Shown: positions 1 through 39,321 of the stretch, piece after piece
Layout: each line of letters starts with the position of its first letter
Position numbering within the stretch: the first letter of the stretch is position 1
Assembly (NCBI GenBank): GCA_016937155.1
Contig: JAFGWM010000017.1
Span: 1-39,321, forward strand
Direction: 5' to 3'
Source: Deltaproteobacteria bacterium
GTDB lineage: Bacteria; Myxococcota_A; Polyangia; HGW-17
DNA: 39,321 bases
Program-made: the position numbers and the translations under genes
The notes under the pieces: generated by a model
What the model was told of the DNA's origin: nothing
Databases searched by the model: none
What the model saw: only the letters and a program-made list of their open reading frames with translations

Positions 1-33
1 CTTAAAATTTCGGTAAGTTAGCGAATTAACACC

Positions 34-62
34 TTGACTTTGTCCGAATGTCAATCTATATA
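34..62 (+). promoter_or_regulatory. Candidate sigma-70-type promoter upstream of the first cassette gene
   Basis: A TTGACT box (34-39) is followed after 17 bases by TATATA (57-62), which runs on into TATAAAAT. Transcription from here would pass through the possible recombination core at 99-105 and into the methyltransferase. A promoter just in front of a cassette boundary would fit either an integron Pc-like promoter or a promoter carried in a preceding cassette. The match is by eye only. Confidence 0.4.
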
Positions 63-98
63 AAATCATGAAAGATATGCAGAACCAGACAATATATT

Positions 99-105
99 GT
101 TAGGT
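99..105 (+). other. Possible integron recombination core (GTTAGGT) in front of the methyltransferase cassette
   Basis: GTTAGGT fits the GTTRRRY core at which integron integrases cut, and it lies 35 bases before the methyltransferase start codon. With the clear attC at 760-819 it would define a cassette of about 714 bp. AATTAAC at 24-30 could pair with it imperfectly, with a short TTGTC/GACAA match inside, as in a degenerate attC of about 80 bp. The fold is poor, so this could also be attI or a chance match. Confidence 0.35.
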
Positions 106-139
106 GCAGGTATCATACGGGCCATCTTGGAGATGAAGA

Positions 140-808
140 ATGCCTAAAACAGAACCATTTGATAAATACAGCGAAGAGTATGATGAGTGGTTTAAAAAGA
201 ACGTTGAACTTTATGAGGCGGAACTGGAAGCCATCCGACAACTTATTCCTTCTCGTAGATCGAAAGGAATGGAAGTAGGTATTGGCTCAGGAAAATTCGC
301 TGTACCACTCGGGATTAAAATAGGAGTTGAGCCATCAGAAAATATGGCAACGAAAGCAAGAATGCAGGGGATCGAAGTTTATTCCGGCATAGCGGAAAAA
401 TTGCCATTCTCTGACGGCAAATTTGATTATGTACTGATGGTAACAACCATCTGTTTTGTTGACGATGTTGCCAAATCTTTAAAAGAGGCTTTTCGGGTAT
501 TGAAGACTGGCGGATATATTATTGTTGGATTTGTAGATAGAGAGAGTGAGCTTGGAAAACAGTATTCTGAAAAGAAAGAAAACAGTAGGTTTTATAAAGA
601 TGCCACCTTTTTCTCAGCGCAAGAGGTGCTAAGATACTTAAAAGGATCGGGTTTTGTAATTTCGAATGTTTTACAAGCCCTTATTACTGGAGAATCACCC
701 AATACCGTTTTAGAAAGTTTCGGAAGAGGCTCTTTTGTCGCAATAAAGGGGATAAAATCGGTTAACAAGGCTAATGCAGCCGACGCAAAAAGCAGCGCGG
801 CTGATTAG
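140..808 (+). CDS. Class I SAM-dependent methyltransferase (Methyltransf_11 type), integron cassette gene
   Basis: A 222-residue protein with a Rossmann-type methyltransferase fold. Motif I is GMEVGIGSGKF (about residues 43-53), the acidic end of strand 2 is GVEPS, motif II-like FDYVLMVTTICF is near residue 95, and the post-II segment has LKTGGYIIVGF. It probably transfers a methyl group from SAM to a small molecule; the substrate cannot be read from the sequence. The start at 140 is supported by GGAG at 127-130. The stop codon lies inside the attC site, so the last 15 or so residues (Ala/Asp/Ser-rich, ending KSSAAD) are attC-encoded and unlikely to be part of the fold. Small methyltransferases are common integron cassette cargo. 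Its ATG is about 40 bases from the candidate left recombination core. Confidence 0.85.
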   Translation: MPKTEPFDKYSEEYDEWFKKNVELYEAELEAIRQLIPSRRSKGMEVGIGSGKFAVPLGIKIGVEPSENMATKARMQGIEVYSGIAEKLPFSDGKFDYVLMVTTICFVDDVAKSLKEAFRVLKTGGYIIVGFVDRESELGKQYSEKKENSRFYKDATFFSAQEVLRYLKGSGFVISNVLQALITGESPNTVLESFGRGSFVAIKGIKSVNKANAADAKSSAAD

Positions 809-819
809 CGAAGTTAGCC
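760..819 (+). other. attC: Integron attC site (59-base element)
   Basis: Sixty bases with the full attC architecture. The outer boxes GGTTAAC (760-766) and GTTAGCC (813-819) pair over 7 bp with one G-T wobble. Unpaired spacers follow (767-769 and 810-812). The inner stem pairs GCTAAT (770-775) with ATTAGC (804-809), CAGCCG (777-782) with CGGCTG (798-803), and CGC (784-786) with GCG (795-797). Bases G776 and A783 are extrahelical on the same arm, and the loop is AAAAAGCA. The inner AGCCGACGC / GCGCGGCT halves match the well-known attC of aadA cassettes, as I recall that sequence. Integrase cleavage would fall between G813 and T814. The site belongs to the methyltransferase cassette and marks the left edge of the reverse transcriptase cassette. 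Confidence 0.9.
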
Positions 820-843
820 GGCAAGGAAACAGCGGAAGTACAC

Positions 844-2331
844 ATGACCTCTACAGTTAATTTCTTCGAGACCGATTTTCCTGCCACGCTGTTCCCACTG
901 AAGACCAATTTGCTTTTGGTAAAGGAACACTCTGCCGAGCTTTCGGATTACATCTATCAGCGCGTGCTCAACCCTGGTTGCGAGGCGGACAAGTTCTTGC
1001 CACAGCATCGTGTTTACGCCACTAAGCCACGGGGGCATCTGCGTCGCACGGTCAAGCTAGATCCAGTTGCAGAGTTCTTTATCTACGATATTTGCTATCG
1101 AAACAAAGCAATTTTTCGTCCTGAAGTCAGTGCGTCTCGGAGAAGTTTCGGTTACAGGTTCAAGAGCGGCGCACGAATTCCAGTCCACGTGGCATATGGC
1201 GAATACAAAGAGCACCTTCGAAGTAGTGCAACAAAGTACAAGCACAACATTCAGTTTGATATCGCTTCATATTTCAACAGCTTGTATCACCACGACGTCT
1301 GTCACTGGTTCGAGTCAAAAGACAATGTGACGGAAACCGATGCTAAAGGCCTGAATCAATATTTCAGGGAAATTAATGCAGGCCGTAGCGTTGATTTCAT
1401 GCCGCATGGCATCTATCCGACCAAGATGCTTGGTAACGAATTCTTGAAGGTGGTCGATCTTAATGGTCAACTTAAATCAGCAGAGGTTGTCTGATTTATG
1501 GACGACATCACTCTGTTTGATGACAACCCAACAAAGGTTCGTGCCGACTTTTCTCGTATTCAGCAATTACTTGGTCAATTTGCGCTGAACATAAATCCAT
1601 CTAAGACCGCTTTCGACAACTCGGTCGGTGGTGTGAATGATACCCTCAGTCAGATTCGGCAATCTCTTAAGGAAATTGTCACAGAATATGAGGAGGTTCC
1701 GACCGCTTCAGGGGTAGAGCTTATTGAAACTGATGTAATTGTCGATAAAGACCTCGATTCCGGGCAAGTCGACGCGCTCTTGGGGCTGCTTAAGGACGAG
1801 GAGTTGGAAGAGTCGGATGCTGACTTAATCCTGGGCTTCCTTCGATCTCACAGCGATAGCTTGCTCGATCATCTACCGACCTTGCTCAGTCGGTTTCCAA
1901 ATCTAATCAAGCATGTACACACGATTTGTTCAGGCATCACAGAGAAGCCGGGTCTAGTCGATGTACTTCTTCAGTTTTCGAACGACCACGACGATTTGCT
2001 GGAGTATCAATTGTTTTGGATGGGCTCGATTGTAGAAGACTACTTGCTTGGGGCAGAGAATTATGGGGCATTGCTGACACGCCTTTTAGAGCTGTCTGCA
2101 GACCATAAGATTGCGAGAGCCAAGATTTTGGAGATTCCAGAGCAAGGTTTCGGATTGAAGGAATTTCGAAGCTGTTATCTCAAGACGGGACAGTCTGATT
2201 GGTTGTCCTGGTCATCGGCGGCTGGCACTAGAACCCTCAAGGCCGGAGAGCGGAATTACGTTCTGAAGTATTTTTCAAACGCTTCCCAGATGAACTTTTT
2301 GGTTGCCAGTTGCATGAGTAAGTTCGCATAA
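844..2331 (+). pseudogene. AbiA/UG-type (defence-associated) reverse transcriptase, interrupted by an in-frame TGA at the catalytic motif
   Basis: Two halves lie in one frame: 844-1494 (216 codons) and 1498-2331 (277 codons), separated only by TGA (1492-1494) and TTT. Joined they give a protein of about 495 residues. Visible reverse transcriptase motifs are motif A with FDIASYF, motif B-like GIYPTKMLGNEFL, motif C F-M-D-D (the MDD opens the second half), and motif D LNINPSKTAF. After about residue 270 the protein is all Leu-rich amphipathic helix pairs, like the HEAT-like or alpha-repeat tails of AbiA and other UG reverse transcriptases. No maturase or retron-specific domain is seen. A single CGA to TGA change (Arg just before FMDD) would explain the stop. 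TGATTTATG might allow reinitiation, but the second product would start with the catalytic Asp pair. The start has GCGGAAG upstream and lies 30 bases after the attC cleavage point, so the gene looks like a cassette. Codon use is richer in G/C than downstream genes, suggesting transfer. The UG subfamily is not identified. Confidence 0.78.
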
Positions 2332-2661
2332 ACGCCGCTGCTCATGCGGAACATTAAAATTATCAATTTTGAGTAATTAACGACCGCGGACTATAGCTAT
2401 AATTCTGACCCCATAGCCTTTTCAAAAATTGCGGTGACTTCTTTCGTTATTGGTGGGGCAAGCGCCAACCTGTAAAATTTCATATTCACAGACAATGCCC
2501 CAGCCTCCCGACCTAAAATTTCAGGCCGGAGGCTAAAGGCAACCTCCTCCTAAACCAACCAGGTGATGTCCTATATTACCTGTAAAAAGGAGGCGATGTG
2601 CAGCGCATCCAATGATAGAAATTGAATTGGAATAAAAACTAAAAAAGGAGAGCCACACGTC
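2332..2661. other. Gene-free stretch after the RT cassette, with one hairpin
   Basis: No open frame of substance and no convincing attC (no GTTRRRY core with a folding partner) is seen, although the RT cassette would be expected to carry one here. The only clear structure is an imperfect hairpin at 2502-2534: AGCCTCC pairs with GGAGGCT, and the interior CCTAAAATTTCAGG is nearly palindromic. It is not followed by a T run, so it is a weak terminator candidate. Shine-Dalgarno-like AAGGAG at 2645-2650 precedes the transposase remnant. Confidence 0.5.
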
Positions 2662-3058
2662 ATGAAAAAAGATCCACCAAGTATGAAAAAACACAAGAAT
2701 TAAACTAATTACTTCTGGGAAAAAATCAGCAGAAAACGATCAGGAAATGGTTTCGTTACTAATCAAATTTGGGAAAAGAGTAACTTCTACAGAAAGTAAT
2801 GGAGACAGAGCAGGAGGAAACACTTGGCAGAACTAGATATGAACGCTCAGATGAAGAAGCAAAGGGCTATAGAAATGGATATGAAGACCGGAAAGTAAAG
2901 ACAGCAGAAGGAATAATAGATGTATCTGTTCCGCAGATAAGGGTACTTGAAAGCCCGTGGTTACCGGCAATATGGAAAAATATAGCCCAGCGCAGTAAGG
3001 CATTGGAAGATATTATATGTGAAATGTGGGTGAGAGGCATACGTGTCAGGGATGTTGA
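2662..3058 (+). pseudogene. Remnant of an IS256 (Mutator)-family transposase, N-terminal part, frameshifted
   Basis: Three frames in succession give one recognisable transposase N-terminus. An ATG at 2662 with AAGGAG upstream encodes a short KKHKN peptide. From about 2702 the next frame reads KKSAENDQEMVSLLIKFG. From about 2785 the third frame reads QKVMETEQEETLGRTRYER, then GYRNGYEDRKVKTAEG, VPQIR and MWVRGIRVRDVE. The order (LGR.RYER, GYRNGY, VKT.EG, VP..R, M.VRG...RD) is typical of IS256-family transposases. The frame is broken at least twice and similarity stops at about 3058, before the DDE catalytic core, where the G-rich repeats begin. It cannot encode an active transposase. Confidence 0.7.
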
Positions 3059-3061
3059 GTT

Positions 3062-3316
3062 TGAGGGAAAAGGGTCAGGGAATCAGGAAAACAGGGAAAA
3101 GGGAAAAGGGAACAGGGAATCAGGGAACAGGGAAAAGGGAACAGGGAACAGGGAACAGGGAATCAGGAAAACAGGAAACAGGGTCAGGGGCAGGAAAACA
3201 GGGAGCAGGGTCAGGGAATCAGGGAACAGGGAATCAGGAAAACAGGAAACAGGGTCAGGGGCAGGAAAACAGGGAACAGGGTCAGGGGCAGGAAAACAGG
3301 GAGACAGGGGGGGGCG
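3062..3316 (+). repeat. G-rich degenerate minisatellite (GGGAACAGGGAATCAGG type)
   Basis: About 250 bases of interspersed short units such as GGGAACAGGGAATCAGG, GGAAAACAGG and GGGTCAGGGGCAGG, almost pure purine on this strand, with dozens of GGG runs. The longer block built around CAGGGAATCAGGAAAACAGG recurs several times, for example near 3165 and 3230. The array starts where transposase similarity ends and stops 4-5 bases before the stop codon of the downstream minus-strand gene. It reads open in two frames only because of its composition and is not taken as coding. It has high G-quadruplex potential on this strand. Confidence 0.85.
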
Positions 3317-3320
3317 CGAT

Positions 3321-4997
3321 TTAGTTCTGAGGGGGAGCGCAGAGATTATCAGGATTGCATTCTAGGGTGATTCCCTGTGGGCCTGGAGGACAGTCGTCAG
3401 TTGTTTCACATGATGGGATACAAACTGAACCATCAATGGTTTCAACACACTGGCAGCCCATGGCTGCTTCATCAGGGCAGTTTTCAGGAAGTTCACAATC
3501 ACTTTGCTCGGAACACTCTGCCGGGCCCTGAAGACAATCTTCAGGACATGACTGTTCATTCTCCGCTCCAGAGCATATTCCGTCACCGCATTCTTCATCA
3601 GTGGATACACAGTCCTGAGGGCAAATTTGTGTGGTTTCATTTTCGTCACAGGAACCGTTTCCACAGCTTTCAGGTGCAAGAACTGAGGTATCCCACTGTG
3701 CACCCAGTCGGACAAGACGGACATAGTTGTAGATTCTTATGGCATCTCCCTGGGGACCAAATCCTGTAGGATAATCAGCTGGATCACCGGTTTTAGGATC
3801 ACTGCGCTGTGCACCTGCTCCGTGAACATCCACCCATTCATCGTTCATATATCCCAGAGCACGGCCGAAGGAAATATAGGTTCCAGCTGAGGCAGTTCCA
3901 TTTGATGCCAGATGAGTTGTTGAAGACCAGTAGTATCCCCAGTCTTCCTCAAGGCGTTCATTGATAAACGATGTGGAGTTGAATAAATCACTTATGGCTG
4001 GACTGGAAGTGGTATCAGGACTTTTTGTGTAATCAACTATGGATTGCAGTTCTTTTATGGAAGGAATTCGCCAGTCATTATAGCCAAGGTAATTCTGAGA
4101 GTTCATCTCAGATGCATATTCGAAGGCATCAGACCATAGCATTGGTTCAGCACTGTCATTTTGAGCCCACATGAGAGAAGTTGATTCATCACTTACTGTA
4201 CCATCACCATTATCTGTGAGAACATTTTCTCCATAGGATGGATTCTGGCGCACACAGAGCAGGAGGAATGTTTTTTCACTACCATCCCCCATAGTTGTAC
4301 CATAACCCTTGATTCGTCCGTCCGCGAAGTTGACCCCAAACAGTAGTTGGCCAAATCTGGTGGAAACGTACAAGGTGCTGCTGGCATACTGGGAATCAAT
4401 GGTGCGTTCATTTGCATCAGTATCGCCATAATCAAACCCGAAATAATCAGTATCGATGAAAGGAATGAGATTTGATTCATCACCGTTTGATGGATCAGTT
4501 CCGTTGAAGTTTATAAGTGAATATAGTTCCTTGATTGAAGGAATTCGCCAGTCACTGTAGTTTGCATAACTTATTTCATTGAGATTTTCCACATATGATG
4601 GGATTTCAGACCATGTAAGTTTGTCTTCAATGTTAATAACCCCATCATTGTTGATATCGGGAGTTTTTATCCACATCAGTCCTGTAACGTTATCTGTCAC
4701 TGTACCATCACCATTATCGGTATATGATGGCAAATTTCCTTTGTACTGTGCATCCTGCCCGCTGTAGGGATATCCTGAAGGCATACAGCCGTAGGAATTT
4801 ATGTCGGAGTAACAGCCAAGTTGAGCGGTGTCGACAATAGCATAGTCAGGTGAACTTATGTTATTGCTGGAATTGTTTGATGTCAGATTGTTTGTATTAC
4901 TGGAATTCAAATTGGATGAGGAGTTGTCATCACATGCGAAATTTATCAGTGCAATGCATCCTAGTAATAATAAAAAATAATTATTAATGGTATTCAT
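3321..4997 (-). CDS. Secreted lipoprotein with two DUF1566 (Lcl C-terminal) domains and Cys-rich tail
   Basis: 558 residues. A signal peptide ends in a lipobox-like NFAC (Cys at about 22), followed by a Ser/Asn linker. Two DUF1566 domains follow, each opening TDNGDGTV.D..T.LMW and containing DWRIPSIKEL (about residues 90-250 and 260-435). They are clearly an internal duplication. The first carries a DINNDGVINIED calcium-loop-like insertion. The tail has two CG.G.C...EN...CP.DC repeats and a further Cys-rich segment. It is probably exported and lipid-anchored; function is unknown. DUF1566 proteins are commonly surface or C-type-lectin-like. The 3' end abuts the minisatellite, so the last residues may have been altered by the repeat expansion. 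It is transcribed away from the transketolase operon. Confidence 0.8.
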   Translation of the reverse strand: MNTINNYFLLLLGCIALINFACDDNSSSNLNSSNTNNLTSNNSSNNISSPDYAIVDTAQLGCYSDINSYGCMPSGYPYSGQDAQYKGNLPSYTDNGDGTVTDNVTGLMWIKTPDINNDGVINIEDKLTWSEIPSYVENLNEISYANYSDWRIPSIKELYSLINFNGTDPSNGDESNLIPFIDTDYFGFDYGDTDANERTIDSQYASSTLYVSTRFGQLLFGVNFADGRIKGYGTTMGDGSEKTFLLLCVRQNPSYGENVLTDNGDGTVSDESTSLMWAQNDSAEPMLWSDAFEYASEMNSQNYLGYNDWRIPSIKELQSIVDYTKSPDTTSSPAISDLFNSTSFINERLEEDWGYYWSSTTHLASNGTASAGTYISFGRALGYMNDEWVDVHGAGAQRSDPKTGDPADYPTGFGPQGDAIRIYNYVRLVRLGAQWDTSVLAPESCGNGSCDENETTQICPQDCVSTDEECGDGICSGAENEQSCPEDCLQGPAECSEQSDCELPENCPDEAAMGCQCVETIDGSVCIPSCETTDDCPPGPQGITLECNPDNLCAPPQN

Positions 4998-5269
4998 GGT
5001 GAAGCCTTTCCGGAAAACTTTGTATCCTGCTTTATCCTGAGTGTTCCACCTGGTATTTCGTTAGAAAAAAAACATTTTGTTGAAAAAGAGAAAAGGAAGT
5101 GTGTTTGAAGTATTTTTTATCAGAATCATCCTTGAAAAATATTTTCTTATTAAATATCAATATCAAATGTAATTCCACTTGTAAGACAGTGTTTATCAAA
5201 ATATAATCCCCGCACCCCTGAACCGATGTAGTCAGTAATTTCAGGGTTTTAAATCTAGGGAGTATAAAT

Positions 5270-7216
5270 ATGGACGAAATAAGACTCAAAACAATCAGAC
5301 AGATCAGGATGCTCTGTGGTGAAATAATACAGAAGGCTTCAAGTGGTCATCCAGGTTTACCCCTGGGTGCTGCTCCTATGGCGTTTTCACTTTTCAACGA
5401 TCTTATGAAATATGATCCATCACAACCACACTGGGTTGACAGAGACAGGTTTGTTCTGAGTGCAGGTCACGGAAGTTCTCTTATTTATACGATGCTTTAT
5501 CTTTATGGATATGATGTAAGTCTTGAGGATCTTAAATCATTCAGACAGCTGGGAAGTAAGACTCCGGGACATCCTGAATACTGGTGTCTGCCTGGAGTGG
5601 AAACTGCCACGGGACCTCTGGGTGCGGGATTTTCAAATGCAGTGGGAATGGCTTTAGCTGAAAAAAGACTTAATGCAAAATTTGGTAGTGATGTTTTCAA
5701 CCATCGCACCTGGGTTTTAGCCAGTGATGGTGATATGGAGGAAGGCATTTCAAATGAGAGTGCTCAATTTGCAGGTGCCATGAAACTTGGAAAACTTTGT
5801 GTACTTTATGATTCAAACGATATCAGCATTGAGGGTGATACCAGAGTTACATTTAATGAAGATACTGCTGCCAGATTCAGGGCAATGGGATGGTATGCCG
5901 AAGTGATCGACGGTGAAAATCCTGATAATGTGACAAGTGCTGTTGAAAAGGCGTTTTCTGAGAATCCGGATGTTCCGAAACTTATAGTCTGCAGGACTGT
6001 TATTGCCAGAGATGCCATTGGAAAGGAAGGGAGCGCCTCAAGTCATGGAAGTCCCCTTGGTGAGGATGTGCTCAGTGCAATGAGGAAAAACTACGGATAT
6101 GAAGGTTCATTCCATCTGGATAAGGATGTTTTAGAGTTTACATCTCTGGCAGGGAAACGGGGTCAGAAAAATAATTCTGAATGGAGTGAGAAATTCGATA
6201 TCTGGAAAAAGCAGAATCCTGAGGAGTACAGAATTTTTAAGAAAATGCAAAACAGGGAATACGATGATATTTCATGGCCTGAATGGGAGGTCGGCTCAAA
6301 AGAAGCCACCAGAAAATCAGGTGGAATAGTTTTAAACACTTTAGTTGATTATTATCCTGCTCTGTGTGGTGGAAGTGCTGATCTCGCACCATCAAACAAC
6401 ACCTGGATAAAGAAATTTGAAGCAATGACCGCAGATAATCCATCAGGGGGAAATATTCATTTTGGAATCAGGGAACACGCAATGGGTGGTATTGTCAACG
6501 GGATGGCACTCCATGGTTTTCATCATTCATTCGGTGCCACATTTTTGGTTTTCTCAGATTATATGAGAGGTGCAATAAGGTTGAGTGCCATTATGAATCT
6601 GAAAGTGACCTGGATTTTTACCCATGACAGTTTTTACGTAGGAGAGGACGGACCCACCCATCAGCCGGTTGAGCATATTGATGCTCTCAGGCTTATTCCA
6701 GGCTTAAAGGTGATTCGTCCTGCAGATGGAAATGAGATTGTAGCTGCATGGAAGTTTATTCTTGATTATCAGGGCCCGGTTTGTCTAATTTTATCAAGAC
6801 AGAACCTTGAGGCACTAAAAGACTCCAGTCGCGAAGTTGATGATCTCAGGGGTTACAGTGTTAAATCTGTGAATGAACCGGCAATTCAGATATTCAGTTC
6901 CGGAAGTGAAGTGTCTCTGGCACTTCAAACGGCGGATATTCTGGAGAAAGATGGTTTATCCACTGAAGTCATCAGTGTTCCCATGCTGGATCTTGATGAT
7001 ACAAAAGCCATGGAAGACCTTGCAGGAAAATGTAGTGGACTTAAAGTTGCGGTGGAAACTGCAACCACAAGATTATTCGCAGGATTTGGAATAAAACACC
7101 GGATAGGTATGACTACTTTCGGCGAAAGTGGAAAAGCCTCTGAAATAGCTCAGCACTTTGGTTTTACACCGGAGAAAGTAGCAGAAAAAATCAAATCATT
7201 AATCTCCTTAAATTGA
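5270..7216 (+). CDS. tkt: Transketolase
   Basis: 648 residues, close to the usual length of about 650-670. It transfers two-carbon ketol units between sugar phosphates in the pentose phosphate pathway, using thiamine diphosphate and a divalent metal. Visible motifs are SGHPGLPLGAAPMA (residues 25-38), TGPLGAGFSNAVGMA, the ThDP/metal motif DGDMEEGISNE, the Pyr-domain FGIREHAMGGIVNGMA with the catalytic Glu, and DGPTHQPVEH. The N-terminal PP, central Pyr and C-terminal domains are all present. The start at 5270 has GGGAG upstream. It heads a tight run with cyclophilin (15 bases downstream) and RNase HI. Confidence 0.95.
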   Translation: MDEIRLKTIRQIRMLCGEIIQKASSGHPGLPLGAAPMAFSLFNDLMKYDPSQPHWVDRDRFVLSAGHGSSLIYTMLYLYGYDVSLEDLKSFRQLGSKTPGHPEYWCLPGVETATGPLGAGFSNAVGMALAEKRLNAKFGSDVFNHRTWVLASDGDMEEGISNESAQFAGAMKLGKLCVLYDSNDISIEGDTRVTFNEDTAARFRAMGWYAEVIDGENPDNVTSAVEKAFSENPDVPKLIVCRTVIARDAIGKEGSASSHGSPLGEDVLSAMRKNYGYEGSFHLDKDVLEFTSLAGKRGQKNNSEWSEKFDIWKKQNPEEYRIFKKMQNREYDDISWPEWEVGSKEATRKSGGIVLNTLVDYYPALCGGSADLAPSNNTWIKKFEAMTADNPSGGNIHFGIREHAMGGIVNGMALHGFHHSFGATFLVFSDYMRGAIRLSAIMNLKVTWIFTHDSFYVGEDGPTHQPVEHIDALRLIPGLKVIRPADGNEIVAAWKFILDYQGPVCLILSRQNLEALKDSSREVDDLRGYSVKSVNEPAIQIFSSGSEVSLALQTADILEKDGLSTEVISVPMLDLDDTKAMEDLAGKCSGLKVAVETATTRLFAGFGIKHRIGMTTFGESGKASEIAQHFGFTPEKVAEKIKSLISLN

Positions 7217-7231
7217 AGGAAAGGAAAAATT

Positions 7232-7711
7232 ATGGAAAGAGCAGTAATAAGTACAAAATTCGGAAAAATCACGGTATCTTTTTTCCCGGATAAGGCACCG
7301 GGCCACGTTAATAACTTTATGACTCTTGCAAAATCCGGTTTTTATGATCAGACTATTTTTCACAGAGTGATTTCCGGTTTTATGATTCAGGGGGGATGCC
7401 CCAATTCAAAACCAAATGCAAAGGGAACTCCTGGAACAGGTGGTCCAGGCTACAATATCGATGCTGAATTTAATGATGAAAGTCATGTGAGAGGTATTGT
7501 TTCCATGGCCAGATCAAGTGATCCCAACAGTGCAGGCAGTCAGTTCTTTATTGTTCATCAGGACAGTAAGTTTCTTGATAAAAACTATACAGTTTTCGGT
7601 AAAGTAACTGAAGGAATGGATGTTGTGGATCAGATAGCTGAATTACCCACAAATTCCAAGGATGCTCCACGTGACCGCATTGAAATGACCGTTGAAATTC
7701 TTGAAGACTGA
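7232..7711 (+). CDS. ppiB: Peptidyl-prolyl cis-trans isomerase, cyclophilin type
   Basis: 159 residues, a single cyclophilin domain without signal peptide, so cytoplasmic (PpiB-like). It catalyses proline peptide-bond isomerisation during protein folding. Motifs are FHRVISGFMIQGG (catalytic Arg in FHRV), MARS.DPNSAGSQFFI and the C-terminal YTVFGKVTEGMDVVD. AAGGAAAGG precedes the start. It lies 15 bases after the transketolase gene and 7 bases before RNase HI, and is likely cotranscribed with both. Confidence 0.93.
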   Translation: MERAVISTKFGKITVSFFPDKAPGHVNNFMTLAKSGFYDQTIFHRVISGFMIQGGCPNSKPNAKGTPGTGGPGYNIDAEFNDESHVRGIVSMARSSDPNSAGSQFFIVHQDSKFLDKNYTVFGKVTEGMDVVDQIAELPTNSKDAPRDRIEMTVEILED

Positions 7712-7718
7712 TTAAAAT

Positions 7719-8159
7719 ATGACCTCAACAATTACTGTATATACTGATGGCGCATGCAGTGGCAATCCCGGTCCTGCAGGTCTGGGTGTTGTTTTATCAA
7801 ATGGCAGTATAAAGAGGGTTATAAGTGAATATCTTGGCTCTTCCACAAACAATATAGCTGAACTTACAGCTATACTCAGAGCACTTCAGGCTGTTAAAAA
7901 TAAAAAAGCTGAAGTTCTTATACACACAGACAGTTCATACAGCATAGGTGTACTGTCCAAAGGATGGAAAGCAAAAGCCAATGTGGAACTTATAACTGAA
8001 ATCAGGCTGCTTATGACATCATTTCCCAGACTGAGACTCATAAAAGTTGAAGGTCACAGCGGTGTGGAAGGGAATGAGGAAGCTGATTCTCTTGCAAGAG
8101 AGGCTGTGGAAAACCGTAAAAACCGTGATGAGTATATTTCATTGAATTCCACCAGTTAA
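7719..8159 (+). CDS. rnhA: Ribonuclease HI
   Basis: 146 residues, standard length. It degrades the RNA strand of RNA-DNA hybrids during replication. The catalytic carboxylates are all visible: D10 (YTDGACSGNPG), E48 (NNIAELTAIL), D71 (IHTDSSYS) and D123 (EEADSLA), with H113 in VEGHSG. No N-terminal hybrid-binding domain is present. The Shine-Dalgarno is weak, and translation may be coupled to the upstream cyclophilin gene 7 bases away. Confidence 0.94.
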   Translation: MTSTITVYTDGACSGNPGPAGLGVVLSNGSIKRVISEYLGSSTNNIAELTAILRALQAVKNKKAEVLIHTDSSYSIGVLSKGWKAKANVELITEIRLLMTSFPRLRLIKVEGHSGVEGNEEADSLAREAVENRKNRDEYISLNSTS

Positions 8160-8249
8160 TACAGAGATAATTAAAAAGATTTAATCCATTCAAACTATTG
8201 CTGCACAAAGATTAAAAAAAAATTAGGGTAAAAAGTTCAGAAAGAAGAT

Positions 8250-8278
8250 TTGTTTTTTATCATGGTTCTGTTTAAAAT
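8250..8278 (+). promoter_or_regulatory. Candidate promoter placing the transcript start at the M20 hydrolase ATG
   Basis: TTGTTT (8250-8255), 17 bases, then TAAAAT (8273-8278), only 6 bases before the ATG at 8285. The intervening bases are CCCCCT, so there is no Shine-Dalgarno. If real, the transcript would be leaderless. The call rests on box matching only. Confidence 0.4.
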
Positions 8279-8284
8279 CCCCCT

Positions 8285-9415
8285 ATGAAAGAATATTTAA
8301 ACGAATTAATCAATCTCAGACATGTTCTACACAGAAATCCTGAAGTGTCATGTGAGGAAAAATATACTGCACAAAGGATATCCGAGTTTCTGACAGAGAA
8401 TACTTCAGTTGAAATACATTCTGGAATTGGTGGAAATGGTCTGGCAGCGATATTCAAGGGAAAGAATCCCGGTAAGACTGTTCTGGCAAGATGTGAGCTT
8501 GATGCTCTGCCAATTAAAGAAAACAGTAAAACGGAATATTCTTCAATTGTGGAAAATGTATCACATCTTTGTGGTCATGACGGTCATATGGCAATACTTA
8601 TTGGAGTAGCTCTTAAAATTCAACAGAATCCCCCCGAAAAAGGAACAGTTATTCTCTTTTATCAGGGTGCAGAAGAAACAGGCCAGGGTGCAGAAGCAGC
8701 CCTGAAACACTCCTTTTTTGATCACTTCATTCCTGATACTGTGATTGCACTGCATAATATTCCTGGATTTAAAAAGGGAACTGTTATTACCAGTGATTCA
8801 TTTTTTGCCAGTTCTTCCACTGGAATTTGTGTGGATTTCAAAGGAAAAACTTCTCATGCAGCTGAACCTGAAAAGGGAATCAACCCCGCAAAGGCTCTTT
8901 CTGAAGTTATTTCAGGTTTTATTGATATTCCAAAAAAAATCACAAATTTTAGTTTGGTTACTGCAGTTGGAGCAACTTTGGGAAATGGAGCCTATGGAAC
9001 CAGTGCAGGGGATGCTCAGTTTAAGGCCACATTAAGGTCATATTCAGGACAGGATATGGAAAAAATCAAGCATTACGGGGAAAAACTGGTTTCAGAACTG
9101 GCACAAAAGCATGGGTTGGAGTTTGAAGTTTCATATCACGAATTTTTTCCTGCAACAGTCAATGACCCGGCTGTTAACTCCCTTATTAGGGAAAGTGCAA
9201 TTGAGAACAGTCTTGAAATTAAAAAACTTGATGCACCCTTCAGATGGTCAGAGGATTTCGGCTACTTTACATCCAGATTCAGTGGTGGAATGTTTGGTTT
9301 GGGAAGTGGTGAAGATCAGCCTCCTCTCCATCATGAGGACTATGACTTCCCAGATGAAATTATTGAATCAGGGGTAAATATGTTTGTTTCAATAATCAGG
9401 AAGGTACTTGATTAA
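8285..9415 (+). CDS. M20 family (M20D) amidohydrolase/aminoacylase
   Basis: 376 residues, typical length for M20D hydrolases (hippurate, N-acyl-amino-acid or indole-acetyl-amino-acid hydrolases). Motifs are LRHVLHRNPEVSCEE at the start, the metal-binding ELDALPI and LCGHDGHMAILIG, the catalytic GAEETGQGA, ALHNIPGFKKGT and the dimerisation-domain KGKTSHAAEPEKGINP. It should hydrolyse an N-acyl or N-carbamoyl amino acid in the cytoplasm; the exact substrate is unknown. A TAAAAT box sits 6 bases before the ATG and there is no Shine-Dalgarno. It is nearly joined to the alanine racemase gene, so the pair may act on amino acids or peptidoglycan-derived substrates. Confidence 0.88.
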   Translation: MKEYLNELINLRHVLHRNPEVSCEEKYTAQRISEFLTENTSVEIHSGIGGNGLAAIFKGKNPGKTVLARCELDALPIKENSKTEYSSIVENVSHLCGHDGHMAILIGVALKIQQNPPEKGTVILFYQGAEETGQGAEAALKHSFFDHFIPDTVIALHNIPGFKKGTVITSDSFFASSSTGICVDFKGKTSHAAEPEKGINPAKALSEVISGFIDIPKKITNFSLVTAVGATLGNGAYGTSAGDAQFKATLRSYSGQDMEKIKHYGEKLVSELAQKHGLEFEVSYHEFFPATVNDPAVNSLIRESAIENSLEIKKLDAPFRWSEDFGYFTSRFSGGMFGLGSGEDQPPLHHEDYDFPDEIIESGVNMFVSIIRKVLD

Positions 9416-9416
9416 T

Positions 9417-10565
9417 ATGTTCTGCACCAGCGTTATTGAGATAAGTAAAAGTGCTCTTCAGCAGAATTTCAGTTTTATAAGGGAAATGCTGGGAACCGAA
9501 ACGGTTTTTTCCTCAGTTGTGAAAGGAAATGCATACGGTCACGGAATTGAGGAGTTTGTACCCCTTGCCCTGGAATGCGGGCAGCGGCATTTTTGTGTTT
9601 TCAGCTCAGAGGAAGCGCGAAGAGTCAGGGAGATTACCGGTGATGAAGCAACAACCGTAATTATGGGTATGATATCACCTGATGAACTGGAATGGGCAGT
9701 TCAAAACAATGTGGAGTTTTACGTTTTTGACATGGCTCGTCTTGAAGGCGCTGTCAGGGCATCAGGTAAGACAGGCCAGAAAGCTGTAATCCATATTGAG
9801 ATGGAGACCGGAATGAACCGCACCGGATTCAGTGAAAAAGATCTTCCACAGGTAATTGAATTTCTTAAAAAGCATAATGAAAAGCTAACATTCAGAGGTC
9901 TTTGCACCCATTATGCCGGGGCGGAAAGTATTGCCAATTATTTTCGGGTTACTCATCAGATAAAAACATTCCGAAAATTGAAAAACAGATTCAGGAAAAA
10001 GCAGTTGGAACCGGAGATTTGTCATACTGCCTGCAGTGCAGCTGCCATCAGATTCCCTTCAACAAGAATGGATCTGGCAAGAATTGGTATCATGCAGTAT
10101 GGATACTGGCCCAATACTGAAACATATATCAGTCACCTTACTAGGGGTATGAAGGATAATCCTCTGAAGAGAATAATTACCTGGAAAAGCAGAATAATGA
10201 GTATCAAGGAAGTTAAAACCGGTGAATTCATTGGATATGGTACTGCTTATCTGGCATCTAAAAATATGAGGATCGCCATTGTTCCAGTTGGATATTCCCA
10301 TGGGTTTTCGAGATCACTGAGTAATCAGGGACGTGTTCTGTGTCACGGAGAAAGAACAAGTGTTTTAGGAAGTGTGAGTATGAATTCATTTACCATGGAT
10401 ATAACTGATATTCCAGCTGCCAGAGTGGGTGATGAAGTTGTAATTATTGGAAATCAGGGGGATTTGTCACTGAGTGTGGCTAGTTTCAGTGAAATGTCCA
10501 ATCAATTGAATTATGAACTTCTTACGAGACTTCCCGAAAATATCCCAAGAAAAATTATTGAATGA
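9417..10565 (+). CDS. alr: Alanine racemase
   Basis: 382 residues from the ATG at 9417; a TTG nine bases upstream is possible but sits too close to AGGAAGG. It is a PLP enzyme that interconverts L- and D-alanine for peptidoglycan. The PLP lysine K36 lies in VVKGNAYGHG. MNRTGF, LTRGMKD, the catalytic Tyr segment YGTAY and PVGYSHGFSR are present. The usual MD pair near the carboxylate-binding site reads SMNSFTMDIT, with Asn where many enzymes have Asp, so altered kinetics or substrate is possible. The ATG follows the M20 stop codon by one base. Confidence 0.88.
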   Translation: MFCTSVIEISKSALQQNFSFIREMLGTETVFSSVVKGNAYGHGIEEFVPLALECGQRHFCVFSSEEARRVREITGDEATTVIMGMISPDELEWAVQNNVEFYVFDMARLEGAVRASGKTGQKAVIHIEMETGMNRTGFSEKDLPQVIEFLKKHNEKLTFRGLCTHYAGAESIANYFRVTHQIKTFRKLKNRFRKKQLEPEICHTACSAAAIRFPSTRMDLARIGIMQYGYWPNTETYISHLTRGMKDNPLKRIITWKSRIMSIKEVKTGEFIGYGTAYLASKNMRIAIVPVGYSHGFSRSLSNQGRVLCHGERTSVLGSVSMNSFTMDITDIPAARVGDEVVIIGNQGDLSLSVASFSEMSNQLNYELLTRLPENIPRKIIE

Positions 10566-10641
10566 AAAAAATTCATGTCTTGTGCGAAAACTATGTTACA
10601 CTGATTTCGTATTTAGAATAACTTTAATACTGGAGGTTGAA

Positions 10642-11043
10642 ATGAAACCTGGTGATATCCTCAGAAAGGCCGCAATTGGTATTCTAAGTGCCGGCTCAAC
10701 TATATTAATTGCTGCATGCTATGGTGTATATGATTACAGACAGGTAGCTGAAGGAAATATTGTAAACTCCGATGGTGAGCCTGTGAGTGGGTTGAAAGTT
10801 TGTGTTGAAAATGATGGAGCACCCGTAGCATGTACCTATACTGATGATTACAGCAAGGAAGCTTATTACATTGAGGATACCGACAGCAGTGCAGACTACT
10901 GTTCCGAAAATGGTTTCTCAGTATGTGTAAGAGACGTTGATGGTGCAGAAAACGGTCTGTATCAGGATGAATGCCAGGAATTTCCTCCGGGGACAGAGCT
11001 TCCGGTTACAGCTGATTTCACCATTTACCCTGTGGAAGAATAA
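10642..11043 (+). CDS. Small lipoprotein resembling the radical-SAM-associated lipoprotein family
   Basis: 133 residues starting at ATG 10642, which has TGGAGG upstream; the longer open frame from 10513 overlaps alr and is rejected. The signal peptide ends LIAACYG (lipobox Cys at about 29). The mature part has a carboxypeptidase-regulatory-like beta segment, GNIVNSDGEPVSGLKVCV, followed by an acidic, Cys-containing domain. ACYG.YDYR and D..G.P..G..V resemble proteins named radical SAM-associated putative lipoproteins, a recollection not tested here. No radical SAM gene is in this window. It is convergent with the helicase gene. Confidence 0.6.
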   Translation: MKPGDILRKAAIGILSAGSTILIAACYGVYDYRQVAEGNIVNSDGEPVSGLKVCVENDGAPVACTYTDDYSKEAYYIEDTDSSADYCSENGFSVCVRDVDGAENGLYQDECQEFPPGTELPVTADFTIYPVEE

Positions 11044-11060
11044 ACTTCTGTTTCTTTCCC

Positions 11061-12938
11061 CTATTTCTTTCCCCTGAAATTCTTTCCGGTGCTTCCTTTT
11101 TCATGACGTCTGCCGGTGACTCTTGCTTTTCTGTTACCTTTTGAAATTCCCCTCTCACCTGAATGTTTTTTACTTCTGAAGGATGATTTCTCAGGGAGAC
11201 TGTCTTTCTCTTTTGCTATTGCAGGCTTTATCGCAACACCGCGGATTCTTGATTTTTTCATAGTTTCAAAGAGTGTCGGCAGTGAATCCTCATGAACATC
11301 AATTACAGACCAGTCAGAGAAAATTGAAATACGTCCTATTGATGATTTTCGAACGCCGCCTTCATTTATAAAAGCTCCAACTATGTCTCTGACTTCAACA
11401 CCATGATTTTTTCCGGCTGAAATTTTCACTCCCACCATCATAGTGTCATCATTTCTTTTTCGGACATCATCACCGGATGACTCATTTAACTCATTTCTGA
11501 TATTGGAATCAATTTTATTGTTGTCATCAGATTTTTCTGAAAAGTGGTTCTTTCTTTTATCTCTACGGTCGGATCTGCTGTTTCCTCTATCGGTAATTCT
11601 GAGTTCCTCAGGGGATGCCAGAATTTTCCGGTGATGGACAGGAAATGTCTTCTGAGCCATATATGCCAGCCCGGCTGCTATATCATCAATGGAAATATCA
11701 CTTTCTTCCTTAATTTCCTCCACTATCTTATGAAAGAAATCAATTTCAGATTTCTCCAGAGAATTTAATATTTCCTTTTTAAAAAGAGCAATTCTACGCT
11801 GGGTAATTTCATAAGCAGTGGGAAGAGTAATTTCAGTGATATCCTGTCCCGTATGCTTTCGCAGAAGATATAAAAGCCGGTTCTGGGAAGGAAGAAGGAA
11901 AATAATACTTTTACCTATTCTTCCATATCTTCCGGTGCGTCCAATTCTGTGAATATAAGTATCAATTTCATCAGGAACATCGAAATTGATGACATGGGTG
12001 ATTCTGGGCACATCCAGTCCACGGGCGGCAATATCTGTGGCCACAAGAATATTGGTGCGACCATCCTTGAATCTTGAAACAACTCTTTCTCTCATAAGCT
12101 GGGTCATATCACCATTGAGTGCATCAACGCTGAATCCCCCGGCTCCAAGTTTTTCTGCAAGTTCAAGTGTCATGCTTCGGGTTCTCACAAAGATTATGAC
12201 TCCGTCGATATTTTCTTCAGTTTCAACAAATCTTGCAACTGCTTCAATTCTTCCAGTTCTGGAGACCTTCCAGAAATGCTGTACAATGTTATCTGATACA
12301 TTTTCTTCCACTGACAGATTGACTTCAACGGGATCTGAAAGGAACTTTTCTGAAATCCGACGGATTCTTTCCGGCATTGTTGCACTGAAAAGCATTGTCT
12401 GATCAACCCCGGGTATCTGATCCATTATCCACTCAATATCCTCGATGAATCCCATTCGGAGCATTTCATCAGCTTCATCCAGAACCAGAGTTCTTATATT
12501 GGCGGTTTCAAGGGTTTTCCGCCGCATGTGATCCATTACTCTGCCAGGAGTTCCGACAATTACATGTACACCGTCACTGAGATGCCTTAATTGAACATCA
12601 TAGCTTTGCCCACCGTAAACACTTAAAACTCTCAGAGGATAACTTCCTGAATATGTTTTAAACGATTTGGTTATCTGCATGGCCAGTTCTCTTGTAGGTG
12701 CAATAACCAGTGCTTGGGGTTTTTTCAGGCCGAATTCAATTTTTTCAATTATTGGAAGAGCATATGCTGCTGTCTTACCGGTTCCTGTCTGAGCCAGTCC
12801 AATAAGATTACGGTTTTCCATCAGTGAGGGAATTACAGATTCCTGAATTGGAGAAGGATAGTCATATCCTATGTTTTTAAGATTATGAAGAATTTTATCA
12901 CTGAGTCCCAGTTGGGCGAAAGTTTTACGGTCTGTCAT
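11061..12938 (-). CDS. deaD: DEAD-box ATP-dependent RNA helicase with DbpA-type RNA-binding domain
   Basis: 625 residues from the second ATG (12938), which has AAGGA at suitable distance; a first ATG seven codons earlier is less well placed. It unwinds RNA duplexes in ribosome assembly or RNA decay. Motifs in order: Q motif F..LGLSDKIL, AQTGTGKT, APTRELA, TPGR, DEAD, SAT, ATDIAARGLDVP and HRIGRTGRYG. A charged linker (about 430-500) is followed by a DbpA/CsdA RNA-binding domain (MVGVKISAGKNHGVEVRDIV) and a basic GGK-type tail. The architecture matches DeaD/CsdA. The leader has a strong hairpin at 12983-13007, so RNA-structure or temperature control is possible. Confidence 0.92.
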   Translation of the reverse strand: MTDRKTFAQLGLSDKILHNLKNIGYDYPSPIQESVIPSLMENRNLIGLAQTGTGKTAAYALPIIEKIEFGLKKPQALVIAPTRELAMQITKSFKTYSGSYPLRVLSVYGGQSYDVQLRHLSDGVHVIVGTPGRVMDHMRRKTLETANIRTLVLDEADEMLRMGFIEDIEWIMDQIPGVDQTMLFSATMPERIRRISEKFLSDPVEVNLSVEENVSDNIVQHFWKVSRTGRIEAVARFVETEENIDGVIIFVRTRSMTLELAEKLGAGGFSVDALNGDMTQLMRERVVSRFKDGRTNILVATDIAARGLDVPRITHVINFDVPDEIDTYIHRIGRTGRYGRIGKSIIFLLPSQNRLLYLLRKHTGQDITEITLPTAYEITQRRIALFKKEILNSLEKSEIDFFHKIVEEIKEESDISIDDIAAGLAYMAQKTFPVHHRKILASPEELRITDRGNSRSDRRDKRKNHFSEKSDDNNKIDSNIRNELNESSGDDVRKRNDDTMMVGVKISAGKNHGVEVRDIVGAFINEGGVRKSSIGRISIFSDWSVIDVHEDSLPTLFETMKKSRIRGVAIKPAIAKEKDSLPEKSSFRSKKHSGERGISKGNRKARVTGRRHEKGSTGKNFRGKK

Positions 12939-12982
12939 GAATGATTCCTTCCGGGTCATCTTGGTTTAATAAGTGGTATGGG

Positions 12983-13007
12983 CCACAGGCTCTAAGACAG
13001 CCTGTGG
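12983..13007 (-). promoter_or_regulatory. Strong hairpin in the leader of the DEAD-box helicase gene
   Basis: CCACAGGCT (12983-12991) and AGCCTGTGG (12999-13007) form a perfect 9-bp stem with a 7-base loop, 45 bases upstream of the helicase start and about 200 bases upstream of the divergent lipoprotein gene. No T run follows on either strand, so it does not look like a terminator. It could be a leader structure for the helicase mRNA or a protein-binding palindrome. Confidence 0.5.
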
Positions 13008-13207
13008 ACCTTTAGCGGGTAATCAGGAGAAAGGAAGGATTCTCTTATCCAATCAAAAACCTGAAAGCTGAAGTCTGATAGCCTGAAAAAATAATCAATG
13101 CAAGCTGAATAATTGAAAACCATTAAAAAGTAAAAATAATCATTCAACTACATTGACGAATCATTTATTTATGTTAGGTTCTTTTTTAAATATGGGAGAT
13201 TAAATTA

Positions 13208-14941
13208 ATGGGACACATAAGATTTATTTTTCTGTTTTCTGTAGTTTTAATGGTTTTTTCCGGTTGTGATGATTCTTCAGATACAAACCATTGCGGAAAT
13301 GGTGTGATTGACACAGGTGAAGAGTGTGATGGTAATGATACCGATGGTGTTACCTGTCAGTCTCTTGGATACGTCACCGGTAATGTCAGTTGTGCAGATG
13401 ATTGTACCTTAATAGTCAACTGCACCGGAAGCTGTGGGAATGGAGAGACCGAGGAAGGCGAGGACTGTGACGGAGATGATATTCCTGTACCTGAGTGTGC
13501 GGATCTCCCCAACAGACACTATGTTGGTGGTAGTGTAGGCTGTAATAATGACTGTACTCTTGATCTGAGTCAGTGTGAAAGCTGTGGAAACAGTATAGTT
13601 GACGAGGGTGAAGACTGTGATGGTGCGGTTATGCCAGAGACAATGTGCAGCGAACTCGCCGGAACAGGTTATTATGAAGGCAGTCTAAGTTGTGGAAGTA
13701 ATTGTCTTTATGATGTCTCCGAATGTAATTCCTGTGGAAATGGCGTCAAGGATGACGGGGAAGAGTGTGATGGTGATGATTTTGGTGAATTATCCTGCGC
13801 AGACTACAATCTGAGAGGTGGAAGCCTTTCGTGTAACTCCTGCAGTGTTGATACAAGCGGATGTTTTCAGTCATTTGCCGATATGAGTGTTGGTGCCTGG
13901 CATGGCTGTGGTATTGATAACTATGGTGATATCTGGTGCTGGGGTTTAAATGAAGCTGACCAGACAGGGACTGGGATAATTGAATCTGAGATTGTAGTTC
14001 CTTCAAAAGTTTTATCAACCGAAGTCACATCTTTTGCAAAAGTCAGTGCCGGGGCCTATCATTCATGTGCTGTTGACATTCAGGGAAAAATCTGGTGCTG
14101 GGGTGCTGATCCTGAAGTTGCTACAGTGAGTATTGCTGTTCGGGTTAATACTCCTGATGAGGTTATTTTTACAGACGTTGGAAGTGGTGCTGTTTTCACA
14201 TGTGCTCTCGACACTCTTGGAGGAATTTGGTGCTGGGGACAAAACGGCTGGGGGCAATTGGGTGTGCCACTTTCCACTACTACACTTAATGAACCCACAA
14301 AAATTGAAACCGGTATTTTATTCAGTTCAATTTCTGTTGGAGCTTATCACGTCTGTGCCACTGATACAGCTGGAAATGCATGGTGCTGGGGACGTAATGA
14401 TCAGGGTCAGTCGGGAAGTGGATCATCCGAAACCAGGCTGATAAATCCAACTGAAGTAGATATGCCCCCTGCCACGGATTTTGTGACAATACAGGTGGGA
14501 GGTTACCATTCCTGTGCCCTGAATTCATCCGGAAGTGCATGGTGCTGGGGAAGAAATACCTACGGTCAGGTGGGCAACGGAGAATTCGGTAGTGATATTG
14601 ATAATCCTGAATCAGTGGATAATGGAATAGCTTACTCATGGATAAAGGGTGGTGGTGAATTACACACCTGTGGTGTTGATACAGCCGGCAAGCTTTGGTG
14701 CTGGGGTGGTAATACGTATGGTAATCTTGGTGATGGAACCACTACTCCTGCATATTCCCCAACTGAAGTTGATATAGAGAATGTTCTCTTCACCAGAGTT
14801 TACCCCGGGAATAATTACACATGTGCCCTTGACGATACTGGAGCCGCATGGTGCTGGGGCAATAATGGATACGGCCAGCTTGGCAATTCAACTCTGGAAA
14901 ATTCATATTATCCTGTTCCAGTAAATATGCCCGTTGAATAA
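13208..14941 (+). CDS. Lipoprotein with four CGNG cysteine repeats and seven RCC1-like propeller repeats
   Basis: 577 residues. A signal peptide ends with FSGC (lipobox Cys at about 21). Next come four Cys-rich repeats of the type CGNG.ID.GE.CDG, each with a following C..C..DC segment (residues about 30-215). These are common on Myxococcota surface proteins. The C-terminal half has seven RCC1-like repeats of about 50 residues, each centred on HSCA.D..G..WCWG...YGQLG, enough for a seven-bladed propeller. Every blade carries two conserved Cys. It probably binds a partner outside the cytoplasm, which is not identifiable. The start has GGGAG upstream. Confidence 0.85.
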   Translation: MGHIRFIFLFSVVLMVFSGCDDSSDTNHCGNGVIDTGEECDGNDTDGVTCQSLGYVTGNVSCADDCTLIVNCTGSCGNGETEEGEDCDGDDIPVPECADLPNRHYVGGSVGCNNDCTLDLSQCESCGNSIVDEGEDCDGAVMPETMCSELAGTGYYEGSLSCGSNCLYDVSECNSCGNGVKDDGEECDGDDFGELSCADYNLRGGSLSCNSCSVDTSGCFQSFADMSVGAWHGCGIDNYGDIWCWGLNEADQTGTGIIESEIVVPSKVLSTEVTSFAKVSAGAYHSCAVDIQGKIWCWGADPEVATVSIAVRVNTPDEVIFTDVGSGAVFTCALDTLGGIWCWGQNGWGQLGVPLSTTTLNEPTKIETGILFSSISVGAYHVCATDTAGNAWCWGRNDQGQSGSGSSETRLINPTEVDMPPATDFVTIQVGGYHSCALNSSGSAWCWGRNTYGQVGNGEFGSDIDNPESVDNGIAYSWIKGGGELHTCGVDTAGKLWCWGGNTYGNLGDGTTTPAYSPTEVDIENVLFTRVYPGNNYTCALDDTGAAWCWGNNGYGQLGNSTLENSYYPVPVNMPVE

Positions 14942-15402
14942 TATTCTTTACCATCATTTTCTTAAAACAGCTTTCAATCGGTGCTAACCATAAGTTTTTT
15001 TTACAAAAATTCAAAGTTTGATAATTACAGAAAAGCGCAAGATAGTAGATCTAACGGAAAAGCAAAAAAGGGGATCGACCAGGAAAAAATAAAATGATCC
15101 AGTGGGAAAGAAAGAGAGAAAGATGCCTGGATCATTGCCATTAGAACTGAGAGAATTTTTTGCTGACCCCCTGACTACCTAAAATATATTTTGTTTATAT
15201 AACAATACTTTGGCTCAACTGACGTGGGCACCGCTGTAGACTCGGTAGCTCAGGTTTTTATTAAAATAATCTTTGAGACCAGTTGTAAAAACTGCTGGAA
15301 CTCAAAAAGGAATTGACCCAAGGATTAATCCTGATGTTGTTAATAATTCAGATGATCGGGTATTTGATATAGAAGAAGTAATTTTTGAAGTGAAGTTATT
15401 AT
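14942..15402. other. Gene-free stretch with a long inverted repeat and a possible gene relic
   Basis: No convincing gene is seen. ATGATCCAG (15094-15102) and CTGGATCAT (15127-15135) are a perfect 9-bp inverted repeat around a 24-base purine-rich loop. Towards the right, an open frame without ATG (about 15270-15448) reads KTAGTQKGIDPRINPDVV, which looks protein-like but is short, lacks a start and overlaps the end of the next gene. It may be a decayed gene end. Confidence 0.45.
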
Positions 15403-17472
15403 TTACTGCAGTTTATAACCATAAACAAATGTTGCCTTTGAATATTTGAGGATTCTTTCTTTGATAATATCCATTGGTACAACCTTGCCATCCACATATT
15501 TTGCGATCAGTTCCTCAGCTTTTTTGCGATCACCTGAAGCTTTTATATGACCGACAATTTTCATCAGTTTATCAACAGCGGCGGGGAATTTGTCAAGATG
15601 GAATACAAAAACACCCTTGTCTTTGCCGTTGGCAGCAGTTTTTTCAGGGAGGAATTCAATCGCTTTTTCATCCATCAGGAAACCAACATGGATTGCAGCA
15701 AGCTGACTGTATGGTTTTGGCTTTTTACCATCACTGTACATTCCGCGGCTGATATGATTGATTGCCCAGAAAATGGAATCCACATATGTTTCTTCTGCGA
15801 ATTTTTTAGTGATGATTTTCTTTTTCAGAAGAAAGTCAACATACCAGAGAGCTCCGGTCTGTGCCTTGAGTTCTTCTAAGGTTGTTGAAAGTGCACCACC
15901 AAACCACTGTGCATCCTTTTTGCCCTTGTATACGTACTCATGAACGGGGCCGAGATTATGTGTCACTTCATGAAGTATGATTGACAAAAGTCCGGGATCA
16001 GCTGTTTCGGGATAGTTTTTCATAATTTCTGTATCAAAAAGGCTGATGGCTTTCTGTTTTCTTATCTCCATTGAATCCTTGTCAGTGTAGAGATTGCTCA
16101 TTACCACTGTACGGCCACCACTTTTAGCAACGGCTCCCCAGTTGGGAAGGCTCTGACCTATGGTTCCACCGAATGGGCTTCTGTCATTTCCAGCATTGGT
16201 TATGATATCAATAAAATCAGGAAGGTGAACTTTAACTTTTCTAGCCTTGTAGGGTTTTCCTATGTGTTTTGCCAGAACTTTCTCCATATCATTTTTAATT
16301 GGGAGAAGTTTTTTCTGCCAGTTCAGTGACTGTGGATTAATAAGTGAAAATGTCACATGGAAACCTGCTTTTGAATTACATGGATCCCAGTAAACTTCAT
16401 CAGGTGCAATTCGCACATAATATCTGGAATTGGTTGCATTCATAGCAGCCCAGGCTTTATCGGCGTTTTCCCATTTGTTTGTTTCAAAGCCCTTTGCAGC
16501 TTCAAGAAGATATTTTTTAAGGGCTTTTTCCTTGGGGTTTTTGATAATTCCAGAAATAGCCTTAAGTTCTTTGGCAATGGGTTTCATCAGTTTCTCAAAG
16601 TGTTTGTGATAAGGTACTGCAACCAGTTTTCCTTTTTTCTCTTCAACTACATTGAACTGATAAAGAAGTTTGGACTCCTTGCGGCGAATTTTTTTATCAG
16701 CAGCTTCCAGTTTTTTACAGAAATCCTTTTCTTTCTGAAGGGATGCTGGATAAATACCGTATATCTGTTTTCCAGAATTCTTCAATGCACTGCACTTTGG
16801 ATTATTTTCCTGTCTGGGTGATTTACATGAAGGCCCCCAGTTACGTTCCATCATTCTTTTTGATGGCGCATCTGAAGGTTTAAGTTCACTGATTCCCAGT
16901 TGAGCTTTGTAAAGATTATCCATCATCACGCTGACTTTATGTATTCCCCGGATGATGTTTTTATCCTCTTCTGAAAGTTTTGAGAGATCATTGAAAACCA
17001 CAGTGGGCCTACCCTGAGCGAGATCTTCCAGAACGAGTTTGATTCTTTCCATTTCAGATTTATCGGAACCCTTGTAACCATTGATCACCAGTTCTCTGAT
17101 GGATTTACTTATTTTTTCAAATTCAGGAGTGAAAGCACCATCCTTTACCCATACAGGAATTGAATCATAAAAGAGAAGAGATGTGATTTCAGAAGGATCA
17201 GGTTTCTGATTGTTATTGGTATCATCAATCCAGTATAAGGGTGCATTTAACTGAAGAGCAGCCAGATTGAATTCTCCTCTGGTTATTACTCTGGGTTTTA
17301 CAACAGTTTTAGCCGGGGTTTTATCAGTGTTTACAGGCTGTTTCACTGTTGAAGTTGTATCTGACGAGGTTGCTTTTTCTTTTTTTGAAGTGGTTTCCTT
17401 TTCGCTGGAATTTCCACATCCTGCAGCAAATATTGAGAATGCGCTTATTATTGCAATAGATCTGAATTTCAT
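15403..17472 (-). CDS. Lipoprotein zinc metallopeptidase, M49 (dipeptidyl-peptidase III)-like
   Basis: 689 residues. A signal peptide ends AAGC (lipobox Cys at about 19), followed by a Lys/Thr/Ser linker. The zincin motif HEVTH is at residues 501-505, followed by NLGP, and 30-odd residues later by LEELKAQTGALWYVDFL, the Glu-bearing segment that supplies the third zinc ligand. The helical LEE.KA..G segment and NLGP resemble M49-like proteins found in bacteria. Classical DPP III has HEXXGH with one extra residue, whereas here the spacing is plain HEXXH. The long N-terminal region of about 480 residues fits the family size. It is expected in the periplasm or on the outer membrane. AAGGAGG precedes the ATG. 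It is divergent from tryptophanase. Confidence 0.65.
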   Translation of the reverse strand: MKFRSIAIISAFSIFAAGCGNSSEKETTSKKEKATSSDTTSTVKQPVNTDKTPAKTVVKPRVITRGEFNLAALQLNAPLYWIDDTNNNQKPDPSEITSLLFYDSIPVWVKDGAFTPEFEKISKSIRELVINGYKGSDKSEMERIKLVLEDLAQGRPTVVFNDLSKLSEEDKNIIRGIHKVSVMMDNLYKAQLGISELKPSDAPSKRMMERNWGPSCKSPRQENNPKCSALKNSGKQIYGIYPASLQKEKDFCKKLEAADKKIRRKESKLLYQFNVVEEKKGKLVAVPYHKHFEKLMKPIAKELKAISGIIKNPKEKALKKYLLEAAKGFETNKWENADKAWAAMNATNSRYYVRIAPDEVYWDPCNSKAGFHVTFSLINPQSLNWQKKLLPIKNDMEKVLAKHIGKPYKARKVKVHLPDFIDIITNAGNDRSPFGGTIGQSLPNWGAVAKSGGRTVVMSNLYTDKDSMEIRKQKAISLFDTEIMKNYPETADPGLLSIILHEVTHNLGPVHEYVYKGKKDAQWFGGALSTTLEELKAQTGALWYVDFLLKKKIITKKFAEETYVDSIFWAINHISRGMYSDGKKPKPYSQLAAIHVGFLMDEKAIEFLPEKTAANGKDKGVFVFHLDKFPAAVDKLMKIVGHIKASGDRKKAEELIAKYVDGKVVPMDIIKERILKYSKATFVYGYKLQ

Positions 17473-17532
17473 TTCAGTCCTCCTTTTGACCGGGAATCCT
17501 ATGGGTTTGAGACAAAAGTTTCAACTTATTTA

Positions 17533-17562
17533 TTGAACAAGTTTAAATGTTGTTGGGATAAT
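17533..17562 (+). promoter_or_regulatory. Candidate promoter for tryptophanase
   Basis: TTGAAC (17533-17538), an 18-base spacer, then GATAAT (17557-17562), 50 bases before the tnaA start. No Trp-containing leader peptide of the TnaC type is visible between promoter and gene. The only small frames are MLLG and an 11-codon frame at about 17505, neither with Trp. Confidence 0.45.
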
Positions 17563-17612
17563 CATTGACGCAAATCACTTCACAAATTAGGATTGCCATC
17601 CGGAGGAATGAT

Positions 17613-18998
17613 ATGAAACTGCCTTATGCCGAACCGTACCGAATCAAGGTTGTGGAACCACTCAAAAAAACAACTGCTGAAGAAAGAAAGAAGGCCATTG
17701 AAAGAGCTGATTTCAATCTCTTCAATATCAGAAGTGAAGAGGTATTCATAGATCTGCTTACTGATAGTGGTACCGGTGCCATGAGTCAGTATCAGTGGTC
17801 TGAGATAATGCTCGGTGATGAAAGTTATGCAGGAGCCACCAGTTTCTTCAAACTGAAAGATACAATAAACGAAGTACTTGGAATGCCGTATTTTCTCCCA
17901 ACACATCAGGGAAGAGCAGCCGAAAATGTGCTGTTTCAAACACTTATGGGACACAGTGCTCCAGAGATGGTTGTTCCTGGAAACAGCCATTTCGATACCA
18001 CTAAGGGTCATATAGAATTTCGTGGAGCAAGAGCTATTGACTGCACAATTGATGAAGCATTTGATACCACCTGTAAGCATCCTTTCAAAGGCAATGTTGA
18101 TCTTGCAAAACTGGAAGCTGTACTTAAGGAATATTCTCCCGATAGAATCCCTCTTGTACTGATCACAGTTACATGTAATTCCAGTGGTGGACAGCCAGTC
18201 AGTATGGAAAATATCAGAGAAGTGAGTTCTTTATGTAAAAAACATGGAGTGACTGTATTTTTTGATGCTGCAAGGTTTGCTGAAAATGCATATTTCATCA
18301 AAACACGTGAAAAGGGATACTCAGAGAAATCCATTAAGGAAATTGTTCTCGAAATGTTCAGTTATGTGGATGGCTGTACTATGAGTGCGAAAAAAGATGG
18401 AATTGTGAATATAGGCGGATTCATCGCATTTCGTAATGAGGAACTTTACAACAAGGCGAGCACTTTCAATATAATTTATGAAGGCTATCTTACATATGGT
18501 GGGATGGCTGGAAGGGATCTTGGGGCTTTGAGTGTCGGTTTGAAAGAATCCACTGAATTTTCATATCTCGAATCCAGAATAGGTCAGGTGGCATATCTTG
18601 GAGAAAAATGTGTGGAATACGGTGTGGATGTACAGCAGCCTTTTGGCGGCCATGCAATATTTGTGGATGCGCTGAAGTTTTTCCCTCATGTTCCGAGAGA
18701 TCAGTTTCCAGCTCAGCTTTTGGGTGTGGAACTGTATATTGAAGCCGGGGTAAGAGGTGTAGAAATAGGTACTCTCCTTGCTGACAGGGATCCAGTGAGT
18801 CGTGAGAACAGATATCCCCGTCTTGAGCTTCTTCGTCTGGCTATACCGAGAAGAGTTTATACCCGATCCCATATGGATTATATCGCCGCCGGTCTGGCAA
18901 ATCTCAAGGAAAGATCAGAAAAGATAAAATCCGGGTTTGAAATTGTTAGTGAAGCTCCCATTATGAGACATTTCACCATTAAGCTAAAACGGATATAA
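17613..18998 (+). CDS. tnaA: Tryptophanase (tryptophan indole-lyase)
   Basis: 461 residues from the ATG at 17613, which has CCGGAGGA upstream; a longer open frame from 17565 lacks a ribosome site. This PLP-dependent beta-eliminating lyase converts tryptophan to indole, pyruvate and ammonia. Motifs are IDLLTDSGTGAMS, GDESYAG, PTHQGRAAE, SHFDTTKGHIE, FDAARFAENAYFIK, the PLP lysine in MSAKKDG (K260/K261), YGGMAGRD and LRLAIPRRVYT. Tryptophanase rather than tyrosine phenol-lyase is favoured because GVRGVEIG carries Ile where tyrosine phenol-lyase has its substrate Arg (MERG), and by the EAFDT and RHFTIKLK segments. It is followed 15 bases later by a transporter gene, suggesting coupled uptake, or efflux of product. 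Confidence 0.9.
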   Translation: MKLPYAEPYRIKVVEPLKKTTAEERKKAIERADFNLFNIRSEEVFIDLLTDSGTGAMSQYQWSEIMLGDESYAGATSFFKLKDTINEVLGMPYFLPTHQGRAAENVLFQTLMGHSAPEMVVPGNSHFDTTKGHIEFRGARAIDCTIDEAFDTTCKHPFKGNVDLAKLEAVLKEYSPDRIPLVLITVTCNSSGGQPVSMENIREVSSLCKKHGVTVFFDAARFAENAYFIKTREKGYSEKSIKEIVLEMFSYVDGCTMSAKKDGIVNIGGFIAFRNEELYNKASTFNIIYEGYLTYGGMAGRDLGALSVGLKESTEFSYLESRIGQVAYLGEKCVEYGVDVQQPFGGHAIFVDALKFFPHVPRDQFPAQLLGVELYIEAGVRGVEIGTLLADRDPVSRENRYPRLELLRLAIPRRVYTRSHMDYIAAGLANLKERSEKIKSGFEIVSEAPIMRHFTIKLKRI

Positions 18999-19013
18999 AA
19001 ATCGGACTGTTCA

Positions 19014-19985
19014 GTGGGTCATTTTGAAGCGATTATATCCATAAATCTTCCAATATTACTGGGATATTTAATCAGGAAAACAGACCTGTTCTCCATGGAT
19101 GAAGTGGGGACTTTGCGTAAGTTTGTTATTCAGGTGACTGTTCCTTTCATAATTTTTAAGAATCTATATAAAGCAGATATATCAAGTATCAGCCAGATTG
19201 CCCCCAGTGCCACTGCACTCCTTGTTATGTGTATATTATTTGTTAGTGTATCCATTGGTGTTTCCAGAGTTTTTAAATCACCAGTTCAGCGAAACTCTTT
19301 TGTTATAGGAACAATGTTTGGCAATTATGGATATCTCGGGTGGGGCGTTATGTATGGTTTTTACGGGGATAATGGTTTTTCCCGTGCGGTTTTTTTTACT
19401 ATACTGTCCTGGCCAGTATTTTTAGTAACGGGATTCGCTGCCATCTGGATTTTATCCAGGAAAAATAAAACAGATGGTCAGGGAAGTGGTTTCTTTGTCA
19501 GACTGCTTTTGAAAAACTCACTGGCACCGGTTTTGAGTGCTACTGCTGCGATGAGTATGAACTATTTCTCTGTGGGTTTGCCCAGACCATTCTGGAATAC
19601 GGTTTCTTCTTTTGGTAATATCACTATTCCCCTTATTCTTTTCACAATAGGACTTTCCTTCAGATTCAGAGCCGGTTCCTCACGATTTGGGGTTATACTC
19701 ACCGGAAGTATTTTCAGAGTTATCCCTGGTATCCTTACCGGATTAATCACAATATTTATAGTCAGTTTGATTTTTAAAATGGATTTAATCACAAGAAAAA
19801 TGATACTCATCCAGAGCGTTATGCCAACGGCTACTGTCAGCGCTTTTTTTGCAGAATTCATAGAATCCGATGAAGAGGTGATTGCAGCAATACTGACCTG
19901 GTCAACTCTGGGTGCGCTTCTGACGATACCCCTGTGGTACACTGCTATTGAAAAAACACCGCAGTTGCTTTTTTTCAGTTTATAA
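19014..19985 (+). CDS. AEC-family (auxin efflux carrier-like) permease
   Basis: 323 residues, nearly all hydrophobic, with about 8-10 membrane segments, in the normal size range for bacterial AEC permeases. Typical elements are the N-terminal LPILLGYLIRK, FG NYGYLGWG in the fourth segment, and SVMPTATVSAFFAEF near the C-terminus. Starts with GTG at 19014 with no strong ribosome site, 15 bases after tnaA, so translation may be coupled. It probably carries an organic acid, amino acid or indole-like compound across the inner membrane; the substrate is inferred only from linkage to tryptophanase. Confidence 0.82.
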   Translation: MGHFEAIISINLPILLGYLIRKTDLFSMDEVGTLRKFVIQVTVPFIIFKNLYKADISSISQIAPSATALLVMCILFVSVSIGVSRVFKSPVQRNSFVIGTMFGNYGYLGWGVMYGFYGDNGFSRAVFFTILSWPVFLVTGFAAIWILSRKNKTDGQGSGFFVRLLLKNSLAPVLSATAAMSMNYFSVGLPRPFWNTVSSFGNITIPLILFTIGLSFRFRAGSSRFGVILTGSIFRVIPGILTGLITIFIVSLIFKMDLITRKMILIQSVMPTATVSAFFAEFIESDEEVIAAILTWSTLGALLTIPLWYTAIEKTPQLLFFSL

Positions 19986-20008
19986 AAATGAATCAGAAAG
20001 GCAGAAAA

Positions 20009-20449
20009 TCACCAGGAGAATACACCCATAGGCAGTTTTTTAGGGAGTGCCATGGGATTAATTTTCTTTTTGTAGTATTCATCATCGGAACCGTCATCTT
20101 CCAGAATAATCAGAAGAATAAGCAGTCCGACACCTAAAATAGCTGCACCGGTATAAATAAAAATGTTTGCAATATCTTCAGCAGGAGTGGAATTTTGAGG
20201 TGGGGGAGGACTGTCATTATAGTGCCCTTCATCTTCCTGGTAACCCTTGATTTTAACAAGAGATGTGATGGATACTTTTTCACTGGTCTGAATTTTAAGA
20301 TCAGTGTTCAGAGTGGATTTACCATTGAATTTCATTTCAGGGAATATTGAATTTCCTGTTGAGAAAAACTTAAAGGTTTCAGCACTGGAAACACTCGTTG
20401 GTAGCACTATAAAAATTCCAAGTGTGACAATAATTTTTGAAAGTTTCAT
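20009..20449 (-). CDS. Small exported protein with one C-terminal membrane segment, unknown function
   Basis: 146 residues. A cleavable signal peptide (cut near SSAET) is followed by a polar region with a SPPPPQNSTP linker, then a strong membrane helix (IFIYTGAAILGVGLLILLIIL) and an acidic/Lys cytoplasm-facing tail. AGAGGA precedes the start. No known domain is recognised. It converges on the transporter gene with a 23-base gap and lies downstream of the MopE-like lipoprotein on the same strand. Confidence 0.6.
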   Translation of the reverse strand: MKLSKIIVTLGIFIVLPTSVSSAETFKFFSTGNSIFPEMKFNGKSTLNTDLKIQTSEKVSITSLVKIKGYQEDEGHYNDSPPPPQNSTPAEDIANIFIYTGAAILGVGLLILLIILEDDGSDDEYYKKKINPMALPKKLPMGVFSW

Positions 20450-20578
20450 TTTAATCCTCTTTAGGTTAGTACAAACAGAATCCCAGATTTTGGATTTATT
20501 TCAAAACTGCATATTTTCAAGCTGAAAAAAATAAAAAACACAGGTTTTTAATAATATTTGTGAAAAAACATTTCTGTT

Positions 20579-22666
20579 TTACTCTTCATACTGAATAATC
20601 AGTTGCGCACCACCTGAATTACCGGAAATATATGGCATGATCCGCAGGAAATATGGACCACCGGCAGTCAGTTCATGGGAAGTTGTAACCGTCGAACCTA
20701 TTCCGGGTGCAGACTGTGTGATACACATGTATGGAGAAATCATACAGTCAGTTCCACCTGCACCGAATCCCAGTTCCATTGCCCCCTCAGAAAAATTTTC
20801 AGGAAGCAGTTTTAATCTTATTCTTCCGCTCTGGGATAGATTGAAGGTGAAAGTTCTGCCTGTGTTTGACATGTTGAGTGGAGTACACGGAGTTTCGAAA
20901 TCTTCTTCAAACTGATTAAAATCAACGGTGTAACCAATTGGAGAAAGATGGGTGAGTTCCCCTAAAAAGGTTGTTTCAGTGCAGCCACTGGTTATACATG
21001 CATCGGTCAGATTGCAGTCCGGATCACTGCAGTCTGTATATCCGTCAAGATCATTATCAATGTCATCATGGCAATATGATTCTCCTGCACAGAATTGACT
21101 TTCAGCACAATCAGGATCATCACAGTCCGCAAGTCCGTCTCCATCATCATCTTCGTTGTTGGCGCAAAGCTCATCCAAGGGAGAGGTTATTTTAACAGTG
21201 AAACTGCCAGTGCCGCTTCCCTGATCAGTGAGAGCATCTGCAATAATATAGTATTTCCCAGGGGGAATATTATGTTCTGTAAGGGTCAGTGGCATGTTAA
21301 TGCCCTGTGGTTCAACGCAGTGGAAAACACCCTTATCACAGTTTCCCGGACTGCGCTGTGCCAGACTGAGTGCGTGATAACCGGTCTGTGCCATTGTTAT
21401 CTGAATATTAATATACTCTGAAGTCTCAAATGCCACCACATAGTCGCTTCCGGTTCCTCCACATGAAGTACTGAACCTGTTGGTCGTGGATTCAGTTGAA
21501 AAAGTATGAACTACTTCACTTCCTCTTCCGAGAACACCTAAAAACGCGTAATATATACATTCACCTTCAGTGCAATAGGAATCTCCCAGACAATCGGGGT
21601 CTTCACAGTCGATGTATCCATCAAGATCTTCATCGGTGGATGTTCCACAAATTTCAGGCGGAGCGCACTGCGTCAGGCAGTCAGGATCTTCACAATCCAC
21701 AAGGGAATCTCCATCATCATCGATTGAATTATCACAGATTTCATCTGAACATACGGCAAGTGTTTCACAATCCGGGTCTTCACAGTCTACAAGTAAATCC
21801 CCATCATCATCCCAGTTATTATTACAAATTTCCAGCATTGGTTCAGTTGCTTTTAGGGTAATATGCAGTTGGGTGTCAGAAGATATAGCCAGACGATAAT
21901 AACCAGGGGGAAGAGGATTTTTTACAAAGAGCACTGTAGAATCCTGTGTGACCTTCATACAGTCCAGATAATCCCACATACAACTTACATCATGTTCTTC
22001 TTCTCTAAGTAGCTGGACAGCAACATCAGAAACTTCTTCATCAGAGATTATCTCGATTGATATGGCCTCTGAAGCGTGGAAAGCCAGAGTGGAAAATGAA
22101 CCTGAAGAAATATCACAGTTGTTCAGTATACTTTGTGTTCCTGCTTCAATAGTTACTGAAGTTGAAAATCCCGGTGCTATTTCATCTGTAATACGCAATG
22201 AAGGATCACATCCCCCACAGATGGGATGATTCTGACATAGAACATCATCACAGTCTGTGTTTCCATCAAGGTCATTATCCTTTCCATCAGTGCAGTCTTC
22301 TGGCTCAACACACCAGGGAGATAGTGCACATTGTGGATCATTGCAGTCAGTCAGGCCGTTTTCGTCATCATCATAGCCATTTGAGCATATCTCACCTTGA
22401 CAGTATTCACTTTCAGCGCATTGTGGATCAAGACAGTCAATAAACCCGTTCAGATCGTCGTCCTGATTGTTATTACATATTTCAGTGTATTCAATATTAC
22501 AGTTGACATCACATCCGTCACCGGAAACGAGATTACCATCATCACACTGTTCAAGACCCTGAATTTTACCGTCTCCACATACAGTTGAAACCTTCACTTC
22601 ATCCGGTGTACATGAAGTAACTGCAGTAAATATCAAAGTTGCTGTGAATATCAGAAATAATCTCAT
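20579..22666 (-). CDS. Lipoprotein with CGDG repeat and eight MopE-like Asp-rich Cys repeats
   Basis: 695 residues from the ATG at 22666; an upstream TTG six codons earlier is less likely. The signal peptide ends VTSC (lipobox). A CGDGKIQGLEQCDDGN (DUF4215-like) repeat is followed by three and then five copies of C.N..DDD.DG..DC.DPDC, an Asp-rich, calcium-loop-like Cys repeat known from MopE-type and Myxococcota surface proteins. Between them are three copies of a beta-rich domain of about 110 residues that ends with Y-containing strands (PPGYYRLAI, PPGKYYIIA, GGPYFLRIM), like bacterial pre-peptidase C-terminal domains. It is probably an outer-surface binding protein. TATAAT (22681-22676) ends 9 bases before the ATG and no Shine-Dalgarno is present, so the mRNA may be leaderless. 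Confidence 0.8.
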   Translation of the reverse strand: MRLFLIFTATLIFTAVTSCTPDEVKVSTVCGDGKIQGLEQCDDGNLVSGDGCDVNCNIEYTEICNNNQDDDLNGFIDCLDPQCAESEYCQGEICSNGYDDDENGLTDCNDPQCALSPWCVEPEDCTDGKDNDLDGNTDCDDVLCQNHPICGGCDPSLRITDEIAPGFSTSVTIEAGTQSILNNCDISSGSFSTLAFHASEAISIEIISDEEVSDVAVQLLREEEHDVSCMWDYLDCMKVTQDSTVLFVKNPLPPGYYRLAISSDTQLHITLKATEPMLEICNNNWDDDGDLLVDCEDPDCETLAVCSDEICDNSIDDDGDSLVDCEDPDCLTQCAPPEICGTSTDEDLDGYIDCEDPDCLGDSYCTEGECIYYAFLGVLGRGSEVVHTFSTESTTNRFSTSCGGTGSDYVVAFETSEYINIQITMAQTGYHALSLAQRSPGNCDKGVFHCVEPQGINMPLTLTEHNIPPGKYYIIADALTDQGSGTGSFTVKITSPLDELCANNEDDDGDGLADCDDPDCAESQFCAGESYCHDDIDNDLDGYTDCSDPDCNLTDACITSGCTETTFLGELTHLSPIGYTVDFNQFEEDFETPCTPLNMSNTGRTFTFNLSQSGRIRLKLLPENFSEGAMELGFGAGGTDCMISPYMCITQSAPGIGSTVTTSHELTAGGPYFLRIMPYISGNSGGAQLIIQYEE

Positions 22667-22747
22667 AAAGGCAGTATTATACAAAATGTCATATTGTCAA
22701 TTGAATGAATCACTTCTGAAATTTGCATAAAGTTCCGGCAGGTGGAA

Positions 22748-23128
22748 TTATTTTTCGAGTTTAAGAAGGCAAAGTGCGAAATCTGAACATTTCTCATTCT
22801 CAATGCACTTTTCGATACCATTTTCGTCGTAGGCACCGCGATCCTTTTTGCATTCCCTGTAAAAGGAATTATCAAATTTCTTCTTTTCAATATCCATAAA
22901 TGCCTGAGTGGGTTTGAAATCCGGATTCCTCACAGTGAGAATTTCCTTTATACACTTGTGATACTTCTCTCTGAGTTTATCACAGTTGATATACGGTCTG
23001 CATTTGTGAGAAACACACCTCAGACTTTTTTTGCACTGGGAGTCAGTGTTGCAGGATTCATTGCGGTTTTTTTTACAGCCCCCCGAAAGAACCAATGAGA
23101 CAAATAGTGACAACCAGATGAATTTCAT
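22748..23128 (-). CDS. Small Cys-rich lipoprotein, unknown function
   Basis: 126 residues from the ATG at 23128; the open frame extends eight codons upstream into the PilZ gene end. The signal peptide ends LSGGC (lipobox), followed by C.TDSQCKKSLRC, a disulfide-rich motif also seen in Myxococcota lipoproteins, then a helical charged region with paired Cys (CHKCIKEI, ECKKDRGAYDENGIEKC, CSDFALCLL). It starts 2 bases after the PilZ stop, so both are probably cotranscribed. No domain with known function is recognised. Confidence 0.65.
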   Translation of the reverse strand: MKFIWLSLFVSLVLSGGCKKNRNESCNTDSQCKKSLRCVSHKCRPYINCDKLREKYHKCIKEILTVRNPDFKPTQAFMDIEKKKFDNSFYRECKKDRGAYDENGIEKCIENEKCSDFALCLLKLEK

Positions 23129-23130
23129 AG

Positions 23131-23580
23131 TTAATCCAGTAATATTCCCCACAGATTGTCGAGGTTTTGTGAGCTGGTTTGCATTCTGACAAGACGATCA
23201 ATGTGCAGTCTGGCCTCCGGTTGAAGGTATTCAAAGAGAATTCCGAAACCCGCTTCAAGGGGTTTGTCTTCAACCACGACATCTTCGGTTCTGCGCCATA
23301 AAACCCATCCGATTGCTTCCACTTTGGAATAACCGGGGATTCCGAAAACCAGCCCAATACGTGCCAGAAGGGGAGGAGGAGTTCCAGTAATAAAAGCTCC
23401 TGTACTGCTGAGATCTCTGAGCCTGCCATCAATTTTTTTGCCGGCTCCTTCCTCTGCAGGGTGGACTCTTTGAAAAACTCTGGAAAGTTCATCAGGCATG
23501 TTAATGGTCTGTGCCGGGAGAACTTCCCATGTGATTGGAATATCAAAATAAAGACGTGGGTTCATTCGTCGGTTTGTCAT
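23131..23580 (-). CDS. PilZ-domain protein
   Basis: 149 residues. It opens NRRMNPRLYFDIPITW, the R-rich stretch found at the front of PilZ domains, then has RLRDLSSTGAFI (the D.S..G motif), GLVFGIPG, AIGWVLWR and GFGILFEYL, all typical of PilZ beta strands. PilZ domains commonly bind cyclic di-GMP and control motility or surface behaviour. The second Arg box (RxxxR) is only loosely present, so binding is likely but not certain. It is divergent from the ClpX-like gene (92-base gap) and followed closely by a small lipoprotein gene. Confidence 0.8.
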   Translation of the reverse strand: MTNRRMNPRLYFDIPITWEVLPAQTINMPDELSRVFQRVHPAEEGAGKKIDGRLRDLSSTGAFITGTPPPLLARIGLVFGIPGYSKVEAIGWVLWRRTEDVVVEDKPLEAGFGILFEYLQPEARLHIDRLVRMQTSSQNLDNLWGILLD

Positions 23581-23672
23581 AAACTCTATGTTAGGTTATG
23601 CCAGCATCAAAATCCAGCTGAAAAACAGTCTTTTCCTTGCAAATTTACCTGCACTGGGGTAAAGAGCTGAGT

Positions 23673-24974
23673 ATGATCAGGACTAAAAATTTATCAGACA
23701 GTATTATTAATGCAAAACCCCCTACTTCCAGAAAGGGAACAAAATCTTCCGGAACGGGAAAATCCAAAAACCAAGGGAAAGAACCTGAACCATTTGATTT
23801 TGGTGATATTTTCTTTATGAATGATGAGAGCGATATTGCATCACCTGGTGAGGATCCTGATTCTCTTTTTCTGAAAAAGATTGTGGATGAAATTCCTCTT
23901 GTTCCTCCCTCTGAACTCTTTAATATGATAGGAGACATGGGATACAAAGGTCAGAATGAGGCAAGAAAAAGTGTTTCACTTATGGCCTACAGGCATGTGA
24001 GAAGACTGAAAAGAATTTATGTTGATGGTGAATCCAGAGAGAATGTTGGTAAAAAAAATAATCTTCTTCTTATGGGACCCACAGGGTGTGGCAAAACATT
24101 TCTCATTGAAACTCTTTTTAGTGGAATACTGCAGCTTCCCACTGTTATTGTTGATATAACACCGTTTAGTGAAACAGGATATGTGGGTCAGGATCCCAAT
24201 AACATACTTACCAGAATGTATCATACAGCCAATAGGGATGAACGTCTTGCCAGAATAGGTATTATTGCTCTGGATGAATTTGATAAACTGGCATCAAGTC
24301 AGAATAATGCAGTATTTGCAGGTGCAGGAACAACCAAGGATATTACAGGTCTGGGTGTTCAGCGTGAACTTCTCAAGATGCTTGAATCCAGTGAAGTTAA
24401 TGTTCCTGTGGAGCTTACCCATTCCTCATATGTGGAGACGGTGAATCTTCAGACGGCGGATATTGCATTTGTTGCAGTTGGTGCTTTTTCAGGGTTTAAT
24501 GCTATTTTAAATCGTTATCACAAAGGCAGTATAAGTGGGTTCAACCGGGATATTGAATCCCGTAAAAAGTTATACGATGATCATTCCATAGCTATATCTT
24601 GGACTCCTGAGGATGTTGAAAATGTAGCATATTTTCAGAGTTACGGATTTCTCCCTGAACTTGTGGCAAGATTCGGGCGAATTATTCCCTTTGCTGCCCT
24701 TGACAGGGAAACCATGTATCAGATACTTGAGGATAATATTCTCAGCATTATCCGAAAAGAATTTGCAGTTGAAGGTATTAAACTGGAAGTAGGGGAGGAT
24801 GTCATCGAACATATAGTAAAACTGGCGCTGAAGCGGGAAACCGGAGCAAGAGGATTGAACAGTCTGATTTTCAGGTATCTTGAAGACAAGGCTTTTGACC
24901 TCTTTGGTGTTGCTCAGACAGCCAAACTCACTGCTTTCATGGATGGTGAAAAAATTTCTTCAAAAGTTGAGTAG
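23673..24974 (+). CDS. ClpX-like AAA+ ATPase lacking the zinc-binding domain
   Basis: 433 residues from the ATG at 23673. Walker A is GPTGCGKT (135-142), the pore loop is ETGYVGQD (167-174), Walker B is [11 protein letters not shown] (197-207), an Arg-finger-like ELVARFGR is at 329-336, and sensor 2 is RETGARGL (388-395). This order and spacing match the ClpX unfoldase. It departs from ClpX in three ways. The N-terminal C4 zinc domain is replaced by a low-complexity Lys/Ser/Gly and acidic segment of about 75 residues. An insert follows sensor 1. The region where ClpX carries the IGF ClpP-docking tripeptide reads SISGFNRDI. No clpP is nearby. It may therefore act as a stand-alone unfoldase or remodeller. 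It ends 2 bases before murA, so they are cotranscribed. Confidence 0.78.
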
Positions 24975-24976
24975 TC

Positions 24977-26239
24977 ATGGATAAAATAGTTGTTAACGGC
25001 CCCTCCAGATTATCAGGAAATGTCAGTATCAGCGGGGCTAAGAACAGTGCCCTTCCTTTGATTTGTGCGAGTCTTCTGTCCCCCGGGCTGAATATCATTC
25101 ATAATGTACCCAGACTCGGAGATGTAAGGACAATATTAAAACTTCTTGCAATTATGGGCGCTGAAGTTGATCTTAAATGGCCCACAGTGGAAATTAATAC
25201 CGCTGATATAGATAATCTTCATGCTCCGTATGAACTGGTCAAAACAATGAGAGCGGCCATTTTGGTTTTAGGGCCCCTTGTTGCAAGGTACGGAAGAGCA
25301 AGAGTAAGTCTTCCAGGTGGATGTGCAATTGGCGCACGTCCTGTCAATCTTCATCTTACTGCACTTGAAGCAATGGGTGCGGATATAAAAATAGTCAACG
25401 GATATGTTGAGGTCAAATCTTCCCGGCTGAAGGGTGCGGTTATAAAGTTTCCTCAGGTCACGGTTGGGGGTACTGAAAATATCATGATGGCTGCAACCCT
25501 AGCAGAAGGTACCACAGTAATTGAAAATGCTGCAAGGGAACCTGAAATAGAGGATCTCGCTATTTTTCTTAACAAAATGGGTGCCAGAGTTCATGGGGCC
25601 GGTACCGGTGTTATAACAATTGAAGGTGTGAATTCATTAAAGGAGGCAACTCACAGTGTAATTCCGGACAGGATTGAAACAGGCACCTTTATGGTGGCTG
25701 CAGCAATAACCGGGGGAGATGTCCTGCTTGAGAATGTTGAGCCACTTCATGTGACGGATATTATCAATAAAATGGAAAGCTGTGGTGTCGGGATTGAAAC
25801 TTCAGGAACTACAATTAGAGTCAGGGGCCCTGAGATAATACACCCCGTTGATGTTATTACTCAGCCATATCCGGCTTTTCCCACAGACATGCAGGCCCAG
25901 TTTATGGTTCTTGGTCTTAAGGCTTCAGGAACGAGTGTTATCACTGAAAGTATTTTTGAGAACAGGTATATGCACGTTCCGGAATTGATGAGAATGGGGG
26001 CTGATATTGTCATAAACGGGCGTACAGCAATGATTCATGGTGGTAAACCAGTGAGCGGTGCGACAGTTATGGCAACTGATCTCAGAGCCAGTGCATCCTT
26101 GCTTCTTGCCGGACTTATAGCTGAAGGCGAAACAGAAGTTCTTCGTGTATATCATCTGGATCGTGGATATGAAAGAATTGTTGAAAAACTGAATTCTCTT
26201 GGGGCAAACATCCGGAGAGTAAGCAGTAAATTCTATTAA
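24977..26239 (+). CDS. murA: UDP-N-acetylglucosamine 1-carboxyvinyltransferase
   Basis: 420 residues, standard length. It transfers enolpyruvate from PEP to UDP-GlcNAc, the first committed step of peptidoglycan synthesis in the cytoplasm. Visible are [10 protein letters not shown] (catalytic Lys region), the [12 protein letters not shown] loop with the active Cys targeted by fosfomycin, [22 protein letters not shown] and FPTDMQAQF. All catalytic elements are intact. It begins 2 bases after the ClpX-like stop, so translation is likely coupled. Confidence 0.95.
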
Positions 26240-26285
26240 TTGTAATTCAAAATCAAGTGATTATATAACGGGGAATATGCAGTTT

Positions 26286-28763
26286 TTAAAAAAATGATCT
26301 GTTTATAGTGACACCACAGCCTTTACAGGAACATCCTGAAAGTTTGTGCTGTTTTTTCCCTGAAAGTGTTATTGTTGCAGTGGTTTTTTTAATGTTTTCT
26401 TTATTCAGAAGGATCTGATAACTGCTTACGTTTCTTTTCCCTTTGATTATTGCTGTTCTGGTCTGACCGGAGCTTATATTAAATTCAGCTAGAAAACTGT
26501 TGGAGAAATGTTCAGTTACTTCCAGTTGGAGTTTATTATTTAAAAACACTTTTCTTCCTGTTTTCTGGTTTTTATCATTATAACTGAATACCGATTTTGT
26601 GGTTGATTTATCCAGTGCGTTCACAAGAGTTATGCGCTCCACCTGAAAATTATTATTTCTCACAATGAACAGATCGGAATACTTATTGTTCCATATGTCT
26701 TTTGCCAAGGCAGGCTTATTATCTTTAGTGTGTGCTTTTTCAGAAACAACAAGACCATTTGAATCTCTGGATATATCTATTTCAGTAGTTTTTCCCTCTG
26801 AATCCGTGACTGTTCTTTTAACCATGTATCCATCGGTAAATTTTCTTTGCACACTGGATATCATTTTCCCGTTTTTGTACTTTTCAATTGTCAGCAGATT
26901 ATGAGAATCAAATTTTCTGATTTCTCTGTAAACAATTTTCCCGTTAATTGATGTAGATGCGTCAGCACTCATTTTCCAGCCGGCATCGCTGTATGATGTG
27001 ACAAGGGATTTAACTTTTTTCTCAAGAGGCCAGGATTGTATGAATGATTTTTGCAGTCCTGATATCGTGTATGTCCAGGAGGATTCATAAATAGGAATAC
27101 TGTTTTCATTCTGCTCGGAAACCGTCAGGAGTTTTCCCGCTGTGTCATAGGTTCTGAGTATTTTATGGATGGTTCCTGAAGTTGAGGCTGTAGAACAACT
27201 GGTGCATCCTTTACTCAGGCGGCTCAATGCCCTTGTCCCATCTGCATGAAACCATTCTTCCTTTATCAGACGTCCTCTTTTATCGTATTGATATTTAACA
27301 ATGCTGCCATCTGGCCATTTGGATTTCAGAGGTGGGGTTCCTGTTCCATCCAGGAGCTCTTTTTTGACAAGAAGGTTTTTAGGACTCCATGTGTACTTGA
27401 TCATTTCAGTTACATATTTACCTTTTATGATTTTTTCCAGGGTGGTGTTTCCTCTTGAATCATACTCGTATTCAACTCTGGAAGGATCAGGGGAGTTCTT
27501 CAAAATGAGTTCCTTTGAAGCAATCTGACCTTTAGATGTATATGAAATTTTCTCTGTATCCAGCAGCTCTTCCATGTAATATCTTTTAATTGAAACTACA
27601 CGTGAAAGGCTGTCATAAGTGACTTTGGACTTTTCGAGAGCAGGTAGTTTTGTTTTAACCAGAGCAGTTTTTAACTCTTGGTCTGAGCGAATTTCATCAT
27701 CTGTTGCAGTGCACTCAAGTTCATGAAGATTTCCCCGGTACAGTTCTATAAAATCCAGTATACCCTTTTGATTGTAGGATCTTTTTTCCCTGTATATCAG
27801 AGCTCCATTATCATTCTGACGTTCTCTGTATACAAGTTTCCCACTTTCATCGTAACGACTGCGTTCAGTTTCAATGGTTCGATTTCCCGATTTCCTTACC
27901 TCTTTCAGTCGATGTCCCATTTTATCAACAGTGGACTCAAAGGATATTTTATTTCCTTCTTTTGTGATGGATGTGCCGTTTACTTTCCATGGTGTCAGCC
28001 ATTTGAAAGTTGTTGAAGTTGAAAGGCTTCCATCTGCCCAGAATTCAGATTGCGAGACAATCTGGCCTTTCTCATTGTAAACTGATTTGCGGTGAAACTC
28101 AGGAAAATTATCCGGACTGGTTTTTTTCTCGACCTTATGTATTTTATTTTCGGAAACCTTTAATTCCAGAAATGTCTGGCCGGTATATTCACCAAAACGG
28201 TTCCATTCCTGAATTTTAACTGGAATATTATTGTTGTCGACGGTAATGACAGATTTGGCTGTCAGGTTTCCAAAGATATCATTTTCTTCAGCACTATATT
28301 TATTTTTTCCGGTGGAAGTTATACAGGTTGTTCCCTCCAGATTCCCTCGGAGATCCCATTTTTCCATACAGACTTTTTTCGGTGTGGTTTTATAAACCGT
28401 TCTGGAAGAATGATCTGATTCTTCAAAATGCCTGATGGATTCAGGGATTTTTCCCTTGCCATAAGTAATATCCCAGTGTTCAAAAGGTGTTCCCTGAGTG
28501 TCAAGTTTTTCCACCCTGATGACATTATTATCTGCAAAAGTGAATTTGAAGGGTCCCTTTGGGTTTTCAAGGAAACCAAGTGGCCTGTGAAAGATATCTT
28601 CTGTTAAAAAAGCATACCTTGTAACTTTGGGTCTGACTGTTTTTGGGGGAATCCTCTGTGATGAATTTCCCTGCTTTGTACCGGATTTTTTTTCCTCTGT
28701 TTTAGGGGAACATCCGATTGAAAATAGAACTGATAACATTAGTGCAAAATAAATATTTTTCAT
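26286..28763 (-). CDS. Large lipoprotein built of YD/RHS-like repeats
   Basis: 825 residues from the ATG at 28763, where GGAG precedes the start; a start eight codons upstream is less well placed. The signal peptide ends FSIGC (lipobox) before a Lys-rich linker. Almost the whole mature chain is made of short beta-hairpin repeats with Y(D/N)..G.l....., for example YDSRGNTTLEKI, YQYDKRGRLIKEE and RTYDTAGKLLTV, as in YD/RHS shells. There is no RHS core autoproteolysis motif (DPxGx18DP) or toxin tail. Instead it ends with a Cys cluster (GCSCKGCG). It is probably a surface or periplasmic protein; the function is unknown. The gene converges on murA. Confidence 0.7.
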   Translation of the reverse strand: MKNIYFALMLSVLFSIGCSPKTEEKKSGTKQGNSSQRIPPKTVRPKVTRYAFLTEDIFHRPLGFLENPKGPFKFTFADNNVIRVEKLDTQGTPFEHWDITYGKGKIPESIRHFEESDHSSRTVYKTTPKKVCMEKWDLRGNLEGTTCITSTGKNKYSAEENDIFGNLTAKSVITVDNNNIPVKIQEWNRFGEYTGQTFLELKVSENKIHKVEKKTSPDNFPEFHRKSVYNEKGQIVSQSEFWADGSLSTSTTFKWLTPWKVNGTSITKEGNKISFESTVDKMGHRLKEVRKSGNRTIETERSRYDESGKLVYRERQNDNGALIYREKRSYNQKGILDFIELYRGNLHELECTATDDEIRSDQELKTALVKTKLPALEKSKVTYDSLSRVVSIKRYYMEELLDTEKISYTSKGQIASKELILKNSPDPSRVEYEYDSRGNTTLEKIIKGKYVTEMIKYTWSPKNLLVKKELLDGTGTPPLKSKWPDGSIVKYQYDKRGRLIKEEWFHADGTRALSRLSKGCTSCSTASTSGTIHKILRTYDTAGKLLTVSEQNENSIPIYESSWTYTISGLQKSFIQSWPLEKKVKSLVTSYSDAGWKMSADASTSINGKIVYREIRKFDSHNLLTIEKYKNGKMISSVQRKFTDGYMVKRTVTDSEGKTTEIDISRDSNGLVVSEKAHTKDNKPALAKDIWNNKYSDLFIVRNNNFQVERITLVNALDKSTTKSVFSYNDKNQKTGRKVFLNNKLQLEVTEHFSNSFLAEFNISSGQTRTAIIKGKRNVSSYQILLNKENIKKTTATITLSGKKQHKLSGCSCKGCGVTINRSFF

Positions 28764-28866
28764 CTTTAGACTCCAGCGACGGGTCATTATACTTCCTGCA
28801 TGGAAAAAACTTACCCTTTTTCCAGTGCAATTAAAATTTTTTCAGTTTGAATAAAGAAGAAGAGGA

Positions 28867-29883
28867 TCAATTGTATGAAACTCCATCAGGAAGTTTCAAT
28901 TCAACATGCTTTGAAAGGGTTCTGGCAGCTTTCTCGTAGGCTCCACTATCAGGATCAGGAAGTACAACACTCAGGTGAATTATAAAATCTCCGCTGCCGC
29001 CGGTATTCTGAACACCATGACCCTTTATTCTGAGAACAGTATTTCCATTGCTTCCTCTGGGAATGGATACAACGATGCTTTTTCCAAGTGGAGTCTGAAT
29101 GCTGAGTTTAGTGCCAAGCAGGGCTTTTTCTATTGTAATGGGAAGTGTGAAATGAATATCGTTTCCTTCTCTGGTGAAATGATCGTGACTTTTTACCCGA
29201 ACTGTCAGGAGAAGATCCCCAGGGTTTCCTCCATAGGGTGAAGGAGAACCCTGTCCCCGAACCCTGATTTTTTTCCCGTCCTGCGCCCCTGGTGGAATTC
29301 GGACTTTCAGGGTTTTTGGCACCCTGACTATTCCCTGTCCCTCACATGAATGGCAAAATCCCGAATTTCTGGTACGTCCCGCACCGTGGCAGACTCTGCA
29401 TTTTTCGGTGGAGTTTAACTGAATCTCGATCTGATCACCGTTTACCGCCTGTTTGAAATCAAGTTGGATCTCTGTTGTCAGATCTTCACCCTTTATGGAG
29501 TGAGAACGGTTACGCGTTTTTCCGAAAGAACTGAAAATATCGCCAAATATGAAATGGAGGAAATCATCCTGAGATGAAAAGTTTTCGCTTCCATTAAAAT
29601 TCCACCCTCCCTGTTGCCCCCGGGCACTGGCATACTGCCTTGCCTGCTCAGGATCAAAACCTGGTTTAGTCGCCATATCACCGAATTCATCGTATAGTTT
29701 TCGCTTATCAGGATCTCCAAGAATCTCAAAGGCAGCACCAATTTCCTTGAAACGTTCTGTTGCAGACGGGTTATCGGCATTACGGTCGGGATGATATTTT
29801 TTTGCCAGTTCCCGGTAGGATTTTTTTATTTCATCCTCAGAGGCTGTTTTTGGAACTCCTAAAATGCTGTATAAATCTTTCAT
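28867..29883 (-). CDS. dnaJ: DnaJ-family co-chaperone with half zinc finger
   Basis: 338 residues from the ATG at 29883 (AGGA upstream). The J domain (1-67) has HPD at 31-33. A Gly/Phe-rich stretch (about 85-125) follows. The zinc-finger region has only two CxxCxGxG units (Cys 162/165 and 177/180) instead of the usual four. The two C-terminal beta domains (about 185-330) are present with PPGAQDGKKIRVRGQG and PLGKSIVVSIPRGS. It stimulates the ATPase of a DnaK partner. With one zinc centre rather than two it is an unusual intermediate between DnaJ and CbpA. No dnaK or grpE lies nearby. It is divergent from the WxxGxW lipoprotein gene. Confidence 0.88.
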   Translation of the reverse strand: MKDLYSILGVPKTASEDEIKKSYRELAKKYHPDRNADNPSATERFKEIGAAFEILGDPDKRKLYDEFGDMATKPGFDPEQARQYASARGQQGGWNFNGSENFSSQDDFLHFIFGDIFSSFGKTRNRSHSIKGEDLTTEIQLDFKQAVNGDQIEIQLNSTEKCRVCHGAGRTRNSGFCHSCEGQGIVRVPKTLKVRIPPGAQDGKKIRVRGQGSPSPYGGNPGDLLLTVRVKSHDHFTREGNDIHFTLPITIEKALLGTKLSIQTPLGKSIVVSIPRGSNGNTVLRIKGHGVQNTGGSGDFIIHLSVVLPDPDSGAYEKAARTLSKHVELKLPDGVSYN

Positions 29884-30063
29884 GATGAATCCTGATTGTA
29901 AATATGCAAATTGCTTCAAATCATATACATCCGTAATGTAAACACTGAAGAGATATGTTCAAGGTATGGTTTTGAATATTTCAAACTATGCAGAAAAAAA
30001 AACTTCAATGAACCTTTTTATGTGCTATCTAACTACAAGTATATAAGTTTCGGGAGGTTTTTT

Positions 30064-31020
30064 ATGCGGTGGTGTCTACTTATAGTAAGTGTTTTAATAT
30101 TTTCAGGTTCTTCAGGGTGTTATATGGGGCAGCCATATCAGGAAAGAACCGTAACGGTGACAACTCCACCGAATGCAGCTCCGACGGCAAATGGAGTTGA
30201 AACAACTCAGGATTATGATTATTCAGGCGAGACATCCTATGTTGACAGTGTTCCTGAGCCACCGGCTCTGAGATATGAATATGTTCCTGATCCCCCTTCC
30301 CCGGATTATGTTTGGATACCAGGTTACTGGAGATGGAGTAGCAATGAGTATATCTGGATAAGTGGCAGATATTCAGTACGCAGAGCAGGGCTTTACTGGA
30401 GACCGCCCACATACCTCGGTGGCAGATATTATCCTGGAAGATGGCTAAGAGGTGTTATTCCGTCCTGGCATTATTCCAGAAGGATAAGACCAGGGCAGTA
30501 TTATGGTGGAAGTGGGTACAGAGCTATTAGAAACAGACCTGGAAGATATTATTCACGTCCCCGCCGGAGAACGGGAGATACAGGTTACAACCATCATTCT
30601 GGACACAGTCCAAATCATAACAGAGGCGTAAATACGAGAAGACATTATTACTCCACAAGGAATCCCGATGGAAACCATCAAAGAGAAAGAAACAATGGAG
30701 TAAGGGGAAGAGAAAGGATAAATTCAAATCATAGTGGTGTAAGAAATCGTCACAACAGAAATTCACCTTCTGGTCATCATAATTCAAGAGTAAGAAGAAA
30801 TCCTTCAGGAAATCACAATAATAATGGTGCCGCCTACAATCCACGCTCGGGTAATTCCCGGCATAGAGTTGGTAATTCCTCCCGTGTTCGAAGCAGGAGA
30901 AAAAAGGATTCCAGTTCTTCGGGGAAAAGGAATTCGGTGAGAAATTCAAGAAGTAATCCATCCGGAAATAACTCTACCAGAAGAGGAACCACGGCCAGAT
31001 CCCGTTCCAGAAGACGTTAA
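30064..31020 (+). CDS. Lipoprotein with WxxGxW repeat and Arg/Ser/Asn/His-rich tail
   Basis: 318 residues from the ATG at 30064 (GGGAGG upstream); the longer open frame from 29911 is rejected. The lipobox is SSGC (Cys about 19), followed by a Thr/Pro linker and then YVWIPGYWRW...YIWISGRY, two YxWxxGxW/Y units of the family first noted in BcpO-like proteins. From about residue 105 the chain is very basic, with many Arg, Tyr and later Asn/His/Ser (RRRTGDTGYNHHSGHSP and similar), ending in RSRSRRR. Such a tail suggests binding to nucleic acid or to anionic envelope polymers; this is inference. It has no enzyme motif. Confidence 0.72.
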   Translation: MRWCLLIVSVLIFSGSSGCYMGQPYQERTVTVTTPPNAAPTANGVETTQDYDYSGETSYVDSVPEPPALRYEYVPDPPSPDYVWIPGYWRWSSNEYIWISGRYSVRRAGLYWRPPTYLGGRYYPGRWLRGVIPSWHYSRRIRPGQYYGGSGYRAIRNRPGRYYSRPRRRTGDTGYNHHSGHSPNHNRGVNTRRHYYSTRNPDGNHQRERNNGVRGRERINSNHSGVRNRHNRNSPSGHHNSRVRRNPSGNHNNNGAAYNPRSGNSRHRVGNSSRVRSRRKKDSSSSGKRNSVRNSRSNPSGNNSTRRGTTARSRSRRR

Positions 31021-31061
31021 GATTAAAAAATATATGTGGGAAAAAGTATAAATACAGTGAG

Positions 31062-31754
31062 TTACATGCTGAATGGCGGGAGACAGTATGTTGCAGTATC
31101 CGAGCTCATTGGAATCGTGGAACAGTCGTATTCAGTTCTGCATTCTGAAGCATTCTCACATGGCTTAAGGCAGTAATTGGCCATCATTGCATTAACACAT
31201 ACTCCGCCCTCATCAGCACAGATGTCGGTTGATGCTTCAGGATCGCATTCAGTTGTACAGTAACCTCCAGGAAGAGTGATAAACCCTGAAAGATCTGTCA
31301 TACATGTTGCTTCTGTGTCACCGATATCATTACACTGCGAGCTATCACCACAACCACTTCCGACACTTCCATCACCTTCGACTGTGCACAGGGAATAGTT
31401 GATAGTTAAGCAGTCACTGCTGCATGAGAGTGTACCACCACTGTAACCGGCAGATTCACAAGTGACATCACCAAAGTTAGTACCATCACATACTTCTGAT
31501 GTATCAACAGTTCCATTTCCACAATCTGGAGTGGTGTTATTTGTTGTGTTATTTGTTGTGTTGTTGGTCGTATTGTTTGTTGTGTTATTTGTTGTGTTGT
31601 TGGTCGTATTGTTCGTGGTGTTATTTGTTGTGTTGTTGGTTGTATTGTTTGTTGTGTTATTGCTTGTATTGTTGCTTGATGAAGAACTGTCGTCATCGCA
31701 ACCCATTGTAAAAACAGAAAAAATGAAAAAAATTATCGCAAAACCTGTTCTCAT
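31062..31754 (-). CDS. Lipoprotein with (NNTT)n stalk and Cys-rich domain
   Basis: 230 residues. The signal peptide ends FTMGC (lipobox Cys19), then DDDSSSSS, then 12 tandem NNT(T/S) units (about residues 28-75) forming a likely unstructured stalk. The head has one CGNG.VDTSEVCDG repeat with C..AGY.GGTLSCSSDC, then a disulfide-rich domain of about 110 residues (CGDSSQCND, GGYCTTECD, CADEGGVC, YCLKPC). Similar stalked Cys-rich lipoproteins occur on Myxococcota surfaces. Function is unknown. GGAGG precedes the ATG. Confidence 0.78.
   Translation of the reverse strand: MRTGFAIIFFIFSVFTMGCDDDSSSSSNNTSNNTTNNTTNNTTNNTTNNTTNNTTNNTTNNTTNNTTNNTTNNTTPDCGNGTVDTSEVCDGTNFGDVTCESAGYSGGTLSCSSDCLTINYSLCTVEGDGSVGSGCGDSSQCNDIGDTEATCMTDLSGFITLPGGYCTTECDPEASTDICADEGGVCVNAMMANYCLKPCENASECRTEYDCSTIPMSSDTATYCLPPFSM
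31533..31676 (-). repeat. Tandem 12-bp repeat encoding the NNTT stalk
   Basis: Twelve 12-bp units in frame. On the plus strand the units fall into three classes, TGTGTTATTTGT, TGTGTTGTTGGT and CGTATTGTTTGT, and the trio recurs about three times, giving a 36-bp higher-order period. Copies differ mostly at synonymous positions, so the amino acids stay NNTT while the DNA drifts. Length change by slippage or recombination would alter only the stalk length. Confidence 0.85.
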
Positions 31755-31899
31755 GATTACCTCCGGAAAGTGAGAAAATTACCGATTCTTTAATCAAACT
31801 GACCTGTATATTTATTCCACTAATGAATTATAAGTCAAATACTTTATATGAATTTTTCAATTGTAGTTTCAGGTGTTTTTTATTTTTAACACCGCCATG

Positions 31900-32283
31900 T
31901 CACATCCAGTGTTCTGAATTTTCAATACATCCCTGATAATGCGAGATATTTACATTATCATCTCTATTTTTTACTATGGATACTATGTCCATCCTGATTT
32001 CCTGAAATTCAGTAATATCGAGTTGTTCCAGATATAAACTTACAGCTTTTAAAAACTTTTTTTGTTTGAAAAAATCTACGGTTTCCACTGGAAGTCCAAA
32101 AACTTCTGCAGCACGTGTTCTCACTTCAATAAACACCAATATGTCATCTTTTTTGGCAATGATATCTATTTCGCCGACATTTTCAAAAGTGATATTTCTT
32201 CCTACTATGGAATAGCCCTTTTGAACGATATGTTCCAGAGCATAATCTTCGCCTTCTTTTCCAAGTTCATGTCTTTTATCCAT
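31900..32283 (-). CDS. yraN: YraN/UPF0102 family nuclease-like protein
   Basis: 127 residues from the ATG at 32283, which has GGGAG upstream; the open frame extends 17 codons further without support. The family pattern is clear: HELGKEGEDYALEHI, GYSIVGRNITF, the endonuclease-like GEIDIIAKKDDILVFIEVRTR (GEID and EVR catalytic core), FGLPVETVDFFKQKKF. It belongs to the PD-(D/E)XK-type restriction-endonuclease-like fold and is commonly a housekeeping protein of unclear role. It is divergent from the NtrC-type regulator. Confidence 0.9.
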   Translation of the reverse strand: MDKRHELGKEGEDYALEHIVQKGYSIVGRNITFENVGEIDIIAKKDDILVFIEVRTRAAEVFGLPVETVDFFKQKKFLKAVSLYLEQLDITEFQEIRMDIVSIVKNRDDNVNISHYQGCIENSEHWM

Positions 32284-32380
32284 TTTGAAATACTCCCTTA
32301 TAGTGTTATCACTTGTTTGACGGATTTGTTGCATATTTTTTTACTGTACCTCCAGATATTTCCGTGAAGGCATTTACCAT

Positions 32381-32397
32381 ATGGCCCCTTCGGCCAT
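32381..32397 (+). promoter_or_regulatory. Perfect hairpin just upstream of the NtrC-type regulator start
   Basis: ATGGCC and GGCCAT form a perfect 6-bp stem around CCTTC, followed within 5 bases by the GGAG ribosome site (32402-32405). There is no T run, so it is not a terminator. It could limit ribosome access or be an operator; no function is shown. Confidence 0.35.
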
Positions 32398-32412
32398 TTA
32401 TGGAGAATCAGA

Positions 32413-33825
32413 ATGGATAGTGATTTAAAAGCTGTTTTAATTGTTGATGATGAAGCTAATATCAGAAAAATAATAAGTGTTCAGTTAAGCCGCCACGGTT
32501 TTGAAACTGTTACAGCTTCAGATGGACTTAAGGCTCTGGATATTCTTAATAAGAGGACTGATATATCAGCAGTGATAAGTGATCTTAAGATGCCCGGAAT
32601 GGACGGTGTAAACCTTCTCCGGAACATAAAAAAAATTAATTCTAGACTTCCAGTGGTTATTTTGACTGCATTTGGAAGCATCACCGGGGCGGTTGAAGCT
32701 GTTAAAGCCGGTGCATTTGATTACATGGAAAAGCCCTTTGATAAGGAGAATCTTCTTCAGATGGTTACCAAGGCAGTCACAGCCTATGAAGAATCACAAA
32801 AAGATGCTTCCCCCGTAGAATTAAATTCTGCCACTGACGAAAACTACGGAATGATTGGTGAATCAGCAAGTCTCAAAAAAGTGGTGAATCTTATCAGGAA
32901 GGTATCATCATCAAACTCCACAGTTCTTATCACTGGTGAATCCGGGACCGGAAAAGAGCTGGTTGCATCAGCAATTCACGCATCAGGTGAACGTAGTAAT
33001 CAGACTTTTATGAAAGTAAACTGTGCGGCTATACCTGAGAATTTCATGGAAAGTGAGTTCTTCGGTTATGAAAAAGGTGCTTTTACAGGTGCACAGACAG
33101 CCAAACCCGGAAGGTTTGAACTTGCAGATGGCGGTACTTTGCTTTTGGACGAAGTTGGAGAGATTCCTTTTGCTATGCAGGCCAAATTACTCAGGGTTCT
33201 TCAGGAAAATGAATTTGAAAGGGTGGGAGGGATTAAAACAAGGAAAGTTGATGTGAGGGTTCTTGCAAGTACAAACAGGAATCTCACTGATGAAATTGCA
33301 GCGGGAAATTTCAGAGAGGATTTGTATTATCGTCTTAATGTACTTCCTGTAAATGTTCCCCCTCTCAGAGACAGGTCTGAGGATATTCCAGTTCTTGTGA
33401 ATTATTTCATGGAAAAATTCAGAACAGGCCCTGAAGCAATTGAGGTTTCATCTGATGCAATGAAAAAACTGAAATTATATCCGTGGCCTGGAAATATCAG
33501 AGAACTTGAAAATGTAATAGAGCGAACATTACTCCTTTCAGATGGCCATGTTATTGAAAAGGAGGATCTTCCGCCGGAAATAGCCGGTCTCGATTCCAGA
33601 GCGGTACTTCCCGGGGCGGTGTCTGAAAAAATGGAAAATTTTTCTGACAGCGGTTTAAAGGAAGTGGTGAGAAGAGAAACCAGCAGGGTAGAAAAAGAGC
33701 TTATTTCCAGAGCTCTTGAATCTACACAGTGGAATGTTACCAGAGCAGCAAATATTCTGAGAATCAGCCGCAAGGGGCTCCAGTTGAAAATGAAGGAACT
33801 GGGACTCCGGGAAAATGAAAAATAA
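32413..33825 (+). CDS. Sigma-54-dependent response regulator, NtrC family
   Basis: 470 residues in three parts. A receiver domain has acidic DDE (12-14), phospho-acceptor D57 (ISDLKMPGMDG) and K107 (EKPFD). A sigma-54 AAA+ domain follows with Walker A GESGTGKE (174-181), the GAFTGA loop (222-227) that contacts sigma-54, and the Walker B region GGTLLLDEVGEIP. A C-terminal Fis-type helix-turn-helix (NVTRAANILRISRKGLQLKMK) completes it. It would activate sigma-54 promoters when phosphorylated. The cognate histidine kinase is not in this window. A kinase gene follows 114 bases downstream but is Ser/Thr type. Confidence 0.93.
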   Translation: MDSDLKAVLIVDDEANIRKIISVQLSRHGFETVTASDGLKALDILNKRTDISAVISDLKMPGMDGVNLLRNIKKINSRLPVVILTAFGSITGAVEAVKAGAFDYMEKPFDKENLLQMVTKAVTAYEESQKDASPVELNSATDENYGMIGESASLKKVVNLIRKVSSSNSTVLITGESGTGKELVASAIHASGERSNQTFMKVNCAAIPENFMESEFFGYEKGAFTGAQTAKPGRFELADGGTLLLDEVGEIPFAMQAKLLRVLQENEFERVGGIKTRKVDVRVLASTNRNLTDEIAAGNFREDLYYRLNVLPVNVPPLRDRSEDIPVLVNYFMEKFRTGPEAIEVSSDAMKKLKLYPWPGNIRELENVIERTLLLSDGHVIEKEDLPPEIAGLDSRAVLPGAVSEKMENFSDSGLKEVVRRETSRVEKELISRALESTQWNVTRAANILRISRKGLQLKMKELGLRENEK

Positions 33826-33939
33826 TTATACCTTGTCATTAGTACCGATTGTTGCTACCATGTCTTCATGTATTCACAAGGAACCAGTGTTTCCCTGAAT
33901 ACTTCTTAAAACTGGCTTAATTCCGGGAGGCTGCATGGT

Positions 33940-34896
33940 ATGAAAATTTGTCCTTCATGTCATGAATCGTTTAATGATGAAATGGAAATTTGTCCAAGAG
34001 ATGGTAACAGACTTATTGATGTTAAATTGTCGTCCCTAAAGCTTCAGAAAGGCAAAAAAATCAATGAAAAGTTTGTTCTCGACTCAAGGATAGGTACAGG
34101 TAGTTATTCCCAGGTATGGAAAGCATTTGACGAAAATGCAAAACAGTTTGTAGCCCTCAAGATTCTGGATTTTTATAGTACATCAACTGATGAAATCATG
34201 GACAGTGTTTCACGCTTCTTTCGCGAAGCTTACGCCGCTTCACAGATCGGGCATAATAATATTATTAAAGTTTATGATTTTGGTGATGATGGCTTCGGGC
34301 ATCTTTTTCTTTCCATGGAATTGGTTGATGGAATATCCTTTTCCCAGCATTTGAGAGAACTGCAGTGGCCGGACGACTTTGGAAAGACTATTGACCTCCT
34401 GATCAAAATTACTGAAGGAATAGAGACAGCTCATAAATCGGGAATAGTACATAGAGATCTTAAGAGTGATAATATTCTTATTTATCAGAAAAATGGTGTT
34501 GATGAGATTAAAATACTGGATTTCGGAACTGCTAAAATTCTTGATGATCCAAAGTTAGCTGAAATCTCCAAGGATTATATTTATGGGACTCCCTCCTATA
34601 TGTCCCCTGAGCAGGCTAAAGGGAAATCTGTTGATCACCGAAGTGATATTTATGCTCTTGGAGTAATAATGTTTGAAGTTTTCACCGGGGTTCTCCCTTT
34701 CAAGGGATACACATCAAGTGTTTTAATTCAGCATATTCAGAAGCCCCCACCCAATCCTATGAAAATAAATGAGTATATGCCAAAAAAACTAAGCGATGCT
34801 GTTATTAAATGTCTGAAAAAGGAACGAAAAAGCAGGTTCCAGACTATGTCAGAACTTCGTGAGGAATTACAGACAATAAGAAAAAAATTCAGGTAG
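33940..34896 (+). CDS. Serine/threonine protein kinase with N-terminal zinc ribbon
   Basis: 318 residues. A short zinc-ribbon-like motif CPSC...(12 residues)...CPRDG (residues 4-22) precedes a Hanks-type kinase domain (about 42-315): GTGSYSQVW glycine loop (52-60), VALKI with K74, HRDLKSDN with catalytic D173, DFG (194-196), TPSYMSPEQAKG activation/P+1 loop, DHRSDIYALGVI. No membrane segment or extracellular domain is present, so it is cytosolic. A CPSC-type ribbon before the kinase domain is frequent in Myxococcota-type kinases. Substrates are unknown. It has its own GGGAGG ribosome site. Confidence 0.9.
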   Translation: MKICPSCHESFNDEMEICPRDGNRLIDVKLSSLKLQKGKKINEKFVLDSRIGTGSYSQVWKAFDENAKQFVALKILDFYSTSTDEIMDSVSRFFREAYAASQIGHNNIIKVYDFGDDGFGHLFLSMELVDGISFSQHLRELQWPDDFGKTIDLLIKITEGIETAHKSGIVHRDLKSDNILIYQKNGVDEIKILDFGTAKILDDPKLAEISKDYIYGTPSYMSPEQAKGKSVDHRSDIYALGVIMFEVFTGVLPFKGYTSSVLIQHIQKPPPNPMKINEYMPKKLSDAVIKCLKKERKSRFQTMSELREELQTIRKKFR

Positions 34897-34968
34897 ATAT
34901 TTCTCCAAAATTTTCTCTGTTGCTGATTATATTTTTGTATATAATGCTGCCCATAAGGGAGGTAATTT

Positions 34969-36774
34969 ATGAAAAATATTTTTGTTTTTTTTAGTGCAGT
35001 AATCTGGCTGTCTTCGGGCTGTACCAAAACTGATAACTCACATGTTGATACACCGGATAAAAGTGGTGATATGAAAAATACTGATCAAAAGGGAGACAAT
35101 ACGGTAAAACCGCCTCAAAAAATTGACTGGAAAGCTAAAGCTTCAGCATATCTTGATGATTACAATAAAAAGGTTGCCGAGCTTTACAGAGTAAGTGCAA
35201 TCGATTTCTGGAATGCAGCCATAAGCGGTAAAACAGAAGATTTTGCAAAGGCTGGAGCCAGTGAACTGGCATTCAAAAAATTTCATTCCAGCAAGGCTGA
35301 GTATTCACGGGTTGTGGAGCTTTTAAAAAATGCCAAGGAACTGGATGAAATTACAAAAAGAAGTCTTCTGGTGATTGAACTTGCATTCAGGGAAAATCTT
35401 CTTCCAACTGAGACACTTAAAAGTCTTGTGGATAAATCAAAAGAAATTGAAAAAGTTTTCAATACCTATAGGGGAACCTTAGGAAAAAACAAAAAGGAAT
35501 ATTCAAATAATCAACTTCTTGGAATGCTGAGAAAAGAAAAAAACAGCAAAAAACGCCAGCAGATCTGGGAGGCACTCAAGGGTGTGGGGGCAGCAGTTGC
35601 TCCGAAACTTATTGAACTGGCAAAGATTAGAAACAGTGCAGCCATAAGCCTTGGATATAAAGACTTCTGGCATATGAGGATAATACTTCAGGAACATGAT
35701 CCGGCAACTCTTGTAACTCTTTTCACTGAACTGGAGAAACTTACAAATGAACCTTTCAGAACCATGAAGGATAAACTCGATAAGGAGTTGGCAAAAAGAT
35801 TCAGAGTAAAAGCCTCAAAAATGATGCCGTGGCATTATGACAATCCATTTTTCCAGGAAGCTCCTCCCAGCGCCAGGGTTAATCTTGATGAATTTTTCAA
35901 AAAAATGAAAAAGGAAGACATCGTAGGAATTGCTAAAAAATTCTATGATGATCTTGATCTTAATGCAGATGATATCATTGCCAGATCTGACTATTATGAG
36001 AAAAAAGGAAAGGATCAGCATGCATTCTGTACCACAATAGATCGCCTCGGAGATGTCCGGATGCTTCTCAATATCACACCCAGTGTTTACTGGATGGATA
36101 CAATGCTTCACGAAGCCGGTCATGCAGTGTATTACAAATACATCGATCGAAAGTTACCCTGGACTCTCAGAGAAGCTGCACACATTTTTACAACTGAAGC
36201 AGTTGCAATGTATTTTGGAGCTCTCAGTAAAAATACCTCATGGCTTATTGAATACGCAAAAGCCAAGCCTGCAAGAGTTAAAAAATTGGAAAATGCCATT
36301 ATTGAACAGAGAATTAGGGAACAGCTTATATTTGCAAGATGGACTCTTGTGATGTTTAACTTTGAAAAAGCTCTTTACAGCAATCCTTCACAGGATCTAA
36401 ATAAACTCTGGTGGGATATGGTTGAAAAGTATCAGATGCTTACACGCCCTGCCAAAAGAAACAGTCCTGACTGGGCTTCCAAACCACATTTCACAATTGC
36501 TCCCGTCTATTATCATAACTATATGATGGGTGAACTTTTTGCTGCTCAATTGAGGGATGCAACCAAAAAACTTCTCAAATCAGATGCTCATCCAAGCCAG
36601 ATTCCTTTGAATAAGTCAAAAGAACTCGGTAAATTCATGAAGGAAAAAATCTTCGCACCCGGTTATAGCTACAACTGGGTTGAATTTGTAAAACGGGCTA
36701 CGGGAAGTGAGCTTTCTTCTAAATATTTTGCGGAAGAAGTGAAAATGCCTGTAAGTAAATCTTCTAAAAAATAA
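34969..36774 (+). CDS. Lipoprotein metallopeptidase, M2 (angiotensin-converting-enzyme-like) family
   Basis: 601 residues. The signal peptide ends SSGC (lipobox). A charged linker (to about 55) is followed by an all-helical gluzincin domain. HEAGH is at 381-385, and a third-ligand Glu lies at about 410 in FTTEAVAM, a spacing like that of ACE. MMPWHYDNPFFQEAP, about 95 residues before HEAGH, also matches bacterial M2 proteins. It would cleave dipeptides or short peptides outside the cytoplasm. M3 is the main alternative, but the spacing and the PWHY segment favour M2. GGGAGG precedes the ATG. Confidence 0.78.
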   Translation: MKNIFVFFSAVIWLSSGCTKTDNSHVDTPDKSGDMKNTDQKGDNTVKPPQKIDWKAKASAYLDDYNKKVAELYRVSAIDFWNAAISGKTEDFAKAGASELAFKKFHSSKAEYSRVVELLKNAKELDEITKRSLLVIELAFRENLLPTETLKSLVDKSKEIEKVFNTYRGTLGKNKKEYSNNQLLGMLRKEKNSKKRQQIWEALKGVGAAVAPKLIELAKIRNSAAISLGYKDFWHMRIILQEHDPATLVTLFTELEKLTNEPFRTMKDKLDKELAKRFRVKASKMMPWHYDNPFFQEAPPSARVNLDEFFKKMKKEDIVGIAKKFYDDLDLNADDIIARSDYYEKKGKDQHAFCTTIDRLGDVRMLLNITPSVYWMDTMLHEAGHAVYYKYIDRKLPWTLREAAHIFTTEAVAMYFGALSKNTSWLIEYAKAKPARVKKLENAIIEQRIREQLIFARWTLVMFNFEKALYSNPSQDLNKLWWDMVEKYQMLTRPAKRNSPDWASKPHFTIAPVYYHNYMMGELFAAQLRDATKKLLKSDAHPSQIPLNKSKELGKFMKEKIFAPGYSYNWVEFVKRATGSELSSKYFAEEVKMPVSKSSKK

Positions 36775-36911
36775 ATAAAATCAACTGCATAGATACCATA
36801 TAAACTTCTTTTTTTAAAAAAAATTAAAAAAAACTGAAACAATTTCTGATTTCTGAGGAAAACATAATATATGCAAATTACTGACATATATTAACCCAAA
36901 GGAACAGATTC

Positions 36912-37484
36912 ATGAAAATAGCTGATAGTATTGGTAAACTCGCACTTAACTCAATGACAAATGACAGCGCATCATCGAAAAAATTAAATGTTACTACTCC
37001 AAAAGATTCAACTTCTGAAAAAGTTTTGGATAAAGCATCTCAGGTTTTAAATCTTGTTACATCAGAGGGAACCGTCGGAACACTACTGGCACCTCTTTCA
37101 ATACTGAGTGGTTTGTATTCACTCGGAAGAGCACAGAATGTCAAAGGTAGAGAAGCAGGATTTAAAGCGATGGCCAGTGCAGCAGCTGTGGATTATATTG
37201 CATATAGTGATGGAAGGGTGCCTGTAGCAAGTGATTTCCCCACTACTGTTGAAGCGGCGAGAGGACAGGGGTGTCTTGGGGAAAATGCACCCCTTTGCAG
37301 TGCATTTCATAATTCTGAGGAGAGAAGTACTTTTAATACACAGTACAGAAAGGCAATCACAATTCTGAGAAATATGTCAAAGACGCCTGAAGGGAAAAAA
37401 GAACTGAAGAGAATAAGCAGGGAATACCGGCAGTTTATAAAGCGAAATCCTGATATTTCTCCCCATGTGTATTTTATGAAGTAG
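36912..37484 (+). CDS. Protein of unknown function, 190 residues
   Basis: No recognised domain. The N-terminus is polar (TNDSASSKKLNVTTPKDSTS). A hydrophobic/Gly/Ala segment (residues about 50-75 and 84-98) might be membrane-associated or a helical bundle core. A single Cys pair sits in GCLGENAPLCSAF. The C-terminal half is charged and helical (YRKAITILRNM, GKKELKRISREYRQFI). There is no signal peptide. AAGGA precedes the ATG. The neighbours are both lipoprotein genes, each with its own spacing, so operon membership is unclear. Confidence 0.6.
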   Translation: MKIADSIGKLALNSMTNDSASSKKLNVTTPKDSTSEKVLDKASQVLNLVTSEGTVGTLLAPLSILSGLYSLGRAQNVKGREAGFKAMASAAAVDYIAYSDGRVPVASDFPTTVEAARGQGCLGENAPLCSAFHNSEERSTFNTQYRKAITILRNMSKTPEGKKELKRISREYRQFIKRNPDISPHVYFMK

Positions 37485-37687
37485 TTATCTTTTTAAATTT
37501 TCGGTTTTATAAATAGAATAAAGTAACTATTTCAGTATGTTATTAAATCACGTAAGCCTCTTCTTTGAAAAAACAACTAAAAAAACCTGAAAAAATCTGA
37601 TATTGTCCCCGAACATATGAAATAAATTCTTGTTTCCAGCGTCGGAACTCACCTTGAAATTCAGTTTAACTGAAAAAGGAGTTATAG

Positions 37688-39321
37688 ATGATTTCTCGTT
37701 TTAAATTTTTATTTGTTTTATTTTTCACTACAGGTCTGTTTGTATCTGGGTGTTATGTTCAACCGGAGCCACGTAATAATCAGACTTCAAATGTGGGTAA
37801 TACGAATTCAGTGAATTCGGATAATCCTGAGGTTGTTGATATTCCACCACCACCAGACATGGAGAATATAAAACCTCTGGAAACAAATGCTCCATCTGTT
37901 GTGGATGTGGAACTTCCCGAACCAGATGATCAGCCTCTTGATGTTGTTGTTGAAACTGATATAGCTCCACCTCAGGGTTATGAGACAACCGGAGATGTTA
38001 ATCCACCTCAGGATAATGTTATAACTCAGGTGATTATTCCTCCTGAATACATGCCTCCTCAGGTGGATATTACCAGAGTTTTTCCTCCTAATTACAAATA
38101 CTGCAGTGGTGGTTCATACAAATGGAAGGGAAAATGTTACTGCCCCAGTGGAAAATACTGGAGTAAACGCCGTCACCGCTGTATGTCCAGAAACACAGTT
38201 ATGACGGAACTGTGTAAACGTGGAAGCAGATGGAATGGAACCAGATGTGTATGTCCTTCCGGAAAATCATGGGATTATAAGGCTAAGTGGTGTTTAACAA
38301 AAGTTACAAGGCCTGTCTGCAAGGGAGGAACAGTTTATAATGGTTCCTATTGTACATGTCCCGCTGGAACTTTCTGGAATTACAATAAAAAGAGATGTAC
38401 TCGTGTTAAACCACTTATATGTAACAGAGGCAGTGTGAAGAGAGGAAATCGCTGTGTCTGCCCCAAACCCACTTACTGGGATCCTTCAGCCAAGTGGTGT
38501 GTGAGACCAAGACCTAAATGTCCCCGTGGTACAAGTTTTATAAATGGAGCCTGCAGATGTCCATCTGGCAGTCACTGGATGGGAAGAAAGTGTGTGAGAA
38601 CTTTCAAATGCCCGGGAGGAATGGTTCTCAGTGGAAACAGATGCAGATGCGCTGCCGGAACCCACTGGAATAATGCCTCAAGACGCTGCGTCAGAAAACC
38701 ATTTAAATGTAAAGGCGGAGCAATATGGCAAAATGGAAAATGTGTCTGTCCCGCAAATACCCTCTGGAGTTACAGATATAACAAATGCAAAGTCAGAACT
38801 TTTTCATGTCCGGGTGGAGCAGTTTGGCTAAATAACAGATGTCAGTGCAGTACAGGGAAAATCTGGAGTGCATCCTCCAAAAGATGTGTAAGTGCTCTCA
38901 GATGCCCTGGAAATATGCTTTTACGAAATGGCAGTTGTAAATGTAGACCGGGTACCTATTGGAATGCTTCAAAACGTCTTTGTAAAACTGTACTGAGCTG
39001 TCCTGCAGGAATGAAATTTGATTATCGCATGGATAGATGTGTCTCGTCCATGAGATGTCCTGGGGGTAAATTCTACAGTCACTCACTAAGAAAATGTGTT
39101 GCAAAAGCCTCCTGTCCCGGAAACATGGTTTATGTGAGGGGTAACTGTCAGTGCCCTTCCAAAACACACTGGAGTGCCGGTTCTAAAAGGTGCGTTAGAG
39201 ATACTGTTGTCAGGACTGTTACATGTCCCGCCCATAAAAGATATGATGCCCGACTGAAACGGTGTGTTTCGAGTTCAGGTATCGAACATTCAAATACAGT
39301 GACACACTGTCCTCGGGGTAA
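37688..39321 (+). CDS. Large lipoprotein of Cys-rich tandem repeats, incomplete at window end
   Basis: Reads without stop from the ATG at 37688 (AAGGAG upstream) to the last base, giving at least 544 codons. The signal peptide ends VSGC (lipobox, about residue 22). An acidic Pro-rich linker of about 110 residues (VDIPPPPDMEN, VELPEPDDQP) follows. From about residue 138 come ten full copies of a 33-40-residue unit, C.GG..W.NG.C.CP.G..W.....RC (four Cys each), plus three half-length units with only the first and last Cys, and the beginning of another. The mature chain is strongly basic in the repeats. It looks like an elongated, disulfide-bonded surface filament or adhesin stalk. No known domain is confidently recognised. 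Confidence 0.8.
   Translation, partial: MISRFKFLFVLFFTTGLFVSGCYVQPEPRNNQTSNVGNTNSVNSDNPEVVDIPPPPDMENIKPLETNAPSVVDVELPEPDDQPLDVVVETDIAPPQGYETTGDVNPPQDNVITQVIIPPEYMPPQVDITRVFPPNYKYCSGGSYKWKGKCYCPSGKYWSKRRHRCMSRNTVMTELCKRGSRWNGTRCVCPSGKSWDYKAKWCLTKVTRPVCKGGTVYNGSYCTCPAGTFWNYNKKRCTRVKPLICNRGSVKRGNRCVCPKPTYWDPSAKWCVRPRPKCPRGTSFINGACRCPSGSHWMGRKCVRTFKCPGGMVLSGNRCRCAAGTHWNNASRRCVRKPFKCKGGAIWQNGKCVCPANTLWSYRYNKCKVRTFSCPGGAVWLNNRCQCSTGKIWSASSKRCVSALRCPGNMLLRNGSCKCRPGTYWNASKRLCKTVLSCPAGMKFDYRMDRCVSSMRCPGGKFYSHSLRKCVAKASCPGNMVYVRGNCQCPSKTHWSAGSKRCVRDTVVRTVTCPAHKRYDARLKRCVSSSGIEHSNTVTHCPRG

Follow-up and report, generated by a model that had tools for sequence, protein, structure and literature searches.

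The drt5 gene of the window (the whole 39,321-nt stretch of DNA that was analysed) is very probably a Drt5 cassette that was recently inactivated by a single nonsense mutation at an invariant arginine ahead of the catalytic FMDD motif, in an integron that is itself decaying. The letters at 1489-1503 read GTC TGA TTT ATG GAC, which places an in-frame TGA at 1492-1494, immediately 5' of TTT ATG GAC GAC (F-M-D-D).

The interrupted reading frame and its family

The frame that runs from the ATG at 844 to the TAA at 2331 comprises 496 codons and contains a single internal stop. Motif A (FDIASYF, residues 138-144) and the motif-B region (GRSVDFMPHGIYPTKM, residues 180-195) lie 5' of the TGA, and FMDD (residues 218-221) follows directly 3' of it. 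The meeting of two halves of the same family at one stop and in one frame cannot be chance. Thus, the first-pass annotation was correct in stating that the two halves share one frame with the TGA as the sole interruption, that the stop separates motifs A and B from motif C, and that the gene is an antiviral-type reverse transcriptase. It had also derived the stop from a CGA codon by a C to T change; this gained no special support, since the arginine codons of the homologues vary (AGA, AGG, CGT) and indicate no particular ancestral codon.

When read through the stop, positions 844-2331 are predicted to encode a full-length Drt5 (UG16-type) antiviral reverse transcriptase. The read-through sequence scored 645 bits against NCBIfam NF041750 (cut-off 550) and matched the PADLOC Drt5 model at 8e-211, and the drt5 of the window departs from the continuous open reading frame expected of Drt5 by the TGA at 1492-1494. 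Scored singly, the halves remained under the NF041750 cut-off of 550 (319 and 303 bits). They covered the models in register, at 1-209 and 212-484 of 484 positions in NF041750 and at 1-216 and 219-492 of 493 in PADLOC Drt5, and in the profile search no family fitted either half better than Drt5. Motifs A, B and C (FMDD, of the form xxDD) aligned with those of seven homologues; no PDB chain matched the gene.

The intact Escherichia coli Drt5 (WP_001524904.1) was 66% identical to the window copy over 494 residues, followed by an intact Cupriavidus plasmid Drt5 (62%), the copies of Acinetobacter and of the genomes G714 and G663 (53-64%), and those of Roseovarius and Phaeobacter (40%). The E. coli and window genes are alike in motifs A, B and C and in the C-terminal domain. 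In contrast to the E. coli gene, the window copy carries a nonsense codon at the arginine before FMDD and yields no single full-length product, and it is a predicted integron cassette, whereas the E. coli copy adjoins a relaxase gene.

Purified DRT5 proteins synthesise DNA by a template-free, protein-primed reaction (PMC13275509), and an intact relative of the window gene would be expected to make DNA in the same way; the defence mechanism of DRT5 is not yet established according to a review (PMC13213688). The predicted product of the interrupted gene is a 216-aa fragment that would contain the fingers and motifs A and B. This fragment lacks the catalytic Asp pair and would therefore be inactive, and template-free, protein-primed DNA synthesis would not be expected of an enzyme that ends before FMDD.

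Cassette context of drt5

From its surroundings, the drt5 of the window is predicted to be an integron gene cassette (Table 1). The sequence at 760-819 has the R'' (GGTTAAC) and R' (GTTAGCC) elements, 3-nt unpaired spacers, one extrahelical G and an apical loop, so that R, L, the unpaired spacer, the extrahelical base and the loop of an integron attC are all present. Its DNA fold reached -19.4 kcal/mol (z -5.2), a value equalled by none of 200 shuffles, and in the attC scan it scored 18.0, whereas no score above 14.5 arose from 10 shuffled windows. A scan of other sequence, about 0.53 Mb of strand-bases, gave an equal score once, at an unrelated perfect palindrome. The stop codon of the methyltransferase gene falls within this attC, and a cassette attC that overlaps the end of the preceding gene is the usual arrangement.

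Table 1. Features of the window around drt5
Feature	Position	Strand	Evidence or remark
attI-like region and contig end	1..105	.	bases 1-66 identical to C55:1-66 (reverse)
First cassette, class I SAM-dependent methyltransferase, 222 aa	140..808	+	Pfam Methyltransf_11, 65 bits
attC, 3' end of methyltransferase cassette and start of drt5 cassette	760..819	+	fold and attC scan
drt5 (antiviral reverse transcriptase) pseudogene	844..2331	+	full-length frame, one in-frame stop; NF041750, PADLOC Drt5
In-frame TGA replacing Arg ahead of FMDD	1492..1494	+	Arg in 9/9 homologues
ATG of FMDD, the only close reinitiation start	1498..1500	+	conserved coding Met in homologues
Decayed Mutator-family (IS256-like) transposase fragment, 3' of drt5	2799..3065	+	Pfam Transposase_mut

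A first-cassette junction, GTTAGGT, was found at 99-105. The contig that shares the terminal 66 bp, C55, carries a truncated integron integrase gene (C55:86-616, +) that starts twenty bases past the overlap and is oriented away from the array; the adjacency of integrase and array is given by this exact 66-bp contig overlap and not by continuous sequence. The 176-residue product ends in the N-terminal SAM-like domain, the catalytic domain being absent, and it matched positions 2-51 of 315 of TIGR02249 (8.6e-8) as well as PF13495 (5.4e-11). A complete integron integrase above the cut-off was not found in the host genome. On the other side of drt5, the Transposase_mut match (51 bits) covered profile positions 38-121 of 379. 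The overlap, the attC and the gene positions therefore give the order truncated intI, attI-like region, methyltransferase cassette, attC, drt5 and decayed transposase. Neither the fold nor the scan revealed an attC-like site after drt5 at 2330-2450, and therefore just one side of the drt5 cassette is proven. A loose attC repeat pattern run on the host genome gave nothing useful.

Several other observations were made in this region and further along the window. The contig break at the 66-bp overlap beside the truncated integrase may reflect variant cassettes in the population. A degenerate, purine-rich tandem repeat (AGGGAAC-like, with periods of 7, 29, 36 and 71 nt) follows the transposase remnant at 3064-3309. 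The regions 13208-14941, 20579-22684 and 31062-31754 encode several lipoprotein-like proteins in which CGNG..DxGEECDG or DDDxDGxxDCxDPDC motifs recur, and a 12/36-nt tandem repeat at 31534-31674 encodes an Asn-Thr repeat tract.

Drt5 was not found in 95 related genomes, and no further Drt5 above the cut-off occurred among 284 genomes of the host phylum, which indicates that the gene was horizontally acquired. The G+C content of drt5 is about 46%, compared to about 40% for most of the contig read, and its arginine codons are mostly CGN, whereas the host prefers AGA. A phage origin was considered and rejected; the phage records contained no match, and one intact copy was present in a viral contig. 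We propose that drt5 would have arrived in the host as an integron gene cassette, and that a single nonsense mutation at the arginine ahead of FMDD would then have knocked it out, recently. The loss may have been tolerated because the gene, stranded as a cassette in an integron whose integrase is dead, was weakly expressed or weakly selected.

Preservation of the gene and competing readings of the stop

All nine homologues examined have arginine at the position of the stop, and none has a stop there; they come from E. coli, Cupriavidus, Acinetobacter, Roseovarius, Phaeobacter, G714, G663, Symbiopectobacterium and an IMG/VR entry (L071). The first-pass annotation had proposed to check whether homologues carry arginine or a similar residue before FMDD, without a stop, and the alignment showed that they do. 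Depending on the homologue, pN/pS was 0.21-0.46 in the N-terminal half of the window drt5 and 0.22-0.59 in the C-terminal half; pN/pS is quoted in place of dN/dS because synonymous sites are saturated in these comparisons. At 142 otherwise invariant positions the window copy has 9 deviations, the stop included, and the other copies have 0-11. A random point change in this frame would create a stop in about 4% of cases, and the presence of one stop and no frameshift therefore points to little neutral drift. Ordinary pseudogene decay had been outlined as uninterrupted homologues combined with a drifting copy: the homologues do lack a stop at this position, but the rest of the window copy bears no mark of prolonged decay (pN/pS 0.2-0.6). 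As the rest of the gene is well kept, the lesion is either recent or an assembly error.

An assembly or base-call error, in which the true codon would be arginine and the gene an intact Drt5 cassette, is an unlikely explanation. In its favour, a single substitution would account for everything in a gene that shows no other damage and is under purifying constraint. The host genome is also a draft assembly, in 85 contigs, and the contig end at bases 1-66 shows that the assembler ran into ambiguity close by. Substitution errors are rare in assembled contigs, and the integrase and the transposase in the vicinity are also truncated, which fits a decaying region.

We consider it very improbable that the gene encodes a split reverse transcriptase, in which the stop would end an N-terminal subunit, reinitiation at the ATG at 1498 would give the catalytic half, and the two halves would assemble. 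The closely coupled TGA TTT ATG, a weak Shine-Dalgarno-like GAGG 11 nt 5' of this ATG and the conservation of both halves would be in accordance with such an arrangement. However, no homologue is divided at the FMDD position, and the GAGG is drawn from codons that vary among the homologues. The first-pass annotation had pointed to reinitiation at the ATG after the stop, but this ATG is the conserved methionine of the catalytic motif in the homologues and therefore not an evolved start. Reinitiation is possible in principle, and positive support for it was not obtained. The break would also fall within the motif C hairpin and remove its Phe. In the fold of reverse transcriptases, a split at this point would separate the first hairpin strand from the catalytic Asp pair, the two lying on different chains. 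An AlphaFold2 model (3 sequences, pLDDT 47, low confidence) likewise placed the stop in the first strand of this hairpin.

Equally slight is the chance that the UGA is read through or recoded, either as selenocysteine or by means of a suppressor tRNA. A lone UGA in an otherwise conserved frame would suit this reading; against selenocysteine, the homologues have Arg and not Cys at the UGA position. No tRNA-Sec scored above the Rfam cut-off in the host genome (best 42.6 bits versus 47). The loci of the best candidates are ordinary Ser, Leu, Tyr, Gly, Thr, Cys and Arg tRNAs with normal anticodons, and a UCA-anticodon (opal-suppressor) tRNA was absent among these best tRNA-Sec candidates, a set narrower than the full tRNA complement of the genome. 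The RNA around and after the UGA showed no unusual fold in comparison to shuffles (z 0.25, 1486-1545). A changed genetic code was rejected, TGA being a normal stop that terminates 4 of the 22 frames of at least 200 aa in the window. Neither of the marks of a recoded gene, a decoding tRNA or a stop conserved among homologues, was found for the drt5 of the window. It is also highly doubtful that Drt5 is kept near-silent, with the UGA and the ATG giving low-level readthrough or a separate catalytic half, so that the dose of an enzyme toxic in its active state would stay minimal within an integron defence bank.

The drt5 pseudogene of Candidatus Symbiopectobacterium (L002) is 70% identical to the window gene across the first 368 residues, and both are stopped by a TGA shortly 5' of FMDD. 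Unlike in the window, the TGA of this gene hits another residue, ten codons 5' of FMDD (5620-5622), and is accompanied by a frameshift and a TAG. These differences mark it as a case of independent and further advanced decay. A conserved recoding site was accordingly rejected, the Symbiopectobacterium stop near FMDD being a different lesion among several.

Of the options left by the first-pass annotation, very recent inactivation is thus the best supported, while a split or recoded enzyme lacks support, nine of nine homologues having arginine and no stop at this position. Our best reading places the loss of a banked cassette first, as the highly probable explanation, and a sequence error second, with the split and the recoded enzyme sharing the last place.

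Drt5 among attC sites in other genomes

Two other genomes have drt5 beside attC sites. In G663 (L062), drt5 lacks its first ~30 codons and is followed by an attC at 7911-7980 and then by more cassettes, whose attC sites lie at 7571-7640, 6975-7041 and 5682-5769. The cassette array in this locus (G663:C38, 3305-9504) includes an EamA-like transporter, a GNAT-like gene and small unknown genes. The cut end of this drt5 carries CTTAAGTAAGTGCCATTC, a possible insertion-sequence end of which contig C50 has a near-repeat at its start. In G714 (L061), drt5 is intact, with an attC on its upstream side (7792-7875) and, judged by eye, an attC-like sequence following it; the neighbours of drt5 at G714:C2, 5609-8713, are a GNAT acetyltransferase and a two-gene unit of unknown function. 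An integron integrase above the curated cut-off is encoded in G663 as well as in G714, in each case on a contig other than that of drt5, and a search for end-to-end overlap of the G663 contigs bearing drt5 and intI found none. A short integrase-like match in a further genome (G068, L070) was rejected as not a convincing integrase.

Integrons are known to store anti-phage cassettes, which mostly lie at a distance from a promoter and are weakly expressed (PMC12409362). The window resembles the Vibrio chromosomal and mobile integrons described there in having a defence gene behind an attC and a second cassette alongside; it differs in its defence type (Drt5), its truncated integrase, the lack of a recognised attC 3' of the gene and the broken state of the defence gene. 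Pseudogenes make up nearly one third of all integron integrase genes (PMC2426708). In class 2 integrons, one internal stop likewise silences an integron gene whose frame is otherwise preserved, but there the stop lies in the integrase gene intI2, whereas the window has its stop in a cassette gene, next to a truncated integrase gene on the overlapping contig (PMC2426708). Our literature search, which reached few subscription papers, found no report of Drt5 in an integron.

The Drt5 family itself was already known, and the new element of this analysis is the integron context of the window gene, which the first-pass annotation had missed. Automated defence finders may score the two halves of such a dead gene as a system, which calls for caution. 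The stop in the window drt5 represents ordinary gene loss, and the main point is the recurrent integron context: three unrelated genomes have Drt5, a single-gene reverse transcriptase of about 1.5 kb, among attC sites, and two of the three copies are damaged. The picture of the integron as a 'defence bank' is thereby extended to a defence reverse transcriptase, and the damaged cassette copies suggest that banked Drt5 genes decay.
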